Source: Epilithonimonas sp. JDS
GTDB lineage: Bacteria; Bacteroidota; Bacteroidia; Flavobacteriales; Weeksellaceae
Direction: 5' to 3'
DNA: 64,000 nt
NCBI RefSeq assembly: GCF_021261315.1
Contig: NZ_JAJSAX010000001.1
Span: 930,001-994,000, forward strand
Program-made: the position numbers and the translations under genes
Part shown: positions 1 through 64,000 of the stretch, piece by piece
Position numbering within the stretch: position 1 is the first letter of the stretch
Layout: each line of letters starts with the position of its first letter
Notes under the pieces: model-generated
Told to the model about the DNA's origin: nothing
The model's database searches: none
The model's input: only the letters and a program-made list of their open reading frames with translations

Positions 1-2570
1 TTTATATGCGTTCAATGGCGACAAGAGAAAACAACGTTTCTGTTTCTCCGTTTATTCATTCAGCATTAAATGTGTTGAAACTTGCTCATCCTGATGTTAT
101 CATTCTGGAAACTTCGGGTATCGGACAGTCAGGTTCGGAAGTTTCAGATTTTGCCGATGTTTCAATGTACGTAATGACGCCTGAATACGGAGCTTCAACA
201 CAGTTGGAAAAAATCGATATGTTGGATTATGCAGACTTGGTGGCATTAAATAAATCCGACAAACGTGGCGCACTTGATGCGCTTCAGGCGGTAAGAAAAC
301 AGTTCCAGAGAAACCATTTGTTGTGGGAAAGTCCGTTGGATGATATGCCTGTGTATGCGACAAAAGCATCTCAGTTCAACGACCACGGAACCACTGATTT
401 ATACAACAGATTAATTGAAAAAGTTAATAATAAATATTCTGATTTAAATCTAAAAGGATTTGTTGAGCAGGAAGTTTCCGAAGACATCACGATCATTCCT
501 CCAAAAAGAGTGCGTTATCTTTCTGAAATCGTTGAAAACAACAGACAGTACGATGCTAACGTTGAAAAACAGGCAGAATTAGCAAGAAAAATGTATCACA
601 TTGAAGGCGTAAAAAGTTTCCTTTCAAACGAAACTCTGGATGCTGAATATCAGAAGGCTGAAAAAGACCTTCAACAGGAAAATATCGACTTCCTGAAAAA
701 CTGGAATGACACGAAAGAGGCTTTCAAAGCTGAGTTTTATTCCTATTATGTTCGTGGAAAAGAAATTAAAGTGGAGACCTCAACAGAATCTTTATCTCAT
801 TTAAAAATTCCAAAAATATCTCTTCCAAAATATACCGATTGGGGCGATTTGATTAAATGGAAAGGTCAGGAAAATCTTCCGGGAGGATTTCCTTATACAG
901 CCGGAATTTATCCTTTCAAAAGAACAGGAGAAGATCCGACAAGAATGTTTGCCGGAGAAGGGGGACCAGAAAGAACCAACAGAAGATTCCACTACGTTTC
1001 TGCGGAAATGGATGCAAAACGTCTTTCAACAGCATTTGACTCTGTGACTTTATACGGTCAGGATCCAGCTTTACCACCGGATATTTATGGTAAAATAGGA
1101 AATGCAGGAGTTTCTATCGCTACTTTGGATGATGCTAAAAAACTGTATTCCGGATTTGATTTGGTGAATGCAATGACTTCGGTTTCAATGACCATCAACG
1201 GACCTGCGCCGATGTTGTTAGCTTTCTTTATGAACGCGGCCATCGACCAGAATGTTGAAAAATATATTGCTGAACATCAATTAGAAGCAAATGTTGAAAA
1301 AGCTTTAAAAGCAAAATTCGACGACAAAGGCTTGGAGAGACCAAAATATAACGGAGAACTTCCACCATCAAACAATGGTTTAGGCTTAAAATTATTAGGT
1401 TTAACGGGAGACGAAGTGATTCCTGCGGAAGCTTATGCTGAAATTAAAGCTAAAACCATTGCAACTGTTCGTGGTACCGTTCAGGCAGATATTTTAAAAG
1501 AAGACCAGGCTCAGAATACGTGTATTTTCTCTACTGAATTTGCCTTGAGACTGATGGGTGACGTTCAGGAATATTTTATCACAGAAAAAGTGAGAAACTT
1601 CTACTCGGTTTCAATTTCCGGTTATCACATTGCAGAAGCGGGTGCGAATCCGGTTTCTCAGCTGGCATTTACCTTGGCAAATGGTTTCACGTATGTTGAA
1701 TATTATCTGTCAAGAGGAATGGACATCAATGATTTTGCACCGAACCTATCCTTCTTCTTCTCCAACGGTATCGACCCTGAATATTCAGTAATCGGACGTG
1801 TGGCGAGAAGAATCTGGGCAAAAGCAATGAAACTGAAATACGGTGCAGACGAAAGAAGCCAGATGCTGAAATACCACATTCAGACTTCAGGACGTTCGCT
1901 TCACGCTCAGGAAATTGATTTCAACGATATCAGAACAACTTTACAGGCGCTTTACGCCATTTATGACAACTGTAATTCATTGCACACCAATGCTTATGAC
2001 GAGGCAATCACGACTCCGACTGAGCAGTCTGTAAGAAGAGCGATGGCGATTCAGTTGATTATCAACAAAGAATTAGGTTTAGCGAAAAACGAAAATCCGC
2101 TTCAGGGTTCATTTATTATTGAAGAGCTGACAGATTTGGTAGAAGAAGCAGTTTATGCAGAATTCGACAGAATCACAGAAAGAGGGGGCGTTTTGGGTGC
2201 AATGGAAACGATGTACCAACGTTCAAAAATCCAGGAAGAATCGATGCATTACGAGTGGATGAAACACACCGGAGAATATCCTATCATCGGCGTAAACACT
2301 TTCTTAGGAAAAGACGGTTCACCAACGGTTCGTCCGGGAGAAGTCATCCGTTCGACCGAGGAAGAAAAGCAGGTACAGATTGAAACCCTTCATAATTTCC
2401 AGAAATTCAATGAAGACAAATCTGAAGCTGCCCTGGAAACGCTTCAATACGCTGCCATCAATCAGCAGAATTTATTTAATGTGATGATGGATGCTGTGAA
2501 ATATTGTTCGCTTGGACAAATTACCAATGCTTTGTTTGAAGTGGGTGGTAAGTACCGTAGAAATATGTAA
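1..2570 (+). CDS. icmF: Fused isobutyryl-CoA mutase (IcmF), 5' partial
   Basis: C-terminal part of the fused adenosylcobalamin-dependent acyl-CoA mutase with a built-in MeaB-like GTPase. It interconverts isobutyryl-CoA and n-butyryl-CoA (or related branched acyl-CoAs). The visible frame is open to the window edge, so the B12-binding domain and the GTPase P-loop lie outside. What remains of the G domain shows ETSGIGQ (visible residues 35-41, switch II region) and NKSD (82-85, the NKxD base-specificity motif). A linker follows, then the mutase TIM barrel from about residue 290, with stretches such as [22 protein letters not shown] and [17 protein letters not shown]. The G domain placed ahead of the mutase domain separates IcmF from stand-alone methylmalonyl-CoA mutase. 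A terminator follows at 2624. Exact substrate is not decidable from this fragment. Confidence 0.9.
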
Positions 2571-2623
2571 CGGCTGTGCCGTAGACAATTTAAACTACTA
2601 ACTGTTTTAAAAATTATAAATCA

Positions 2624-2653
2624 AACCTCAAGGAAATTTCTTTGAGGTTTTTT
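2624..2653 (+). terminator. Rho-independent terminator after icmF
   Basis: Arms of 13 nt (AACCTCAAGGAAA and TTTCTTTGAGGTT, one mismatch) form a hairpin with almost no loop, followed by a T-run. It sits 54 nt after the icmF stop and immediately before the next gene. Confidence 0.8.
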
Positions 2654-2675
2654 GTACTTTTGGAAAAAATTAATA

Positions 2676-5636
2676 ATGAAAAAAATCTATTTTTTATTTC
2701 TACTCTTTTTTGCAATCTTATTTAACGCTCAAAACTATTCTTTAAATCTAAAAAAACTAGTACAGGTCAATACTTATAATGGCGGACAATTAGTCCAATC
2801 TGTTTTAGACAATGATGGGAATACTTTTTTTACAGGATTTGCAAATGGGAATGACTATCGTTTAGATGGTTATATAATTAATCCTGTTGGCCTTGAAGAC
2901 TTTTATTTGATTAAGACAGATCCTGCCGGAAACCATTTGTGGGAGAAAACATTAAATGCAGGTGCGAAAGGTACAATCCGTCCAAAATTTATTAAAGTAG
3001 ATAATTCTGGTAATAGTTATGTCCTTGCAAACTTCAACGGCACTGTAAATATTGGTTCTAATATTTTTAATTCTACAACATCCAACGGTCTGCTTATAAA
3101 ATTAGATTCCAACGGTTCGTATCTTTGGGCAACTCAAATTGCTGATTCTAATTTGAAAGATTATGATATTTGTTTTGGCAATAATGAATTATTTGCACTT
3201 TCTTCGTCGTCATTTCTTTATCGAATAAATTTGGCAGATGGCAGTATTATCTCCTCTTTTAATTCCACAAATCTGACATCGATTGATTATAAGGATTCTT
3301 CATTATATGTGGGAGGTTATACATTGACAAGTGCTTATAATATTGGCACTATTAATATTGAACCTAACATAGGTTTTGTTATAAAGGGTGACAACAATTT
3401 TAATTTTGACTCATGTATCAAATTTACATCTACAAATAACATTTCTGCACACGGTATCGTTAAGGACGTAAAATTCCTTGCTGATGGAAGTTTGGAGATA
3501 GTTGGGATCAGCAATAATGTTGTAAATCTTAAAGTTTTCAATGGCATATCAGCGACATTCGGATCTGCATTTCCCTATGGAGGATTATTTCTATGGGCGG
3601 CTAAAATAAAGTCGGATTTTTCTGCTATAGATTGGTTTAGAGGTAGTAAAATTGGATTTGGAATATCTTTCACTAATATTCGCAGGGATTTGTATGACAT
3701 TGAAATTTTCCCTTTCGGTGACAGTCAATCTAAAATAGCATTTACGACACAAGATGACAGACCTTGGTTTGAAAATGTTGAGTTTTTCAATGGATACAAG
3801 TCAAATTATGCTAATGTAAGATTAAGCACCATATTAGATATCAATAAAAATGGTTTACAAAGCGGTAATACCTCAGATTACACATCGGTAAACAACGATT
3901 ATTTGGGATTTGGCGTAGTTAATAATCTTGAAACATTTCTGTCATACAATCAAACCACATCGTATGCTGCAAAAAAATTTGCTTTTATAAATTTTGTGCG
4001 TTATGAATACTGGTCCAAAGGCATTACCAACTATCATGGCGGAACTGTAAAATCCAACTACCTCAAAAGCGATGCTTCGGGAAATTCTTACATAAACAAT
4101 GTGGCATCAGGAGAAGTTAATCTACTCGGGAAAACTTACAAAACCTACACAAATTCCTTTGTAAATACTTATTCAAAAGTATCCAAAAGTGGAGAATTGA
4201 TTTGGAATGCAGTCATGGAGCACACAACATCACAAACATCAGGCTACAACACATTTAATAGTGATGTGAATACTAATGGAGAATTTGTTACCGCAGTTGA
4301 GACGCCACTAGGGTACGGCGCGGCCTTCATTTCGAACAGTGGTGTGAGAACCATCTTTAGAGGTGGTAATTTGACCAATGTACCAGCCTATAATGAAATT
4401 GTTAAAATTTCAAATAATGGGGAACTTCTCTGGCATAAACCAATTCAAAATAACGGCATAGATGCACCCACGGTTATGGTCTTTTATGATAGAGACAGTA
4501 ATATCATTGTATGGTGCAGCAAAGCGTCTTCGATTGACTTCCAAGGTCAGACATTCAATGGTAAAGGATTCATTGCAAAACTAAACGGGGAGACCGGCAA
4601 TCCTATTTTTATAAAAGGCTATTCGGGACTGGATTTTAGCAGCGGAAAAATTGTTTTTGACGAACATAATAATATTTATGCTTTCTATGAGCCATTTGAT
4701 AATTCGACTTATCATAACACTTTTCAGATAGGTAATATTAGTATTGAAGGAAATGCTGACGCATTGAACTCTTTGATGGTAAAGTTAGATCCTAATGGCA
4801 ATCCTTTATTTGGAAAGAATTTTTACGAAAATTTACCTCCAGAAACATATAAGTACAGTTGGCCAATCGATATAGAATATGATGGTGCAAATTTTGTTCA
4901 GTACAATGTAATGATGAGTAATTTGAATGAATATCTTGGCATTGATGGAGCAACAATAATTTCTCCTTATCCAAACACTTACTTCTCAAATTCATTATCA
5001 AAAATATCAAAAGACGGAACTGTGCTGGGAGTAACACCTATTTTCAGCACAAACTCTTCTTGGGACGGCAACCAGATAGATTTGGATAAAAATGGAAATA
5101 TCTATATTTATGGAAGATGGAAAGGAAATCTAAATATAAATAACAAAGAATTTACTTTTAGCAATACTAGCTACTCATCAAGTATTTTAAAATTCAGCCC
5201 AAATGGGGTCATTAATTATGTGAAAACGCTCTACGGCCAACCACATTATGATTATAACCAAAAAATCAGTATTGTGAAAGAAAATGTCTTTAATGTTTCA
5301 GGAAACACCACCGCTGATAATATCTTAGGCGAACCAATAAATTTTGTAGGTGCAGACAATTATTATTTAGCAACATTGGAAGAATCTTATCTGCAAACAA
5401 TTGAAGCAATTAATAAAAACTTCTCTATTTACCCAAACCCATCTTCAGACTTAATCAACATCGTGACTAAAGAAAAGATAAAGAATATTGAAATTTACGA
5501 TTCCACAGGTAGAAAGGTAACAGCAGAATTAAATTTAAACAATCAAATTGATATTAGAAAACTCATCAAGGGAGTTTATTATATCAGAATCACAACTGAT
5601 AAAAATAATTTGACTTCAAAATTCATTAAGAAATAG
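2676..5636 (+). CDS. Secreted SBBP-type beta-propeller protein with T9SS sorting domain
   Basis: A 986-residue exported protein of unknown function. I start it at the ATG at 2676, because the upstream TTG at 2652 lies in the terminator T-run and the ATG gives a clean signal peptide (KIYFLFLLFFAILFNAQ). The body carries many degenerate repeats of the type 'DxxGNxYVxGxFxGxxxIGxxxF...FxxKLxxxG', which is the SBBP/beta-propeller pattern; examples are seen near residues 115-160, 650-700 and 800-850. The last ~75 residues (from FSIYPNPSSDLINI to the end, FIKK) match the type A sorting domain read by the type IX secretion system, so it is probably released or anchored at the surface. Flanked by two terminators, so monocistronic. 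Ligand unknown. Confidence 0.85.
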   Translation: MKKIYFLFLLFFAILFNAQNYSLNLKKLVQVNTYNGGQLVQSVLDNDGNTFFTGFANGNDYRLDGYIINPVGLEDFYLIKTDPAGNHLWEKTLNAGAKGTIRPKFIKVDNSGNSYVLANFNGTVNIGSNIFNSTTSNGLLIKLDSNGSYLWATQIADSNLKDYDICFGNNELFALSSSSFLYRINLADGSIISSFNSTNLTSIDYKDSSLYVGGYTLTSAYNIGTINIEPNIGFVIKGDNNFNFDSCIKFTSTNNISAHGIVKDVKFLADGSLEIVGISNNVVNLKVFNGISATFGSAFPYGGLFLWAAKIKSDFSAIDWFRGSKIGFGISFTNIRRDLYDIEIFPFGDSQSKIAFTTQDDRPWFENVEFFNGYKSNYANVRLSTILDINKNGLQSGNTSDYTSVNNDYLGFGVVNNLETFLSYNQTTSYAAKKFAFINFVRYEYWSKGITNYHGGTVKSNYLKSDASGNSYINNVASGEVNLLGKTYKTYTNSFVNTYSKVSKSGELIWNAVMEHTTSQTSGYNTFNSDVNTNGEFVTAVETPLGYGAAFISNSGVRTIFRGGNLTNVPAYNEIVKISNNGELLWHKPIQNNGIDAPTVMVFYDRDSNIIVWCSKASSIDFQGQTFNGKGFIAKLNGETGNPIFIKGYSGLDFSSGKIVFDEHNNIYAFYEPFDNSTYHNTFQIGNISIEGNADALNSLMVKLDPNGNPLFGKNFYENLPPETYKYSWPIDIEYDGANFVQYNVMMSNLNEYLGIDGATIISPYPNTYFSNSLSKISKDGTVLGVTPIFSTNSSWDGNQIDLDKNGNIYIYGRWKGNLNINNKEFTFSNTSYSSSILKFSPNGVINYVKTLYGQPHYDYNQKISIVKENVFNVSGNTTADNILGEPINFVGADNYYLATLEESYLQTIEAINKNFSIYPNPSSDLINIVTKEKIKNIEIYDSTGRKVTAELNLNNQIDIRKLIKGVYYIRITTDKNNLTSKFIKK

Positions 5637-5641
5637 AATCA

Positions 5642-5667
5642 AACCGCAGAAATCTCTGCGGTTTTTT
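5642..5667 (+). terminator. Terminator after the SBBP protein gene
   Basis: Perfect 9-bp stem AACCGCAGA/TCTGCGGTT with a 4-nt loop, followed by seven T. It begins 6 nt after the stop codon. Confidence 0.85.
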
Positions 5668-5688
5668 TATTCCAAAAATTCACGGTTT

Positions 5689-5715
5689 GCTTTTTGATTA
5701 CACGGATCAAAAAGC
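5689..5715 (+). promoter_or_regulatory. Perfect 10-bp inverted repeat just before a start codon
   Basis: GCTTTTTGAT and ATCAAAAAGC flank a 7-nt spacer and end 5 nt before the ATG at 5721. It could be an operator or an mRNA hairpin limiting translation. The sequence shows only the symmetry. Confidence 0.45.
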
Positions 5716-5720
5716 AATTT

Positions 5721-6926
5721 ATGAAACTAAAATCTCCCGAACCATTCTGGCTCGTCAAAGACGGCATCAAACATTCCTATCCTTCGCTAAGAGAAAATAT
5801 CGAAACCGAAATTTTGATTATTGGTGGCGGGATTACAGGTTCGTTTTTGGCGCATCAAATGATAAAAGATGGTTTCAAAACTGTTGTGGTGGATCGACGA
5901 GAGATTGGGAACGGAAGTACGAGTGCAACAACTTCTATGTTGCAATATGAGATCGATGTTCCGCTTTTTGAACTATCAGAAATGATTGGGAAAGAAGGTG
6001 CGGAAAAAGCCTATTGGGCGTGTTACGATTCCATTGATACTTTGGGAAAAGTGGCCAAGCAGATCAAATCGGAATGTGGTTTTAAGAAAAAGGAATCGCT
6101 TTATTTTGCGGCTTTCAAAAAAGATGTTCCTGATTTGAAAAAGGAATTTGAATCTAGAAAGTCTGCTAAGTTTCCTGTGAAATGGCTTTCGTCTGAAGAA
6201 ATTAGCAAGCAGTTTAAAATTGAAAATACGTTTGGCGGCATCCTTTCCGATCAAGGCGGAAGCATCGACGCATTTTGCTTGGCGCACGACATTCTTCATT
6301 ATAATTATAAAAAAGGATTGCAGGTTTTTGATAAGACCGACATTATTAAATTCGATTATAAAAAAAATGGCGTCACCGCAACCACAGAATTTGGAAATAA
6401 GATCAAAGCCGAGAAAGTGATCTTCTGCAATGGTTTCGAAAGTACAGAAATTATCAAAGATGATTTTGTAAATCTCCTATCAACTTACGCGATTGTTGGC
6501 GAACAAAATGAGAAAAACCACCAGGAACTAAATGACCTTTTAGTCTGGAACACAGCGGAACCTTATATCTATATGAGAACAACCGACGACAATCGGGTTT
6601 TGATTGGTGGCGAAGATGAGGAATTTGTAAATGCAAAAAAACGCGATTCTATGCTTCACGAGAAGGAACAAAAACTCGTTAAAAAATTAAATAAATATTT
6701 GCCTGAAAATGATTTCCGAACAGATTTTGTTTGGGCTGGAACTTTCGGTGAAACCAAAGATGGATTGCCTTACATCGGCGAACATCCGGATTTCCCGAGT
6801 GCCTATTTCGTTTTGGGATTTGGCGGAAACGGAATTACTTTTTCGGTCATCGGAATGGAAATGGCTTCTCAATTTCTGAAAGGTAAAAAGCACGAATTAG
6901 CAAAATATTTCAAGTTTCGAAGATAA
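5721..6926 (+). CDS. FAD-dependent amine/glycine-oxidase-like oxidoreductase (DAO family)
   Basis: A 401-residue flavoprotein of the D-amino-acid-oxidase-like (DAO) superfamily, probably oxidising a primary or secondary amine. The dinucleotide-binding Rossmann motif IIGGGITGSFLAH is at residues 33-45, followed by the acidic beta-2 end VVVDRREIG (55-63). The SATTSML stretch (68-74) is typical of YgaF/PuuB-like relatives. The C-terminus has the second FAD-contact region GLPYIGEHPDF and FVLGFGGNGITFSV. There is no Rieske domain, which distinguishes it from longer relatives. I use the ATG at 5721, because upstream in-frame codons fall in the inverted repeat 5689-5715. Substrate cannot be assigned. 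Confidence 0.8.
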   Translation: MKLKSPEPFWLVKDGIKHSYPSLRENIETEILIIGGGITGSFLAHQMIKDGFKTVVVDRREIGNGSTSATTSMLQYEIDVPLFELSEMIGKEGAEKAYWACYDSIDTLGKVAKQIKSECGFKKKESLYFAAFKKDVPDLKKEFESRKSAKFPVKWLSSEEISKQFKIENTFGGILSDQGGSIDAFCLAHDILHYNYKKGLQVFDKTDIIKFDYKKNGVTATTEFGNKIKAEKVIFCNGFESTEIIKDDFVNLLSTYAIVGEQNEKNHQELNDLLVWNTAEPYIYMRTTDDNRVLIGGEDEEFVNAKKRDSMLHEKEQKLVKKLNKYLPENDFRTDFVWAGTFGETKDGLPYIGEHPDFPSAYFVLGFGGNGITFSVIGMEMASQFLKGKKHELAKYFKFRR

Positions 6927-6982
6927 TCTTTGATAAAATCTCGTATATCATTTTAATATTTAACTTTGATTAAACCCTTAGA

Positions 6983-7348
6983 ATGATGAAAAACTTCCAA
7001 GAATACTTCTCTCAGTTTGACCAAACAATGATTGACAAATTGGAATCTATCAGAATTGCGATCAGAAATGAAATCCCGGAAGGTGAAGAATGTATCAAAT
7101 ACCTGATGCCAACTTTTGTCTTTCACGGTAAAAATATGATCCATTTCGCAGCGTTTACCAATCACATAGGACTTTATCCTGGTCCAGAGGCAATCTCATT
7201 TTACGAAAAGGAATTGTCAAATTATAAAACTTCGAAAGGCGCAATTCAGATTCCGCTGGATCAAGATGTTCCATTAGAATTAATTAAAAAAATCGTGCAG
7301 CACGCAAAGGCAAGAATTCTCAAAACCACAAAAACCACTAATAAATAG
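6983..7348 (+). CDS. DUF1801 (YdhG-like) small protein
   Basis: A 121-residue cytosolic protein of the DUF1801/YdhG family. Members have been proposed as iron chaperones by analogy with frataxin-like folds, but function is not firmly established. Family signatures seen: an N-terminal 'FQEYFSQFDQ..IDKLESIR.AIRNEIPEGEECIKY' segment, then MPTFVFHGKNMIHFAAFTNH and GLYPGPEAI, and a C-terminal lysine-rich helix. The length is normal. ATGATG offers two possible first codons (6983 or 6986). It is 56 nt downstream of the oxidoreductase on the same strand and may be cotranscribed. Confidence 0.75.
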   Translation: MMKNFQEYFSQFDQTMIDKLESIRIAIRNEIPEGEECIKYLMPTFVFHGKNMIHFAAFTNHIGLYPGPEAISFYEKELSNYKTSKGAIQIPLDQDVPLELIKKIVQHAKARILKTTKTTNK

Positions 7349-7362
7349 TGGCTGTTGAAAAA

Positions 7363-7887
7363 TTAATTTCTATTGATTTTGATTTGATTTTTCTCTGTGG
7401 CGTTGATGATCTTTGAAATATCATCCGCTGTAAATTTCCCGGTAACATCTACGAAAATTGTTTCGTCTTTGTCGTCTCTCACCGTGATGATCATTCGTTT
7501 GATCACGTCATTGGTTTGCTGTGCATTAAGACTGATGAGATTTCCTTCCTGTTTCAAAGACATCCATTCTTCATAATTATTATTGGTCAGATATTTCTGA
7601 AATTCAGCTTTGAAAGGGGTTTTAGAACTTTCAACAATTAGAACCTTCACATCTTTGATCTTCTTCACAAGATCTATCACTTCCTGACTCTCGCCATCTT
7701 CCTTCAGCGCATTTTTCACGTAAGACCTTGCGAGAAACGTCGGAACATTGACGCTGAGATAAGTCGAGTTATTTTTGAATCCTGGATTGTCAAAGAAATC
7801 GGTGTGCACTTTTTTCTGAGAAACCATACACGACTGTAGAAAAAAACCGACAACCGCTAAAATGATAATGTATAAGAATCGTAACAT
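7363..7887 (-). CDS. DUF4252 lipoprotein
   Basis: A 174-residue predicted lipoprotein. A short hydrophobic N-terminus (LYIIILAVVGFFLQSC) ends in the lipobox cysteine at residue 19. The rest matches DUF4252 in layout: 'NNSTYLSVNVPTFLAR', a charged central helix, 'VKVLIVESSKTPFKAEF', then 'DDKDETIFVDVTGKFTADDI'. It is the last gene of an operon that begins with an ECF sigma factor at 10481, 12 nt behind the related DUF4252-GIN protein, which suggests duplication of the domain within the operon. Probable envelope location; function unknown. Confidence 0.75.
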   Translation of the reverse strand: MLRFLYIIILAVVGFFLQSCMVSQKKVHTDFFDNPGFKNNSTYLSVNVPTFLARSYVKNALKEDGESQEVIDLVKKIKDVKVLIVESSKTPFKAEFQKYLTNNNYEEWMSLKQEGNLISLNAQQTNDVIKRMIITVRDDKDETIFVDVTGKFTADDISKIINATEKNQIKINRN

Positions 7888-7899
7888 AATTTTAAGTTT

Positions 7900-9168
7900 T
7901 TAATTAATGGAATTGATGCTTGCACCAGTTACTTCCTGAGCAGATTTGGTCACTTTCGACGGATTTCCTTTGTATTGGATGGACGCTGCAGAACTTGCGC
8001 TGGCTGTAATGCTTTCCGTGGTATTGATTTTCACACTAGATCCTGAAGACGCATCTACAACCGCAGACTTGGTCACAAAATCACCTGCAGAGACCGAACT
8101 CCCACTGCTTGCGCTGATGACGCTGGAGTTTGCTGTTCCGGACAACTTCAAAGAACTTCCGCTGCTTGCATCGATGGCGATTGATTTTGTATCCAGATTG
8201 ATTTTCGCATTGGATCCAGATTCTACTTCCAAAGCACTGTTTGTAGAGATCTTGAAAGTTCCTGAGATCAACGAACCCGAATTACAGCTGATCGCAAGTG
8301 TCGATTCGTTAATTGGCGTTACCGCTCTGAAAGATGCACCAGATTTCGTTGTCAATCTAGATAATTTTGGGTTGGAAACCACCACTTTCAAATCTTTGAA
8401 GTTTAGGTTTTTAACGCCTTTGTTTCTCACGAAAATTTTCAAAACACCATTTTCCACTTCGGTCATCACGTATTGCTGTTTATCAGCTTCAGTTTTTACC
8501 GTCACATTTCGCGTTGGATTTTGACTGAATTCCACTTCAACACCCGAGGAAACTTCGATGCCGTTAAACTCGGAAACCGTTCTCACACTTCCTACATTCG
8601 TATTGTTTGAAGTGATGGTTGAAACTGGGTTCACCGAAGTTACGTTCTGAGTTTCCGCCATTAGATTGCTGACGTCTTCCATTGAGATTTTCCCGTCCAG
8701 CATCATCAAAACCGAACTGTCTTCCGACATAATATTAAGGATCAAATTGTCCAAAACATTGGCCGTGATATCCTGCGCCATAAACTTGATCTTGTTGTCA
8801 CGGCTGTTCACAGTCACAAGTTCCTCATATTTCATATTCTTCAAAGAGGCAGAAATTTCTTTTTCGATTTTGCCCGATTGTAAAAGCATTTTCTGATCGT
8901 TAGAATCTCCATTTGACGATTTGCTTGGTTTTTCCAAGATCAGCATTTTCAGTCCGTTTACTTTTCCCAGAAGTGGCTGGATTTTTCCTAATTCTTCATC
9001 ATCGATCTTAAGGTTGTTCAAAAGTTTAAACATCGGTTTTGCAATCTTGATCGAGGTCACACCTTCCGTATCCTGATAATGGTCGAAGAGTTCATTTAGT
9101 TTTTCTGACTGTCCGAAAATGTTGGTGGACAAGAGAAATAGTACGAATAATATTGATATTTTTTTCAT
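7900..9168 (-). CDS. Secreted DUF4252 + GIN (DUF2807) auto-adhesin-like fusion
   Basis: A 422-residue exported protein with signal peptide (ISILFVLFLLSTNIFGQ). Residues ~20-185 resemble DUF4252, the same domain as the downstream lipoprotein (MLLQSGKIEKEISASLKNM, KIKFMAQDI). From about residue 200 to the end it is a GIN/DUF2807 domain (VRTVSEFNGIEVSSGVEVEF) that continues into short serine-rich turns repeating ASSGSS, as expected for a beta-helix. The two-domain fusion, plus a free DUF4252 copy next door, argues for one envelope-stress or surface function controlled by the operon's sigma/anti-sigma pair. The function itself is not known. Confidence 0.75.
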   Translation of the reverse strand: MKKISILFVLFLLSTNIFGQSEKLNELFDHYQDTEGVTSIKIAKPMFKLLNNLKIDDEELGKIQPLLGKVNGLKMLILEKPSKSSNGDSNDQKMLLQSGKIEKEISASLKNMKYEELVTVNSRDNKIKFMAQDITANVLDNLILNIMSEDSSVLMMLDGKISMEDVSNLMAETQNVTSVNPVSTITSNNTNVGSVRTVSEFNGIEVSSGVEVEFSQNPTRNVTVKTEADKQQYVMTEVENGVLKIFVRNKGVKNLNFKDLKVVVSNPKLSRLTTKSGASFRAVTPINESTLAISCNSGSLISGTFKISTNSALEVESGSNAKINLDTKSIAIDASSGSSLKLSGTANSSVISASSGSSVSAGDFVTKSAVVDASSGSSVKINTTESITASASSAASIQYKGNPSKVTKSAQEVTGASINSIN

Positions 9169-9262
9169 TTTAATATTGGTTTGCTTAAGGTCTATGCGAT
9201 CGCCATTTTGATTAGATCTAGTTTGAAAATATTTTCAGTTGCGATGACATTGATTTTAAAAA

Positions 9263-10003
9263 TTAATAATTAAGAATCCTGTAAAAATCGACTTGATTTT
9301 GGGCAGATTCTGCGTGGTTTATGGTTTGGGTAACGTTACTTGCAAAATAATTAAAAGCATTCTCGGTAACCGCAATGGCTTCTCCTTCATCATAAATTGG
9401 TTTTCCGTTGATGATCACATAATTCGGATTGTAATCTGAAATGGATTCTGTCGGCACCTGGATCTGCTTTTGTTCTTTGTTTGATTGATTTTCCTGTTGC
9501 GCCATCAGTTTTTCAAATTCTTGTCGGACAAGATCTTTTACTAATTTGTCATTTGCAGTTTTATCAACTTTCTGAATTTCCTGATTTGCTAAAACTGGTT
9601 TCGGCGTTGATGTTTGTTCTATAATCTCTTCAACCGGAGCAATTTTTTCTATTTTTTCTTTCTTCGGAATATTTGGATTTTTAGCAATTGTAGTTTCAAT
9701 TTTATGAGTCTGATTGAACATCCAAAGTGCGCTGATTCCCATTAATAAAACCATACTTGCCGCCATCCAATACATTTTATAAGATGTTTTCTTAACTGGA
9801 AGCGCCACTATTTTAGGCTCTTCTGTTTTCTTTAAGAAATCCTCGAAGCTGATATCCAGTTTTTCTTGTTTCTCTTCTTTTAGAAATGAGAAATATGGGT
9901 TTTCGCTTTCATTTTTCAGGAACAATTCCTCTTCCGGCGTCAGCTCTTCGCCTTCAAAGAATTTAGATTCCCAATCCTTGTATCTGTCGGTTTTCATACG
10001 CAT
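9263..10003 (-). CDS. Probable anti-sigma factor-like membrane protein
   Basis: A 246-residue single-pass membrane protein. An acidic cytosolic N-terminus (DWESKFFEGEELTPEEELF) is followed by a basic patch and one transmembrane segment at about residues 80-97 (MYWMAASMVLLMGISALWMF). The outer region is Lys/Glu/Gln-rich, with 'NPNYVIINGKPIYDEGEAIAVTENAFNYFASNV' near the C-terminus. Its start overlaps the end of the ECF sigma gene by 41 nt, so the two are translationally coupled, as is usual for sigma/anti-sigma pairs. No zinc-binding ASD motif (HxxxCxxC) is visible, so the anti-sigma role rests on context and topology. The start could also be 9997. Confidence 0.65.
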   Translation of the reverse strand: MRMKTDRYKDWESKFFEGEELTPEEELFLKNESENPYFSFLKEEKQEKLDISFEDFLKKTEEPKIVALPVKKTSYKMYWMAASMVLLMGISALWMFNQTHKIETTIAKNPNIPKKEKIEKIAPVEEIIEQTSTPKPVLANQEIQKVDKTANDKLVKDLVRQEFEKLMAQQENQSNKEQKQIQVPTESISDYNPNYVIINGKPIYDEGEAIAVTENAFNYFASNVTQTINHAESAQNQVDFYRILNY

Positions 10004-10481
10004 AGAGTTTGTTAATTGATTCTTTCACTTTTTGTCTTGCTCTCATCAGGTTCACGCGGACTGCATTTTCTTCCATTTCCATTATTCCCGCTATCTCTGA
10101 GATTTCATATTCTTCTACATCTTTCAGGTGAATGACCATCTTTTGTTTTTCCGGCAGTTGGGAAATGAATCCCAAAATCTGCTCTTTCATATTATTGGTT
10201 TCGATCTGGTAAAGTTCCGATGTGTGTTTTGTCTGGCTTGCAAATCCCAATTTCACTTCGTGGTGTTTCAGGCGGTTGAGACATTCATTTTTCACACTTC
10301 TCATTGCGAAACTTTTCAGATTTTCGACTACTGTCAATTCTTCTTTCTTCTGCCAGAACTTCATCATCAGGTCCATTACAACATCTTCGGCTTCATCTGC
10401 ACTCATCAGAAACTTTTTCGCAAAACGGAACATCTCATTCTTGAGACTGTAAACCGTTGATTGAAATATTTCTTGAGTCAT
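9963..10481 (-). CDS. ECF-type RNA polymerase sigma factor
   Basis: A 172-residue extracytoplasmic-function sigma factor. Region 2 is seen in 'MFRFAKKFLMSADEAEDVVMDLMMKFW' (residues ~17-43). Region 4 is in 'ILGFISQLPEKQKMVIHLKDVEEYEISEIAGIMEMEENAVRVNLMRARQKV' (helix-turn-helix, ~107-155). The length is normal for the family. First gene of the operon reading leftward to 7363 with a membrane protein and two DUF4252 proteins, which are its likely regulon and regulator. The ~500 nt upstream contain its promoter region and two repeat elements. Confidence 0.9.
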   Translation of the reverse strand: MTQEIFQSTVYSLKNEMFRFAKKFLMSADEAEDVVMDLMMKFWQKKEELTVVENLKSFAMRSVKNECLNRLKHHEVKLGFASQTKHTSELYQIETNNMKEQILGFISQLPEKQKMVIHLKDVEEYEISEIAGIMEMEENAVRVNLMRARQKVKESINKLYAYENRQIQGLGI

Positions 10482-10699
10482 ATTGATTCTTTTAATGTTT
10501 GAGGTTCAAAGTTTTAAGTTTTGAAACGCTTAGAGTTCTTGGTTGTTTAAAAGTAAGACATCTGTAATGTAAGTATTATTACATCAAATATAAAAAAAGA
10601 ACCTTAATAAATAATAAAGTTCTGATAATCAATATATTAATTTAATGTTTTTTATTTGAGGAAATTTCGATTAAATTCAATATCAAAGGAATTTTAGGT
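10482..10699. other. Upstream region of the ECF sigma gene, no gene seen
   Basis: AT-rich leader and promoter region for the leftward sigma operon. No open reading frame with a credible start was found. It is followed to the right by two repeat elements (10700-10785 and 10918-10992). Confidence 0.4.
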
Positions 10700-10785
10700 T
10701 TTTTATAGATCGCTCCTCTGGAGCTTTAATTAGGCGTATAATTTTATTTCTACCAACAGGTCACCGCTCTGCGCTTTTTCATAAC
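10700..10785. repeat. GCTCC/GGAGC palindromic dispersed repeat (two degenerate units)
   Basis: GCTCC-TCT-GGAGC at 10712-10724 is followed by 'TTCTACCAACAGGTCACCGC' and a decayed palindrome CGCTCTGCGC. Read together they match the general plan of flavobacterial palindromic repeats (TTTCTACAAACAGGTC next to a GC-rich palindrome). A related pair lies at 27150-27226. Confidence 0.5.
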
Positions 10786-10917
10786 AGTGAAAATTTACTT
10801 ACGATATTTTGTCATAGCGCAGGAATCTCAAATTTAAATTGACCACGTTAAGCCAATTCATTAGTTTCTACAAAATGAAAAATCGTGGATTTATAATAAA
10901 ATGTTGATTACTGCGAA

Positions 10918-10992
10918 GCGCGCCCCGACTTGAATGGATCCCGATGTAAAATCGGGAGGGAATGGAAGGCGGATAAAGGCGCCCAAATAATT
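10918..10992 (+). repeat. Structured dispersed element, copy A (short form)
   Basis: Outer stem GCGCC (10920-10924) with GGCGC (10978-10982). Inner hairpin CCCGAT/ATCGGG. Conserved single-stranded blocks CCGACTTGAA and GGAATGGAAGGCGG, and a 3' tail CCAAATAATT. Same plan as the copy at 58787 but with a truncated inner stem. It lies between the end of the leftward hydrolase gene and the sigma operon promoter region. Confidence 0.65.
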
Positions 10993-12249
10993 CTACAACT
11001 CGCCGTTGCCTGCAGCTGCAGTATCCTTTTCAGCACCAACCGGATTCATTGTTTTGTTGAATTTATCTTTCTCTAAAGGAAAATCCTCAAACAATCCGGA
11101 AAGTGCCAAAGCGGAGTAAACTTTCCCGGAATATTTGTTTCCGATGGCAATAATAGTAACTTTCGATTTCAAAAGATGTGCGAAAACCGAATTGGTTCCG
11201 TGCCACCAGCCGTTGTGATAAGTGAGTTTTTCGCCATTATCAAAATTCTTCATCCTGAATCCGAAACCGTAATTGTTGATTCCTTTTTTCTCGTTGCTGT
11301 AAGGTTCGAAAATCTTGGCTTCAAGTTCCGGTTTCAGGAAATCCTTGGAATATAACGCCACTGAGAAATTAAGCAGATCTCTTGGCGTAGTGTAAACATT
11401 TTTGTCACCGTAAATCAAGTCCAGCTTATCCAATGGATAAAGTCTGTAGCCACTGAAAAACGATTGAGACGCTGTCGGAATATCTTTTTTCTGAAAAATG
11501 TAGGTATGATTCATCTTCAAAGGTTTGAAAACGATTTCCTGCATAGCCTCGGGAAAAGGTGTTGCGGTTACTTTTTCCACAATCAAAGCCAGAAGTGCAA
11601 AATTGGTGTTGCAGTACATAAATCCGGTGTTGGACATTCTCGCCAGATCCGGTTTGTACTTGATCAGCATATCCAAAACATCCTGATTGGTAAGGAATTC
11701 TTTTTTAAGTTCTTCCGGCGCCGGTTTTATGCCCTGATCGAAATGTTCGTATTTTGGAAGTCCGCTTCTTTGAGATAATAAGCTGAAAACGGTGATTTCA
11801 GGATATGGAAATTTTGGAAAAAATTTGGTAAGATTGTCTTCGAGTTTCAGTTTTCCTGCGTCTATTAATTTCAAGACAGCCATTGCGGTCATTGTTTTGC
11901 TGACCGATGCAACGTGAAGCGGCGTATTGGCATCTATTGGCATTTGCTTGCCTTCTCTGCCAAATCCCCTGTATTTTTCGAAGATGATTTTGTTGCCTTT
12001 CGCTACCAAAACGCCACCACTCAGGTCGCCCTGTTCCCAGACCTTTTGATAATAATTATTGATCTGGGGCAAAATGGAAGTTTGGTTTGGTAAAGTCAAT
12101 TCTTCCGGTGTGAAAACTTTATCTAAATCTACGTTTCCATAATTTGGAAGTTTGGAATCGTAAGTTTCTGCTGTAGATTCTTTTTCTTTTTTACAAGAAA
12201 CAATTGATAAAGTGATAAAAACCGATGTGATTACTTTTCTAAAATTCAT
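10993..12249 (-). CDS. Serine hydrolase, class C beta-lactamase/esterase fold, lipoprotein
   Basis: A 418-residue predicted lipoprotein (lipobox ending at Cys19, 'SIVSC') of the beta-lactamase/PBP-like serine hydrolase family. Motifs in order: SVSK at residues 115-118 (S-x-x-K nucleophile), Y-C-N near 211-213 (Y-x-N), and a C-terminal HNGWWHG stretch that replaces the KTG box with an H-x-G type, as in EstB-like esterases and D-aminopeptidase relatives. This makes hydrolysis of a peptide or ester more likely than beta-lactam resistance. Monocistronic, convergent with no neighbour. Substrate unknown. Confidence 0.8.
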   Translation of the reverse strand: MNFRKVITSVFITLSIVSCKKEKESTAETYDSKLPNYGNVDLDKVFTPEELTLPNQTSILPQINNYYQKVWEQGDLSGGVLVAKGNKIIFEKYRGFGREGKQMPIDANTPLHVASVSKTMTAMAVLKLIDAGKLKLEDNLTKFFPKFPYPEITVFSLLSQRSGLPKYEHFDQGIKPAPEELKKEFLTNQDVLDMLIKYKPDLARMSNTGFMYCNTNFALLALIVEKVTATPFPEAMQEIVFKPLKMNHTYIFQKKDIPTASQSFFSGYRLYPLDKLDLIYGDKNVYTTPRDLLNFSVALYSKDFLKPELEAKIFEPYSNEKKGINNYGFGFRMKNFDNGEKLTYHNGWWHGTNSVFAHLLKSKVTIIAIGNKYSGKVYSALALSGLFEDFPLEKDKFNKTMNPVGAEKDTAAAGNGEL

Positions 12250-12364
12250 TATGATCCAAACTTCGTTAAGGCACGCAAGTTAACATAAAATGAAATTTTG
12301 ACCGACTGGAATTGTCTTAAGAAATGTTAAATAAGTGCTTGAAACTTTAATTAAATTTAAGAGT

Positions 12365-13297
12365 CTAAGCGGTAAAATTGTCAATAATTTTATCTACAAT
12401 CACTTGAGCCAATTTGATTTTGCTTTGATGAGTCCAGCCGCCAATGTGCGGCGTAACAATCACTTTGTCAGAATCTAACAGAAACTGCAGATCCGAATTT
12501 TCCGATTCCAAATTTTCAAAAGATGACTTTTCATATTCCAAAACATCGAGACAGGCACCAAGAACTTTTCCACTTCCAATTGCTTCTACTAAAGCTTTAG
12601 TTTTTAAATTTTTGCCTCGCGCTGTATTTACGAAATAGAAATTCTTCTCCATTTTCGTAATGAAATTTTCATCAACCAAATAATGGGTTTCATCAGTCAA
12701 AGGAATATGAAGACTGAGAACATCAGCTCTTTTTTGAAGTTCTTGCAAAGAAACCTGCGTTGCAAATTCATCAGAAAGATTTGGTAAAATATCGTGGAAA
12801 ATAACTTCAACACCAAAACCGGAAAGTCGTTTTGCTGTTGCTTTTCCCATATTTCCGTAACCAATGATTCCAAAAGTTTTCCCTAGTAATTCGTCACCGC
12901 GATTTTCCTCACGCTTCCAGATTCCGTTTTTCACTTCATTGGATGAGATGAATAATCGGTTCATCAAAATCAATAGCATTCCGACCACATGTTCCGCAAC
13001 AGAATCCCGATTGCCTTCCGGTGAATTGATCAATTTGATATTTAATTTTTCAGCAGTTTTCAGATCGATGTTTTCCATTCCCGCTCCTACTCTTGCAATG
13101 AATTTAAGATGCGAGGCTTTGATCAGGAAATTTTTGTCTAATGGAATCCGGCTTCTGATAATAATACCTTCATAATCAGAAATTTTTCCCAAAACCTCAT
13201 CATACGTCGAAATATGATCTTCTTCCACAACAAAACCTCTGGCAGTAAGCTGTTCGGAAATAAGCGGATGGTTTTTATCGAGCTGAAGAATTTTCAT
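12365..13297 (-). CDS. D-2-hydroxyacid dehydrogenase (SerA-like, NAD-dependent)
   Basis: A 310-residue NAD-dependent D-isomer-specific 2-hydroxyacid dehydrogenase, most like phosphoglycerate dehydrogenase without the regulatory ACT domain. The NAD site GIIGYGNMGKATAKRL is near residues 145-160, with the acid (IFHD) ending the next strand. Catalytic residues appear as NTARG (Arg), LDVLEYE (Glu) and TPHIGGWT (His). The short length fits flavobacterial SerA-type enzymes, but other 2-ketoacid substrates are possible. It is preceded on the same strand by the thioesterase operon, with a terminator between them. Confidence 0.82.
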   Translation of the reverse strand: MKILQLDKNHPLISEQLTARGFVVEEDHISTYDEVLGKISDYEGIIIRSRIPLDKNFLIKASHLKFIARVGAGMENIDLKTAEKLNIKLINSPEGNRDSVAEHVVGMLLILMNRLFISSNEVKNGIWKREENRGDELLGKTFGIIGYGNMGKATAKRLSGFGVEVIFHDILPNLSDEFATQVSLQELQKRADVLSLHIPLTDETHYLVDENFITKMEKNFYFVNTARGKNLKTKALVEAIGSGKVLGACLDVLEYEKSSFENLESENSDLQFLLDSDKVIVTPHIGGWTHQSKIKLAQVIVDKIIDNFTA

Positions 13298-13345
13298 TAG
13301 AATAGGAATTAAATTTTATACGTAAGAATCATTGTTAAAAAATTA

Positions 13346-13376
13346 AAAAACGGACTCTAATTATTAAAGTCCGTTT
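13346..13376 (-). terminator. Terminator after the thioesterase gene
   Basis: AAACGGACT/AGTCCGTTT stem. On the minus strand the T-rich tail follows. It lies 19 nt after the thioesterase stop codon. Confidence 0.8.
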
Positions 13377-13394
13377 CTAATTTATATTGAAAAA

Positions 13395-13913
13395 CTATTC
13401 TCCCAAGAACAATTTTTTGAGTTCTACAGAATCTGTTGGTTTCATTCTTCCGGATAGGATTAATGACAGTTCTTTTCTTCTTTTTGCGGCTTCAAAACGT
13501 TCTATTTCAAGTTCTGTTTCGGGAACTAATTCCGGTACTTTCGCAGGTTTTCCGTCGGTATCAATTGCGACAAAAGTGTAAATCCCTGAGTTGGTGTGAA
13601 TCTTCTTCTGATTGATGGGATCATCCAACCAAACATCTACATAGATCTCCATAGACGTTGAAAATGCGCGGGAAACTTTGGATTCCAAAACTACAATTCC
13701 ACCCTCGGGAATCGGATGATCAAAGGAAACGTGGTTTACAGATGCCGTTACCACTCTGGTTTCGCTGTGTCTCGTGGCTGATATAGATGCTGCGCGGTCC
13801 ATTCTTGACAACAGTTCGCCTCCGAAAAGATTTCTTAATGAATTGGTTTCGTTGGGTAAGACGATATTCGTCATTACGGTAAGGCTATCTATTGATTTTT
13901 TGGATATGTGCAT
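13395..13913 (-). CDS. Acyl-CoA thioesterase (hotdog fold)
   Basis: A 172-residue single-hotdog acyl-CoA thioesterase of the YciA/BACH type. The family block NSLRNLFGGELLSRMDRAAS includes the catalytic Asp and the GG turn. It is followed by VVTASVNHVSFDHPIPEGG and the third-strand block TNSGIYTFVAIDTDGKP. It hydrolyses acyl-CoA to free acid and CoA; chain preference is unknown. Its start overlaps the end of the upstream HU-CCDC81-like gene by 29 nt, so the pair is cotranscribed, although no functional link is obvious. Confidence 0.85.
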   Translation of the reverse strand: MHISKKSIDSLTVMTNIVLPNETNSLRNLFGGELLSRMDRAASISATRHSETRVVTASVNHVSFDHPIPEGGIVVLESKVSRAFSTSMEIYVDVWLDDPINQKKIHTNSGIYTFVAIDTDGKPAKVPELVPETELEIERFEAAKRRKELSLILSGRMKPTDSVELKKLFLGE

Positions 13914-14562
13914 TCTTTATCGGTTTTATACTATCTTGTTTGATTGAATCTTGTTTGTGAATTGCAGCATTTATCGGTTCTGCTTTTTTGACAATTTTCT
14001 TTGTCGGAATTTGGGATGACTCACCAAAAATCAGCTGCTGATCTCCAAAAAGGAAAAGCGCTGCCGATCCGAGAATGATCAAACCCAGAAATGTCCAAAT
14101 GACATTTTTATTGAAAGCGTAATCTCCCGAAACTACAATTTGCTTTCTAGCAGGATTTTTCAGTGTCTGAAGATTGATGGTTTCCAGTCCAAAAATATCA
14201 TCTTCGTTGTCTCTGATTTTGACTACATTCTTATGTTCATCAAACTGAAATTGTCCCAGATTTTCGAGACTTAAAGTTTGATTGGATTTTAATTTCTCGA
14301 TCCATTTTGCCACCTCAATTTTCAGATTTGCCTGAGTTGTAAAGAGGTTGGAATTGGTTTCATCAGCAATATATTTTGCCAATTGATTATCAAAAACCAT
14401 TGGTTGATATTGGAAATCAATGCTTTCTTTTGGTGGGATAATCATAGAATTTTCCGCATCTATCTTAGCAGATTCTTTTGTAAGTTCGAAAACTCCAAAA
14501 TCCGGGACTTCTGCTTTTTGATTTTTCAGAAGATATTGATATAAATAATACTCAAAATTCAT
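13885..14562 (-). CDS. HU-CCDC81-like domain membrane protein
   Basis: A 225-residue protein. The N-terminal ~140 residues resemble the bacterial HU-related CCDC81 repeats (YLYQYLLKNQKAEVPDFGVF; then TQANLKIEVAKWIEKLKSNQTLSLENLGQF). One transmembrane segment follows at about 155-175 (NVIWTFLGLIILGSAALFLF), then a short Lys-rich tail. Some relatives carry a SPOR domain at the end; none is seen here. I start at the ATG at 14562, because the upstream TTG at 14571 is less likely. Role unknown; an envelope or DNA-anchoring function has been suggested for such proteins. Confidence 0.65.
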   Translation of the reverse strand: MNFEYYLYQYLLKNQKAEVPDFGVFELTKESAKIDAENSMIIPPKESIDFQYQPMVFDNQLAKYIADETNSNLFTTQANLKIEVAKWIEKLKSNQTLSLENLGQFQFDEHKNVVKIRDNEDDIFGLETINLQTLKNPARKQIVVSGDYAFNKNVIWTFLGLIILGSAALFLFGDQQLIFGESSQIPTKKIVKKAEPINAAIHKQDSIKQDSIKPIKNAHIQKINR

Positions 14563-14603
14563 TTGGCACAAAACTACATATTTTTTGAGGTTATAGAAAA
14601 TAT

Positions 14604-14631
14604 AAAAGGCTGCTTTTTACAGCAGCCTTTT
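14604..14631 (-). terminator. Terminator after the small T9SS protein gene
   Basis: Perfect 11-bp stem AAAAGGCTGCT/AGCAGCCTTTT with a 6-nt loop. It is 25 nt past the stop of the minus-strand gene at 14656, and A/T on both flanks could make it work in both directions. Confidence 0.8.
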
Positions 14632-14655
14632 GAATTTGATATGAATAGTTAAGGT

Positions 14656-15324
14656 CTAGTTGGCAAATTTTACAACTTCTGAAACATTGTTTCCAGAAAT
14701 CTGTACCAGGAATAATCCTTTTTGAGAAACGTTCAAATCGATTGGATTTCCGTTTGCATTCACTTTCATAGTTTTGATTACTTTACCTCCGAAGTCATAA
14801 ACCGTAAGATCTACGTTTCCTTTTGCAGAAGTGAATAATTTACCTGCAGCCACTTGAGATTTTCCTTTTCCGTTAGCTTCAGAAACGGCTAATGAAGTAA
14901 GTGTTGTAGGGCCTTCTAAATCTCTGTCAGAGGACTGGAAATCTGCACCGTTGGATTTGTTTTTGAAAACCACACCAATTCTTTGAACTACAGTTCCAGA
15001 AGGCATTGTAGAATTAGATCCAGTGAAAAGCTTTGTGTTCAGGTTGATTGTCCCAATGTAAGCATTGTCTGCTGCACTCCAAGTCATTGTAGTATTGGAG
15101 TTACTCCAGGCATCATCAAAATTCCCTTTGTTGTTGTCGCCATCTGTTTGAGAAGACCAAACGTGAACGTAAAATGTAGGCTGGCTTTGCGGATCGTAGA
15201 AACTGTAATCTCCGGTTTTACCATAAGTCAGTTTGTACTCACCGTTGCTTACAGTGTAAGTAAGTTGCCCGAAAGCTGTAGCACTCGCTAATAAAGCAAG
15301 TCCTAGAAAATAAAATTTTCTCAT
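14656..15324 (-). CDS. Small secreted protein with T9SS sorting domain
   Basis: A 222-residue exported protein. Signal peptide FYFLGLALLASATAFGQ is followed by a ~130-residue domain rich in Trp, Thr and Asn (PQSQPTFYVHVWSSQTDG, TMTWSAADNAYIGTINLN) that resembles a beta-sandwich. The C-terminal ~65 residues (GKLFTSAKGNVDLTVYDFGG, then KVIKTMKVNANG, ending SEVVKFAN) match the type A T9SS sorting signal. It is therefore likely to be secreted across the outer membrane. The mature domain is not one I recognise. It stands alone, with its own terminator at 14604. Confidence 0.75.
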   Translation of the reverse strand: MRKFYFLGLALLASATAFGQLTYTVSNGEYKLTYGKTGDYSFYDPQSQPTFYVHVWSSQTDGDNNKGNFDDAWSNSNTTMTWSAADNAYIGTINLNTKLFTGSNSTMPSGTVVQRIGVVFKNKSNGADFQSSDRDLEGPTTLTSLAVSEANGKGKSQVAAGKLFTSAKGNVDLTVYDFGGKVIKTMKVNANGNPIDLNVSQKGLFLVQISGNNVSEVVKFAN

Positions 15325-15485
15325 AAATGTTAATTTTTAAGGTCTATATTAATTAATCCACAATGCGCCTCACAATTGCATTATGAACGAAATGTAAAAC
15401 TAACATTAATTTCAAATTAACAAATAAAAATCTGCTATTTCAGGCCAAAATTCAATTAACTTACTGAAAATCAAAGACAATAATT

Positions 15486-17588
15486 TTAATTTACCTTAAT
15501 TGAAACCCCAAACATGAAGTTAATTCCGGCTTGAGAGAAGTAATACGGTCCACTAAAACCGTTGTTGACATACTTAACATCTGTGAAATTATTTAATAAG
15601 AATCTCAAAACGACTTCATTTTTTTTGAAAGGCAATTTGTACGAAACATTAAAATCCGGAACCAGATAATCGTCCAACTGATTCACTTTATCTCCGGAAT
15701 TATCCAAAAATTGCTTGCCGACATATTGCGCCGTCACACCAAGATTGAAATTCTTAAAAGGAGAATAAGTGACATTTCCATTCGCAATTACATTTGGAGA
15801 AAATGAGATGTTTGTTTTTCCGTAATTCACCAGTCCTTCATCTGTTTCTGAAATGAATTCCTTATTTTTATTAGAACTCAAAGTTGTGTTCGCAGACAAT
15901 TGTAATTTTTCCGAAAATTTGGCTAAAAGACCCAACTCAATCCCTGCTCTGTAACTTTTCCCGCTGTTAGTTCTGATGAATTCCCCAACATTATTGATCT
16001 GGCCATTCAAAACCAATTGATCTTCGTAGTACATATAATAAGCATTCGCTGTGAAAGCCACTTTCCCAACCTGTTTTTCAAATCCAGCTTCGAAGTCGTG
16101 CAGTGTTTCTGCTTTTGTATCAGGATTGGCAAAGAGATCATCACGGTTTGGTTCGCGGTGCGCATTGGCATAAGAAAGGAAAATTTTTCCGTTTCCTATG
16201 TTATAATTGACACCGGCTTTCGGATTGAAGAAAGTCCATTTTCTGTCGAGATCTGCACCTTCGTAATCGCCTGCTAAGAGAATTTTTGTATCGTAATCGA
16301 TATTTCGCATTTGTAAATCTCCGAAAATCTCAAACTGCCCTAATTTATAAATCGCTTTCGCAAAACCTGAAATTTCATTTTTGACTGATCGGTTTCGGTA
16401 ATATTCCGACTCATTTATTTCTGGTAAGAAAACGCCAGTCACATTTCCGAAATGTCTTCCATAATACTGATTGGCAACTGCGCCGACATTCAGATCAAGG
16501 TCTCCTAATTTTCCATACAAAGTAGAAATTACTCCGTAGAAATCGTTATCCAGCCATTTTTTTCTGATAAAATCCGAATATTCTTGTTCCTCGCCATTCA
16601 CCACTTGGTTTGGCAAATTATATCTGGCGAAAGGATCACCTTGTTTGTAATTTTCGTAGTAACCTTTTCCTTTGGTATAATGTGCAGTAGTTTCGAGTTT
16701 CCATTCATCTGAGAATCGCTGATTCCACAGGAATTGATAATGGTTTTGTCTGTAATTGTCGGTCTCATTATCATAATACCCTGTGATGTTTTCCCAATTT
16801 GCATCGTAGATTGCTCCGGAATAATTGAATCTCGGATTGGTTTCCCAAGTCGCTTTATCAATCCCATTCCATGCCTGATATGTTTTTTCTTTACCTCCGA
16901 AAGCCAAAAACCTCAACTCTGTATTTTTCTCTTGGAACAAAGCAGAGAAGTTATAGGAGTGCAGATCGGAAAAAGCCCTGTCAATAAAGCCATCAGAATG
17001 AATGTGCGTATATCTTCCCATTACGGACAAACGGTTTTTCCAGAACTTTCCCGAGTTGACCTCAGCAGAATATTTGTAAGTATTGAATGAGCCATAAGAA
17101 TCATCCGTCTTCACAGAAAATGTATCTGCAGGATCTCTGGAAATCACATTTACACTCGCTCCGAAAGCCGAAACACCATTGGACGAACTTCCCACACCAC
17201 GCTGAATGACAATTTGTGAAGCTGAACTCGTAAGATCCGGAACGTTTACGAAAAAAGTTCCTTGCGATTCCGAATCATTATAAGGAACACCATTCAACAT
17301 CACATTGATGCTTGTTCCAGCAGTTCCTCTGATCCTTAAACCTGTGTAGCCAACACCATTTCCTGCATCGGAAGTTGAGATGACAGACATTTGATTTTTG
17401 AGAAGAATCGGTAAATCCTGACCCAGATTCTTATCGGCAAGATCTTTTTCAACATTGATGATGGATTTCGCAACCGGAGTTCGTTTGGTGAATTCTACAG
17501 CTTGAATACTTGTAACTTGTACAGAATCTGTAGTTTGTGAAAAATAAAACGGAGCAATGAACACTCCTAAAAAAAGTAAACCTTTCAT
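15486..17588 (-). CDS. TonB-dependent outer-membrane receptor under TPP riboswitch control
   Basis: A 700-residue TonB-dependent receptor. Signal peptide LLFLGVFIAPFYFSQ. Plug domain at about residues 35-150 (LPILLKNQMSVISTSDAGNG, GLRIRGTAGTSINVMLNGVP, IVIQRGVGSSSNGVSAFGAS). A 22-strand barrel follows, ending with an aromatic residue near GINFMFGVSIKVN. No N-terminal carboxypeptidase-regulatory domain. A TPP riboswitch lies ~130 nt upstream on the same strand, so the natural ligand is inferred to be thiamin, its phosphates or a precursor. This agrees with the comparative-genomic prediction of TPP-regulated outer-membrane receptors in Bacteroidetes. No thi genes are adjacent. Confidence 0.85.
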   Translation of the reverse strand: MKGLLFLGVFIAPFYFSQTTDSVQVTSIQAVEFTKRTPVAKSIINVEKDLADKNLGQDLPILLKNQMSVISTSDAGNGVGYTGLRIRGTAGTSINVMLNGVPYNDSESQGTFFVNVPDLTSSASQIVIQRGVGSSSNGVSAFGASVNVISRDPADTFSVKTDDSYGSFNTYKYSAEVNSGKFWKNRLSVMGRYTHIHSDGFIDRAFSDLHSYNFSALFQEKNTELRFLAFGGKEKTYQAWNGIDKATWETNPRFNYSGAIYDANWENITGYYDNETDNYRQNHYQFLWNQRFSDEWKLETTAHYTKGKGYYENYKQGDPFARYNLPNQVVNGEEQEYSDFIRKKWLDNDFYGVISTLYGKLGDLDLNVGAVANQYYGRHFGNVTGVFLPEINESEYYRNRSVKNEISGFAKAIYKLGQFEIFGDLQMRNIDYDTKILLAGDYEGADLDRKWTFFNPKAGVNYNIGNGKIFLSYANAHREPNRDDLFANPDTKAETLHDFEAGFEKQVGKVAFTANAYYMYYEDQLVLNGQINNVGEFIRTNSGKSYRAGIELGLLAKFSEKLQLSANTTLSSNKNKEFISETDEGLVNYGKTNISFSPNVIANGNVTYSPFKNFNLGVTAQYVGKQFLDNSGDKVNQLDDYLVPDFNVSYKLPFKKNEVVLRFLLNNFTDVKYVNNGFSGPYYFSQAGINFMFGVSIKVN

Positions 17589-17639
17589 TCTTAAAAAATT
17601 TTGTTTGTTAAAATTATTTTAGAATAAAAGGGGCGACTA

Positions 17640-17722
17640 TAGGTATAAATGATGATTTATAAGCGATAAACGATCCTTCGGCCGTTGATCAATTATCTTT
17701 TATGCTTTATCATTTATAATGA
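17640..17722. repeat. GATAAAT-type imperfect inverted repeat
   Basis: Left arm ATAAATGATGATTTATAAGC and right arm GCTTTATCATTTATAATG surround GATCCTTCGGCCGTTGATC. Similar AT-rich arms occur at 39531-39662 and 52158-52245. It lies between the TPP aptamer and the receptor gene, so it is part of that leader. Confidence 0.4.
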
Positions 17723-17792
17723 TGCATCCCTAAACAGCATTACCTGTTCCAGGTTCATTGGGTATAATCTCAGCTTGTGACAGCACCCCTTA
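17721..17792 (-). promoter_or_regulatory. TPP (thi-box) riboswitch
   Basis: The minus strand carries the complete thi-box core: AGGGGTGC, then CTGAGATTATACCC, then TGAACCTGG-ACAGGTAATGCTG, and a closing GGGATGC. These are the pyrimidine- and pyrophosphate-sensor helices of the TPP aptamer. It controls the TonB receptor that starts at 17588. The ~130 nt between aptamer and start is long enough for an expression platform. Confidence 0.93.
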
Positions 17793-17826
17793 AATTTCTG
17801 ACTGCGAAATTACAATTTTTTTCGAA

Positions 17827-18495
17827 TTAATAGACCTTATTGTTTTTATCTACATAAAAATAATTCTTACCATCCTTTGAAACTTCGAATAGATGAGCCG
17901 TTTTCCACGAAAGATTGGTCTTAATATCATTATAGATAAAGGGAACAATGATCTTATTCTGCTTGTCCACAATCCCGAATTTGTTATTCATCACAGCAAT
18001 GATCATCGGATTCTCCCTATCACTTTCCAAAACATAAAGCATCTGATATTGCGGATAGATATCAAAATCTTTGTATCCGCCGACGTCCACATTTTCCTTG
18101 CTTACCAATCCGTACATTCCGTTCAGGATAAAAGCTTTGTATTTTGACATCTCATACGGTTGAGAACATATACCCAGATCAGATTTTTTGTACTGATAGA
18201 CTCTTTTTCCTTTTTTATTAATGCGATAAGAAATGTTGTTTTTTTCCACCGTCGCATAGTTTGCGGAACCGAAAATTCTGGCGTTTTTGTTTGGTGAGTT
18301 CAAGAGATTACAATCCTCGGAAAAGAACATTGCGATATGATATTCCGGAGTGATAATGACTTTTCCATCTTGATTGATGTAACCGGCTTTCTGATCGATT
18401 TTCTGGGGAATCAGTGAAGGTAAAAGATCTTCCTTCATCTGGCTGAAAGCTGAAGCAGAGTAACTTATAAGAATTAAGCTCAATAATTTCTTCAT
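17827..18495 (-). CDS. WG-repeat exported protein
   Basis: A 222-residue protein with a signal peptide (KLLSLILISYSASAFSQ). It has at least three WG-type repeats: 'KAGYINQDGKVIITPEYH', 'YGLVSKENVDVGGYKDFDIYPQY' and 'FGIVDKQNKIIVPFIYNDI'. Such repeats are common in exported proteins of Bacteroidetes and their role is unresolved. It ends close to the 5' side of the TPP riboswitch and starts 11 nt after the DUF2752 gene, with which it probably forms a two-gene unit. Confidence 0.7.
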   Translation of the reverse strand: MKKLLSLILISYSASAFSQMKEDLLPSLIPQKIDQKAGYINQDGKVIITPEYHIAMFFSEDCNLLNSPNKNARIFGSANYATVEKNNISYRINKKGKRVYQYKKSDLGICSQPYEMSKYKAFILNGMYGLVSKENVDVGGYKDFDIYPQYQMLYVLESDRENPMIIAVMNNKFGIVDKQNKIIVPFIYNDIKTNLSWKTAHLFEVSKDGKNYFYVDKNNKVY

Positions 18496-18506
18496 CGGAT
18501 TGTGTA

Positions 18507-18932
18507 TTAGAGATTTAAAATAAAATCTTTATAAAAGTCTGTGTTTTTCAGCAACGAAAATACGAAAACTATTATTAACACTACAAAAACAAATGTTTTG
18601 CTCTTTAAAAAACGTTCGATTCCAAGTTTTAGTTTCTCATTAGTAGAAAAATTAATGATCAGAACAATCAATACTACCAGAATTGAAATTATAAACAAAG
18701 GATTGAACTTGAAAGCTTCTAAAAATCTGAAATGAAGCAATTCGTGAAACGCTCTCTGGACACCACAGCCGGCGCATTCGTAGCCTGTAATTGTTTTGAG
18801 CGGGCATTTTAGGAAAAAAGAGCTTTTTGAAGGATTGTTAAAAAAATAAAGACAAATCAAACACACAAGAAACACATAAAAAGCAATTTGTTTTTTATTA
18901 TTTTTAATTAATGTATTGATTTTCAAATTCAT
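18507..18932 (-). CDS. DUF2752 membrane protein
   Basis: A 141-residue integral membrane protein with about three or four hydrophobic segments (residues ~13-32, 70-95, 112-132). The DUF2752 signature is present: KCPLKTITGYECAGCGVQRA, with its paired cysteines, followed by the amphipathic FHELLHFRFLEAFKFNP. Members are small proteins of unknown function, frequent in Bacteroidetes. Together with the WG-repeat gene it reads leftward; the acnB promoter region lies on its other side. Confidence 0.75.
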   Translation of the reverse strand: MNLKINTLIKNNKKQIAFYVFLVCLICLYFFNNPSKSSFFLKCPLKTITGYECAGCGVQRAFHELLHFRFLEAFKFNPLFIISILVVLIVLIINFSTNEKLKLGIERFLKSKTFVFVVLIIVFVFSLLKNTDFYKDFILNL

Positions 18933-19056
18933 AATAATTAAAGACTCGGATTTGTAAAGTAAAAATTAATTTGATAAAATTAGACAATATAGATAGATTA
19001 AATCTAATTTATTTTGAATCTAAATTAATCTAATCGTTTAAAAGCGTATAATTTCG

Positions 19057-19064
19057 TAAATTTG
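19057..19064 (+). promoter_or_regulatory. Possible -7 element for acnB
   Basis: TAAATTTG matches the Bacteroidetes -7 consensus TAnnTTTG. No TTTG is found at the expected 19-21 nt upstream, so the call is weak. Confidence 0.35.
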
Positions 19065-19094
19065 TGCGGTTTAAAAAGAAACAAAATCCTTTCA

Positions 19095-19139
19095 ATGACC
19101 ACTTTGGACGCAAGTCCTCTGCAACAAACCAAACAGTAG
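19095..19139 (+). CDS. Possible 14-residue upstream peptide before acnB
   Basis: ATG-to-TAG frame of 14 codons (MTTLDASPLQQTKQ) lying between a TAAATTTG element and the acnB start, with its stop 71 nt before acnB. It could be a leader peptide, a chance ORF or part of the 5' UTR. No similarity is recognised. Confidence 0.2.
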   Translation: MTTLDASPLQQTKQ

Positions 19140-19209
19140 AGTTATAATTTGTAAAGATTAAACTTTCCTTCTATAAATCTACCTTTAACATTAAAAAGAA
19201 TTTCTATTT

Positions 19210-21990
19210 ATGAATATTTACCAGGATTACATCCAAGAGATTGAAGAAAGAAAAAGCCAAGGCCTTCATCCGAAGCCAATTGATACTGCAGAATTACTTA
19301 GCGAAATCATCGCACAAATCAAGGATTCAGACAATGCATATCGGGAAGATTCTCTTAACTTTTTTATTTACAACGTTTTACCGGGAACCACTAGTGCTGC
19401 AGGTGTCAAGGCGGAGTTTTTAAAAGAAATCATTCTTGGACAATCTGAAATAGTTGAAATTTCTCCAGCGTACGCTTTCGTATTATTATCTCATATGAAA
19501 GGCGGCCCTTCTATAAAAGCATTATTAGATTTGGCATTAGGCGAAAACAAAGATATCGCAAAAGAAGCTGCAGAAGTTCTGAAAACTCAGGTTTTCCTTT
19601 ACGAAGCCGATACAGATCGTCTGAAAGAAGCTTTCCACAACGGTAACGAAATCGCAAAAGAATTGATTGAAAGTTACTCGCAGGCAGAGTTTTTCACAAA
19701 ACTTCCGGAAGCTCCTGAAGAAATCAAAGTGGTAACTTACATCGCGGGTGAAGGTGATATCTCTACAGATTTATTGTCTCCGGGAAATCAGGCACACTCA
19801 AGATCGGACCGCGAACTTCACGGAAAATGTATGATGACACCTGAAGCTCAGGCAGAAATCAAAGCTTTGCAGGAACAACATCCTGACAAAAGCGTAATGC
19901 TGATCGCAGAAAAAGGAACAATGGGTGTTGGATCATCCAGAATGTCCGGTGTAAACAATGTCGCACTCTGGACCGGTAAACAAGCGAGTCCTTACATTCC
20001 ATTTGTGAATTTTGCACCAATTGTTGGCGGAACAAACGGAATCTCTCCAATCTTTTTGACAACTGTTGATGTAACCGGCGGAATTGGAATTGATCTTCAA
20101 AACTGGGTTAAAAAATTGGATGCAGAAGGAAATGTAATCCGTAACGAAAACAACGAACCAATTCTTGAGGAAGTTTATTCTGTAGCGACAGGAACTGTTC
20201 TTACTATTAATACTAAGACTAAAAAATTATACAACGGCGACCAGGAACTGAAAGATATTTCTAAATCGTTCACGCCGCAAAAAATGGAATTCATCAAAGC
20301 TGGTGGATCTTACGCGATTGTTTTTGGTAAAAAATTACAGACTTGGGCATCAAACCTTTTAGGAATCGAAATCCCGACGGTTTATGCGCCATCAAAAGAA
20401 ATCACCAAAGAAGGCGTTGGCCTTACTGCGGTTGAAAAAATCTTCAATAAAAATGCTGTTGGTCTAGCACCAGGAAAAGTGTTACACGCAGGTTCAGACG
20501 TTCGTGTAGAAGTTAACATCGTTGGTTCTCAGGACACAACCGGTTTGATGACTGCTCAGGAATTGGAATCCATGGCAGCGACAGTTATCTCTCCAATCGT
20601 TGATGGTGCTTACCAATCCGGTTGTCACACTGCATCAGTTTGGGATAAAAAAGCGCAGGCTAATATTCCAAGATTGATGAAATTTATGAATGATTTCGGA
20701 TTGATCACAGCACGTGACCCGAAAGGAGAATATCACGCAATGACAGACGTTATTCATAAAGTTCTTAATGATATCACAATTGACGAATGGGCAATCATCA
20801 TCGGTGGAGATTCTCACACAAGAATGTCCAAAGGTGTGGCTTTCGGAGCCGACTCAGGAACTGTGGCTTTGGCTTTGGCGACTGGTGAAGCATCTATGCC
20901 AATTCCGGAATCTGTAAAAGTAACTTTCAAAGGTGATATGAAAGCACATATGGATTTCCGTGATGTGGTCCATGCTACTCAATTGCAGATGCTTCAGCAG
21001 TTTGGAGGAGAAAATGTTTTCCAGGGTAGAATTATCGAGGTTCATATTGGAACGCTTCCTGCAGATCAGGCATTTACATTCACTGACTGGACTGCGGAGA
21101 TGAAAGCAAAAGCTTCAATCTGTATTTCTGAAGACGATACCTTGATCGAATCTCTGGAAATTGCAAAAGGCAGAATCCAGATAATGATCGACAAAGGAAT
21201 GGATAACCATCTGAATGTTCTTCAGGGATTAATTAATAAAGCAAATAAGAGAATTACTGAAATTAAATCTGGCGAAAAACCAGCTTTGACTCCGGATTCC
21301 AATGCTAAATATTACGCAGAAGTTGTTGTTGATCTTGATGCAATCGCTGAACCAATGATTGCCGATCCTGATGTAAACAACGAAGATGTTTCCAAAAGAT
21401 ATACGCACGATACGATCAGAGACCTTACTTTCTACGGAGGAAACAAAAAAGTAGATTTAGGTTTCGTCGGATCTTGTATGGTGCACAAAGGCGATTTGAA
21501 AATCGTTTCTCAGATGTTGAAAAATATCGAAAGACAAAATGGTAAAGTAGAATTCAGCGCACCATTGGTGGTTGCTGCTCCTACTTACAACATCATCGAT
21601 GAATTGAAAGCGGAAGGTGATTGGGAATTATTGGAAAAATATTCCGGTTTTGAATTTAATGACAACGCTCCGAAAGGCGCTGCCCGTACTGAATACGAAA
21701 ATATGATGTACCTAGAGCGTCCTGGTTGTAATCTATGTATGGGTAACCAGGAAAAAGCGGAAAAAGGAGATACCGTTTTAGCTACTTCTACCCGACTTTT
21801 CCAAGGCAGAGTTGTTGAGGATTCTGAACGTAAAAAAGGTGAATCTTTATTGGCTTCTACGCCGGTTGTTGTTCTTTCAGCTATTATGGGAAGAATTCCG
21901 AATATTGAAGAATACAAAGCAGCCGTTGAAGGTATTGACCTGACAAAATTTGCGCCGCCAATCAAAGAATTGGTAGCTGTTGGGCATTAA
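19210..21990 (+). CDS. acnB: Aconitate hydratase B / 2-methylisocitrate dehydratase
   Basis: A 926-residue bifunctional aconitase B, catalysing citrate/isocitrate isomerisation (TCA cycle) and 2-methylisocitrate dehydration. The N-terminal HEAT-like domain (residues 1-160) is followed by the swivel domain and the catalytic core. Cluster ligands are seen as FVGSCMVHKG and, near the end, PGCNLCMGNQ (C-x2-C). The block ARTEYENMMYLERPGC and the final ATSTRLFQGR are typical of AcnB. The order of domains (HEAT-swivel first) separates it from the AcnA type that follows. It has its own terminator at 22035. Confidence 0.95.
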   Translation: MNIYQDYIQEIEERKSQGLHPKPIDTAELLSEIIAQIKDSDNAYREDSLNFFIYNVLPGTTSAAGVKAEFLKEIILGQSEIVEISPAYAFVLLSHMKGGPSIKALLDLALGENKDIAKEAAEVLKTQVFLYEADTDRLKEAFHNGNEIAKELIESYSQAEFFTKLPEAPEEIKVVTYIAGEGDISTDLLSPGNQAHSRSDRELHGKCMMTPEAQAEIKALQEQHPDKSVMLIAEKGTMGVGSSRMSGVNNVALWTGKQASPYIPFVNFAPIVGGTNGISPIFLTTVDVTGGIGIDLQNWVKKLDAEGNVIRNENNEPILEEVYSVATGTVLTINTKTKKLYNGDQELKDISKSFTPQKMEFIKAGGSYAIVFGKKLQTWASNLLGIEIPTVYAPSKEITKEGVGLTAVEKIFNKNAVGLAPGKVLHAGSDVRVEVNIVGSQDTTGLMTAQELESMAATVISPIVDGAYQSGCHTASVWDKKAQANIPRLMKFMNDFGLITARDPKGEYHAMTDVIHKVLNDITIDEWAIIIGGDSHTRMSKGVAFGADSGTVALALATGEASMPIPESVKVTFKGDMKAHMDFRDVVHATQLQMLQQFGGENVFQGRIIEVHIGTLPADQAFTFTDWTAEMKAKASICISEDDTLIESLEIAKGRIQIMIDKGMDNHLNVLQGLINKANKRITEIKSGEKPALTPDSNAKYYAEVVVDLDAIAEPMIADPDVNNEDVSKRYTHDTIRDLTFYGGNKKVDLGFVGSCMVHKGDLKIVSQMLKNIERQNGKVEFSAPLVVAAPTYNIIDELKAEGDWELLEKYSGFEFNDNAPKGAARTEYENMMYLERPGCNLCMGNQEKAEKGDTVLATSTRLFQGRVVEDSERKKGESLLASTPVVVLSAIMGRIPNIEEYKAAVEGIDLTKFAPPIKELVAVGH

Positions 21991-22034
21991 TAAAATTAAC
22001 AGATAAGTCTCACGACTTTTTTAAAATAATAATT

Positions 22035-22076
22035 GAAAGATCTTGATCCATTTGGATTCAGGATCTTTCTTTTTTG
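22035..22076 (+). terminator. Terminator after acnB
   Basis: GAAAGATC...GATCTTTC stem with a partly paired interior, then six T. It is 45 nt beyond the acnB stop and implies that the second aconitase has its own promoter. Confidence 0.75.
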
Positions 22077-22173
22077 TTTAGAACTTTTCCAGATTAAACT
22101 TGTTATGATTTTTTTAACTGAAATTTAAAATATCAAACTTTAATTTTTAGTAACTTGATAGTTGTAAAATATA

Positions 22174-22272
22174 ATGAATATTAATCCTATTAATCTTAAT
22201 CTGAAGCTTGTAGGAACAAAATTTGATAACTCTATTGCGAGAGCTTTTCCCCATCAAATAAGGAAAAGTTAA
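22174..22272 (+). CDS. Possible 32-residue small protein between the aconitase genes
   Basis: Frame ATG...TAA encoding a 32-residue basic peptide that begins MNINPINLNLKLVG and ends PHQIRKS. Its stop is 29 nt before the acn start. It lies in a 310-nt gap with little else besides the terminator. There is no recognised family, and it may equally be untranslated leader. Confidence 0.25.
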   Translation: MNINPINLNLKLVGTKFDNSIARAFPHQIRKS

Positions 22273-22301
22273 TTAATAAAATAACAAAATAAAATCGAGA
22301 T

Positions 22302-24572
22302 ATGACTTTTGACTTGGACATGATAAAAAAGGTTTATTCTGATTTCGAAACCAGAGTGAACGATGCAAGAGCTTTTATGGGAAGACCTCTTACTTATTCC
22401 GAAAAAATCCTTTGCGCACACCTGGATCCAAAACAGGTGAAAGAATCTTTCAAACGTGGTGAATCTTATGTAGATTTTGCACCGGACAGAGTGGCAATGC
22501 AGGATGCGACGGCACAAATGGCACTTTTGCAGTTTATGCAGGCAGGAAAAAAGCAAGTTGCAGTTCCTTCAACGGTTCACGCAGATCACCTGATTCAGGC
22601 AAGAGTTGGTGCTGCGAAAGACCTCATCGAAGCTGAAAATAAAAATAATGAAGTTTACCAGTTTCTTCAATCCGTTTCTAATAAATATGGCATTGGATTC
22701 TGGAAAGCCGGAGCCGGAATTATTCACCAAGTAGTTTTAGAAAACTATGCTTTCCCTGGCGGAATGATGATCGGAACTGATTCCCACACCGTAAATGCAG
22801 GTGGACTTGGAATGGTAGCGATCGGTGTTGGTGGTGCTGATGCAGTTGATGTGATGGCCGGAATGGCTTGGGAGCTAAAATTCCCGAAAATGATCGGTGT
22901 AAAACTGACGGGAAAACTCAACGGCTGGACTGCCGCAAAAGATGTTATTCTTAAAGTAGCCGGAATCCTTACCGTAAAAGGTGGAACCGGAGCTATCGTA
23001 GAATATTTCGGAGATGGTGCAGAATCACTTTCCTGTACCGGAAAAGGAACCATCTGTAATATGGGCGCAGAAGTTGGAGCTACAACTTCAATCTTCGCTT
23101 ATGATAATAATATGAGCAAATACCTCCGTTCTACAGACAGAGAAGATTTGGCGGATGCAGCAGATGCAGTTGCTCACGTTTTGAAAGCCGATCCGGAAGT
23201 TTTGGCAGAACCTCAAAAATATTATGATGAAGTGATCGAGATCAATCTTGATACTTTGGAACCTTATCTAAACGGCCCATTCACGCCAGATTTGGCAACG
23301 CCTATCTCTCAAATGAAAGAAATCGCCGAGAAAAATGGCTGGCCAACAAAAATCGAAGTTGGATTGATTGGTTCTTGTACCAACTCTTCCTACGAAGACA
23401 TCGCAAGAGCAGCTTCCATTGCTAAACAGGCAGGAGAAAAAAACCTAGAAGTGAAAGCGGAATATACGATCACGCCTGGTTCTGAGCAGGTAAGATTTAC
23501 TGTAGAAAGAGACGGTTTTATAAAAACTTTTGAAGAAATCGGCGGTAAAGTTTTTGCTAATGCATGCGGACCGTGTATCGGACAATGGGCGCGTGAAGGT
23601 GCTGAAAAACAGGAGAAAAACACCATCGTTCACTCTTTCAACAGAAACTTTTCAAAAAGAGCTGATGGTAATCCAAATACTTACGCTTTCGTCGGTTCGC
23701 CAGAATTGGTAACAGCCTTGGCAATTGCAGGAGATTTGACTTTCAATCCTTTAACGGATAAGCTTAAAAATAAAAACGGCGAAATGGTTCTCCTGGACGA
23801 ACCAAACGGTGATGAACTTCCTAAATTAGGATTTGATGTGGATGACCCAGGTTATATTGCGCCTGCCGAAGATGGTTCTAAAGTAGAAGTTGTGGTTTCT
23901 CCGACATCTGACAGATTGCAGTTGCTGGAGCCTTTTGCACCTTGGGATGGTAAGAATATTACAGGTGCAAAACTTTTGATCAAAGCTTATGGAAAATGTA
24001 CGACTGATCATATTTCTATGGCTGGACCTTGGCTGAAATACCGTGGACACCTTGATAATATCTCCAACAATATGTTGATAGGCGCTGTGAACGCTTTCAA
24101 TATGGAAACTAATAATGTTAAGAATGAGGAAGACGGACAGTACAAACCAGTTCCTGATTCTGCAAGACAATACAAAGCAGACGGCATTCCAACCATCGTA
24201 GTCGGTGATGAGAATTACGGTGAAGGTTCTTCGAGAGAACACGCAGCAATGGAGCCGAGACATCTTGGGGTGAGAGCCGTTTTGGTAAAATCATTTGCCC
24301 GAATCCACGAAACCAATCTTAAGAAACAAGGAATGTTGGCCTTAACTTTTGACAACAAAGAGGATTATGATAAGATCCAGGAAGATGACACGATCAACTT
24401 TTTAGACCTTGATCAGTTTGCGCCTGGTAAACAACTGTCTTTGGAATTTGTTCACGCAGATGGAACCAAAGATATCATCATAACAAATCATACTTACAAT
24501 GCAGGACAGATTGGTTGGTTCAAAGCTGGATCTGCACTTAATCTTATCAAAGCAATGGAGAAAGAAAGTTAG
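22302..24572 (+). CDS. acn: Aconitate hydratase (AcnA/mitochondrial type)
   Basis: A 756-residue aconitase of the mitochondrial/AcnA class, isomerising citrate to isocitrate. The 4Fe-4S ligands are [10 protein letters not shown] (first Cys) and ACGPCIGQW (C-x2-C). Substrate residues include [13 protein letters not shown] and the C-terminal swivel motif [11 protein letters not shown]. An alternative ATG lies 18 nt inside (22320, MIKKVYSDF); I keep the upstream start. It is the second aconitase here, so the isomerisation step is doubled by two unrelated classes in tandem, each with a separate terminator. This may give one stable and one redox-responsive enzyme. Confidence 0.93.
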
Positions 24573-24594
24573 ATATAACTATTTAATGCCTTAC

Positions 24595-24630
24595 AAAAAC
24601 TTCTTACAATATTGTGAGAAGTTTTTATTT
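24595..24630 (+). terminator. Terminator after acn
   Basis: AAAAACTTCT...AGAAGTTTTT stem around ACAATATTGT, with a T-rich flank. It separates the aconitase transcript from the TAC-like operon. Confidence 0.8.
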
Positions 24631-24674
24631 TAAAAGTTAAATACTTTCAAAAATAATGTTTAAATTTGTTTAAT

Positions 24675-24702
24675 ATTTCACCTATAAGTGAAATTAAATT
24701 TG
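24675..24702 (+). promoter_or_regulatory. Operator and -7 element of the TAC-like operon
   Basis: Perfect 7-bp inverted repeat ATTTCAC-6 nt-GTGAAAT (24675-24694), immediately followed by TAAATTTG (24695-24702), a consensus -7 element. A TTTG lies at 24665-24668 but is 26 nt away, longer than usual. The geometry suits autorepression by the HTH protein encoded at 25242. Confidence 0.55.
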
Positions 24703-24717
24703 TTAATTAATTAAATA

Positions 24718-25245
24718 GTGAGTAGATTTGCACACTTGGTTGAGGTAGAACAATTTGAAAATGTAAAATATTTTTCGATTGTGATTGCAGAGGAACCTTT
24801 GGAAGAAGGCGAGTCGTTATTTGATCTATTTATTGATAAACAAACCATACAAAACAAAGAAAAGCTCCAACACATATTGGATTGGATTAAACTTATTGGA
24901 AACTATAAATACGGAGCAGATGAAAACTTTTTTAGATTTGAAAATGATGCTTCTGCATTGCCACCAAAAGGCAAAGATAGAGAGCCAAGTTATTTGGAAA
25001 ACGACCAAAATACCCCAAATGATTTAAGACTGTATTGCTTCCGAGCAAATGAGCATGTTGTTTTTCTTTTTAATGGTGACATAAAAACAACCGCTGTTCC
25101 GCAAGATTGCCCCAATGTAAAATCACATTTTGATTTGGCCAACAAACTATCCAAAAAAATTAATGAACTCTTCGGAAAAGAAATATTATGGAATAATGAT
25201 TGTTCCGATATTATCGTAGAAGAAGATTTCTTTTTTAATTTATGA
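24718..25245 (+). CDS. Putative toxin of a three-gene toxin-antitoxin-chaperone-like module
   Basis: A 175-residue acidic cytosolic protein with a GTG start at 24718 and no recognised full-length family. The C-terminal half (LRLYCFRANEHVVFLFNGDI, then KT, and a helix SHFDLANKLSKKINELF) is laid out like the core of RelE/HigB-type toxins, but the similarity is only visual. Its stop overlaps the antitoxin-like HTH gene by 4 nt (ATGA), and a SecB-like gene follows. The toxin call is from context: first gene, coupled to an HTH protein and a chaperone homologue, behind a palindromic operator. It could instead be a non-toxic partner. Confidence 0.6.
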   Translation: MSRFAHLVEVEQFENVKYFSIVIAEEPLEEGESLFDLFIDKQTIQNKEKLQHILDWIKLIGNYKYGADENFFRFENDASALPPKGKDREPSYLENDQNTPNDLRLYCFRANEHVVFLFNGDIKTTAVPQDCPNVKSHFDLANKLSKKINELFGKEILWNNDCSDIIVEEDFFFNL

Positions 25246-25649
25246 AAAAATCCAAACACAACATTTCTCGCTGGCTACAAGAAAATGCCAATCTAGAAAA
25301 CACAAGAAGAACAGAAAAAATGTTTGCTCTCGCTTCACGAATTATCGAAATGATGAAGGAACAAGGAATGAACAGAGTTCAACTTGCAGAAAAAATGGGA
25401 AAACAACCTTCAGAAATCAGCAAAATTTTATCTGGTTCGCACAATATTACCACCTCTTCTATTTTCGCTATTGAGGAAGCACTGGGAGGAAAAGACATTT
25501 TTGTGGTTTCTGGAAAAAAACAGGATTCAAAAGAAACACCTAAATATGTTTATCTAGAAGTTCATCATTTTGAAAAAACTTCGGAAACAAATTATCAAAA
25601 AACAAAAATCCCGATTCTTCCTGATACAATGCAAATAAAAGTGAGCTAA
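25242..25649 (+). CDS. HTH (XRE-type) antitoxin-like protein with C-terminal extension
   Basis: A 135-residue protein. A Cro/C1-type helix-turn-helix occupies about residues 33-90 (MKEQGMNRVQLAEKMGKQPS, EISKILSGSHNITTSSIFAI). The following ~45 residues (from GKKQDSKETPKYVYLEVHHF to PILPDTMQIKVS) are likely disordered and form a tail. In TAC systems such tails are the chaperone-addiction segment bound by the SecB-like partner. The first 30 residues are an N-terminal extension (SRWLQENANLENTRRTEKMF) as seen in several HTH antitoxins. Overlaps the upstream gene by 4 nt; the SecB-like gene begins 2 nt after its stop. Confidence 0.75.
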   Translation: MKKSKHNISRWLQENANLENTRRTEKMFALASRIIEMMKEQGMNRVQLAEKMGKQPSEISKILSGSHNITTSSIFAIEEALGGKDIFVVSGKKQDSKETPKYVYLEVHHFEKTSETNYQKTKIPILPDTMQIKVS

Positions 25650-25651
25650 AA

Positions 25652-26077
25652 ATGGCTACAAAAGATTTTAATATTAACATTGCCGATTTACAACTTTTTG
25701 AAATTGAAGTTGATTCAAATATTTCAATACATAATTGGAAGCAGGAAACTCTACTTTTAAAAATAGGACAAAATATTGCACACAATATAGAAGAAGCGAA
25801 AATTAAAATAGAACTTCATATTCGATTAGAATCTAATGAAAGTGGAGACTTTGCGGAGTTTGACATTACGTGTTTCTTTACTATTGACAACTCTGAAAAT
25901 TATTTGATGGACTTTGAAAACGAAAAAGTTTTCCATCCACAATTAATTACTACGCTTTTAAGTATTTCATTTTCTACTTCGAGAGGAATTGTTTTTGAAA
26001 AACTTCGAAATACGGAATGGAAAGAAACAATTTTACCAATTATTTCTCCTGTAAAATTGCTTTCGGACGGAAATTAA
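25652..26077 (+). CDS. SecB-like chaperone of the TAC-like module
   Basis: A 141-residue protein resembling SecB-family chaperones: an amphipathic beta-rich N-terminus (KDFNINIADLQLFEIEVDS), a long central strand pair (EEAKIKIELHIRLESN, FAEFDITCFFTID), then ISFSTSRGIVFEKLRNTEW and ILPIISPVKL, which is the SecB-type 'staRG..l....t.l....lPiinP' end. It lacks the acidic SecA-binding tail. By analogy with Rv1957-type chaperones it would fold and stabilise the antitoxin. Third gene of the operon, ended by a perfect terminator. Confidence 0.7.
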   Translation: MATKDFNINIADLQLFEIEVDSNISIHNWKQETLLLKIGQNIAHNIEEAKIKIELHIRLESNESGDFAEFDITCFFTIDNSENYLMDFENEKVFHPQLITTLLSISFSTSRGIVFEKLRNTEWKETILPIISPVKLLSDGN

Positions 26078-26078
26078 T

Positions 26079-26105
26079 AACGCCTCACAAATTGTGAGGC
26101 GTTGC
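26079..26105. terminator. Bidirectional terminator
   Basis: Perfect 11-bp stem AACGCCTCACA/TGTGAGGCGTT with a 3-nt loop. It lies between the SecB-like gene (plus strand) and the gene ending at 26111 (minus strand), so it can serve both. Confidence 0.85.
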
Positions 26106-26110
26106 TTGTT

Positions 26111-26491
26111 TTACTCTTTATTTTCTATATTCGAATCTGTTTCCTGTCTGCAAAACTTGGACTCGAATCTTTGTTTCCACATCTGTTTCATTTTTTCGCG
26201 TTCTTCTTCAGTGCCGCAAAATCTGGATTCTAATTTTTGCTTCCACATTTCCCGATCATCATTTCCAAAACCATTTCGATTTTTGAATTTCTCTTTCGCA
26301 TTAGCCAATCCTCCAAACAATATTTTTGAAATCAGCAAAATTCCGAGAGACTGCCAATAGGTAATCGCTTTCACACCCAAAACATCAGGCAAAACCATAT
26401 TCCAAAGCCATTGGAAAAACCAAATAAACAATCCAATTGCAGCAATAATGCAAGGGAATGCTAACCAAAATTTCTTTTTATGCTTGTTCAT
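26111..26491 (-). CDS. Small membrane protein with tandem WKQ-ES-FC repeat
   Basis: A 126-residue protein with two hydrophobic segments (residues ~9-30 and ~40-62), then a charged cytosolic tail. The tail holds a tandem repeat, MWKQKLESRFCGTEEER and MWKQRFESKFCRQETDS, with the Cys positions conserved. It is 13 nt downstream of the sigma factor gene and cotranscribed, so it may be a regulator or effector of that sigma. It belongs to no family that I recognise with confidence. Confidence 0.6.
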   Translation of the reverse strand: MNKHKKKFWLAFPCIIAAIGLFIWFFQWLWNMVLPDVLGVKAITYWQSLGILLISKILFGGLANAKEKFKNRNGFGNDDREMWKQKLESRFCGTEEEREKMKQMWKQRFESKFCRQETDSNIENKE

Positions 26492-26504
26492 TTTTTTTTT
26501 AAAA

Positions 26505-27080
26505 TTAATTTTTCAAATCATTGTAAAGTCGCTGCATTCTTTTTCGCAAATGTTTCACCGCATACGACTTTCTGCTGATAATTGTTTTGATGTTTTCGCC
26601 CTCTGCATCCGCAATTTCCTGCAAGGTTTTATCTTCCAGCTCGTTTTGAACATAAACCCGTTTTTGTTTTTCCGGAAGTTCGTCCAGAGCTTTCATCAGC
26701 TCATCCCAGAAAAGATCTTTGAACATCCCGACTTCGGGATTGTTGCTGTCATCTGCGAGGAGAATGTCTTTCACATTCAGTTCACCGTCTTCGTCCTGGT
26801 AGACAAAATCTTCCAGAGATTCTGTTTTTTTCTTGCGATAGCTGTCGATGATTTTATTCCTTGTCACTGAGTATAACCAGGCTCCGACATTTTCCAACTC
26901 ATTCAGATTGGTCAATCGGCTGGTCTGAAACCAAACTTCCTGTAGAATATCTTCTGCATCCTCTGTCTTTGCCACTTTAGAATTGATAAAGCGCAAGAGT
27001 TGAGAGCCGTAATTTTTTACGACTTCTGTAATCGATGCAGATCTGGTTTCGGTCATTTGCTGTAAAGATAGCGAGTCCAT
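26505..27080 (-). CDS. ECF-type RNA polymerase sigma factor
   Basis: A 191-residue ECF sigma factor. Region 2: FINSKVAKTEDAEDILQEVW, with the sigma-70 signature continuing into YSVTRNKIIDSYRKKK. Region 4: LDELPEKQKRVYVQNELEDK with the HTH TLQEIADAEGENIKTIISRK. I use the ATG at 27080 rather than a longer frame, because the upstream part crosses a palindromic repeat (27150-27226). An inner ATG at 27056 is also possible. Followed 13 nt later by a small membrane protein. Confidence 0.88.
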   Translation of the reverse strand: MDSLSLQQMTETRSASITEVVKNYGSQLLRFINSKVAKTEDAEDILQEVWFQTSRLTNLNELENVGAWLYSVTRNKIIDSYRKKKTESLEDFVYQDEDGELNVKDILLADDSNNPEVGMFKDLFWDELMKALDELPEKQKRVYVQNELEDKTLQEIADAEGENIKTIISRKSYAVKHLRKRMQRLYNDLKN

Positions 27081-27149
27081 ATGAATATGACGGTACTCGT
27101 GATTTTTTACTTTAAAGTTTGTTGAAAAAAATTGATTTTGCCAGAAAGT

Positions 27150-27226
27150 TTCGCTCCTACGGAGCTGTTTCAATTTGGAGAATCGATGATCTACACATAT
27201 TTAGCTCCTTCAGAGCTAATTGTAGT
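27150..27226. repeat. GCTCC/GGAGC palindromic repeat pair
   Basis: GCTCC-TAC-GGAGC (27153-27165) is followed by TTAGCTC-5 nt-GAGCTAA (27201-27219), with an outer CTACA/TGTAG pair (27191-27195 and 27221-27225). It has the same core as at 10712-10724. It lies upstream of the sigma factor gene and downstream of the acyltransferase gene. Confidence 0.55.
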
Positions 27227-27276
27227 AACCTGACTAAAAAAATTAACTTTTCTAAAAGCCATTAGCAAAAAGCAAA

Positions 27277-27852
27277 TTACATTAAAGGCAGCCTCATCAA
27301 TTCGTGTTTTCCGAAGATGATGGAGTTTGCAGGCACATTGCGTGAGATCACACAATTCGCCCCGATGATGCAATTGTCGCCGATTGTTACGCCTTTCAGA
27401 ACGGTGACGTTGCTGTAGATTTTTACATTTTTTCCGATGATGATCGGCGCTGTGTTGAATTTATCTTTGTGCCAGATATATTCCGGTTTGGTATCGAATG
27501 CATGATCGTGATCGTAGAATTTGCAGCCTTCTGCCACACACGTATCGTCGCCCAATTCTATCTTTTCCAGACAATTGATGGAAATGTAATGGCTGAGATC
27601 GACATTGTTTCCGAAGATCAATTTTCCGCCTTTTCGGATTCTGATGGCGTTATGATCTCTCCAGATTACATTTTTTCCGATTTCAAAATTGGCATTGTCG
27701 TCCAGTTCAAAAGTGGTTGCTTTTCCTATTTTCAGATCAGGATAAACTTTGACGCCGGAATGGGAATTCAGAATGCTGAGGGTATAAAGTTTCCCTATTT
27801 TATCAATCGTTTTGGGAATGATATTGAGCATTTTGTATATAAAATTGATCAT
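27277..27852 (-). CDS. Hexapeptide-repeat acyltransferase
   Basis: A 191-residue left-handed beta-helix acyltransferase. Hexapeptide turns run from about residue 40 to 175, ending in VTVLKGVTIGDNCIIGANCV, with the catalytic histidine region FYDHDHAFDTK at ~110-120, as in maltose/galactoside O-acetyltransferase relatives. It is the last of four tightly packed genes with an ACP, an AMP-ligase and an SDR. This suggests that it transfers an ACP- or CoA-bound acyl group onto a sugar or amino sugar, but the acceptor is unknown. Confidence 0.8.
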   Translation of the reverse strand: MINFIYKMLNIIPKTIDKIGKLYTLSILNSHSGVKVYPDLKIGKATTFELDDNANFEIGKNVIWRDHNAIRIRKGGKLIFGNNVDLSHYISINCLEKIELGDDTCVAEGCKFYDHDHAFDTKPEYIWHKDKFNTAPIIIGKNVKIYSNVTVLKGVTIGDNCIIGANCVISRNVPANSIIFGKHELMRLPLM

Positions 27853-27864
27853 AGTTTTGCGTTT

Positions 27865-28587
27865 TTATAAAGTCCCCGAATCTACGAAAATCTCCTGACC
27901 TGTAATGGATTTTGACCGTTCGTCTGACAAAAACAAAACCGTTTCGGCAACAGATCTCATATCGGTTTCCTTCTTCAGGGCTGTTCTTTTGAAAATTCTG
28001 TTCTTGTGTTCCTGCGTCAGTTTTTCGTTCATTGCCGTTTCCATATAACCGGGAACTACGATGTTGGAACGGATGCCGCGCTCGCCCCACTCTCGGGAAA
28101 TATTTTTGGAGAATGACTGCAAAGCACCTTTGGAAGCTGCATACATCGACAATCCTTTGTAACCGGTGTGCGCACTGATCGATGAAATATGAATAATGCT
28201 TCCCGAAACGCGATTGTAGATCATATTCCTGATGGCATATTTCGTGAGGAACATTGGCGAATACAGATTGACATCGAACATTGTTTTCAAATCGTCGTAA
28301 TTGAGGTTGGTCACAATATCGTCGTAAGCCGTCGCTGCATTGTTGATCAGGACGTGGATCGGAATTTTATTATTAATGAAATCTTTAAAAACTTCCTGCT
28401 TAATATTTTCCGGATTAGACAAATCAAAAATTTTGAAGAAAAGATTCTCAGGATATTGATTTTCCAAAGCTTTTAATTCTTCGGATTCTGTTCTGCTGAT
28501 GCCGTAAACTGTATGTCCGCTTTCGAGAAACAGTTTGCTCATTTCCAATCCTACACCTCTGGAAACACCTGTGATTAGTACATTCAT
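27865..28587 (-). CDS. SDR family reductase (FabG-like)
   Basis: A 240-residue classical short-chain dehydrogenase. Cofactor motif TGVSRGVG (residues ~6-13), NNAA at ~87-90, catalytic Ser in IIHISSIS, and YAASK (Tyr-x3-Lys). In the operon with an ACP and an AMP-forming ligase its most economical role is reduction of a 3-oxoacyl-ACP to the 3-hydroxyacyl form. It overlaps the ligase gene by 4 nt (ATGA). Confidence 0.82.
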   Translation of the reverse strand: MNVLITGVSRGVGLEMSKLFLESGHTVYGISRTESEELKALENQYPENLFFKIFDLSNPENIKQEVFKDFINNKIPIHVLINNAATAYDDIVTNLNYDDLKTMFDVNLYSPMFLTKYAIRNMIYNRVSGSIIHISSISAHTGYKGLSMYAASKGALQSFSKNISREWGERGIRSNIVVPGYMETAMNEKLTQEHKNRIFKRTALKKETDMRSVAETVLFLSDERSKSITGQEIFVDSGTL

Positions 28588-29798
28588 ACGATTTTCTTTT
28601 TTCCGGTTCTTGTCAATTCTATTTTTTCCACGAAGCTGATTTTCCTTGGGATTTTAAAATTCTGAATTCTCCCGTTAAGATAAAACCTTACATCTTCTTC
28701 TTTCAAATCTGAGTCTGGGAGCAATTCTATCTCGCAGCAGATGATGTTTCCAAGCACTGCGTTTGGTTTGCCGAAAACTCTGACATTTCTGATTTTCGGA
28801 TGCTGCGTCAGCTCGTCTTCCACTTCGTAAGGATTTACTTTGTAGCCGCCAACGTTGACGAGTTCGTTTTTTCTGGATGTAAATCTGAATCTTCTTTGTT
28901 CATCATCAATCCATTCGACCAAATCTCCGGTGGCGTAGAAATCATCAATCAAATTGAGCTGCGAAGTTTTTCCGAACAGATTTTTATGAATGTACAATTC
29001 GTCATCAACTACTTTTACCAAACCGAAGTGCTTTTCCTGAACAATAAATTCGTCATTTTGAGAGGAAAATAAAGGGCCTGTTTCCGTGGAACCATAAACG
29101 TTATTGATTCTTGCATTCGGAAAATATTTTTCGACCTGTGAAATCAAATAATTATCAGACTTTTCGCCGCCAATTGTAATTTTTTTTACCGATTCAAATG
29201 ATTCTGATAATGGCAAAAGCAATCTGTAAAACGTTGGTGTGGAGGAAAGATTGGTAATTTTATATTTATTAATGGCATTAATGACAAAATCTTTCGATTC
29301 CATAAAAACATTGACCAAAAGATTTTGATTCAAGATGGCTTGAAAAAAAACCTGAACACCGGCAACGTGCGTCGGATTGAATGCAAATCCCCAAACATCA
29401 TTTTTCCGCTCTTCGGAAACATTGATTTTTCTAATGAGATTTTTCAGCGGATGTGTAAATTTTCTTGTAAAACCAGTGGTTCCGGAAGTGAAAAGTGTAA
29501 TCTCAGAACTGGAATATCTGATTGAATTTACCACTTCGTCAACAGAATGTATTCGCTTCGGATTGTCGATTTTAATTAATTGATTGACAGTAAGATTATT
29601 CGCAACAATTTCTTTTTCCGACAGATCAGAATCCATCAAAGCGATGTTTTGCTCATTGACCAAAGCAAAAATCCAGTTGAGAAAAAAGGACTTCAAATTG
29701 GGATATACGTAGCAGTCGGTGTAAGAATCTGAAGAATTGATGTGGAGCAGAATTTCATCAAAAGACAATGAAACATCGCGGTCTATAAGGAAAAACAT
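28584..29798 (-). CDS. AMP-forming acyl-ACP/CoA ligase
   Basis: A 404-residue adenylate-forming enzyme, shorter than typical acyl-CoA synthetases (~500 or more) at the N-terminus. P-loop TSGTTGFTRK (residues ~107-116), NNVYGSTETGPL, ATGDLVEW, the hinge-domain GGYKVNPYEVEDEL and a final catalytic Lys region TRTGKKK. It probably activates a carboxylic acid and loads it on the ACP encoded immediately upstream; the two genes overlap by one base. The acid is unknown. Confidence 0.8.
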   Translation of the reverse strand: MFFLIDRDVSLSFDEILLHINSSDSYTDCYVYPNLKSFFLNWIFALVNEQNIALMDSDLSEKEIVANNLTVNQLIKIDNPKRIHSVDEVVNSIRYSSSEITLFTSGTTGFTRKFTHPLKNLIRKINVSEERKNDVWGFAFNPTHVAGVQVFFQAILNQNLLVNVFMESKDFVINAINKYKITNLSSTPTFYRLLLPLSESFESVKKITIGGEKSDNYLISQVEKYFPNARINNVYGSTETGPLFSSQNDEFIVQEKHFGLVKVVDDELYIHKNLFGKTSQLNLIDDFYATGDLVEWIDDEQRRFRFTSRKNELVNVGGYKVNPYEVEDELTQHPKIRNVRVFGKPNAVLGNIICCEIELLPDSDLKEEDVRFYLNGRIQNFKIPRKISFVEKIELTRTGKKKIV

Positions 29799-30016
29799 TA
29801 GAGTTTTGCGTAGATTTCGTTTACTGTATTTACCAATCCATCTTCGAAAATATCAACGCCGAATTCCTCTTCGATTTTTACGGTAAGTTCAGCTAAATCA
29901 AATGAATCGAAATTAAGATCTTCTCTGAGTTGCTGTTCTGGTTTGAGTTCCAAAACTTCGTCCTCGAATTTATTCTTCTTGATAGAATTGATAATATTAA
30001 GTAATTTTTCCTGCAT
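29798..30016 (-). CDS. Acyl carrier protein
   Basis: A 72-residue ACP with phosphopantetheine site D-S-F-D at residues 37-40 (Ser38) in NFDSFDLAEL, and the usual acidic helices. First gene of the ACP/ligase/SDR/acyltransferase unit. It is not linked to fatty-acid synthase genes here, so it is probably dedicated to this pathway. A TAATTTTG element, a -7 box match, lies at 30033-30040 upstream of its start. Confidence 0.85.
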   Translation of the reverse strand: MQEKLLNIINSIKKNKFEDEVLELKPEQQLREDLNFDSFDLAELTVKIEEEFGVDIFEDGLVNTVNEIYAKL

Positions 30017-30032
30017 CTGTGTAATTGAAATG

Positions 30033-30040
30033 CAAAATTA
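30033..30040 (-). promoter_or_regulatory. Possible -7 element for the ACP operon
   Basis: TAATTTTG on the minus strand fits TAnnTTTG and lies 16 nt upstream of the ACP start. No clear -33 TTTG. Confidence 0.4.
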
Positions 30041-30100
30041 AGATTATTTCTGTGTTATACATAATTGAATACGTTTTATTTAGAATAATCCTGCTTCAAA

Positions 30101-30790
30101 CTACCGTTGCTTCAATCTCAGAAAGAATTCCGACTTGTAAGTTTCGCCGATTGGGATTTCTTTTCCGGAATTCAGCAAAGCATTTTTGACATCAATTTTT
30201 TCGATTTTATCAAGGTTTAGAATGAAGGATTTATGAACTCTCGTAAAGTTTTCCGGCAGTTGATTTTCAAGAGATTTCAAAGTGTCTAGGACAATATATT
30301 CCTGATTTTCGGTTTTGATGTTGACGTAATCTTTGATGCTTTCTACAAACAGGATTTCATCAAAATTGATTTTGTGTTGCTGTCCGGAAGATTTGACGAA
30401 GAAATAAGAATTGGCTAAAGTTTCCGTGGTCGGAAATCTTTCCTGCGCTTTCAAAGCACTTTTCTCAAAACGACCGAATGGAATTGGTTTCAGAAGATAA
30501 TCAATGACGTTGTGCTCATAACCTTCCAAAGCATACTCTGAATAGGCGGTTGTCAAAATATATTTTAATTTATCACCAACGATTTTCATAAAATTGATTC
30601 CTGACAATTCAGGCATTTGGATATCGAGGAAAATCAAATCAGCTTCGTTATTTTGAATATATTCCAAAGCTTCAATTGGATTTTCGGAAGAAAAAACAAG
30701 TTCCAGGAAAGGAATTTTCATCACGTAATTTTCCAGAAGCTGGATTGCCAAAGGTTCGTCATCTACAACAATGCATTTTATCTTTTTCAT
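30101..30790 (-). CDS. LytTR-family response regulator
   Basis: A 229-residue response regulator with an N-terminal receiver (DD at ~10-11, phosphoacceptor Asp in LIFLDIQMP near residue 55, Lys in LLKPIPFG near 103) and a C-terminal LytTR DNA-binding domain (FVESIKDYVNIKTE, FTRVHKSFILNLDKI). It starts one base after the stop of the histidine kinase, so they form a coupled pair. LytTR regulators in this phylum control envelope or transport genes; the target is not evident here. Confidence 0.9.
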   Translation of the reverse strand: MKKIKCIVVDDEPLAIQLLENYVMKIPFLELVFSSENPIEALEYIQNNEADLIFLDIQMPELSGINFMKIVGDKLKYILTTAYSEYALEGYEHNVIDYLLKPIPFGRFEKSALKAQERFPTTETLANSYFFVKSSGQQHKINFDEILFVESIKDYVNIKTENQEYIVLDTLKSLENQLPENFTRVHKSFILNLDKIEKIDVKNALLNSGKEIPIGETYKSEFFLRLKQR

Positions 30791-31807
30791 TTATTTCAAA
30801 TCGATTTTCAATTCTACAGAAAATTCGGTTTCGGTTTCGTGGATGTTCAGTTCGTGTTTTTTGGGATAAAGGATTTCCAGGCGTTTTTTCACATTCCCGA
30901 TTCCAATGCCGGAAAGTGAATCTTTTGACCTCTGTTTTTTGAAGTTTTGAAGATGGAAAGTCAGAGTTTGATTATCATCCGAAATCTTCATCGTAAAACC
31001 TTTTCCGCTGAAGTCGCCGTGTTTGAAAGCATTTTCTACAAACGGAACCAAAAGCATTGGCGAAATATTAAGGTTGGGATATTTGATTTTTTTTTCAATC
31101 ATTAATAATTCTGGGTTTTTGAGTCTGAGCTTTTCCAGTTCTATCAGGCTTTCCAAATAACCAATTTCTTTTTCCAATGGAATGAAATTTTTCTCCAAAT
31201 CCTTTGTGCTGTATCTTAATAACTGGCTCAATTCCTCAATCGCAGGCAAAGCTTTTTCTGAATTCTGGTAAACCAAGGAATAGATATTATTTAAAGTATT
31301 AAAGATGAAATGAGGATTGATTTGAGTTTTTAATGCCTGAATTTTCGCTTCGTTTCTTTCTTGTTCAAGTTTTTGTCTTTCGGTTTCAATCACACCAAAT
31401 TTTTCCAGCAACCACATTATTCCGGCAATAAAAACATTGATGCAGCCGTAATAAATGTTATCAAAAAAGTAATAAAGCAATCCCGTTTCCTGATTGTAAT
31501 TTCTGAATCCAAAAGTGGCAGGCAACAAAACTTCTTCCATCAAATATCTGACTGTCGCAAAACAAAGAATCGAAAGGAAAAACGAAAGAATAACCGTGTA
31601 AACTTTCTCCTGTCTGAAAACTTTTGGAATAATGACCAGATAACAAATGTAAAACGTGATAATCCCTGCAAGGAAAAAGGTAATTCTCAAAACCGTACTC
31701 TGCAGATCGTTCTCTCTGTCGAAGAAATACAAAGGTGTGATCACAGTTCCAAAAAAGTTGAGGCTCCAATAGATGATTTGAAGCCAGATGATTTGTTTCT
31801 TTTTCAT
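30791..31807 (-). CDS. LytS-type sensor histidine kinase
   Basis: A 338-residue sensor kinase with about four transmembrane segments in the first 130 residues, then the His_kinase/LytS catalytic part: ALKTQINPHFIFNTLNNIYS with the phosphoacceptor His near 172, then PPL-like region ISPMLLVPFVENAFKHG and the G-box SGIGIGNVKKRL. Overlaps the preceding lipoprotein gene by 4 nt. The signal detected is unknown; no extracellular ligand domain is seen, only short loops. Confidence 0.9.
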   Translation of the reverse strand: MKKKQIIWLQIIYWSLNFFGTVITPLYFFDRENDLQSTVLRITFFLAGIITFYICYLVIIPKVFRQEKVYTVILSFFLSILCFATVRYLMEEVLLPATFGFRNYNQETGLLYYFFDNIYYGCINVFIAGIMWLLEKFGVIETERQKLEQERNEAKIQALKTQINPHFIFNTLNNIYSLVYQNSEKALPAIEELSQLLRYSTKDLEKNFIPLEKEIGYLESLIELEKLRLKNPELLMIEKKIKYPNLNISPMLLVPFVENAFKHGDFSGKGFTMKISDDNQTLTFHLQNFKKQRSKDSLSGIGIGNVKKRLEILYPKKHELNIHETETEFSVELKIDLK

Positions 31808-32151
31808 CGCAGTTCTTTGTTATTAATTAAAATTGGTCTTGAGGAAGAATAATGCAAATGTATAGAAACGGAATCTGAATTTTGATTCTCCATTATCAAT
31901 TTGCTCTTTTTTGGAAGCCTGTAATTGAGTTGAGAATTTGCGATGATGGTTTTGGGCATATTCAGTTCCGAAACTAGATTTACCGTTGCAGGCGAGAGAT
32001 TTTTAATTTCTAAAGTGGCAGGCGCTTTCAGCTTTTGTAGGACGATGCTGTCTCCAGGCGCAATTGCCATCGTTTTCCAAACATCTACGCGATGTGCTCC
32101 GATGCAGGACGCGATAGATGATAAAATCAGGATTAGAGTTACTTTTTTCAT
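31804..32151 (-). CDS. Small lipoprotein upstream of the LytS/LytTR pair
   Basis: A 115-residue predicted lipoprotein: ILILSSIASC ends in the lipobox Cys at residue 16, followed by a mainly beta domain (VVLQKLKAPATLEI-like spacing, KSKLIMENQNSDSVSIHLHY). No family is recognised. First gene of a three-gene unit overlapping the kinase gene by 4 nt, so it may feed the kinase's signal. A TATTTTTG (32156-32163) matches the -7 box but is only 5 nt from the start. Confidence 0.55.
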   Translation of the reverse strand: MKKVTLILILSSIASCIGAHRVDVWKTMAIAPGDSIVLQKLKAPATLEIKNLSPATVNLVSELNMPKTIIANSQLNYRLPKKSKLIMENQNSDSVSIHLHYSSSRPILINNKELR

Positions 32152-32264
32152 ATTCCAAAAATAGGCACAGCAAACACATCCAGAACATCAAATTCTATGA
32201 ACGCCTGTTTTTTACCGATGAAAATGTTTTGGTCGGATTAAAACCTCATCAAATCTAAACGCTA

Positions 32265-32295
32265 TTTCGAAGGAAAGACTTTGAAAATACATTTG
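32265..32295 (+). promoter_or_regulatory. Promoter of the first barrel receptor
   Basis: TTTC (32265-32268), 19 nt, then TACATTTG (32288-32295), one base off the TTTG-N19-21-TAnnTTTG consensus. Its position downstream of the TTG at 32281 argues that translation starts at the ATG at 32329. Confidence 0.5.
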
Positions 32296-32328
32296 CATCA
32301 AGATTTACAACTATCTAATAAACTATTT

Positions 32329-34428
32329 ATGAAACTGAAATATCTATTCATCGCGACAATCTTCTCAACTTTAACATTTGCTCAAACTCAAAAAGACAGT
32401 TTGAAGGAAATTGAACACGTCAATATATTGGTCAAGAAAAAATTGCTGGAAAGAAAAGCGGACCGACTCATCTTCAATGTCGATGCATCTATCGCTTCTC
32501 AAGGAATGGATGCAGGCGAAACTTTGGCCAACGTTCCGATGCTGAAAGTGGATGAGAATCTGGGAACGATTTCTATCCTTGGAAAAAGTTCGGTAAATGT
32601 GATGATCAACGGAAGAATGCTGAATCTCTCCGGAACTGCATTATTAAATTATCTAAAATCCATCCGCTCCGAAAACATCTCGAAAATCGAGGTCATCACA
32701 ACGCCGCCAGCGAAATACGAGGCTCAGGGAAACAGTGGACTCATCAATATTATTCTAAAGAAAAACCCAAATCTTGGTTTCAGTGGAAACATCAACACAG
32801 GTCTGACACAGCGAACTTATTTCAACGGAAGCACGAATGGAACTTTGAATTATCAAACCGAAAAATTAAGTTTAAGTTTAAAGACAAGCTACATCGAAGG
32901 TGCAAAACGTGCGGATGAGAGATTCACGATTCTTGGCGCGTCGCAGAATTACAACCGTTCTGTCCGGAAAGATATGTGGCAGATTTTGACGCCGAACCTG
33001 AGCGGTTCGTATAAAATCAACAAAAACTCCGAAGTTGGGATGGAATATATTTTCGATAATGGAAAAAACGGAATGGACATTGTGAACACGACGAGAAACA
33101 TCAGTCCAAAACTGGATGAGAAAAACTTTCTAACCAACACATTTCACAGAGAAAAATCGCCGACACACACTTTCAGTACCTATTATGATTTGAAGCTAGA
33201 CTCGCTTGGGAAGAAATTGAGTTTTGCAGGGAATTTCTATCAAAACAACAATGAGACGGAAGTTAATTTTTCGACTTTGACCTTACCGGAAAATACGATT
33301 CAGGATGTGAAAACCTTGTCGATGATCAAGCCTCAGATTTTCTCCGTTCAAGGTGATTTAGAACTTCCGTTTTTATTTGGAACGATTGAAACCGGCGTGA
33401 AATTCAATCAATTCAGAAATTCTGCAGATTTAAAATATCTGGATTGGAAAAACAATCAGTTTGTCATTGATGATGAGAAAAGCAGCACGTTCAATTACCG
33501 AGAAGAAAATTACGCGGCTTACGCAAGTTTTGGTAAAAGTTTCGGCGACCATTGGGAAACGAAAGCCGGATTGCGATATGAAAATACATTTGTGAAAAGC
33601 ACTGTGAATAATTTCAGTTATGGACAATGGTTTCCATCGGCCTTTGTTTCTTACAAGGAAGATAAAAATGTGTTCAGCTTGTCCTATTCCAGAAGGATCA
33701 ACCGACCAAGTATGAGCAATTTGAATCCTTTCAGATGGTACGAAAATCCACAGTCCTACTCTACAGGAAACCCTTTGCTGACGCCATCTTACATTAATAA
33801 TTACGAACTGGGTTACACTTACAACAACAAGTTTTCGACCAGCATTTATTATTTAAGATTGAAGAATGCGTTTGGGCAACTCGCTTATCTTGATTTAGAA
33901 TCTCAAACCGGTGATTATCAAAATTACTACAACAATGATTTTTATGGAATGAATGCTTCGTACACAGACACTTTCTTCAAATTCTGGGAAGCGAACATTA
34001 CAGCAAATGCTTCGTATCAGACTTCGGAAGTTTTCAATATCAATGCACCAACTTTGAAAGGTTATTCATTAAGTTATTCCATTAATAACACTTTCACATT
34101 GAACAAAACAAAGACTATTGCTCTTTTCCTAAACTACGACCAAAGTTTGCCTTACAAAAATGTAAATGCCCGATTTGAGAATTTTTCCAATTTGAATTCA
34201 GGATTTAAAATTTCATTGATGGAAAAACAGCTTCAAATCAATGCGACGGTTACCAATATTTTTGGACAGCGCTACAAAGGTCAAATGTATTTTGATGACA
34301 GCAAGCAGTTGATGAACAATTATTGGGACGGCAGAAGTCTACGTCTGAGCGTGAATTATACTTTCGGAAACAAAAAGCAGGTAAATAAAAAGAATATCAG
34401 TTTTGAGGAGAAAGACAGAGTTCAGTAA
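32329..34428 (+). CDS. TonB-dependent-like outer-membrane beta-barrel protein
   Basis: A 699-residue outer-membrane receptor. Signal peptide YLFIATIFSTLTFAQ. A plug-type domain (SINVMINGR-like VNVMINGRML, then KIEVITTPPAKYEAQGNSGL, INIILKK) is followed by a long barrel ending KNISFEEKDRVQ. It lacks the N-terminal carboxypeptidase-regulatory domain common in this family. I start at the ATG 32329, because the upstream region contains the promoter. Its partner downstream is a paralogue. The two lie next to a LytTR system, but no ligand can be named. Confidence 0.82.
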   Translation: MKLKYLFIATIFSTLTFAQTQKDSLKEIEHVNILVKKKLLERKADRLIFNVDASIASQGMDAGETLANVPMLKVDENLGTISILGKSSVNVMINGRMLNLSGTALLNYLKSIRSENISKIEVITTPPAKYEAQGNSGLINIILKKNPNLGFSGNINTGLTQRTYFNGSTNGTLNYQTEKLSLSLKTSYIEGAKRADERFTILGASQNYNRSVRKDMWQILTPNLSGSYKINKNSEVGMEYIFDNGKNGMDIVNTTRNISPKLDEKNFLTNTFHREKSPTHTFSTYYDLKLDSLGKKLSFAGNFYQNNNETEVNFSTLTLPENTIQDVKTLSMIKPQIFSVQGDLELPFLFGTIETGVKFNQFRNSADLKYLDWKNNQFVIDDEKSSTFNYREENYAAYASFGKSFGDHWETKAGLRYENTFVKSTVNNFSYGQWFPSAFVSYKEDKNVFSLSYSRRINRPSMSNLNPFRWYENPQSYSTGNPLLTPSYINNYELGYTYNNKFSTSIYYLRLKNAFGQLAYLDLESQTGDYQNYYNNDFYGMNASYTDTFFKFWEANITANASYQTSEVFNINAPTLKGYSLSYSINNTFTLNKTKTIALFLNYDQSLPYKNVNARFENFSNLNSGFKISLMEKQLQINATVTNIFGQRYKGQMYFDDSKQLMNNYWDGRSLRLSVNYTFGNKKQVNKKNISFEEKDRVQ

Positions 34429-34483
34429 ATTCAAATTGTAACAAATCAGCAGATTGGGAGTCTAATAAGTTACAAACAAAACT

Positions 34484-36637
34484 ATGAGAATCAAATCTAT
34501 CATTCCAATCGCTGGATTATTTCTAAGTCAAATCTACTTCGCACAGGAAACTCCGAAGAAGGAAAATGACAAAGAAAAACAAATCGAAGCGGTAACCATT
34601 ACCAAAACTAAAAAGGCCGTTGAACAAAAAGCGGACAGAACCGTCTACGATTTCTCAGAACAGCCACATCTAAACTCCGGCAACACGCTGGAAGGATTGC
34701 AAAAAATCCCGGGATTGGTAGTTTCCGAAATGGCAGGAATGATTTATCAAGGAAAAGCTTTGGATGTCTATATGGACGGACGACCGTTGAACATCTACAG
34801 CACACAGTTGACGGCCTATCTGGAAGGACTTCCTGCGAACAGCATCGAAAGAATCGAGATCATCACACAGCCTGGCGCAGAATTCCCGGCAACTTCTGGT
34901 GGCGCTATCATCAATATCATCACGAGCAGAAATGCAAAATCATACTTGTCCGCAACTTACGCCGGTGGTTATCGTTTCAGCAATTATGACCATTTCAGAA
35001 GTAAATTCAACAATAGTTTGACGCTTAATTCCAAAAACAAATGGTTTGGATGGCAGTTGAACGTCGGCCAATCTTACAACGAAAGCGAGACAAAATCTAC
35101 GATTGATGAAATCTCAAGATTGTACAATGACAATGTCAATAGAAATCAATATTTGAGAAGTGCTTTCACCTTTGATATTGGACAAGATCGATTGCTTCTG
35201 AACTACAATCTCAACTTAGGATCTTCGGATCGTTATGTGGATCGTTATTCTTTGTTCAATGGAACCGAATCTACCGGTAAAGATATCATCGACCAAAGCA
35301 ATACACGAAATGAGGTGACTGCAACGTATCAGAAGAAATTTGATGATAAGAATAAAAAGTTAGAATTTAAAGGATCTTACACCAATTTCAGTAGTGATTT
35401 TGGGCAAACAGGAAGAACCATTTTGCCAACGCCTTCCATCAATGATAACGTTTTGAACAACGGCTCCAACCAAGATGTCTACAATTTCAGAATCGATTAT
35501 GCTCAGCCGATCAAAGTATTAGACGAAGGTAAATTGAGCTTGGGTGCTTTCTACGACCAACTGGAGTTTTCTGCAGATAACTTTGGAATAGAAAATCTGG
35601 ATTACAAAAGCAAAACGACTGCTTTTTACTCCGAAGCCAGCGCAACGAAAGGAAAAATGGATTTTGTTTTGGGACTTCGTGGAGAATATTACAACATCAA
35701 CGGAACAAGTTTGGATTTTGAAACTGGCGGTTACGATAACTTGAGACCATTTGAGAAATTCAAAGTGTTTCCAAATGCAAGCATTCAGTACAACATTATT
35801 CCGAAAATCGCTTTCTTTAATGTCAATTACAACAAGAAAATCACGTTGCCCAATGTTGCCAACCTAAATCCAAATAACACGAGATACGGAAACGATAACA
35901 TCGATTTTTCCGGGAACCCAAATCTCCAGCCAACGATCTTTGATAATTTCGAAGTGAAGTTAAGCGCTTTGAATTATGCTTTCATTGGCTATAATTTTAC
36001 CCTAGCGAAAAATCAAGTGGTTCAAATCGTAGAAAGAGAAGGCGATGTTATCTTGCAGACCAGCGACAATCTTGACCGAATGAAAACGCATAATTTCAAC
36101 ATTGGATTTCCAATTCCATTAGCGATTTTCAATACGCCTTTCAAAGACATTATGAAAATGGATATGAATCCCGATCAGGTGAGTTTTATCTTCCTTTATG
36201 GCTCATATCAATTGCAACAAATTGATCAGATCATCAATCCGAAAGGCTACTGGACCTATAACGTGACAGGACAATTTATTTTACCTTATAAAACAAAATT
36301 CACGGCAAATTATACTTATTTGACCAAAGGAAACGAATTCTTTTTCTATCCAAACAAATCATTCTACAATACTTTGAATTTGTCTTTGTCACGGAAATTC
36401 AACAAAGAAAGAATGACGCTGACGTTGTTTGCGAATGATGTTTTCAACACCAATGAGACCAATCTCAGAACAACCAACGCGCTTCCAAATGTGAACATCC
36501 GAAACAAGAATGACACAAGAACTTACGGACTTTCTTTCACCTACAAGATCCCGACAAAAAACAAGCTAGCAAAGGAAACGCCTAACTTGCTAAATCAGGA
36601 GAAGAAAGAAGATTCTGGTTCTGTGCAACAATTATAA
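34484..36637 (+). CDS. TonB-dependent-like outer-membrane beta-barrel protein (paralogue)
   Basis: A 717-residue barrel receptor of the same family as its neighbour. Signal peptide SIIPIAGLFLSQIYFAQ. Plug region with QKADRTVYDFSEQPHLNSG, LDVYMDGRPLNIYS and ERIEIITQPGAEFPATSGGA, then IINIITSRNA. The barrel ends near YGLSFTYKIPTKNK. It starts 55 nt after the first paralogue and both probably share a transcript ended by the terminator at 36663. The tandem pair looks like an old duplication (similar plugs, diverged barrels). Confidence 0.8.
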   Translation: MRIKSIIPIAGLFLSQIYFAQETPKKENDKEKQIEAVTITKTKKAVEQKADRTVYDFSEQPHLNSGNTLEGLQKIPGLVVSEMAGMIYQGKALDVYMDGRPLNIYSTQLTAYLEGLPANSIERIEIITQPGAEFPATSGGAIINIITSRNAKSYLSATYAGGYRFSNYDHFRSKFNNSLTLNSKNKWFGWQLNVGQSYNESETKSTIDEISRLYNDNVNRNQYLRSAFTFDIGQDRLLLNYNLNLGSSDRYVDRYSLFNGTESTGKDIIDQSNTRNEVTATYQKKFDDKNKKLEFKGSYTNFSSDFGQTGRTILPTPSINDNVLNNGSNQDVYNFRIDYAQPIKVLDEGKLSLGAFYDQLEFSADNFGIENLDYKSKTTAFYSEASATKGKMDFVLGLRGEYYNINGTSLDFETGGYDNLRPFEKFKVFPNASIQYNIIPKIAFFNVNYNKKITLPNVANLNPNNTRYGNDNIDFSGNPNLQPTIFDNFEVKLSALNYAFIGYNFTLAKNQVVQIVEREGDVILQTSDNLDRMKTHNFNIGFPIPLAIFNTPFKDIMKMDMNPDQVSFIFLYGSYQLQQIDQIINPKGYWTYNVTGQFILPYKTKFTANYTYLTKGNEFFFYPNKSFYNTLNLSLSRKFNKERMTLTLFANDVFNTNETNLRTTNALPNVNIRNKNDTRTYGLSFTYKIPTKNKLAKETPNLLNQEKKEDSGSVQQL

Positions 36638-36662
36638 TTAACATTAATTTTGTAATACCTCT

Positions 36663-36694
36663 AATCTCTCAATATCAATTGGGAGATTATTTTT
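36663..36694 (+). terminator. Terminator after the barrel receptor pair
   Basis: AATCTCTCAAT/ATTGGGAGATT stem (one G:T pair) with a 4-nt loop, then ATTTTTG. Confidence 0.7.
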
Positions 36695-36759
36695 GTTCTA
36701 AAATCGAAAAATTCATAGTAAATTTTTGATTCCATTCGAAAAAAAACGTTGATTTCTGC

Positions 36760-37449
36760 TTATTCACACGCCTTCCAAACCGCATCATTCTGCGGAACTG
36801 GCGCTATGATCTCAATCTTTTCTTTGGTCACTGGATGAATGAACTGAAGTTTTCTGGCGTGTAGGGAAATCCCGCCATCTGGATTGGAACGTGGTGCGCC
36901 GTATTTCAGATCACCTTTGATTGGTACTCCAATTTTTGATAATTGTGCTCTGATCTGATGATGACGACCTGTTTCCAGATCAATTTCCAACAGCTGGTAA
37001 TTGTCCAAAGTTTTGATGATCGTGTACGTCAGAATCGATTCTTTCGCACCATCGGTCGGCTTTACAAAAACGGTGGCTTTGTTGGTCTTCTCATTTTTCT
37101 GCAGGTAATGAACCAGTCTTTGGGATTTCGGAATCATATCTTTTGCCGTGAGCGCCCAATATGTCTTTTTGATTTCCCGATTTTTTACCATCACTGTCAA
37201 TCGCGTCAAAGCTTTCGAAGTTTTGGCGTAAATCACCAAGCCTGAAGTTGGCCTGTCAATCCTATGAACCAAACCAAGGAAAACATTGCCTGGTTTATCG
37301 TCTCTATTTTTGATGAAATCTTTGATCAATTCCAACAAAGACAGGTCACCGGTCTTGTCACCCTGAACAAGTTGTCCGGCTTTTTTGTTAATGACCATCA
37401 TATGATTGTCTTCGAAGATGATCTGGTCTTCAGAAAAATGCTGATTCAT
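36760..37449 (-). CDS. RluA/RluD-family pseudouridine synthase
   Basis: A 229-residue RNA pseudouridine synthase. Catalytic motif HRIDRPTSGLVIYAKT (Asp ~residue 66), the usual N-terminal DNHMMVINKKAGQLV, and the RluA/RluD tail HHQIRAQLSKIGVPIKGDLK, then YGAP and ISLHARKLQFIHPV. The length is short and there is no S4 domain, so it is likely an RluA-type rRNA/tRNA modifier. The target uridine is not predictable. A small membrane protein gene precedes it on the same strand. Confidence 0.88.
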   Translation of the reverse strand: MNQHFSEDQIIFEDNHMMVINKKAGQLVQGDKTGDLSLLELIKDFIKNRDDKPGNVFLGLVHRIDRPTSGLVIYAKTSKALTRLTVMVKNREIKKTYWALTAKDMIPKSQRLVHYLQKNEKTNKATVFVKPTDGAKESILTYTIIKTLDNYQLLEIDLETGRHHQIRAQLSKIGVPIKGDLKYGAPRSNPDGGISLHARKLQFIHPVTKEKIEIIAPVPQNDAVWKACE

Positions 37450-37452
37450 AAC

Positions 37453-37779
37453 TTAACCTCTAGAAATCCTTTGTCTATTGAATACCGAAACGATAACGCC
37501 CGTAAAAAGTCCAATCGTCTTGATCCTTGCAAATTGAGAATCGAAAGGCAAAAATGCGCCAACAATACACAATCCAGCAGCGATGTACATCAGATAAACA
37601 AATTTTTGATTAAGAAAAGTTTGCGCCTGAAAGATGAAACTCAATCCGATCAAAATATAAAAGAATCTTTGATAAAGCAAGTCTGTGATCTCCGGAGAAA
37701 ATAAGTTGAACCAGCCTACCGCAAGGCAGATCAACGCCAAAATAGAGAGAACACCTTGTATTGTTTGAGAATTTTTCAT
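37453..37779 (-). CDS. Small membrane protein, unknown function
   Basis: A 108-residue hydrophobic protein with four predicted membrane segments (VLSILALICLAVGWFNLF, FFYILIGLSFIFQAQTF, YLMYIAAGLCIVGAFLPF, GLFTGVIVSVFN). No family recognised. It sits 3 nt from the pseudouridine synthase and 8 nt from the esterase lipoprotein, so the three are probably cotranscribed. Confidence 0.6.
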   Translation of the reverse strand: MKNSQTIQGVLSILALICLAVGWFNLFSPEITDLLYQRFFYILIGLSFIFQAQTFLNQKFVYLMYIAAGLCIVGAFLPFDSQFARIKTIGLFTGVIVSVFNRQRISRG

Positions 37780-37787
37780 TTTTAATT

Positions 37788-38639
37788 TTAATTTTTAGTT
37801 TGCTTGAAAAGCCATTTCGGGATCTCATCTACCAACTCGGCAGAGAGAATATTGTTGTGATATTTGTCTTTATATTCCCACAGGAAAACGTTTCCTTTGA
37901 TTTTCATCTCGTCAAAAAATTTGAAATTGCTTTGAGGAAAATTGTCTGTATCCAGACTTCCGTGTACGATCCAAATTGGCATTTTCGTCAATTCTTCCAT
38001 TTTATCAAACTGAGAAATCCCTGAAACGTTGATCGCCGCTGAAAAAAGATCAGGCCTTTTGGAGATTGCGTTGGAAGTCGTTGCGCCGCCCATCGAGAAT
38101 CCCATCACGTAAATCCTGTTTGGGTCGATATTTTCTTTTGTGATTAATGAATCAATGGACTTTAAAACCAGATCCAAATGTTCATTGGACTCAGAAACTT
38201 TCACATTTCGGGTTTCATCCAAATGATAATTGGAAGAGCGAATCGGAAACTGCGGCGACAAAACGTAAGCCTTATATTTTTCCCGAATCTCGGGAAGCAA
38301 CCACATTTTCGACAAAACGCCCATTTGAGACGTATTGTTCGTCCCGACTGCACCAGAACCGTGGAAGACCAATATCAAAGGATATTTCTTGTCCTGTTCG
38401 ATTTTCGAAGGTTTCAGAAAACGATAATTTACAGCCGTTTTTCCATTATCAAATTTCCCCGCTTTGAAATCAGAATAATCCAGATTTTTGATTGCCTTGA
38501 TTCTCTCCAAAGATGTCAACGAATCTTTTTTGTCGTAGATCTCTGTTCTCGTTCCAAATTTGGTTTGATGACAAACGCAAGAAAAAACTGACAAAATGAT
38601 GATAATTAAAGATAAAGATTTCGTGATTTTCTGAACCAT
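37788..38639 (-). CDS. Lipoprotein alpha/beta-hydrolase (esterase/peptidase-like)
   Basis: A 283-residue predicted lipoprotein (SLSLIIIILSVFSC). Alpha/beta-hydrolase fold: LVFHGSGAVGTN (oxyanion region), nucleophile elbow GFSMGG with Ser near residue 171, IWIVHGSLDTDNFP (Asp region) and a C-terminal His (YKDKYHNNI). It resembles the prolyl-oligopeptidase/phospholipase-carboxylesterase group acting on surface polymers. The substrate is unknown. Preceded by a terminator after panB. Confidence 0.78.
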   Translation of the reverse strand: MVQKITKSLSLIIIILSVFSCVCHQTKFGTRTEIYDKKDSLTSLERIKAIKNLDYSDFKAGKFDNGKTAVNYRFLKPSKIEQDKKYPLILVFHGSGAVGTNNTSQMGVLSKMWLLPEIREKYKAYVLSPQFPIRSSNYHLDETRNVKVSESNEHLDLVLKSIDSLITKENIDPNRIYVMGFSMGGATTSNAISKRPDLFSAAINVSGISQFDKMEELTKMPIWIVHGSLDTDNFPQSNFKFFDEMKIKGNVFLWEYKDKYHNNILSAELVDEIPKWLFKQTKN

Positions 38640-38659
38640 TCTAATGTTTTTATATTTAA

Positions 38660-38692
38660 AACCCTTTCAGAGTTTGGAACTCTGAAAGGGTT
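38660..38692 (-). terminator. Terminator after panB
   Basis: AACCCTTTCAGAGTT / AACTCTGAAAGGGTT, a 15-bp perfect stem with a 3-nt loop, 23 nt after the panB stop on the minus strand. Confidence 0.85.
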
Positions 38693-38714
38693 AATTGTAT
38701 TTTCTTTTTTTAAA

Positions 38715-39530
38715 TTAATAACTTTCCTTATCGTTCGGGAAGTCAGCACTTTTTACATCTTTCACATATTGCGAAACAGCGCCAGTGATCTCTGTATAAA
38801 GATCCAAATATCTTCTAAGGAACTTCGGTGAAAATCCTTGATTCATCCCGACCATATCTTGGTAGACCAAAACCTGACCATCACATTCCGCCCCAGCACC
38901 AATCCCGATTGTAGGAATCGAAATACTTTCTGAAGCTCGCTTTGCAAGTGCTGCAGGAATCTTTTCCAAGACGATTGCAAAACATCCAAGCTCTTCCAAC
39001 AGTTTACAATCAGCTATCAATTTTTCGGCTTCGGCATCTTCTTTCGCTCGTACTTTATAGGTTCCGAACTGATAAATACTTTGAGGCGTCAAACCAAGAT
39101 GTCCGCAAACAGGAATTCCAGCATTAATGATTCTTCTGATTGATTCTTCGATTTCTTTTCCGCCCTCAATTTTCACAGCGTGAGCGCCACCTTCTTTCAT
39201 CATTCTTACAGCAGATTCCAAAGCTTTCTCCGGATTACTCTGATAAGTTCCGAATGGCAAATCAGCAACTACCAAAGCTCTTTCCACGCCGCGAACCACG
39301 CATTGTGTGTGATAGATCATTTGGTCAAGTGTAATCGGCAAAGTCGTTTCAAAACCAGCCATTACGTTCGCGGCGGAATCACCTATCAATATAGAATCTA
39401 CACCACCAGCGTCTACCATTTTCGCTGTTGTGAAATCGTAAGCTGTTAGCATTGTGATCTTTTCCTTATCGAATTTCATTTTTCGCAAGGTTTCTGTGGT
39501 GATCTTTTTTATTTCGGAGTGTACAGACAT
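38715..39530 (-). CDS. panB: 3-methyl-2-oxobutanoate hydroxymethyltransferase
   Basis: A 271-residue PanB, the first committed step to pantothenate: 2-oxoisovalerate plus methylene-THF gives ketopantoate. Family blocks: MLTAYDFTTAKMVDAGGVD, ILIGDSAANVMAG, the Glu in VKIEGGKEIEESI, GHLGLTPQS and TIGIGAGAECDGQVLVYQDM. Normal length, complete. No panC neighbour. A GATAAAT-type repeat region lies upstream. Confidence 0.95.
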   Translation of the reverse strand: MSVHSEIKKITTETLRKMKFDKEKITMLTAYDFTTAKMVDAGGVDSILIGDSAANVMAGFETTLPITLDQMIYHTQCVVRGVERALVVADLPFGTYQSNPEKALESAVRMMKEGGAHAVKIEGGKEIEESIRRIINAGIPVCGHLGLTPQSIYQFGTYKVRAKEDAEAEKLIADCKLLEELGCFAIVLEKIPAALAKRASESISIPTIGIGAGAECDGQVLVYQDMVGMNQGFSPKFLRRYLDLYTEITGAVSQYVKDVKSADFPNDKESY

Positions 39531-39664
39531 GATTATGAATGATAAATTATAAGTGATAAATGATTAAAAAAAATGAAAATGAACGATGAAAATTTAAAAC
39601 GACGAATTGCTCATAAATTATCATTGACGTTGTCGAATCTTCGATTTCATCGATTATCATTTAT
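39531..39664. repeat. GATAAAT-type intergenic repeat
   Basis: AT-rich arms (ATGATAAATTATAAGTGATA; ATCGATTATCATTTATAT) around a middle rich in ATGAAAA. Similar to 17640-17722 and 52158-52245. Lies between panB and the Crp/Fnr gene. Confidence 0.4.
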
Positions 39665-40374
39665 ATCACAACGTGACCAAGTTTGATCAGTTTGTCGCGG
39701 TTTAGGATCTTGATATTTCTTCCTTCAACAGAGATCAAATCGTCTTGTTTGAATTCGGAAATTAGTCGAATTGCGCTTTCAGTTGCAGTTCCGATCAAGT
39801 TGGCAATTTCCTCTCTCGTCAAAGAAATTTTAATAAAACCTTCAGGATCTGTTCCCAATTTTTGCTCCAACAGAATAAGGATCTCTGCCAATCTTTCTCT
39901 CACGGTTTTTTGCGCAAGGAAGGTTACCGTGTTCGCGGATTCGCCCAATTCGTAAGCAATTTTCTGAAGCATTGCGTAGGATAATTTGGAATCAACTTCC
40001 AATAAATGAAGGAAGATGTCGGCAGGTAAAAACTGAACTGTCATAGGCGTCATCGCTTCTGCATTGGCCTGGAAATTTTCGCCGCAAAGCAAAGAACGGT
40101 AACCAATCAGATCATTTTCCTTACAGAATCTCAAAATCTGATCTTTTCCGTAAACGCCTGATTTAGACAATTTTGCAGTTCCTTTTTCGATGAAATAAAC
40201 CCCTTTTGGAGATTCACCGTCTTCAAAAACGACTTCACCTTTTGCGAATTCCAAAACTTTTAGTGCTTTCTCGTACACCTCAAAATCTTCAGAATTAAGA
40301 CTTTCGCGCAAAGAATCTTTATGGAAAGCTTTCGAGAAATTTTGTTCTATAACCAATTGTTGTTCAAGAGACAT
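39661..40374 (-). CDS. Crp/Fnr-family transcription regulator
   Basis: A 237-residue Crp/Fnr protein. Cyclic-nucleotide-binding-like domain up to ~135 (GEVVFEDGESPKGVYFIEKG, LIGYRSLLCGENFQANAEAM) and a C-terminal HTH (ISLTREEIANLIGTATESAI). FNR-type N-terminal Fe-S cysteines are absent, so its signal is not the FNR oxygen switch. I start at the ATG at 40374; a TTG further up is less likely. It is divergent from the cbb3 locus and shares a palindrome with it (40380-40391), so it is probably the regulator of that locus and of itself. Confidence 0.85.
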   Translation of the reverse strand: MSLEQQLVIEQNFSKAFHKDSLRESLNSEDFEVYEKALKVLEFAKGEVVFEDGESPKGVYFIEKGTAKLSKSGVYGKDQILRFCKENDLIGYRSLLCGENFQANAEAMTPMTVQFLPADIFLHLLEVDSKLSYAMLQKIAYELGESANTVTFLAQKTVRERLAEILILLEQKLGTDPEGFIKISLTREEIANLIGTATESAIRLISEFKQDDLISVEGRNIKILNRDKLIKLGHVVI

Positions 40375-40379
40375 ACCTA

Positions 40380-40391
40380 TGACATTTGTCA
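40380..40391. promoter_or_regulatory. Candidate Crp/Fnr operator between fnr-like gene and ccoI
   Basis: Perfect palindrome TGAC-ATTT-GTCA, matching the TGA-N6-TCA core of Crp/Fnr sites. It overlaps the expected transcription start of the leftward regulator gene and lies about 60 nt upstream of the expected ccoI start, as in class I activation. Confidence 0.6.
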
Positions 40392-40392
40392 G

Positions 40393-40424
40393 CAAAAATA
40401 AGACTTTTTAACGCTACATACCAA
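40393..40424 (-). promoter_or_regulatory. Promoter of the Crp/Fnr gene
   Basis: Minus strand: TTG (40422-40424), 21 nt, TATTTTTG (40393-40400), a good match to the Bacteroidetes consensus. The start would fall at about 40388, inside the palindrome. Confidence 0.6.
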
Positions 40425-40435
40425 TATTTTTGCCG

Positions 40436-40443
40436 TAATTTTG
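40436..40443 (+). promoter_or_regulatory. -7 element for ccoI
   Basis: TAATTTTG matches TAnnTTTG. No -33 TTTG, as expected for an activator-dependent promoter; the palindrome centre is ~63 nt upstream of the predicted start. Confidence 0.5.
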
Positions 40444-40469
40444 CAATCCAAATATCTGAGTAATTTTTA

Positions 40470-42848
40470 ATGGCAGAACAATGTTTTCACTGCGGGCAAA
40501 ATATCGATCAGGAACGAATTCTTTTTGATGAAAAATTATTTTGCTGCAACGGTTGCCAATCGGTTTATGAAATTCTGAACGTTCATAATCTGGACAATTT
40601 TTACAATATCAACAAGCGTTCTGGAATCCGTCCAAGCAACGAAAACAATTCACAATTCGATTATCTCGACACGCCCGAAATCTCTACCAAAATTGTAGAT
40701 TTTTCTGAAGGCGGAACTACACTTGTGACCTTCAAGATTCCGGTAATTCACTGTTCTTCTTGCATTTGGCTTTTGGAAAGTCTTCATACGATCAATAAGA
40801 GCATCAAATATTCTCAGGTTAATTTTACCAGAAAAACGGTTCAAATTTCTTTCAAAGAGGATGAATTGAAACTGAGTGAATTAGCAAAATTCCTTACAAA
40901 CCTCGGCTACAAACCGGTTATAAATCTGGAAACGGCTGAGAAGAAAGTCGACAAATTAGACAAAACACTTCTCATCAAATTGGCAATTGCCGGATTTGCC
41001 TTTGGAAACGGAATGTTCTTCAGTTTTCCTGAGTATGTTTCGGGTGACGATGTTTGGTTTCATTCTTACAAACATTTGTTCAGAGTTATCTTATTCTTGC
41101 TGGCGACTGCAGTTGTATTCTACTCAGCTTCAGATTATTATAAATCTGCTTGGTACGGTTTGAAAAACAAAATTATCAACATCGATGTTCCAATTGTTCT
41201 CGGGATTTTCGTATTGTACGGCAGAAGTATCTATGAGGTCGTAACCGATTATGGACCAGGCTATTTCGATACACTTTGTGGCTTGCTATTCTTTATGCTG
41301 ATGGGAAAAATGTTCCAGAAAAGAACATACAACACGCTTTCTTACGACAGAGATTACAAATCTTTCTACCCTATCGCTGTGACGAAAGTCGATTTTGATG
41401 GAAAACAGGAAAATATCTTGCTTTCCGAATTGGCTGTTGGCGACAGAATTATGGTCAGAAATCAGGAAATCATCCCTGTAGATTCTATTTTGATTAAAGG
41501 AGAAGGTAATATTGACAATAGCTTTATCACAGGAGAATCTGCGCATATTTCCAAGAAACCTGGCGATAAGATTTTTGCCGGTGGAAAACAATCGGGTTCA
41601 ATTCTGGAACTTGAAGTTATTAAAAGTGTGGATCAAAGTTATCTGACTCAACTTTGGAATAAGGAAGCCTTCAAAAAATTTGAAACTGGACTTGACACAT
41701 TAACAAATACGATTAGTAAATACTTCACATTCATTATTTTAGGAATCACTTTGCTTGCAGGAATCTATTGGGCAAGAATTGATACGGAGAAAATGTTCCA
41801 GGTGGTTTCTGCGATTTTGATTGTGGCTTGTCCGTGTGCTTTGGCACTGTCTGCGCCGTTCACTTTTGGTCACATTATGAGGATTTTAGGTCGGAATAAT
41901 TTCTATGTAAAAGATACTTTGACGATTGAAAGACTGGCGAAAATTGACACTTTGGTTTTTGACAAGACGGGAACCATTACGGAAAGTAAAAAATCGAACA
42001 TCAATTATTTCGGAAGTGAAATTGAGGATGTTGATTTGAAGAATATCAAGTCTTTACTTAAAAATTCAAACCACCCGCTTTCGAAATCACTTTACAATTT
42101 CATTGAGGTGAATGATGATTATTTTGAAGTCGAAGATTTCGTTGAGATTTCAGGAAAAGGTTATCAGGGAAAAGTTCGTGGAGCAACTTATAAAATTGGT
42201 TCAGCGAGTTTTACAGGTGAAAAATCTCAAGACCTGGAAACTGCGGTTTATATTAAAAAAGATGAAACTTTCATTGGAAAATTCACTTTCAAAAATGAAT
42301 ACCGAAGCAATCTGTCAACACTTTTCGGTAATTTAAAAAATTATAAAATCAATATTCTAAGTGGCGACAATCCTTCAGAAAAATCGATTTTGGAAAAACT
42401 CATTCCAAATGTTTCGGAGATGAAATTCAATCAAAATCCGGAAAACAAGCTGGACTTCATAAAAGAACTACAAGACAAAGGACAAAAAGTGGCGATGCTT
42501 GGCGACGGATTGAATGATGCAGGAGCTTTAAAACAGAGCAATGTCGGAATCGCAATTTCGGATGACAGCAATTCTTTCACGCCATCATCTGACGTGATTA
42601 TGAACGGTGAAAAAATTCCGGATTTGGATAAATTTCTTGCACTCTCGAAGGATGCAATTACGATTGTAAAAATCACATTCATAATTAGTTTGTGTTACAA
42701 TGTTGTAGGTGTCAGCTTTGCGGTTTCCGGACATATGCATCCACTTTTTGCGGCGATTTTTATGCCTTTGAGTTCTGTGACCGTCGTTACATTCACGACT
42801 CTTTCAACCTGGCTTCGAAGTTCCAAATACTTCAGGATAAACATTTAG
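40470..42848 (+). CDS. ccoI: Copper-transporting P-type ATPase CcoI/FixI type
   Basis: A 792-residue P1B ATPase. N-terminal cysteine-rich zone (CFHCGQ, CCNGC), an HMA domain with CSSC (~93-98), about eight membrane helices, the CPC motif (CPCALALS) in the ion path, phosphorylation site DKTGT at ~497, HP in the N-domain (NHPLSKSL) and GDGLND at ~677. It exports copper for assembly of the CuB centre of cbb3 oxidase. First gene of the cbb3 locus, divergent from the Crp/Fnr gene. Confidence 0.92.
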   Translation: MAEQCFHCGQNIDQERILFDEKLFCCNGCQSVYEILNVHNLDNFYNINKRSGIRPSNENNSQFDYLDTPEISTKIVDFSEGGTTLVTFKIPVIHCSSCIWLLESLHTINKSIKYSQVNFTRKTVQISFKEDELKLSELAKFLTNLGYKPVINLETAEKKVDKLDKTLLIKLAIAGFAFGNGMFFSFPEYVSGDDVWFHSYKHLFRVILFLLATAVVFYSASDYYKSAWYGLKNKIINIDVPIVLGIFVLYGRSIYEVVTDYGPGYFDTLCGLLFFMLMGKMFQKRTYNTLSYDRDYKSFYPIAVTKVDFDGKQENILLSELAVGDRIMVRNQEIIPVDSILIKGEGNIDNSFITGESAHISKKPGDKIFAGGKQSGSILELEVIKSVDQSYLTQLWNKEAFKKFETGLDTLTNTISKYFTFIILGITLLAGIYWARIDTEKMFQVVSAILIVACPCALALSAPFTFGHIMRILGRNNFYVKDTLTIERLAKIDTLVFDKTGTITESKKSNINYFGSEIEDVDLKNIKSLLKNSNHPLSKSLYNFIEVNDDYFEVEDFVEISGKGYQGKVRGATYKIGSASFTGEKSQDLETAVYIKKDETFIGKFTFKNEYRSNLSTLFGNLKNYKINILSGDNPSEKSILEKLIPNVSEMKFNQNPENKLDFIKELQDKGQKVAMLGDGLNDAGALKQSNVGIAISDDSNSFTPSSDVIMNGEKIPDLDKFLALSKDAITIVKITFIISLCYNVVGVSFAVSGHMHPLFAAIFMPLSSVTVVTFTTLSTWLRSSKYFRINI

Positions 42849-42896
42849 AATGCCCTTATTTAGAGTAATTATAAATTATCCATATTTCTACCATTC

Positions 42897-42908
42897 TGAC
42901 CAAAGTCA
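42897..42908 (+). promoter_or_regulatory. Candidate Crp/Fnr operator upstream of ccoS-ccoNO
   Basis: TGAC-CAAA-GTCA (extended CTGAC/GTCAG), the same half-sites as at 40380. It lies ~54 nt upstream of the predicted start of the downstream promoter. Confidence 0.65.
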
Positions 42909-42923
42909 GTAATTTTCACTAAA

Positions 42924-42951
42924 TTTGACGACTGTTTTTACCTTAAATTTG
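42924..42951 (+). promoter_or_regulatory. Promoter of ccoS-ccoNOQP
   Basis: TTTG (42924-42927), 16 nt, TAAATTTG (42944-42951). Spacing is slightly short. A second TAAATTTG at 42920-42927 overlaps the -33 box. The transcript would have a very short leader before the ccoS ATG at 42960. Confidence 0.5.
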
Positions 42952-42959
42952 TCGCAGTT

Positions 42960-43148
42960 ATGGAGATTCTCTATTTGATGATTATCTGCAGCGTTTCTTT
43001 AGCTGTTATTTTCCTGGTAATTTTTATTATTGGTGCTAAAAAAGGACAGTTTGAAGACGATGAATCGCCGGCCGTCAGAATTTTATTTGATGACGAGGTA
43101 AAAACAAAAAAGGAGACAGAAACTCCTGACAAAAAAGATAAAGAATAA
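42960..43148 (+). CDS. ccoS: cbb3 oxidase assembly protein CcoS
   Basis: A 62-residue single-helix protein (ILYLMIICSVSLAVIFLVIF) with the conserved acidic block GQFEDDESPAVRILFDDE. CcoS is required to insert cofactors into CcoN. It precedes ccoNO by 15 nt. Confidence 0.85.
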   Translation: MEILYLMIICSVSLAVIFLVIFIIGAKKGQFEDDESPAVRILFDDEVKTKKETETPDKKDKE

Positions 43149-43163
43149 TTGCTATTTGTAGAT

Positions 43164-45449
43164 ATGGAAACACAAAAATTTAGTTATGACAACGGTATTG
43201 TTCGCGCTTTTCTTATCGCGACGGTCGTTTTCGGTTTATTAGGTTTTTTATTAGGACTGACGGCTGCGTTGTTGCTATTTTACCCTGAATTACCAGAATT
43301 TTTCCTGGGAACGGATGACCCGACGATCCAGACTTTAAGAAGCGGCGGACTGGAAGGTTTGATCAATTCTCAAGGTGCTTTTGGATTTGGGAGAATTAGA
43401 ATGATGCACACCAGCACTGTAATTTTCGCATTTGTAGGGAACAGTTTCTTTGCAGGATTTTACTATTCTATGCAGAGATTGTTGAAAACCAGAATGTGGA
43501 GCGACACTTTATCTTGGGTTCATTTCTGGGGCTGGCAGTTGATGTTGGTGACGACACTTATCACTTTCCTGATGGGAATCAACACTTCCAAAGAGTACGC
43601 AGAACACGAATGGCCGATTGATATTTTGATCACGGTGGTTTGGCTGATCTTTGGTTTCAATATGTTTGCTACAATTGCAGTTAGAAAAGTAAGACACTTG
43701 TATGTGGCGATCTGGTTCTACATCGGAACTTGGGTTGCGGTTGCAATGCTTCATATATTCAACAATTTAGAAGTTCCATTGTCATTCACAGGATGGAAAT
43801 CTTACTCTGCTTATGCGGGTGTGAAAGACGCCTTGGTACAATGGTGGTATGGTCATAATGCGGTTGCATTCTTCCTGACTACTCCGGTTCTTGGGATGAT
43901 GTATTACTTCGTTCCGAAAGCAGCAGACAGACCCGTTTTCTCATACAAATTATCGATTATTCACTTCTGGTCGCTGATCTTCGTCTATATCTGGGCAGGT
44001 CCTCACCACTTACAATATACTTCTCTGCCAGCTTGGGCTCAGGCTGTGGGAACAGGTTTCTCTATTATGCTTATCGCACCATCTTGGGGAGGTATGCTGA
44101 ACGGTCTATTGACTTTGAGAGGAGCTTGGGATAAAGTAAGAGAAAATCCGGTTCTTAAATTCTTTGTTGTAGCGGTAACTTGTTACGGTATGGCAACTTT
44201 CGAAGGACCACTTTTGGCAACTAAAACCGTTAACAAAGTAGGTCACTTTACTGACTGGGTAATTGGTCACGTTCACTTAGGTGCACTTGGCTGGAATGGT
44301 TTTATGGCATTTGGAGTTATTTATTACTTAGTTCCAATTATGTGGAGAACCAAACTTTGGTCTGTAAAATTAGCTAACTGGCATTTCTGGTTAGGAACTT
44401 TCGGGATCATTTTCTATGCAGTTCCATTATATATCGCTGGATTCACACAAGGTTTGATGTGGAAACAATTTAACCCGGATGGTACTTTGATGTACAAAAA
44501 CTGGTTGGATACCGTAACTGCTATTCTTCCATTCTTTAAACTGAGATTTGTAGGTGGATTCTTATATTTCACCGGAGCTATTCTGATGGTTGTTAACTTA
44601 GTTGCAACAGCAAGAAAAGGATCATTCCAAAAAGAAGTTCCTGTAGAAGTTCCTGCTTTGGCAAAAATCAACAAAGGAAGAAAAGAAGGCGAGACATTCC
44701 ACCTTTGGTTGGAGAGAACACCATTATATTTATCAATATTATCTTTCATTGTGATCGCAATTGGAGGATCAATGGAAATTCTTCCTACAATATTCATTAA
44801 AGAAAATGTTCCGACAATTTCTGCCGTGAAGCCTTATTCGCCACTTGAATTAGAAGGTAGAGATTTATACATCAGAGAAGGTTGTAACTCTTGTCACTCG
44901 CAGATGATTCGTCCTTTCCGAGATGAAGTTGTAAGATTCAACGGTAAAAACGGACAATATTCCAAAGCTGGAGAGTACATCTATGACAGACCATTCCTTT
45001 GGGGATCTAAAAGAACAGGTCCGGATTTGCAGAGAGAAGGTGGCGCTAGACCAGATTCTTGGCACTTCAAGCATATGTACAATCCAAGATCTACTTCCGC
45101 AGGTTCAATTATGCCTAGATTCCCTTGGTTAATTGAAAATACATTGGACAGAAGCAAGACCAAAGCGAAACTGGAATTGATGAAGAATACTTACGACGTT
45201 CCATATACTAAGTCTCAAATTGACAGTATGGATACCTGGATGAATAACCAAGCGAACGCAATTGTGAAAAATGTATTCTCTGAAGCTGATGACGTGAAAA
45301 AATCATTTGCTGAAGCAAAAGCCAACAAAGCAAAATCAGGAGAACAATTTGTTCCGCTTGAGAAAAGAGAGATTGTCGCTTTGATATCTTATCTGCAAAG
45401 ACTTGGTACGGACATCAAAACAACAGAAGTAAAAACAGCCAGTAATTAA
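43164..45449 (+). CDS. ccoN: cbb3-type cytochrome c oxidase subunits I and II (CcoN-CcoO fusion)
   Basis: A 761-residue natural fusion. CcoN (residues ~1-480) has 12-14 helices. Heme/CuB ligands are seen as WWYGHNAVAFF, AGPHHLQYT and GHVHLGALGWNG. CcoO follows, with a membrane anchor near residue 520 and a c-type heme site CNSCH at ~575-579 (EGCNSCHSQMIRPFRDE). Fusion of the two subunits is known in Bacteroidetes. I start at the ATG 43164 (METQKFSY), because the upstream TTG frame is short. It is the catalytic core of high-affinity O2 respiration. Confidence 0.95.
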   Translation: METQKFSYDNGIVRAFLIATVVFGLLGFLLGLTAALLLFYPELPEFFLGTDDPTIQTLRSGGLEGLINSQGAFGFGRIRMMHTSTVIFAFVGNSFFAGFYYSMQRLLKTRMWSDTLSWVHFWGWQLMLVTTLITFLMGINTSKEYAEHEWPIDILITVVWLIFGFNMFATIAVRKVRHLYVAIWFYIGTWVAVAMLHIFNNLEVPLSFTGWKSYSAYAGVKDALVQWWYGHNAVAFFLTTPVLGMMYYFVPKAADRPVFSYKLSIIHFWSLIFVYIWAGPHHLQYTSLPAWAQAVGTGFSIMLIAPSWGGMLNGLLTLRGAWDKVRENPVLKFFVVAVTCYGMATFEGPLLATKTVNKVGHFTDWVIGHVHLGALGWNGFMAFGVIYYLVPIMWRTKLWSVKLANWHFWLGTFGIIFYAVPLYIAGFTQGLMWKQFNPDGTLMYKNWLDTVTAILPFFKLRFVGGFLYFTGAILMVVNLVATARKGSFQKEVPVEVPALAKINKGRKEGETFHLWLERTPLYLSILSFIVIAIGGSMEILPTIFIKENVPTISAVKPYSPLELEGRDLYIREGCNSCHSQMIRPFRDEVVRFNGKNGQYSKAGEYIYDRPFLWGSKRTGPDLQREGGARPDSWHFKHMYNPRSTSAGSIMPRFPWLIENTLDRSKTKAKLELMKNTYDVPYTKSQIDSMDTWMNNQANAIVKNVFSEADDVKKSFAEAKANKAKSGEQFVPLEKREIVALISYLQRLGTDIKTTEVKTASN

Positions 45450-45462
45450 TAATTAAAATAAA

Positions 45463-45660
45463 ATGATTCCGCAAAGTTTCAAAGACATCGTCTCCAATGT
45501 GGAAAATGCAGGTTTGTTTCAGACCATTGCAATGATCATCTTCATTTTATTCTTTGTTGTAATGGTTTATATTGTTATCAATAGACCGAAAAAATATTAC
45601 AAGGAAGAAGAAAATGCACCTTTGGAAAAAGATCACGAAGACGACGAATTTACTTTGTAA
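45463..45660 (+). CDS. ccoQ: cbb3 oxidase subunit CcoQ-like
   Basis: A 65-residue single-helix protein (FQTIAMIIFILFFVVMVYIV) with a charged tail. Position between ccoNO and ccoP and size identify CcoQ, which stabilises the oxidase. Followed by a 104-nt gap with hairpins. Confidence 0.75.
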   Translation: MIPQSFKDIVSNVENAGLFQTIAMIIFILFFVVMVYIVINRPKKYYKEEENAPLEKDHEDDEFTL

Positions 45661-45764
45661 TTAAAAAAGATAATTAATCATGAAATCGCCATGATTTGCA
45701 AGTGCAAAATATCTATGAATATCGTGCGATTGCATATGGCAATTCAAAACAATAAAATCTACAC
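45661..45764 (+). other. Hairpin-rich spacer between ccoQ and ccoP
   Basis: Three inverted repeats: AATCATG-7 nt-CATGATT (45676-45696), TTTGCA-AG-TGCAAA (45695-45708) and ATTGC-5 nt-GCAAT (45729-45743). No ORF. No T-run follows the stems, so these look like mRNA processing/stability or regulatory elements rather than a terminator. Confidence 0.4.
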
Positions 45765-46649
45765 ATGAAAAGAAGAACACCTGTTTATATTAATATTCCA
45801 ATCGTTTTAGGATTACTAATTATTGTTTTTTACATGTTCTCCCAAAGCTCAGACTTCCTGTCTTCCAAATTTTTCCTTGGAACAGCTTTGATAAGTATCG
45901 TAGTGGTATTTATTCAAGGTGCTATTGGAGATTTGATTGAGAATGAAAAATTCAAAAAATTAACTGATACAGAAAAAGCAACTTACATCTCTGATAAAAA
46001 AGTGCCTTACTTCCAATACCTTTGGAATGGCGCTTTCAAAAGCCAGTCAGAAAAAGAAGAAAAAGATATCCTTATCGATCACGGATTCGACGGCATTATG
46101 GAGCTAGACAATCAGCTTCCAAAATGGTGGTTAGGTCTTTTCTACTTCGGAGTAGCATATTGTATTTTATATGTATCATCTTATTTCTTAACAGATTTTG
46201 CACATCCATACAAAGAATACGAGCAGGAATACAGAGAGCAGACTGCTGCGATCAACGAATATATGTCAACTGTAACGCAGCCGACTTTAGAAACGGCAGT
46301 ATTCTCAGAAGATAACGTAGAAGCCGGTAAAGCTGTTTTCGAAACCAACTGTGTGTCTTGTCACGGAGAAGGAGGAAAAGGCGGTATTGGACCTAACCTG
46401 ACAGATAATTTCTGGATCAACCAACCGGAGAAAACTTTATACAAAACGGTGTTCTGGATGGTAGAAAACGGAAGTCCGAATAACCCAACAATGCAAGCTT
46501 GGGGTAAAAATGGCGTAGTTTCAGGATTTGATATGCAAAATGTGGCAGCTTATGTCTACCATATCAATCAGGAACAAGCTCCTATCACACCTGCACAAGG
46601 TGGCGCAGCTCCGCAAGGAACAGAAGCGCACTGGGAAAAAACTAAGTAA
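45765..46649 (+). CDS. ccoP: cbb3 oxidase diheme-type subunit CcoP, one heme site visible
   Basis: A 294-residue membrane cytochrome with helices at ~10-30, ~38-55 and ~128-150, then a periplasmic c-domain with CVSCH at ~196-200 and GIGPNL. Classical CcoP has two CxxCH motifs; only one is present here, so the protein is likely monoheme. The C-terminus is Ala/Gln/Gly-rich. It is followed by a bifurcated terminator-like structure and then ccoG. Confidence 0.88.
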   Translation: MKRRTPVYINIPIVLGLLIIVFYMFSQSSDFLSSKFFLGTALISIVVVFIQGAIGDLIENEKFKKLTDTEKATYISDKKVPYFQYLWNGAFKSQSEKEEKDILIDHGFDGIMELDNQLPKWWLGLFYFGVAYCILYVSSYFLTDFAHPYKEYEQEYREQTAAINEYMSTVTQPTLETAVFSEDNVEAGKAVFETNCVSCHGEGGKGGIGPNLTDNFWINQPEKTLYKTVFWMVENGSPNNPTMQAWGKNGVVSGFDMQNVAAYVYHINQEQAPITPAQGGAAPQGTEAHWEKTK

Positions 46650-46657
46650 TATCATAT

Positions 46658-46747
46658 AAAAGAGATTGTCAAAGAATATCGTTCTCTTCGGAATGGTATT
46701 TGAAAATGAATACTACACTGTTCATTTTCAGGACAATCTCTTTTTTT
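46658..46747 (+). terminator. Bifurcated hairpin with T-run between ccoP and ccoG
   Basis: Outer stem AAAAGAGATTGTC/GACAATCTCTTTT (13 bp, perfect) encloses a second perfect stem TGAAAATGAA/TTCATTTTCA, and ends in seven T. It would terminate or attenuate transcription from ccoP. ccoG starts 13 nt later. Confidence 0.65.
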
Positions 46748-46759
46748 ATCTAAAATATT

Positions 46760-48211
46760 ATGAGTACTACAGAAAAAAAATACAACGAAGCGGAAAGCTG
46801 GGTCGTAGAAGCTGAAACATTCAGAGACTCTGTAGGGACAATGGATAATACCGGCAAAAGAAAATGGGTATTTCCAAGAAAACCTAAAGGAAAATTTACC
46901 AATTACAGAGTTCTGGTAAGTATCTTATTATTGGCAATTTATTTTGCTGTTCCATTCTTGAAAATTAATGGAAATCCGGTTCTGTTATTCAATATCATAG
47001 AACGTCAATTTTTTATTCTCGGACAGCCATTTTATCCTCAGGATTTCTTTATTCTCGCTCTGGGCGCAATCGTTTCACTAATATTCATCATCATTTTTAC
47101 CGTCGTTTTCGGAAGGATATTTTGTGGCTGGATTTGCCCTCAAACTATTTTCCTGGAAATGATTTTCCGTAAAATAGAATATGCGATAGAAGGCGACCGA
47201 AACAAACAAATGCGACTCGACAATCAGGAATGGAACACAGAAAAAATCTGGAAGCGCTCCTTGAAATGGTCTACTTTCTTATTGATTTCCGTCATCATCA
47301 CCCATATTATGTTTATGTACATCGTTGGTTATGAAGAGGTTTTCCGAATTATGCAGGAAGGTCCGTTTGCAAAACCGACGAATTTTCTGGTAATGATACT
47401 TTTCACCGCGGCATTTTATTTTGTATTTGCCTGGTTTAGAGAACAGGTTTGTACAATGGTTTGTCCTTACGGAAGACTTCAGGGCGTTTTGATTGATAAA
47501 GAAACCATCAACGTTTTTTACGATTATAAAAGAGGAGAAAACCGCGCCAAATGGAAAAAAGGCGAAGACAGAAAAGCTGAAGGGAAAGGCGATTGCATCG
47601 ACTGTAAACAGTGCGTTGTCGTTTGCCCAACCGGAATAGATATCCGTGACGGTCTGCAGATGGAGTGCGTGAATTGCACCGCTTGTATCGACGCTTGTGA
47701 TGAAGTGATGGTAAAAGTGGGACTTCCACCAGGATTGATCCGTTATGCATCCGAAAAAGAAATCGAGGAACAGCAAAACTTCAAATTCTCCGGAAAGATG
47801 AAAGCTTATAGCGTTGTATTGCTGGTTCTCGTTGCTTTCTTAGGTGGATTATTATACAACAGAGGCGAAATGGAAGCCAAATTCCTAAAACCTCCTGGAT
47901 CCACTTTCTTCGTGAGAGACGGAAAAATTACGAACACTTACAATTATACGTTCCTTAATAAGTCGAACGAGAACAAAACCGTTATTATCAAAATCATTGA
48001 ACCTAAAAATGGCGAGATTTCTTCCGGAACTTCCAACAGAATTATAATGAAACGGGATGCGATGATCAAAGGTACTATCAATGTTAGTTTCCCTGAAAGT
48101 CAGATCAAACTGTCAAAACAAAATCTGGAATTGGGCGTTTACGATATGAATGGAGAATTACTTGATTCTTACAGCACATACTTTGAAGGGCCATTCAAAT
48201 TTCAATTTTAA
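46760..48211 (+). CDS. ccoG: cbb3 oxidase accessory ferredoxin-like protein CcoG
   Basis: A 483-residue membrane Fe-S protein: helices at ~50-68, ~92-115, ~172-192 and ~206-224, then two ferredoxin-type sites CIDCKQCVVVC-P (~279-290) and CVNCTACIDAC-D (~305-316), and a C-terminal Ig-like domain. FCGWICPQT is the third cysteine cluster. CcoG reduces or delivers copper for oxidase assembly. It forms part of the accessory block with ccoH and the SafE-like gene, following the bifurcated terminator. Confidence 0.93.
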   Translation: MSTTEKKYNEAESWVVEAETFRDSVGTMDNTGKRKWVFPRKPKGKFTNYRVLVSILLLAIYFAVPFLKINGNPVLLFNIIERQFFILGQPFYPQDFFILALGAIVSLIFIIIFTVVFGRIFCGWICPQTIFLEMIFRKIEYAIEGDRNKQMRLDNQEWNTEKIWKRSLKWSTFLLISVIITHIMFMYIVGYEEVFRIMQEGPFAKPTNFLVMILFTAAFYFVFAWFREQVCTMVCPYGRLQGVLIDKETINVFYDYKRGENRAKWKKGEDRKAEGKGDCIDCKQCVVVCPTGIDIRDGLQMECVNCTACIDACDEVMVKVGLPPGLIRYASEKEIEEQQNFKFSGKMKAYSVVLLVLVAFLGGLLYNRGEMEAKFLKPPGSTFFVRDGKITNTYNYTFLNKSNENKTVIIKIIEPKNGEISSGTSNRIIMKRDAMIKGTINVSFPESQIKLSKQNLELGVYDMNGELLDSYSTYFEGPFKFQF

Positions 48212-48221
48212 TTAATTATTA

Positions 48222-48671
48222 ATGAAAAACTTAAATTGGGGACACGGATTGATGATTGCATTAGGCTGTTTTATCCTTTTCATCCTCTTTCTGATCTTTA
48301 TATTTCCAATGGGAAAACAGAATGCAGAAATGATTTCAAATAATTACTACGAGGAAGAACTGAAATACCAAGACGTCATCGATGCCAAAAATAATGCAGC
48401 GAAATTAGAAAAAACGCCAACTTATAAAATAACTAGTGAAGGTCTTTTGATAACATTCCCTGAAACTATAAAAGTGGATGAAAACACTGTCAACTTCGTT
48501 TTGTTCAGAACTGAAGATTCCAATTTGGATGTAAAAAAAGAAGTCACTTTACAGCACAATCTTTTCTTGATTCCTGCCAAAGTCATCTCGAAAGGTTCTT
48601 ACACCTTAAAGCTAAAATGGACAGAGAATAAGAAGCCTTATCAGGTGGATTATGACATCTTATGGAAGTAG
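48222..48671 (+). CDS. ccoH: FixH/CcoH family protein
   Basis: A 149-residue FixH-type protein with one N-terminal helix (GLMIALGCFILFILFLIFIF), the conserved NNYYEEELKYQDVIDA segment and a beta-rich periplasmic domain. It aids maturation of cbb3 oxidase. It overlaps the next gene by 10 nt. Confidence 0.85.
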   Translation: MKNLNWGHGLMIALGCFILFILFLIFIFPMGKQNAEMISNNYYEEELKYQDVIDAKNNAAKLEKTPTYKITSEGLLITFPETIKVDENTVNFVLFRTEDSNLDVKKEVTLQHNLFLIPAKVISKGSYTLKLKWTENKKPYQVDYDILWK

Positions 48672-49399
48672 CACTCATCATATCGGCCATTGGTTTGGGA
48701 TTCGCATCCGGATTCCATTGCATCGGCATGTGTGGACCAATTGCACTTTCAATGGGATTGACGAAGAATCAGAAGGCCAACTTCTATCTTCAAAATCTCA
48801 CCTATCAATTCGGAAGGATTCTCACCTACTCTATTCTTGGCGGAATCCTGGGCATCATTGGTCAAAGCTTCGAATTGGCTGGATTTCAAAAATATCTAAC
48901 TGTTTTGGTCGGAATTTTATTGATTGTAATGGCGATTTTCTCTTTCGGAGGAAAAGATTTCGCCGCTAAAATCCCATTTGTTTCAAGAGCTTTGCTGAAG
49001 GTGAAAATGAAACTTGGGAAAATCCTACAACGCCCCGATTACAAATCCCGATTCGCCACTGGAATTCTGAATGGACTTCTACCTTGCGGAATGGTCTATA
49101 TGGCTTTGACGGCTTCTCTCGCAGCCGGCGGAATCTGGCAAAGTTCACTCTTTATGTTCCTTTTTGGATTGGGAACTTTCCCTTTTATGTTCGCCGTTGT
49201 TTACTTGGGGAATTTCATCACAACAGCTTTCAGAGTAAGAATCCTGAAAGTCATTCCAGTGATGATGATAATCTTGGGCGGATTGTTCGTTTTAAGAGGT
49301 TTGGAACTAGGAATTCCTTACGTTTCCCCACACTCCGAATCTTTGCACGTCAATCACTCTACAGATGGTTTTCACACAGACCATACGAATTGTCATTAA
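48662..49399 (+). CDS. Sulfite exporter TauE/SafE-family protein of the cbb3 locus
   Basis: A 245-residue integral membrane protein with six or so helices. The signature FASGFHCIGMCGPIALSM and LPCGMVYMALTAS are those of the SafE/CcoI-associated copper-binding relatives found beside ccoGHS genes. The C-terminal tail is rich in His (HSTDGFHTDHTNCH), a possible metal site. It overlaps ccoH. Its exact role (copper or sulfur transport) is unresolved. Confidence 0.82.
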   Translation: MEVALIISAIGLGFASGFHCIGMCGPIALSMGLTKNQKANFYLQNLTYQFGRILTYSILGGILGIIGQSFELAGFQKYLTVLVGILLIVMAIFSFGGKDFAAKIPFVSRALLKVKMKLGKILQRPDYKSRFATGILNGLLPCGMVYMALTASLAAGGIWQSSLFMFLFGLGTFPFMFAVVYLGNFITTAFRVRILKVIPVMMIILGGLFVLRGLELGIPYVSPHSESLHVNHSTDGFHTDHTNCH

Positions 49400-49453
49400 T
49401 TTAATTTTACTTTAAGATTTAAATAGTCATAAATTACAGTAATTCAGCAAATA

Positions 49454-49485
49454 TTTGTTTCCTTATTGGGAAATATCTATCTTTG
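49454..49485 (+). promoter_or_regulatory. Promoter and internal palindrome of the HigBA-type pair
   Basis: TTTG (49454-49457), 20 nt, TATCTTTG (49478-49485): exact consensus. Between the boxes lies TTTCC-6 nt-GGAAA (49458-49473), a likely operator for the antitoxin. Confidence 0.7.
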
Positions 49486-49499
49486 AGAAAAACAAATGA

Positions 49500-49835
49500 A
49501 TGAAACCAAAATTCGATATCGAGTTGTTACCTGAGGCTGTGCAGTTTTTAGATGATTTGGATGATAAAGCACGAGAAAAAATTTATTATAATTTGAGAAA
49601 AGCGCAAATAGTCACAGACAATGAACTCTTCAAAAAATTAAATGATATTATTTGGGAATTTCGGACAATTTATAACGGCAAAGCCTATAGACTTTTTTCC
49701 TTTTGGGACAAATTAAATGGAAAGGATACGTTGGTCATAGCAACGCACGGGATTTTGAAAAAGACTCAAAAGACACCTACGAAAGAAATTAAAAAAGCAG
49801 AAGAAATAAGAAAGCAATACTTAAAATATAAATAG
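49500..49835 (+). CDS. RelE/HigB-type toxin (Gp49-like)
   Basis: A 111-residue protein of the RelE/ParE superfamily, Gp49-like/HigB branch, that would cleave mRNA on the ribosome. Features: FDIELLPEAVQFLDDLDDKA at the N-terminus, IIWEFRTIYNGKAYRLFSFW (the 'EFR' strand) and LVIATHGILKKTQKTPTKEI. Toxin-first gene order with an HTH antitoxin 2 nt downstream is typical of HigBA. It follows an exact consensus promoter. Confidence 0.85.
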   Translation: MKPKFDIELLPEAVQFLDDLDDKAREKIYYNLRKAQIVTDNELFKKLNDIIWEFRTIYNGKAYRLFSFWDKLNGKDTLVIATHGILKKTQKTPTKEIKKAEEIRKQYLKYK

Positions 49836-49837
49836 TT

Positions 49838-50161
49838 ATGTCAGACAAAAAATATAAAACAGTTTCTTTAGATAGCTTGATAGATAAGCACATTGGAACT
49901 AAGGGAACAGAGAAACGCGAAGTATTCGAAAATGAATTAAAAATAGATTTATTAGGACAAGCCATCAAACAAGCAAGACAAGAGCGTAATCTGACACAAG
50001 AGCAACTGGGGAATTTGGTTGGCGTTCAGAAAGCTCAAATTTCAAAAATTGAAAACAGCGTCAAAAATGCGAGGTTTGAAACCATTTTAAAAGTATTTGA
50101 TGCACTAGGAGCCAAAGTTAATTTCAATGTAGAATTGAATGATAAGAAATTAGCTTATTAA
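49838..50161 (+). CDS. HTH antitoxin (HigA/XRE-type)
   Basis: A 107-residue XRE-family protein. The HTH lies at residues ~45-100 (IKQARQERNLTQEQLGNLVG, VQKAQISKIENSVKNARFET) and there is a ~35-residue N-terminal extension that could contact the toxin. It starts 2 nt after the toxin gene and ends before a bidirectional terminator. It represses the operon by binding the palindrome in the promoter, by analogy. Confidence 0.85.
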   Translation: MSDKKYKTVSLDSLIDKHIGTKGTEKREVFENELKIDLLGQAIKQARQERNLTQEQLGNLVGVQKAQISKIENSVKNARFETILKVFDALGAKVNFNVELNDKKLAY

Positions 50162-50173
50162 ATTTAAACATAA

Positions 50174-50199
50174 AAAAATCGGCCATCTGACCGATTTTT
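50174..50199. terminator. Bidirectional terminator
   Basis: AAAAATCGG/CCGATTTTT stem with an 8-nt loop, A- and T-rich on both sides. It sits between the antitoxin gene and the leftward gene ending at 50205. Confidence 0.8.
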
Positions 50200-50204
50200 A
50201 TTTT

Positions 50205-50678
50205 TTAGAAAGTGACTTCCGAAGTTTCTTTTCCTTTCTGAAAGTTGAGTGTCTTCAAAGCTCCTTTATACGTTATATTCACAATATTGACCTGTTTCGG
50301 AAACTGTCCAATCAAAATACTGTTCTTGATTTTCAAACTAGAAATATCAGAAACACCACTCGCTTCATAATAAACCCAAACCGATTCACCATTGACCTGA
50401 CTTCCTGTGAAAGTCAATTGCTTAGCAGCGCCGTTGATAGAAACATCTACATTATTATTCACATATTTTTTCACTTCCGCTTCAAAACCTGCAGTTGCTG
50501 GGTCGATTTTCACGGCTTGAGAGATGTGACCTGTGTTTAGCTTCGTTGTGAACTTCAAAGTTTTGGTTCCGTCGATGTAATCCACTTTGGTCATTGATGA
50601 AAAGAAATCCAATGCTGTAAAGCTAAAAAGCCCAACCAGCAAGATTCCTAGAGACAATATGAGTATTGATTTTTTCAT
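50205..50678 (-). CDS. DUF6702-like exported protein
   Basis: A 157-residue protein with an N-terminal membrane or signal segment (LILSLGILLVGLFSFTA). The rest is beta-rich (VDYIDGTKTLKFTTKLNTGH, VNGESVWVYYEASGV, SILIGQFPKQVNIVNI) and resembles DUF6702 family proteins of flavobacteria. Function unknown. Monocistronic, ending at a shared terminator. Confidence 0.6.
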   Translation of the reverse strand: MKKSILILSLGILLVGLFSFTALDFFSSMTKVDYIDGTKTLKFTTKLNTGHISQAVKIDPATAGFEAEVKKYVNNNVDVSINGAAKQLTFTGSQVNGESVWVYYEASGVSDISSLKIKNSILIGQFPKQVNIVNITYKGALKTLNFQKGKETSEVTF

Positions 50679-50736
50679 TTTAATGTAATATTTAATAACT
50701 TTTACTATTGATTATGGTCAAATTATATGCCACGCC

Positions 50737-51447
50737 TTAGAAATTCACACTTACCGAATATTTGTCGTAGAACGCTTTGATATGCGCCACCGCATCTTCC
50801 GCCGTATCCACAACCCGGAAAAGCTCCAAATCTTTCTCGGCAATCAAACCTTCTTTCAACAATGTGCCTTTGAACCAATCCAACAATCCGCTCCAGAACT
50901 CACTTCCGACCAAAACGATTGGAAACTTCCCTATTTTATTGGTCTGAATTAAGGTCAAAGCTTCCGACAATTCGTCCAAAGTTCCAAAACCTCCAGGCAT
51001 CACCACGAAACCTTGAGAATATTTGACAAACATTACTTTCCTAACGAAAAAATAATCAAAATTGATATTATAACCTTTGTCAACGTACGGATTAAAGTGT
51101 TGTTCGAAAGGCAACTCGATATTCAAACCTATGGATTTTCCGTGTCCGTTCGCACCTCTGTTTCCGGCTTCCATTATTCCAGGTCCGCCTCCGGTGATGA
51201 CCCCAAAACCGATTTCCGTGATTTTCTTCGCAATGTCAACCGCCATTTTGTAGTAGTAATTATCTTCCTTCAATCTAGCCGAACCAAAAATTGAAACACA
51301 AGGTCCAATCCTCGCCATTTTCTCGTAACCATCCACAAATTCCGACATCACACGGAAAACCATCCAGCTGTCTTTCGTAATCGTCTCGTCCCAGGTCTTC
51401 TGGCGCAGACTTTCCTGCAATCTTTTATCGTCGTCCTGTTCTATCAT
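50737..51447 (-). CDS. LOG-family (TIGR00730) Rossmann-fold protein
   Basis: A 236-residue protein of the LOG family, known from cytokinin riboside 5'-monophosphate phosphoribohydrolases. Motifs: SIFGSARLKEDN, GGGPGIMEAGNRGA and MPGGFGTLDELSEAL (the PGGxGTxxE catalytic motif). Bacterial members act on purine nucleoside monophosphates. It overlaps the nucleotidyltransferase gene by 4 nt. Confidence 0.85.
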   Translation of the reverse strand: MIEQDDDKRLQESLRQKTWDETITKDSWMVFRVMSEFVDGYEKMARIGPCVSIFGSARLKEDNYYYKMAVDIAKKITEIGFGVITGGGPGIMEAGNRGANGHGKSIGLNIELPFEQHFNPYVDKGYNINFDYFFVRKVMFVKYSQGFVVMPGGFGTLDELSEALTLIQTNKIGKFPIVLVGSEFWSGLLDWFKGTLLKEGLIAEKDLELFRVVDTAEDAVAHIKAFYDKYSVSVNF

Positions 51448-52157
51448 CTGAAAATTCTTTCTGCTTCAACAATAGATTCCGGTCTTCCAACATCAACTAA
51501 GTTTGAAGTGTGCTGATAACCGACAATGATATCTTCTTTCATCAATTCCATATATTCATCCATAATGGAGAATTTTCCGGTTCTTGTGAATTTATCAAAA
51601 ATCTCAGAATTCACGCAATGAACACCACTGAAAGCCAATTCTCTCAATTTGAAAATTCCGCCAACGACCGTTTTTTTATTGGTTTGAAGATTTCTCCAAC
51701 CTTTCAAAAACATTTTATCATTGAACATCAGTTTTCTGGAACTGTCTCTGTCAGAAACGGCCAAAGTAATCATTGCACCTTTGGTCTCGTGAAGTCGGAT
51801 AAAGTTGCTGATATTGAGGTCTGTCAGAATATCGACATTCATTATCAGAAATGATTTCTCATTCTCAAGGAATCTTTTTGCTAAAAGTAGTCCGCCGCCA
51901 GTTTCTAAAAGTTCTTCGTGCTCATTTGAGATTTCGATGTTCGCGCCGAAGTTATCATTCTCAGCCAAGAAAGCGAGAATCTGTCCTCCGAAATGGTGAA
52001 TATTAATAACAAAATCATTGATTCCAAAACCTTGCAGGTATTTGATATTTCTTTCGAGAAGTGGTACGCCGTTGACTTTTGCCAAAGCTTTCGGATGTTC
52101 GTCAGTGAAAGGTTTCAGTCGTGTTCCCTTTCCTGCAGCAAATATTAATGCTTTCAT
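51444..52157 (-). CDS. MurU-like sugar-1-phosphate nucleotidyltransferase
   Basis: A 237-residue nucleotidyltransferase, with the signature FAAGKGTRLKPFTDEHPKAL (uridylyl/guanylyl transferase) and 'MNVDILTDLN' metal-site Asp. It resembles MurU (UDP-MurNAc from MurNAc-1-P) and mannose-1-phosphate guanylyltransferases. Clustered with a RapZ-C-like gene and the LOG-family gene. In related genomes this group includes a kinase; none is seen here. Confidence 0.78.
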   Translation of the reverse strand: MKALIFAAGKGTRLKPFTDEHPKALAKVNGVPLLERNIKYLQGFGINDFVINIHHFGGQILAFLAENDNFGANIEISNEHEELLETGGGLLLAKRFLENEKSFLIMNVDILTDLNISNFIRLHETKGAMITLAVSDRDSSRKLMFNDKMFLKGWRNLQTNKKTVVGGIFKLRELAFSGVHCVNSEIFDKFTRTGKFSIMDEYMELMKEDIIVGYQHTSNLVDVGRPESIVEAERIFR

Positions 52158-52245
52158 ATTTTATAAATGATAAATAACAATTTGATAAATGATTGAATAA
52201 TTGGAAATAAAAAATCAATTATCAATTATCGCTTATCGATGATAA
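52158..52245. repeat. GATAAAT-type intergenic repeat
   Basis: ATAAATGATAAATAACAATT and CAATTATCAATTATCGCTTA arms in imperfect inverted orientation, upstream of the nucleotidyltransferase gene and overlapping the end of the RapZ-C-like gene. Same family as 17640 and 39531. Confidence 0.4.
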
Positions 52246-52653
52246 ATTAAGGTGTAATTGTTCGTCGTGATGCACTGAAACTTCCGCCTCAGGATATTTT
52301 TCTTTAATAAACTGAGCCGTTTTGATTGCTGAATAAACCGAACGATGTTGTCCGCCAGTGCAACCAAAATTGATTTGCAGATGCTCAAAATTTCGGCTTA
52401 AATAATTCTCAATGCTGATTGATATTAATGATTGGATTGACTTCAAGAAATTCGGCATTTCAGTTTTCGTTTCCAGAAATTCCTGAACACCAATGTCATT
52501 TCCTGTTTGTATTTTGTATTCCTCAATTCTTCCCGGATTCAAAATTCCTCGGCAATCGAAGACGAAACCGCCGCCGTTTTCGGTGTTATCTTTTGGGATG
52601 CCGCCTTTTTTATAAGAAAAACTATGAATCTCTATATGGAGTTTGTTCTGCAT
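52222..52653 (-). CDS. RapZ C-terminal-domain-like protein (stand-alone)
   Basis: A 143-residue protein matching only the C-terminal half of RapZ (YvcJ), lacking its P-loop kinase N-domain. Visible motifs: GGFVFDCRGILNPGRIEEYK, the glycine-rich FGCTGGQHRSVYSA and PEAEVSVHHDEQLHLN. The RapZ C-domain binds glucosamine-6-phosphate, so a role in amino-sugar sensing with the adjacent MurU-like enzyme is possible. In relatives it is fused to an aminoglycoside phosphotransferase-like kinase; no trace of that domain is seen here. Confidence 0.7.
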   Translation of the reverse strand: MQNKLHIEIHSFSYKKGGIPKDNTENGGGFVFDCRGILNPGRIEEYKIQTGNDIGVQEFLETKTEMPNFLKSIQSLISISIENYLSRNFEHLQINFGCTGGQHRSVYSAIKTAQFIKEKYPEAEVSVHHDEQLHLNLSSISDN

Positions 52654-52802
52654 TAAATCTAATTTTTCCGTAAAGTTACTTTTTTTAATTTTCTTTCAAA
52701 AATCTGAGTATTCTGAATTTAAAATTTAATTTTGCATATTAATTGATGTAAGGACGGAAAAATCAAACTAATTTCTTACTTTTAAAAATAAATCACAATA
52801 AA

Positions 52803-53966
52803 ATGAAATTCATAAAATACTGTCTATTAATAAGTTTAATGATTTTCACAATCAGCTGCAAGAAAACAAGTGTAGATGGCACCAACCGGATGAGCTTTCA
52901 GGAAAGTATCAACGATATGGCTTCCAGCTTACCGACTTTGAAACAGGTGAAATTCAATGAAGCGCTTTATATCCTGAAAACCTTTGGGGTAGAAGCTGAT
53001 GGTGACATTGCAGAAATCGAGGCATTGGGAAAACTTCTAAATGGTAAGAAAACACCAGAAATTTTCAAAATGGCCGATGAAGTGGCTCAAAAAAATAATA
53101 TCACTTGGAGCAGTACAGCGCCACCAAGTCTTGGAGAAATGAATATCTTTGGGAATGTCACCGCATCCGAGAAAGACCCGAACGACATCGACGCAGCATC
53201 TTTGAACGTTGTGGTTAGAAATATCGCCGGCGACAGTTTGACAGGTTCAAAAGGCTTAATCATTATTCCTCAATTACTTGACAACAATGGTAGAAAAGTA
53301 GAATTTGAAGGCGCAGCTTTGGAAACTATTATGGAAATTTCCAGCGGCGGAACTAAAATCTCAACGTCTAAAAACCTAATGCAAGACCCAGCATTCCGAG
53401 GTTTCACGATTAAATACTCATCACTTCCGAGAGAAAAAATCTTCGAAGATAAAATCGATATCAAACTATCTGTAAAAACGACCAAGAAGCTTTTACAGAT
53501 GATAAAAATGGGTGTTCCAGTCAATGGTCAGGCACTTTACACACCGCCTGCTCCGGTTGTCTCTGATTCGATTCAGGCTCCGCCACCGCAGGTTGACCCT
53601 CAAACCGGAGAAACCGTGGTTCCACCGCCAGCGCCTGTGAAAAATACAGCTGACCCAAAAGCCACAGTGACCAAGTTTTTGAATAACCTTTCCACTCAGA
53701 ACTTCAAAGCTGCTTTTGATGCTGCGGATAATCCAAATTGGGGTTCTTATGACAAATTCTCAAATCCAAATTCAGGTTTCGGTTCTGTGAAGAATATCAA
53801 TGTGAAAAATATCGCAGTTCCTTATAACAAAGACAATTCAGCCAATGTGAACGTGACCTACGACGTGACGGACAAAAACGGAAAAGTATCCTCTCTTAAT
53901 GTCACTTACGGTTTGAAAGCGGTCAACAACACCTGGAAAATCACCACCTACAAAATCAACAATTAA
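52803..53966 (+). CDS. Lipoprotein with C-terminal NTF2-like domain
   Basis: A 387-residue predicted lipoprotein (LISLMIFTISC, lipobox Cys ~19). A central beta-rich region of unknown family covers residues ~30-240, then a Pro-rich linker (TPPAPVVSDSIQAPPPQVDP). A final ~100 residues (KATVTKFLNNLSTQNFKAAF to NNTWKITTYKINN) have the look of an NTF2/SnoaL-like domain. It precedes apt by 9 nt and may be cotranscribed with it. Confidence 0.65.
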   Translation: MKFIKYCLLISLMIFTISCKKTSVDGTNRMSFQESINDMASSLPTLKQVKFNEALYILKTFGVEADGDIAEIEALGKLLNGKKTPEIFKMADEVAQKNNITWSSTAPPSLGEMNIFGNVTASEKDPNDIDAASLNVVVRNIAGDSLTGSKGLIIIPQLLDNNGRKVEFEGAALETIMEISSGGTKISTSKNLMQDPAFRGFTIKYSSLPREKIFEDKIDIKLSVKTTKKLLQMIKMGVPVNGQALYTPPAPVVSDSIQAPPPQVDPQTGETVVPPPAPVKNTADPKATVTKFLNNLSTQNFKAAFDAADNPNWGSYDKFSNPNSGFGSVKNINVKNIAVPYNKDNSANVNVTYDVTDKNGKVSSLNVTYGLKAVNNTWKITTYKINN

Positions 53967-53975
53967 AAATAAATA

Positions 53976-54512
53976 ATGGCGTCAGCAGAACTCATCCACA
54001 AACTAGAACAAACCATAGAAAACATCCCAGATTTCCCAATTCCGGGAATCCAATTCAAAGATATCTGTCCCATTTTCCTTCAGCCAAAACTATATGAAGA
54101 AGTGATTGCAGACCTTGCAGAGTTCAGCCGTGGAAAAATTGACGTCGTTTGCGGAATCGAAAGCCGCGGTTATCTTTTCGGAATTGCAATCGCTGTCGCT
54201 CTGGATGTTCCTTTTGTACTAATCAGAAAAGCAGGAAAATTGCCGCCGCCATTCATCAGTGAAAAATACGACCTCGAATATGGCTCAGCAGAAATCGAGA
54301 TGAAAACCGGACACTTAAAAGAAGGTCAACGCGTTCTAATTCACGACGACCTTTTGGCAACCGGCGGAACAACAGAAGCTGCCGCGAAATTAGTAGCAAA
54401 GCAAGGTGCAATCCCGACACAATTCAGTTTTTTGATTGATTTAAAAGATCTGAATGGCGAAGAGAGATTGTCAAAATTTGGGGCAGAAGTCTATTCTATC
54501 CTCAATTATTAA
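53976..54512 (+). CDS. apt: Adenine phosphoribosyltransferase
   Basis: A 178-residue APRTase, converting adenine plus PRPP to AMP (purine salvage). Family blocks: IPDFPIPGIQFKDICPIF, CGIESRGYLFG, the PRPP-binding VLIHDDLLATGGT and FVLIRKAGKLPP. Complete. A consensus promoter for the next gene begins just after it. Confidence 0.95.
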   Translation: MASAELIHKLEQTIENIPDFPIPGIQFKDICPIFLQPKLYEEVIADLAEFSRGKIDVVCGIESRGYLFGIAIAVALDVPFVLIRKAGKLPPPFISEKYDLEYGSAEIEMKTGHLKEGQRVLIHDDLLATGGTTEAAAKLVAKQGAIPTQFSFLIDLKDLNGEERLSKFGAEVYSILNY

Positions 54513-54537
54513 AGAATTTTCGTACTAAAAAAGAATT

Positions 54538-54568
54538 TTTGCAAATCAAAACTAAAACATTAAATTTG
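54538..54568 (+). promoter_or_regulatory. Promoter of the TPR-like membrane protein gene
   Basis: TTTG (54538-54541), exactly 19 nt, TAAATTTG (54561-54568): perfect consensus. The expected start is ~15 nt before the ATG at 54590. Confidence 0.75.
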
Positions 54569-54589
54569 CACTTCATTTACTAAAAAATT

Positions 54590-55294
54590 ATGGCAGATCT
54601 ACATAACAAAAAAAACGAACAAGAAGGAAAAGAAACTGTTGAATTCTTCAAAGATCTTGATAAGGAAGCACTTAACATCGAAGGCTTTTTGGAAAAAAAT
54701 GCTAGAACATTAAGCATTGGTTTCGGTATTTTGATCGTTGCAGTTTTAGGCTGGTTCGGTTATCAGCAGTTCATTCTTGGTCCAAAAAACGAAGAAGCTA
54801 CAAAAAGCTACCTTTCTGCTCAGAAGAATTTGGCAGAAGGAAAGGAAGACCTGGCTCTTGGTGGAAAATCTGTTGCAAACCCAGGATTCTTGGGAACGTT
54901 TGACCAATACGGAAGTACAAAAGCTGGTAAATTGGCAGCTTACAACGCTGGATTGATCGAGTTCAAAAAAGGAAACTATCAAAAAGCTTACGATTTATTG
55001 GACAAATTCAGTTCTGGGAACAAAGTTTTGGTGGCGCTTAAATATGGTGCGATGGCAGACTGTCTTTCTAACCTGAACAAAAGCGACGATGCGCTGGCAA
55101 TGGCAGACAAAGCTTCTTCTGCTTCAGACGATGCTTACACTTCTTACTATTTCACAAAGAAAGCAGGAATGTTGGCTTTGGCACTTAAGAAAAACGCAGA
55201 TGCTAAAAAATATTTCGCGGCGATCGACGAGAAATATCAGGATTATGACAACGGTCAATCCGATGCATTTATCGAAATGACAAAATATTATTAA
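54590..55294 (+). CDS. Membrane-anchored tetratricopeptide (YfgM-like) protein
   Basis: A 234-residue protein: cytosolic N-terminus, one membrane helix (~42-60, IGFGILIVAVLGWFGYQQFI), then TPR-like helical pairs in the periplasm (AKNLAEGKEDL, NAGLIEFKKGNYQKAYDLLD, KYGAMADCLSNLNKSDDALA, FFTKKAGMLALALKKNADAK). The layout resembles YfgM, an ancillary translocon chaperone. It precedes ribH by 13 nt and is likely cotranscribed. Confidence 0.75.
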   Translation: MADLHNKKNEQEGKETVEFFKDLDKEALNIEGFLEKNARTLSIGFGILIVAVLGWFGYQQFILGPKNEEATKSYLSAQKNLAEGKEDLALGGKSVANPGFLGTFDQYGSTKAGKLAAYNAGLIEFKKGNYQKAYDLLDKFSSGNKVLVALKYGAMADCLSNLNKSDDALAMADKASSASDDAYTSYYFTKKAGMLALALKKNADAKKYFAAIDEKYQDYDNGQSDAFIEMTKYY

Positions 55295-55307
55295 AATATA
55301 AAAAAAT

Positions 55308-55793
55308 ATGGCTACTGTAAATCTTTCAGATTACAAACCGCTCAACATTTCCAATGCCGATGAATATTCAATCGGCATTGTTGTTTCTGAGTGGAACGAC
55401 TTCATCACCTACAACCTTCGAAACGGTGCGCTTGACACTTTAAAAGCCGAAGGAATCAAGGAAGAAAACATTCAAATCTATTACGTTCCCGGCGCATTCG
55501 AATTGAGTTTTGCAACGATGAAACTTTGTCGTTCCGGCAAATTTGCAGCAGTGATTGCGATTGGAAACGTTATCCGTGGAGAAACGCCACACTTCGAATT
55601 CGTCTGTTCCGGTGTGACACAAGGCATCAAAGACTGTAATATTTTGACCGACACACCAGCTATTTTCTGCGTATTGACAGACGACAACAAAGAACAATCC
55701 ATCGCAAGAAGCGGCGGAAGTCTTGGCAACAAAGGAGTCGAAGCAGCAGTTACGGCATTAAAAATGATAGACTTCAACAACAAATCAAATTAA
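55308..55793 (+). CDS. ribH: 6,7-dimethyl-8-ribityllumazine synthase
   Basis: A 161-residue lumazine synthase, the penultimate step of riboflavin synthesis. Signatures: VVSEWNDFITYNLRNGAL, VPGAFELSFATMKL, the catalytic His block NVIRGETPHFEFVCSG and the phosphate site IFCVLTDDNKEQSIAR. Complete. The copy C repeat follows directly downstream. Confidence 0.95.
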   Translation: MATVNLSDYKPLNISNADEYSIGIVVSEWNDFITYNLRNGALDTLKAEGIKEENIQIYYVPGAFELSFATMKLCRSGKFAAVIAIGNVIRGETPHFEFVCSGVTQGIKDCNILTDTPAIFCVLTDDNKEQSIARSGGSLGNKGVEAAVTALKMIDFNNKSN

Positions 55794-55811
55794 AATTTCC
55801 TGATTGTAGAT

Positions 55812-55928
55812 TTTTAGTAGCCGGGAACCTGCTGTCCACTGTATCTTTTTTGTTTTTATCACGTTTGTCATTTCAAATTATTGAGTTGTCAAAAAAACAA
55901 AAAAGGATGCCGTTCCCATCAGGGCTAT
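55812..55928 (-). repeat. Structured dispersed element, copy C
   Basis: On the minus strand: TAGCC (5' outer stem) ... GGCTA (3' outer stem); inner stem CTTTTTTGTTTTT/AAAAACAAAAAAG (13 bp); conserved CTGATGGGAACGGCATCC and AGTGGACAGCAGG blocks; tail CTAAAAATC. It is opposed in orientation to copy D at 62029. It occupies most of the gap between ribH and the metallopeptidase gene. Confidence 0.75.
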
Positions 55929-55999
55929 TGATAAATCTCGTTCCAAAAAAAATTCATTAATATCAAAAAGAAATTATTAATTTTAATAAAAATAAAAAC

Positions 56000-56845
56000 A
56001 TGAAATGGACAAACGATAGAAGTGACAACGTAGACGACAGAAGAGGCTCCGGCGGCGGTGGCGGAATGCTGGTTGGCGGCGGACTGGGAACAATCATCGT
56101 AGCTGCGATTGTTTTCTTCCTTGGTGGCGATCCATCGGCAATCCTTAATAACAGCGGTTCCCAACAACAAACCGAACAAAGAGACCTCACCAAAGAAGAA
56201 CTCAACATCCGCGAATTTGTGCAGATGCTGACCAAAGAAAACGAACAAACCTGGGACAAAGTCTTTCAGGAAAACGGAATCCAATTTCAGCCTGCCAAAG
56301 TGGTTCTCTTCGAAAATGGGACACAATCCGGTTGCGGACCTGCACAGTCCGAAATGGGACCATTCTATTGCCCGGCAGACCAAACCATCTATATGGATAT
56401 GAGTTTCTTCAATGAACTTCAACAGAAATTTGGAGCAAAGGTTGGAGAATTCACGGTCGCCTATGTTCTCGGTCACGAATATGGACATCACATTCAAACC
56501 TTATTGGGAACCACTCAAAAAGTCAATCAACTAAGAGGAAGATATTCTGAATCTGAAATGAACAAGGTTTCAGTAGCTACAGAATTACAAGCTGATTTCT
56601 ACGCTGGACTTTGGGCAAAACAAACGGACAATCGTGAAAAGTTCTTAGAACCAGGCGACATTCAGGAAGCGATGAGCGCAGCCGCAGCAGTTGGCGATGA
56701 TAACATCCAGAAAAGAGGACAAGGCTACGTGAATCAGGAAAGCTTCACACACGGTTCTTCCGCACAGAGAGAAGAATGGTTTATGAAAGGTTATAATACC
56801 GGCGACATCAGACAAGGTGATACTTTCAATGCGCTTTTGAGATAA
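56000..56845 (+). CDS. Neutral zinc metallopeptidase (KPN_02809 family)
   Basis: A 281-residue membrane-anchored metallopeptidase. Basic, Gly-rich N-terminus, one hydrophobic helix (GGLGTIIVAAIVFFLGG, ~27-44), and the HExxH zinc motif HEYGHH at residues 159-164. A third-ligand Glu is likely in ELQADFYAGLWA. The C-terminal SSAQREEWFMKGYNTGDI is typical of the family. Substrate unknown. It follows the copy C element and ends at a terminator. Confidence 0.85.
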   Translation: MKWTNDRSDNVDDRRGSGGGGGMLVGGGLGTIIVAAIVFFLGGDPSAILNNSGSQQQTEQRDLTKEELNIREFVQMLTKENEQTWDKVFQENGIQFQPAKVVLFENGTQSGCGPAQSEMGPFYCPADQTIYMDMSFFNELQQKFGAKVGEFTVAYVLGHEYGHHIQTLLGTTQKVNQLRGRYSESEMNKVSVATELQADFYAGLWAKQTDNREKFLEPGDIQEAMSAAAAVGDDNIQKRGQGYVNQESFTHGSSAQREEWFMKGYNTGDIRQGDTFNALLR

Positions 56846-56864
56846 GATTTAAAGAAATATTCTA

Positions 56865-56903
56865 AAAAAAATAACAGGCAAATGATTGTCTGTTATTTTT
56901 TTA
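56865..56903 (+). terminator. Terminator after the metallopeptidase gene
   Basis: AATAACAG...CTGTTATT stem with partially paired interior and a run of T at the end. Confidence 0.7.
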
Positions 56904-56935
56904 TCTACTTCTGAAAAATTTTGGATATAAAACAA

Positions 56936-56969
56936 AAAACACTGAAAATCAACAGATTAACAGTGTTTT
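56936..56969 (-). terminator. Terminator of the tRNA operon
   Basis: AAAACACTG/CAGTGTTTT stem; on the minus strand it directly follows the last tRNA (3' end at 56973) and ends in T. Confidence 0.75.
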
Positions 56970-56972
56970 CAG

Positions 56973-57056
56973 TACCCCAGACGGGACTTGAACCCGTACG
57001 TCCTTACGGACACAGGATTTTAAGTCCTGCGTGTCTACCAGTTCCACCACCAGGGC
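56973..57056 (-). tRNA. tRNA-Leu (UAA)
   Basis: 84-nt class II tRNA with long variable arm. Anticodon loop CTTAAAA with anticodon UAA, GGTTCAAGTCCC T-loop arm, acceptor stem GCCCTGG/CTGGGGT (with wobble pairs). The 3' CCA is not encoded. Last of three tRNAs transcribed leftward. Confidence 0.95.
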
Positions 57057-57061
57057 AACGG

Positions 57062-57137
<76 letters not shown>

Positions 57138-57176
57138 ATAAAAAAAATTCCTAATTGCTTAGAAATTTTTTCATTG

Positions 57177-57258
57177 TGCGGATGAAGGGACTCGAACCCC
57201 CACGCGGTGAAGCACCAGATCCTAAGTCTGGCATGGCTACCAATTACATCACATCCGC
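57177..57258 (-). tRNA. tRNA-Leu (UAG)
   Basis: 82-nt class II tRNA. Acceptor stem GCGGATG/CATCCGC, anticodon stem-loop CCAGACTTAGGATCTGG with UAG, long variable arm, T-arm GGGGTTCGAGTCCC. First gene of the tRNA operon. Confidence 0.95.
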
Positions 57259-57298
57259 ATTATTATTAAGAACTTCTTTTCTTTCGTTTTGGTGAGTG

Positions 57299-57330
57299 CA
57301 AATATAGAACCTTTTCACATTACCTCCAAA
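57299..57330 (-). promoter_or_regulatory. Promoter of the tRNA operon
   Basis: Minus strand: TTTG (57327-57330), 20 nt, TATATTTG (57299-57306). Exact Bacteroidetes consensus, about 40 nt before the first tRNA. Confidence 0.75.
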
Positions 57331-57371
57331 ATTATTTCAATATTTTTTTAAAGTTTTTTGACCTGCTGTTT

Positions 57372-57403
57372 TTTGAATAACATCAATACTTTTATTACCT
57401 TTA
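57372..57403 (+). promoter_or_regulatory. Promoter of the DUF3127 gene
   Basis: TTTG (57372-57375), 20 nt, TACCTTTA (57396-57403), one base from TAnnTTTG. This placement supports the ATG at 57427. Confidence 0.6.
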
Positions 57404-57426
57404 CAGACTTAAAACATTTACGAGAC

Positions 57427-57807
57427 ATGGAATTAACAGGAACAATCAAGAAGATTTCTGATTTACAAACATTTGCAAGCGGATTTCAAAAAAAAGAACT
57501 CGTTCTTTTGACTGAAGAACAGTATCCACAACCAATTAATATCGAATTTACCCAAGATAAAGTTGATTTGCTGAACGCATACAAAGTTGGAGATAGCGTA
57601 AAAGTTCATATCAATATCAGAGGAAGAGAGTGGACAAGTCCTCAAGGTGAAGTAAAGTACTTTAACTCTATCGTAGGATGGAGAATGGAAAAAGGCGGTG
57701 CTTCCGATTTCAACGAGCCTACTCAAGCAACTCCAAGTCAAGGTCAACCAGCTGCTGAGAACAAGAACGTTTTCGCAGAGGACGAAGATGACGATTTGCC
57801 ATTCTAA
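57427..57807 (+). CDS. DUF3127 protein
   Basis: A 126-residue protein with a DUF3127 OB-like domain (GTIKKISDLQTFASGFQKKE, QPINIEFTQDKVDLLNAYKV, GDSVKVHINIRGREW) and an acidic disordered tail ending EDEDDDLPF. This end resembles that of single-stranded DNA-binding proteins, whose acidic tip binds partner proteins. A ssDNA/partner-binding role is suggestive but not proved. Translation starts at 57427; the longer upstream frame overlaps the promoter. Confidence 0.75.
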   Translation: MELTGTIKKISDLQTFASGFQKKELVLLTEEQYPQPINIEFTQDKVDLLNAYKVGDSVKVHINIRGREWTSPQGEVKYFNSIVGWRMEKGGASDFNEPTQATPSQGQPAAENKNVFAEDEDDDLPF

Positions 57808-57831
57808 GATTTTTAGAATCAATCTATAATA

Positions 57832-57871
57832 AATCCCTGCATTTTTGATAAAAGATGCAGGGATTCTTTTT
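57832..57871 (+). terminator. Terminator after the DUF3127 gene
   Basis: Perfect 11-bp stem AATCCCTGCAT/ATGCAGGGATT with a 12-nt loop, then CTTTTT. Confidence 0.8.
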
Positions 57872-57894
57872 ATATTTCAACTTTGAAATCGTCT

Positions 57895-58698
57895 ATGGAA
57901 ATCCTTAAAATCATCGAACCCAAAACTTCAAAAGTTCCCATCATCATTAGCGTTCCTCACGCAGGCACTTTCATTCCGGAAGATATCAAGTCTAAGATGA
58001 ATCCTGAATTGTCTGATAAGTTGGACGACACAGACTGGTTCATCGATAAGCTTTATGGTTTTGCAACTGACTTGGGAATTACAATTATCATAGCCAATTA
58101 TAGCAGATGGGTTGTCGATTTAAATAGAAATCCAGAAAACAAACCGCTTTACAATGATGGACGAGTGATTACGGATGTTGTGACGGTGACGGATTTTAAT
58201 GGAAATCAGATTTATAAAGATAATTACATTCCGGATTCTGAAGAAGTTTCCAGACGCGTTGAATTGTATCACAAACCTTACCACGAGAAATTGGATGAAC
58301 TTTTACAACAAACAAAAGCTGAATTTGGGAAAGTTTTGTTGTTTGATGCACATTCGATAAGGAAATCTGTTCCTGGAATTCGTTCTGAGGATTTTCCGGA
58401 TTTGATTTTGGGTGATAATGATGAAACGTCTGCAAGTTCTAAATTGATTAAAACTACAACTGATTCTTTGCAAAATAAAGGTTACGATTTTTCTCACAAT
58501 CATCCTTTTAAAGGTGGTTACATCACAAGAAGTTTTGGAAAACCTGAAGAAAATATTCACGCTTTGCAACTGGAAATGTGCAAGACGAATTATATGGATG
58601 GTTCGGAAATGAATTATGATGAGACTAATGTGGAGAGAATTCAAGTGGTTTTGAAAGATATGTTTTTGAAACTGATTGAAGCAATTGATAAAGTTTAA
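57895..58698 (+). CDS. hutG: N-formylglutamate amidohydrolase (HutG type)
   Basis: A 267-residue N-formylglutamate deformylase/FGase family enzyme, the last step of the five-step histidine route (N-formyl-L-glutamate to glutamate and formate). Family features: IISVPHAGTFIPEDI (zinc-binding His near the N-terminus), DDTDWFIDKLYGF, YSRWVVDLNRNPEN, LLFDAHSI and HNHPFKGGYITRSFG. I take the ATG at 57895. The gene is followed by repeat elements and hutF, the previous step. Confidence 0.88.
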   Translation: MEILKIIEPKTSKVPIIISVPHAGTFIPEDIKSKMNPELSDKLDDTDWFIDKLYGFATDLGITIIIANYSRWVVDLNRNPENKPLYNDGRVITDVVTVTDFNGNQIYKDNYIPDSEEVSRRVELYHKPYHEKLDELLQQTKAEFGKVLLFDAHSIRKSVPGIRSEDFPDLILGDNDETSASSKLIKTTTDSLQNKGYDFSHNHPFKGGYITRSFGKPEENIHALQLEMCKTNYMDGSEMNYDETNVERIQVVLKDMFLKLIEAIDKV

Positions 58699-58702
58699 AT
58701 TC

Positions 58703-58731
58703 CCGCCGATTTAGCAAATTTTGCAGATTTG
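58703..58731 (+). repeat. GCAGATTT-type repeat fragment
   Basis: CGCCGATTTAGCAAATTTTG then CAGATTT: 9-nt units like those of the inverted repeat at 60332-60408. It sits just before the structured element at 58787. Confidence 0.4.
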
Positions 58732-58786
58732 AACAGGATTGAAAACAGACCTTCTTTTTATCTTGAAGTTTGTTTTACACTGAAAA

Positions 58787-58900
58787 CTGCAGCCCGACTT
58801 GAACGGAAATCCTTTTTTGCGTGGTCTTGCGTTCTACTGAACTGGAAAAATTCTGCAAAAAAGATTGGGAGTGGAAGGCGGAAAAGCTGCCCAAATAATA
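58787..58900 (+). repeat. Structured dispersed element, copy B (long form)
   Basis: Outer stem GCAGC (58789-58793)/GCTGC (58886-58890). Inner stem CTTTTTTGC/GCAAAAAAG. Conserved CCGACTTGAACGG and GGGAGTGGAAGGCGG blocks, and a CCAAATAATA tail. The copy lies in the 261-nt gap between hutG and hutF, making the hutF upstream region largely repeat-derived. Confidence 0.75.
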
Positions 58901-58959
58901 AAAAATGGCTTCGAGAGCCTCAGCCTGACAAATTAAATACAAATACTATTATTTATAAA

Positions 58960-60324
58960 ATGTACACATTCAAAGGATTACTGACCGAAAACGGATGGAT
59001 GGAAAATGCTTTTGTAAAGCTGGACCACGCCGGAAATATCTCCGAATTGAAAACCGTGGAAACATCCGAAGGCGAATATGTTGACGGCTATGTTTTGCCT
59101 GGATTTCAGAATGCGCATTCACACGCTTTTCAGTATGCGATGTGCGGTTTGGCAGAATATTTTGAAGGCTCGGAAGTTCCCGATGATTTCTGGAGCTGGC
59201 GCGATGCGATGTACAGAATTGCGTTGTCGCTTTCGCCGGAGCAAATGGAAGATGTGGCTGCGATGTTGTACGCAGAAATGTTGCGAAATGGTTATACATC
59301 GGTGGCAGAGTTCCAGTATGTGCATCACGATAAAGACGGAAAAGTTTATCAAAATCTCTCCGAAATGGGGGAAAGATTGGTTGCTGCCGCGAAAAGAGTT
59401 GGAATTAGAATCACCTTGATTCCGATGTTTTATCAAAAAGGGAATTTCGGGACGGAACCTTACGATTTGCAAAGGCGTTTTATCTCTAAAAATATTGAAG
59501 ATTATTATCAATTGCTGGAAGCTTCGAAGCAGTCGATAAAGTTTTATGATAAAGCTAATCTGGCGGTTGGTTCGCATTCTTTGAGAGCGGTTCAGAAAGA
59601 GGATTTGATTGAGTCTTCTTTGCTTGCGAAAGATTATCCGTTTCATATTCACATTGCGGAACAGTTGAAGGAAATCAAAGATTCTGTGGATTTTTACGGA
59701 AAAAGACCGGCGGAATGGCTTTTGGAAAACTGTGCCGTGGATGAAAATTTCAATTTGATTCATTGTACACACCTAGAAGATAATGAGGTTGAAGGCATTG
59801 CGAAATCTGGTGCGAACATCGTGCTTTGCCCATCAACAGAAGGGAATTTGGGTGATGGAAGATTCCGATTCAAAGATTATCAGAAGTTTGGTGGGAATTG
59901 GTCGATTGGAACAGACAGTCAGATTTGTGTGAATTCTTTGGAAGATTTGCGGATTCTGGATTACGGACAACGGATTTACACGCACAGACGCGATACTTTT
60001 TTCCAGCCAAATCTTGGTGACAGCGGCTTCAATGCTTTGAAGACGGCTTGGAAATCCGGACGGAAATCGATGGCTTTTGAGAATGAGAACTTCTTCAAGG
60101 TCGGACAAAGTTTTGATGCGGTTGTGATTGATGCGAAAGCGCCTTTGATTGCGACTTCTTCTCTTAAAAATCTTTGTAATACGATTGTTTATTCGTCTGA
60201 TTCTTCGCATCTTTTGGGAACTATCGTCGCTGGAAAATGGGTGGTAAGAAATGGAAAACACGAGCATTATGAAGATGTGCGACAAGGTTTTGTTAAATCC
60301 ATTAATGAAATTAAAATCCGATAA
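58960..60324 (+). CDS. hutF: Formimidoylglutamate deiminase (HutF)
   Basis: A 454-residue amidohydrolase-superfamily enzyme, converting N-formimino-L-glutamate to N-formyl-L-glutamate and ammonia. Zinc-site HSH in QNAHSHAFQY (~residue 50-59), FHIHIAEQ, HCTHLEDNEV and the Asp in SIGTDSQICVN. The start at 58960 (MYTFKGLL) is chosen because the longer open frame is repeat DNA. With hutG it forms the final two steps of histidine degradation; hutH, hutU and hutI are not here. Confidence 0.88.
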   Translation: MYTFKGLLTENGWMENAFVKLDHAGNISELKTVETSEGEYVDGYVLPGFQNAHSHAFQYAMCGLAEYFEGSEVPDDFWSWRDAMYRIALSLSPEQMEDVAAMLYAEMLRNGYTSVAEFQYVHHDKDGKVYQNLSEMGERLVAAAKRVGIRITLIPMFYQKGNFGTEPYDLQRRFISKNIEDYYQLLEASKQSIKFYDKANLAVGSHSLRAVQKEDLIESSLLAKDYPFHIHIAEQLKEIKDSVDFYGKRPAEWLLENCAVDENFNLIHCTHLEDNEVEGIAKSGANIVLCPSTEGNLGDGRFRFKDYQKFGGNWSIGTDSQICVNSLEDLRILDYGQRIYTHRRDTFFQPNLGDSGFNALKTAWKSGRKSMAFENENFFKVGQSFDAVVIDAKAPLIATSSLKNLCNTIVYSSDSSHLLGTIVAGKWVVRNGKHEHYEDVRQGFVKSINEIKIR

Positions 60325-60328
60325 ATTT

Positions 60329-60411
60329 AGCTCTCGCAGATTTTGCAAATTGAGCAAATTGAGCAAATTAAGTTTAAAAAATCTGCTAAATCTGCCAAAT
60401 ATGCGAGAAAT
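60329..60411. repeat. 29-bp-armed inverted repeat of 9-nt GCAAATT-type units
   Basis: Left arm TCTCGCAGATTTTGCAAATT... (60332-60360) and right arm ending ...AAATATGCGAGA (60380-60408) are reverse complements with about five mismatches. The left arm is a tandem of 9-nt units (GCAGATTTT, GCAAATTGA, GCAAATTGA). It occupies the gap between hutF and aat. Confidence 0.6.
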
Positions 60412-60435
60412 AAAATTAAAATATACTCTAAAAAA

Positions 60436-61083
60436 ATGTTTCGCTTAGACCCAGAAGATATTTCCTTTCCAGACCCGGAACTTTATGACCCAGATGGCGG
60501 ACTAATGGCGATTGGTGGCGATTTGAAACCGGAAAGACTTTGGTTCGCTTATCAATTGGGGCTTTTTCCTTGGTACAACAAGGGCGAAGAAATCCTTTGG
60601 TGGTGTCCGGACCCGAGATTTGTTTTGCTCCCGAATGAAATCAAAATCTCAAAATCGATGAAGAAAATCTTGCGAGATGACGTTTTTCAATTTACGGAAA
60701 ACCAGTGTTTTGAGGATGTGATGAGGAATTGCAAAATGGCGGAACGAAAAGACCAGGATGGAACGTGGATTAACGAAGAACTGATAGAATCGTTTGTGAA
60801 ACTTCATCAATTCGGGAAAGCGAAAAGTTTTGAAGTTTGGCAGAATGGCGAATTGGTTGGTGGTTTCTATGGCATTCAGGTCGGGAATGTGTTTTGCGGT
60901 GAAAGTATGTTTGCTAAGGTTTCTAACGCCTCCAAAGCTGGATTTATCCATTTCACAACCAAATATCAAAATGAATGGGAACTCATTGATTGTCAAATCC
61001 ATTCTGAACATTTGGAAAGTCTGGGCGCGAAAATGATTCCTAAAATCGATTATTTAAAAATCTTAAAACAACAAATCTCTTGA
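60436..61083 (+). CDS. aat: Leucyl/phenylalanyl-tRNA-protein transferase
   Basis: A 215-residue Aat, which adds Leu or Phe to N-terminal Lys or Arg of proteins (N-end rule degradation). Signature blocks: FPDPELYDPDGGLMAIGGDL, YQLGLFPWYNKGEEILWWCP, PDPRFVL, FVKLHQFGKAKSFEVWQNGE and GGFYGIQVGNVFCGESMFAK. I start at the ATG 60436; the upstream extension runs through the inverted repeat. The stop overlaps the next start codon. Confidence 0.92.
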   Translation: MFRLDPEDISFPDPELYDPDGGLMAIGGDLKPERLWFAYQLGLFPWYNKGEEILWWCPDPRFVLLPNEIKISKSMKKILRDDVFQFTENQCFEDVMRNCKMAERKDQDGTWINEELIESFVKLHQFGKAKSFEVWQNGELVGGFYGIQVGNVFCGESMFAKVSNASKAGFIHFTTKYQNEWELIDCQIHSEHLESLGAKMIPKIDYLKILKQQIS

Positions 61084-61961
61084 CAGCAGAAAAACAAAAA
61101 TGGGTTCTCCTGATTGCATTATCCTTAATTTGGGGCTCATCTTTTATATTGATAAAAAAATCACTGGAACACTTCAATCCCTATGAAGTCGGTGCTTTGC
61201 GGGTTTTGATTTCCGGAATGGTTCTGATGCCTTATGCTATTGCGAAAATAAAACTGTTTCCAAAACGACATTTGAAATGGCTCATCATTGCAGCATTCAC
61301 TGGAAGTTTCATTCCAATGTTTCTTTTCCCGATGGCGGAAACTGAAATCAGCAGCAGTATTGCCGGAATTATCAATTCTATGATGCCGATATTTGTTATT
61401 ATTGTGGGTTCTTTGGTTTGGAAATTCTCGACGACCAAACGGCAATTACTGGGTGTTCTGATAAGTTTTGTCGGTGCTTGTATCTTGGCTTTGGGAAGTG
61501 GCGAAAGTGGTGAAATCAAAATCTATCCGATTCTGTTATTGATTCTTGCGGTCCTGCTCTATGCGATTTGTACCACCACTATCAAGTCAAAACTGCACGA
61601 AGTTCCGGCGATTCTAATGTCGGCTTATGTCTTTTCATTTGTCTTGTTCCTGCCATCATTGATTGCTTTGATTTTTGCAGGCTTTTTCAAAGATTTGACG
61701 TTGAATCAAAGTACGTTGGAAGGATTGGGTTTTGTGGCGATATTATCGATTTTCGGGACGGGATTGGCGATGATGATGAATTATAAATTACTGAGCATTT
61801 CGACGCCTTTATTTGCTTCAACGGTAACTTTGTTGATGCCGATTGTCGCCATCATCTGGGGGATTTTGGATGGTGAGAAATTGACGACGCAGCAATCTGT
61901 TGGAGCTTTGGTCATTTTGGCCGGGTTGATATTTTTGAGGAGTAAGCCGAAGGTGGTTTGA
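61080..61961 (+). CDS. EamA/DMT-family transporter
   Basis: A 293-residue drug/metabolite transporter-type membrane protein with ten helices in two EamA halves (WVLLIALSLIWGSSFILIKK at the start; IYPILLLILAVLLYAICTTT starting the second half). The TTG start overlaps the aat stop by 4 nt. Such proteins export or import small metabolites; the substrate is unknown. Confidence 0.82.
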   Translation: MTAEKQKWVLLIALSLIWGSSFILIKKSLEHFNPYEVGALRVLISGMVLMPYAIAKIKLFPKRHLKWLIIAAFTGSFIPMFLFPMAETEISSSIAGIINSMMPIFVIIVGSLVWKFSTTKRQLLGVLISFVGACILALGSGESGEIKIYPILLLILAVLLYAICTTTIKSKLHEVPAILMSAYVFSFVLFLPSLIALIFAGFFKDLTLNQSTLEGLGFVAILSIFGTGLAMMMNYKLLSISTPLFASTVTLLMPIVAIIWGILDGEKLTTQQSVGALVILAGLIFLRSKPKVV

Positions 61962-62028
61962 TGAGATTCCTACGGAATGACATTATCGTGTTTTTAATCT
62001 TGAATGTTTGATTTGATGACAAGAACCA

Positions 62029-62112
62029 TAGCCCTGATTGCAACGGCATCCTTTTGTGATGAGGAACGAAGAGCAAAAGATATAGTGGAAAGCAGGTTCC
62101 CGGCTACTAAAA
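62029..62112 (+). repeat. Structured dispersed element, copy D (short inner stem)
   Basis: TAGCC (62029-62033)/GGCTA (62102-62106) outer stem; inner CTTTTG/CAAAAG; CTGATTGCAACGGCATCC and AGTGGAAAGCAGG blocks shared with copy C. Downstream of the EamA gene, on the plus strand, opposite to copy C. Confidence 0.75.
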
Positions 62113-62115
62113 GCG

Positions 62116-62142
62116 AAAAAGCCCAGACGAATCTGAGCTTTT
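62116..62142 (-). terminator. Terminator after the TPR protein gene
   Basis: AAAAGCTCAGA...TCTGGGCTTTT stem on the minus strand (one G:T), just past the stop of the TPR gene at 62146. It overlaps the 3' end of repeat copy D. Confidence 0.7.
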
Positions 62143-62145
62143 GGT

Positions 62146-63516
62146 TTATTTCTTTTTGGCCTTTATTTTTTTGACCTGTTCTTTGATGAACGGATATTTC
62201 AGCTGCATATCTTTGCTTAGTGTGGAATCGAGTTCCAACGCTTTTTCGAGCATTGCAATACCTTCTGATTCGCTTTTCAAATGCAAGTAGCAATTGCTGA
62301 GCTGATAATATAGTTCCGCTCGTGGATGGGCTTTCAGGGCTCTTTCCAAAATGGTGATTGCTTCTTCATATTCGCCAAGCAACATCAAAACTTCTGAGTA
62401 CGCGTACCAGTTGTAAAATCTGGTCGGCTCGGATTCTATCAGTTTTTTAAGGCAGATTAAACTCTCTTCGTAATCACCGCTGGTGATGTAAAGGAAGGCC
62501 AAACGCTTTTGATACTCGACATTTCCTTCGCTAAGATTAGCTGCTTCCTGAGCGAAATACAATGATTCTTTTATATTGCCCAACTCTTCGTAGATGAAGG
62601 ATTGCTCCATCATCGCCAGGTAGAACTGCGGGTCTTCTCTCAAAGATTTTTGGAAGGACGTCAATGCAGGAACCAACTTCTTGGCTTCTTTGTGGCACAA
62701 TCCAATCTTGTAGAATGTAAAGGCTTTGGTATATTCCAAATCGAGCATTTCCTCGTAAACGGCAATCGCTTTGTCCCACTCTCCCATCGCTTCATAGCAA
62801 GCTGCTTTGTTGGCGTAAACACCGACAGCCTGGGAATTGATAGCTAATAGATAATCGAAACCGTTGATGGCTTCTTCGTAATTCTTCTTGTTGAAATGGA
62901 ATTGTCCATACTCGTACCAAGCGGTTTCCGAAAAAGAAAACTTGTCAAGGTACTGATTCAGGAAATCCAAAGCTTCCTGGGAACGGTTCAGTTTGCTGTA
63001 ACAAACCATCACATTTTCCAAAGAATAATCGTCATACGGGTCGTGCTCCAAAGCTGAAGTGTAATGTTTCAGCGCGTTGAAAGGGTCATCCAGATTGACA
63101 TATTCGTCGGCGATGAAGTTGTGAAGGAAATTCTCTTCCTCTTCCAATTGCAAAGCTTTCTGGCAGTATTCGATTGATTTTTTCGGGTTTCCAAGATTTG
63201 AGTAATATTTTGCGCAACAAACCAAAAAGTCTGTATCTTCCAAAGATGACTGATGCAATTCATCAATCAGTTCTTTAGCTTTCGTGTAACGCTCCAGTTC
63301 CAGAAAGACCTCCAATTGCTTGGTTTTGATTTCTAGGGAATTGGGATGTATTTTCAGAGCGTGGTTTACAGCCATTTCTGCGTAGCTATAATCTCCCAGC
63401 TCCAGATAATAGATGATTATTTCTATATACTCTTCGGTATCGAAATAGAATTCATCATTATTCTCTATCATTTCTTCGAACTTTTTAGCAAGTTCGTTTT
63501 CAAAAAATTCTTCCAA
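62146..63516 (-). CDS. TPR-repeat protein
   Basis: A 456-residue soluble protein made almost entirely of tetratricopeptide repeats, about 11 units from residue ~30 (DYSYAEMAVNHALKIHPNSL, GNPKKSIEYCQKALQLEEEE, DPFNALKHYTSALEHDPYDD, GEWDKAIAVYEEMLDLEYTK, GEYEEAITILERALKAHPRA). No enzymatic domain and no export signal are seen. It probably scaffolds a protein complex; the partner is unknown. Confidence 0.85.
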   Translation of the reverse strand: MEEFFENELAKKFEEMIENNDEFYFDTEEYIEIIIYYLELGDYSYAEMAVNHALKIHPNSLEIKTKQLEVFLELERYTKAKELIDELHQSSLEDTDFLVCCAKYYSNLGNPKKSIEYCQKALQLEEEENFLHNFIADEYVNLDDPFNALKHYTSALEHDPYDDYSLENVMVCYSKLNRSQEALDFLNQYLDKFSFSETAWYEYGQFHFNKKNYEEAINGFDYLLAINSQAVGVYANKAACYEAMGEWDKAIAVYEEMLDLEYTKAFTFYKIGLCHKEAKKLVPALTSFQKSLREDPQFYLAMMEQSFIYEELGNIKESLYFAQEAANLSEGNVEYQKRLAFLYITSGDYEESLICLKKLIESEPTRFYNWYAYSEVLMLLGEYEEAITILERALKAHPRAELYYQLSNCYLHLKSESEGIAMLEKALELDSTLSKDMQLKYPFIKEQVKKIKAKKK

Positions 63517-63677
63517 TATATTTGATTTAGATTCGAGATTCAGCTCCGCTCAGATTGGTTTTATCCGATGTGAGATTTGTAAATCAATTACAATTGCCCG
63601 GTCTAAAATCTTCATTTAATAAAGTTACTCAATTTTATTCTGAAAATAAGCTATGTAACTCTGACAACTTATTAACA
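63517..63677. other. Upstream region of the TPR gene, nothing else seen
   Basis: 161-nt gap between the TPR gene and the partial gene at the right edge. AT-rich with no ORF, palindrome or box match that I can support. Confidence 0.3.
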
Positions 63678-64000
63678 TTAATCCTTTTTCTGTTCTGAGT
63701 AGATTGTAGTCAAAAACATACCAAACGACTTTTCCAATCCGGTAATATCGCCCGATTTGAGGTTCACACCGCCGTAAAGGCCGTCGTTGCTACGAATCTT
63801 GAAATTGGTCAAAGAAAGGTACAAAGATGGCTGTCCGGATTTTGCTGACAATTTTACCGTTGAACCGAGTAATTTCCTGGTGGAGACTGACATAACTTCA
63901 TTCCCGTTCAAATCCAGTCTGATGAAACTCCTTGGTTCCAGCTCTGTGGTTTTGTTGTTGATATTGATTTTCTGCTTCTTTTCTGAAGAGGAAACCAAGT
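63678..64000 (-). CDS. C-terminal part of an unknown protein, cut by the window edge
   Basis: At least 107 residues, open to the right edge, so the start lies outside. The visible part is beta-rich with LEPRSFIRLDLNGNEVMSVS, LYLSLTNFKIRSNDGLYGGV and GDITGLEKSFGMFLTTIYSE. No family recognised, and no motif that would assign function. Confidence 0.5.
   Translation of the reverse strand, partial: LVSSSEKKQKININNKTTELEPRSFIRLDLNGNEVMSVSTRKLLGSTVKLSAKSGQPSLYLSLTNFKIRSNDGLYGGVNLKSGDITGLEKSFGMFLTTIYSEQKKD

Follow-up and report, generated by a model that had tools for sequence, protein, structure and literature searches.

The four folded elements in the window, a stretch of 64,000 nucleotides from Epilithonimonas sp. 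JDS, are copies of one family, Flavo-1 (RF01705), as judged by covariance model and architecture, and they include variants beyond the Rfam model. Flavo-1 is listed by Rfam as an sRNA (RF01705; Weinberg et al. 2010). Our analysis recasts it from a Bacteroidetes sRNA listed without a function to a folded repeat of high copy number, with stems conserved in place and tips that turn over. The two arms genuinely covary, an indication that the strand folds.

The window copies and the architecture of the family

The initial annotation had proposed that the four copies form a single dispersed family and had named Flavo-1 as a comparison. The comparison was apt: Rfam cmscan of the window placed two copies above the RF01705 gathering score of 42 bits (55821-55930 on the minus strand, 62.4 bits; 62026-62103 on the plus strand, 53.7 bits) and one just under it (58787-58888, plus strand, 39.3 bits), and left the 10918 copy without any Rfam match at E<=1. 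From 29 tip-trimmed copies we built a covariance model (R2), which recovered all four copies and nothing else in the window at E<=1, namely 10918-10983(+) with 50.2 bits, 55818-55929(-) with 39.4 bits, 58787-58892(+) with 47.9 bits and 62027-62106(+) with 46.4 bits. The copies at 58787 and 62027 are among the 29 seeds and thus match by construction; those at 10918 and 55818 lie outside the seed, and one seed (L231) is nearly identical to the 10918 copy.

The copy at 58787-58893 (plus strand) is of type B. Its outer stem GCAGC/GCTGC (58789-58793/58886-58890) is followed inward by stem S1 CCG/CGG (58794-58796/58879-58881), an A.G mismatch (58797/58878), S2 CT/AG (58798-58799/58876-58877), the internal loop L1 TGA/GGA (58800-58802/58873-58875), S3 AC/GT (58803-58804/58871-58872), L2 (58805-58807/58867-58870) and S4 AATC/GATT (58808-58811/58863-58866), with an A/T-rich apex between the S4 arms. 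These stems are present in the minimum-energy folds of the plus strand, both as RNA and as DNA. The copy at 10918-10985 (plus strand) represents a short type B subtype, of which more copies occur elsewhere in the JDS genome. It keeps the family's order of S1, A.G, S2, L1, S3 and L2 (outer stem GCGCC/GGCGC at 10920-10924/10978-10982, S1 CCG/CGG, S2 CT/AG, L1 TGA/GGA, S3 AT/AT), and its apex is the perfect hairpin TCCCGAT-GTAAA-ATCGGGA (10939-10957). The other two copies are of type A', with outer stem TAGCC/GGCTA and S1 CTG/CAG: 55816-55930 (minus strand) has a long A/T hairpin as its apex, and 62027-62106 (plus strand) has S2 TT/AA, S3 AC/GT and a short apex CTTTTG...CAAAAG. The three kinds of outer stem named in the annotation are all found at these positions. 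Single-copy folding energies are not uniformly exceptional and do not decide between RNA and DNA: for 58787, 10918, 62027 and 55816, the z-scores are -1.01, -1.81, +0.29 and -2.48 with RNA folding of the Rfam strand, and -2.87, -2.89, -0.08 and -4.43 with DNA folding.

The wider anatomy was read from 186 copies, 95 of the 111 listed for JDS (110 plus the 10918 copy) and 91 of the complete relative G015. They were split into arms without use of complementarity, by a parser that prefers certain letters and could mask a few stem changes. Inward from a type-specific outer stem, a copy has the 3-bp S1, the A.G mismatch, the 2-bp S2, a 3x3 loop (GNA or TGA versus GGA), the 2-bp S3, a further purine-rich loop, S4 and lastly the tip, which varies; with its internal loops it measures ~65-120 nt. 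Among the tips are short perfect hairpins and A/T-rich ones, as well as two modules, GTGGCTGGAAAAGC(n)GGC and CCACAGC...GGGAAAAGC(n)GGCGCGAGG.

The outer ends differ among types. Types A and A' open with TAGCC and have S1 CCG/CGG or CTG/CAG. Type B, with GCAGC or GCGCC as its outer stem, was assessed in 65 copies by a script that took the best-pairing window, 4 of the 65 pairing at fewer than 5 positions; the outer pairs were GCAGC/GCTGC in 50, GCGCC/GGCGC in 6, GCAAC/GTTGC in 2 and GCGTC/GACGC in 1. In type C, S1 is mostly GGG/CCC, and 10 of 12 JDS copies have an added outer stem, outside the core at its 3' side. The script picked four of these (GCAAT/ATTGC, GCGTGA/TCACGC, GCGAT/ATCGC, GCGAC/GTCGC); the other six, for which it had selected different pairings, were identified by eye. 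A second hairpin usually precedes this stem, and type C has the look of an apparent three-way junction. The ends of type D, CAAC/GTTGG, were read by eye with integron attC sites in mind.

The JDS genome (4.17 Mb, 25 contigs) holds at least 110 RF01705 matches at E<=10, at least 70 of them over the gathering score. The search with a covariance model that the annotation had proposed returned at least 98 R2 matches at E<=0.01, and the union is at least 141 copies (105 RF01705 matches at E<0.1 and 36 found by R2 only). Both genome searches scored 150 of >1000 candidates, with more copies likely and a few weak ones perhaps false. At E<=1e-3, each of 23 genomes of the genus, JDS included, gives 46-124 matches, and the 14 control genomes give none. 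Across the phylum, a spread sample yielded matches at E<=1e-4 in at least 37 of 247 genomes. The matches are dense in a few genera; other genera of the same order were without matches, with at most 18 candidates scored per genome.

The likeness to Flavo-1 lies in the core helix, the internal loops, the phylum and the matches over the gathering score. The family differs from the listed sRNA entry in being a repeat of 141 or so copies at least, in tip and inner-block turnover at shared sites, and in further types beyond the Rfam model, namely the short B subtype (10918, unmatched) and type C with its added outer stem. Rfam cmscan of the window also gave a TPP riboswitch-like match at 17710-17800(-), with 46.5 bits below its gathering score of 54.3, and three consecutive tRNA genes at 56973-57258(-).

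Stem pairing and tip turnover at shared sites

Standard pairs fill 1285 of 1302 stem cells in the 186 copies of the two genomes. S1 occurs as CCG/CGG, CTG/CAG, GGG/CCC and GCG/CGC, S2 as CT/AG, TG/CA, TA/TA, TT/AA and CC/GG, and S3 as AC/GT, GC/GC and GT/AC; the mismatch position is A.G in 167 copies, G.A in 14 and something else in 5. In a hand-picked set of 29 copies, 100% of 290 cells were paired, compared with 70.0% after shuffling and 29-54% after sliding. Cells changed on both sides numbered 90 against a shuffled mean of 28.2, and the covariation score was 0.868 against 0.287 shuffled and 0.05-0.15 slid.

We further compared linkage between paired and unpaired segments. Among the 95 JDS copies, normalised mutual information was 0.97 for S2a-S2b, 0.85 for S3 and 0.83 for S1, all of them paired segments separated by the tip. 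S2a and S3a, only three bases apart on the same arm, shared 0.12 bits in these copies, equal to the shuffled mean of 0.12. Since these two segments are unlinked despite a common arm and shared ancestry, the pairing is not explained by inherited similarity. Some neighbours are not free: S1a-S2a reached 0.39 bits in JDS copies (shuffled 0.19, maximum 0.37), and S2a-S3a reached 0.16 bits in 93 pooled type-A-like copies (shuffled 0.05, maximum 0.17). These values are far lower than those of paired partners in the same sets, which share 0.80-2.13 bits. The covariation that the initial annotation had described is borne out.

The sites of the window copies were compared with relatives' loci, the named-genome loci of the neighbouring gene coming from Epilithonimonas, Chryseobacterium and unclassified relatives. 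The 58787 site carries a type B element with various tips in 8 of 10 named relatives' loci and is without one in L092 and L093. The 55816 site is occupied, with different tips, in L089 and L094 (both of the two named loci that reach the site) and in G015. At the 62027 site, a type A' element is present in all four named loci with both anchors among 10 examined (L088, L091, L094, L096), with the same tip in L094 and another in the other three and in G015. For the 10918 site, nine relatives' loci had both anchors and a readable gap: the tip is a different one in L219, L220, L224 and L228 (genomes G015, G008, G020 and G003), L223 and L230 (G013 and G011) retain the short tip of the JDS copy, with a second repeat inserted in their arms, L229 shows part of an element, and there is no element in L227 (G009 being among the genomes without it) and none in the displayed part of L221. 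In G015, the tip differs for all four window copies.

Genome-wide, 70 of the 95 JDS copies could be placed in G015 by both flanks, 4 by one flank and 21 by none. An element occupies 69 of the 70 sites, a figure biased by the choice of G015 stretches for holding an element (120 of 123 G015 matches covered). Two sites failed the parser; one (#94) is occupied by eye and the other (#82) is present in G015 without an element. G015 is ~7% divergent from JDS, and the flanks of 32 same-tip pairs had a mean identity of 92.6%; a 28% divergence of the 50-nt 5' flanks is a gapped-alignment figure and was set aside.

Tip identity in 68 ortholog pairs was >=0.86 in 32, 0.74-0.83 in 14 and <=0.71 in 22; among unrelated tips, the median identity is 0.61 and the 95% point lies at 0.80. 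The cut of 0.86 for a same tip was chosen after the values were seen and falls in no wide gap, since values run from 0.74 to 0.90. The 14 of the 36 "changed" pairs at 0.74-0.83 lie near the 95% point of unrelated tips and may reflect fast divergence instead. Between a third (22/68) and a half (36/68) of the measured sites changed tip while their flanks diverged by ~7%.

Stems behaved differently in the two classes of pairs. In 29 of the 32 same-tip pairs (three, with one 5' arm disrupted, were left out), 1 of 406 stem bases differed, and that one kept a G.T pair; L1a/L2a differed at 6 of 174 bases and the apex at 68 of 1625 (stem versus apex, Fisher p=4.5e-6). Among the pairs with a changed tip (36), both sides had changed in 35 of 108 stems, each of which was paired in both species; the 32 same-tip pairs had 0 of 96 stems with two-sided changes (p=1.3e-11). 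One-sided stem changes numbered 6 in tip-changed pairs, 4 of which lack pairing in one species or both, and 5 in same-tip pairs, 4 of them within the three disrupted-arm pairs. The initial annotation had taken covariation as a sign of selection or mechanism acting on a folded strand; the covariation is real, with the refinement that between JDS and G015 two-sided changes came only together with a tip change and not pair by pair. On the 5' side, the stems altered in tip-changed pairs were S3 alone in 10, S2 and S3 in 9, S2 alone in 3, other sets in 4 and none in 10, so that the outer limit of the exchanged block varies. Paralogs within G015 also combine near-identical tips with different stems (for example 1276234/519017, S3 AC versus GT; 1766580/1555672, S2 TG versus TA).

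Genomic context and competing explanations

For orientation, genes were taken as long ORFs and chromosome arms were fitted from sparse samples. In tandem-ORF spacers, the folding strand of JDS copies was antisense in 42 and sense in 15 (42/57, p=0.0024), and that of G015 copies was antisense in 47 and sense in 28 (47/75, p=0.034). The folding strand also tends to avoid the strand of positive GC skew, following the chromosome arm, in G015 (p=0.0018) and G022 (p=0.00045). This arm-strand bias was absent in convergent and divergent spacers of G015 (p=0.72), and no bias was seen in the JDS genome with a rough local skew (p=0.27). The fitted GC-skew switch points lie at 0 and 2.75 Mb in G015 and at ~3.02 and 0.68 Mb in G022, and with this sparse sampling dnaA (near 1723275 in G015, 439 in G022) lies away from them. 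The Rfam strand is favoured as the folding strand because of its purine loops and its excess of G.T over A.C cells (15 versus 5, p=0.041), both of which hold for RNA and DNA.

Upstream of type B, sequence is common to copies for ~10-15 bases only; in type A, a weak similarity of the flank reaches ~35 bases, and copies of type D, a small set, have more in common. The promoter-like TANNTTTG was not enriched upstream (16/95, compared with 13-21/95 at other sides and strands), and independent sRNA genes with their own promoters are therefore unsupported. In G015, the median distance of facing ORF 3' ends is 46 nt from the element's right end (19/66 no farther than 20 nt) and 128 nt from its left end (6/47 no farther than 20 nt). 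Convergent spacers hold 35 of 211 elements of two genomes and make up 6 of 88 gaps in a background drawn from G022 and the window (p=0.08 for the table as a whole); another 44 of the 211 elements are flanked by divergent ORFs.

Our preferred account, held tentatively and with a little less than even confidence, is that Flavo-1 is a dispersed cis-acting folded single-strand element, likelier DNA than RNA, maintained by selection at every site and reshuffled as paired inner blocks are exchanged. Each copy probably has a local role, as stems stay strictly paired while tips are often swapped. In its working form, the Rfam strand would be folded, with short stems stacked between purine-rich loops, a type-specific outer stem and an exchangeable tip, and selection would see the fold itself at every copy. 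We lean to action at the DNA level because of the antisense and arm bias, the little shared upstream sequence and the lack of a promoter-like excess; a transient hairpin in single-stranded DNA, rather than a stable RNA, might then serve as a protein site or as a fork or supercoiling element. Inner blocks would be copied among dispersed copies via rare ectopic recombination or template switching, with exchanges ending in shared arm sequence and stem-breaking combinations lost. At ordinary bacterial mutation rates, the observed frequency of tip change is rare per generation, so no dedicated exchange enzyme is required. It is rather improbable that a dedicated process acting on the folded strand swaps a nested block inside a chosen pair of internal loops, both arms together; if true, this structure-guided exchange would amount to a cassette system for hairpin tips throughout the genome, with ~100 or more sites. 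Against the preferred account, covariation and G.T tolerance fit RNA equally well, some neighbouring segments are linked, the arm bias is lost in convergent and divergent contexts, and the folding z-scores of 62027 lie near zero. A structured RNA, with transcribed copies acting as an sRNA family or as UTR parts in protein binding or RNA stability, is unlikely on balance but the most serious competitor. It would fit the strong covariation and the G.T(U)-type cells on the Rfam strand; the relevant passage of Weinberg et al. (PMC2864571) rates the motif as probably RNA and probably not cis-regulatory, and several 5' transcribed regions of F. psychrophilum are described as coinciding with matches (PMC9723704). 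The 141 or more copies in one genome, the short shared upstream flanks, the flat promoter count and the mostly antisense Rfam strand in tandem contexts speak against it, as does the description in the same source of F. psychrophilum matches as sense, antisense or outside transcribed regions (PMC9723704). A terminator or 3'-end element, whose complement strand would appear in transcripts downstream of genes and fold there, would account for the closer ORF 3' ends at the element's right end in G015. It is quite improbable, however, given that convergent spacers are not clearly enriched, that elements also lie between divergent ORFs, that the sense transcript would carry pyrimidine loops in place of the Rfam strand's purine ones, and that no U-tract was seen by eye after type B among the copies listed.

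The fold could also serve mobilisation only, with turnover as re-insertion or replacement by a transposase encoded elsewhere, as in a non-autonomous REP-, BIME-, ERIC- or MITE-like repeat. Consistent with this, the copies are dispersed, intergenic, patchy over the phylum and numerous in all 23 genus genomes searched, the JDS genome has Y1 transposases, and some orthologous sites are without the element. We nevertheless consider it improbable. None of the four Y1_Tnp genes of JDS (L003-L006) has an R2 match at E<=1 within ~1.5 kb on either side, the nearest Flavo-1 copies in the stretches examined being ~2.8 and 9.6 kb away. The REP-type element suggested by the initial annotation, in the sense of a repeat of these resident transposases, is thus rejected, all four loci being without an adjacent copy and, by eye, sitting among other repeats. 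Furthermore, 69 JDS copies are at sites also occupied in a ~7% divergent relative, and transposition alone does not predict stems conserved in place. Clean empty sites, which would reveal the target-site duplication of a MITE and were sought by eye for 58787 in L092 and L093, for 10918 in L227 and for #82 in G015, were not seen. Carriage by viruses or plasmids is unsupported within the searches made: IMG/VR gave no exact match to two Flavo-1 core patterns, the first of which matches 61 of 250 loci examined, and by blastn 62027-62106 had no match among plasmids and 58787-58893 none among phages. The least probable reading, a very remote one, is that of decayed functionless palindromes whose pairing was inherited from recent common copies. 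Related copies do share sequence, and joint block transfer alone would keep arms matched, but S2 and S3 assort freely in JDS copies with their partners still matched, and same-tip orthologs differ far less in stems (1/406) than in the apex (68/1625).

Related systems and neighbouring repeats

REP and BIME repeats, which go with RAYT (Y1_Tnp) transposases, are dispersed, intergenic and hairpin-forming, and REP elements have a conserved GTAG/GGAG-type tetranucleotide at the hairpin foot. Flavo-1 is likewise dispersed, intergenic and hairpin-forming; unlike REP/BIME repeats, it does not lie beside the four Y1_Tnp genes, and it has ~65-120 nt copies with internal loops and compensatory stem types. 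ERIC and BOX elements are modular, imperfect palindromes of ~100 nt between genes. They are similar in style, and compensatory stems and tip turnover were measured here for Flavo-1 only. Among the literature matches listed for palindromic or dispersed repeats in Flavobacteriaceae and Chryseobacterium, none was evidently about Flavo-1 elements.

Two questions become testable: what benefit a cell draws from more than 100 hairpins built alike, and by what route paired blocks pass among dispersed copies. The data also suggest that block exchange between repeats can give rise to strong 'covariation' between orthologs in the absence of stepwise compensatory mutation, which calls for caution in covariation tests on repetitive RNAs.

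Several other repeats were observed in the same genomes. By eye, the four Y1_Tnp loci each lie amid different short inverted repeats, such as GGTGCGAAGCACC, AGTCGC..GCGAC, TAGGATTTCATCCTA and CCGCTGCGCAAAGTCTCC, and perhaps represent four separate REP families in one genome. A second small repeat of the ACTTCGTTAGGTTTGA / CCTTCGACAAGCTCAGGATAAACT type lies inside Flavo-1 arms or loop L1, as if inserted, in L223, L228, L229, L230, L089 and JDS C1:692435. Upstream of the 10918 copy, a GGTCGCTCCTCTGGAGC...CACCGCTCTGCGG-type repeat unit is present at ~10705-10800 of the window and also in L220, with three tandem units there in G008. Near Flavo-1 copies in several species, the dispersed repeat GAGATTCCTACGGAATGACA recurs, sometimes with an inverted partner, at ~61960-61985 of the window and in L088, L089 and L094.
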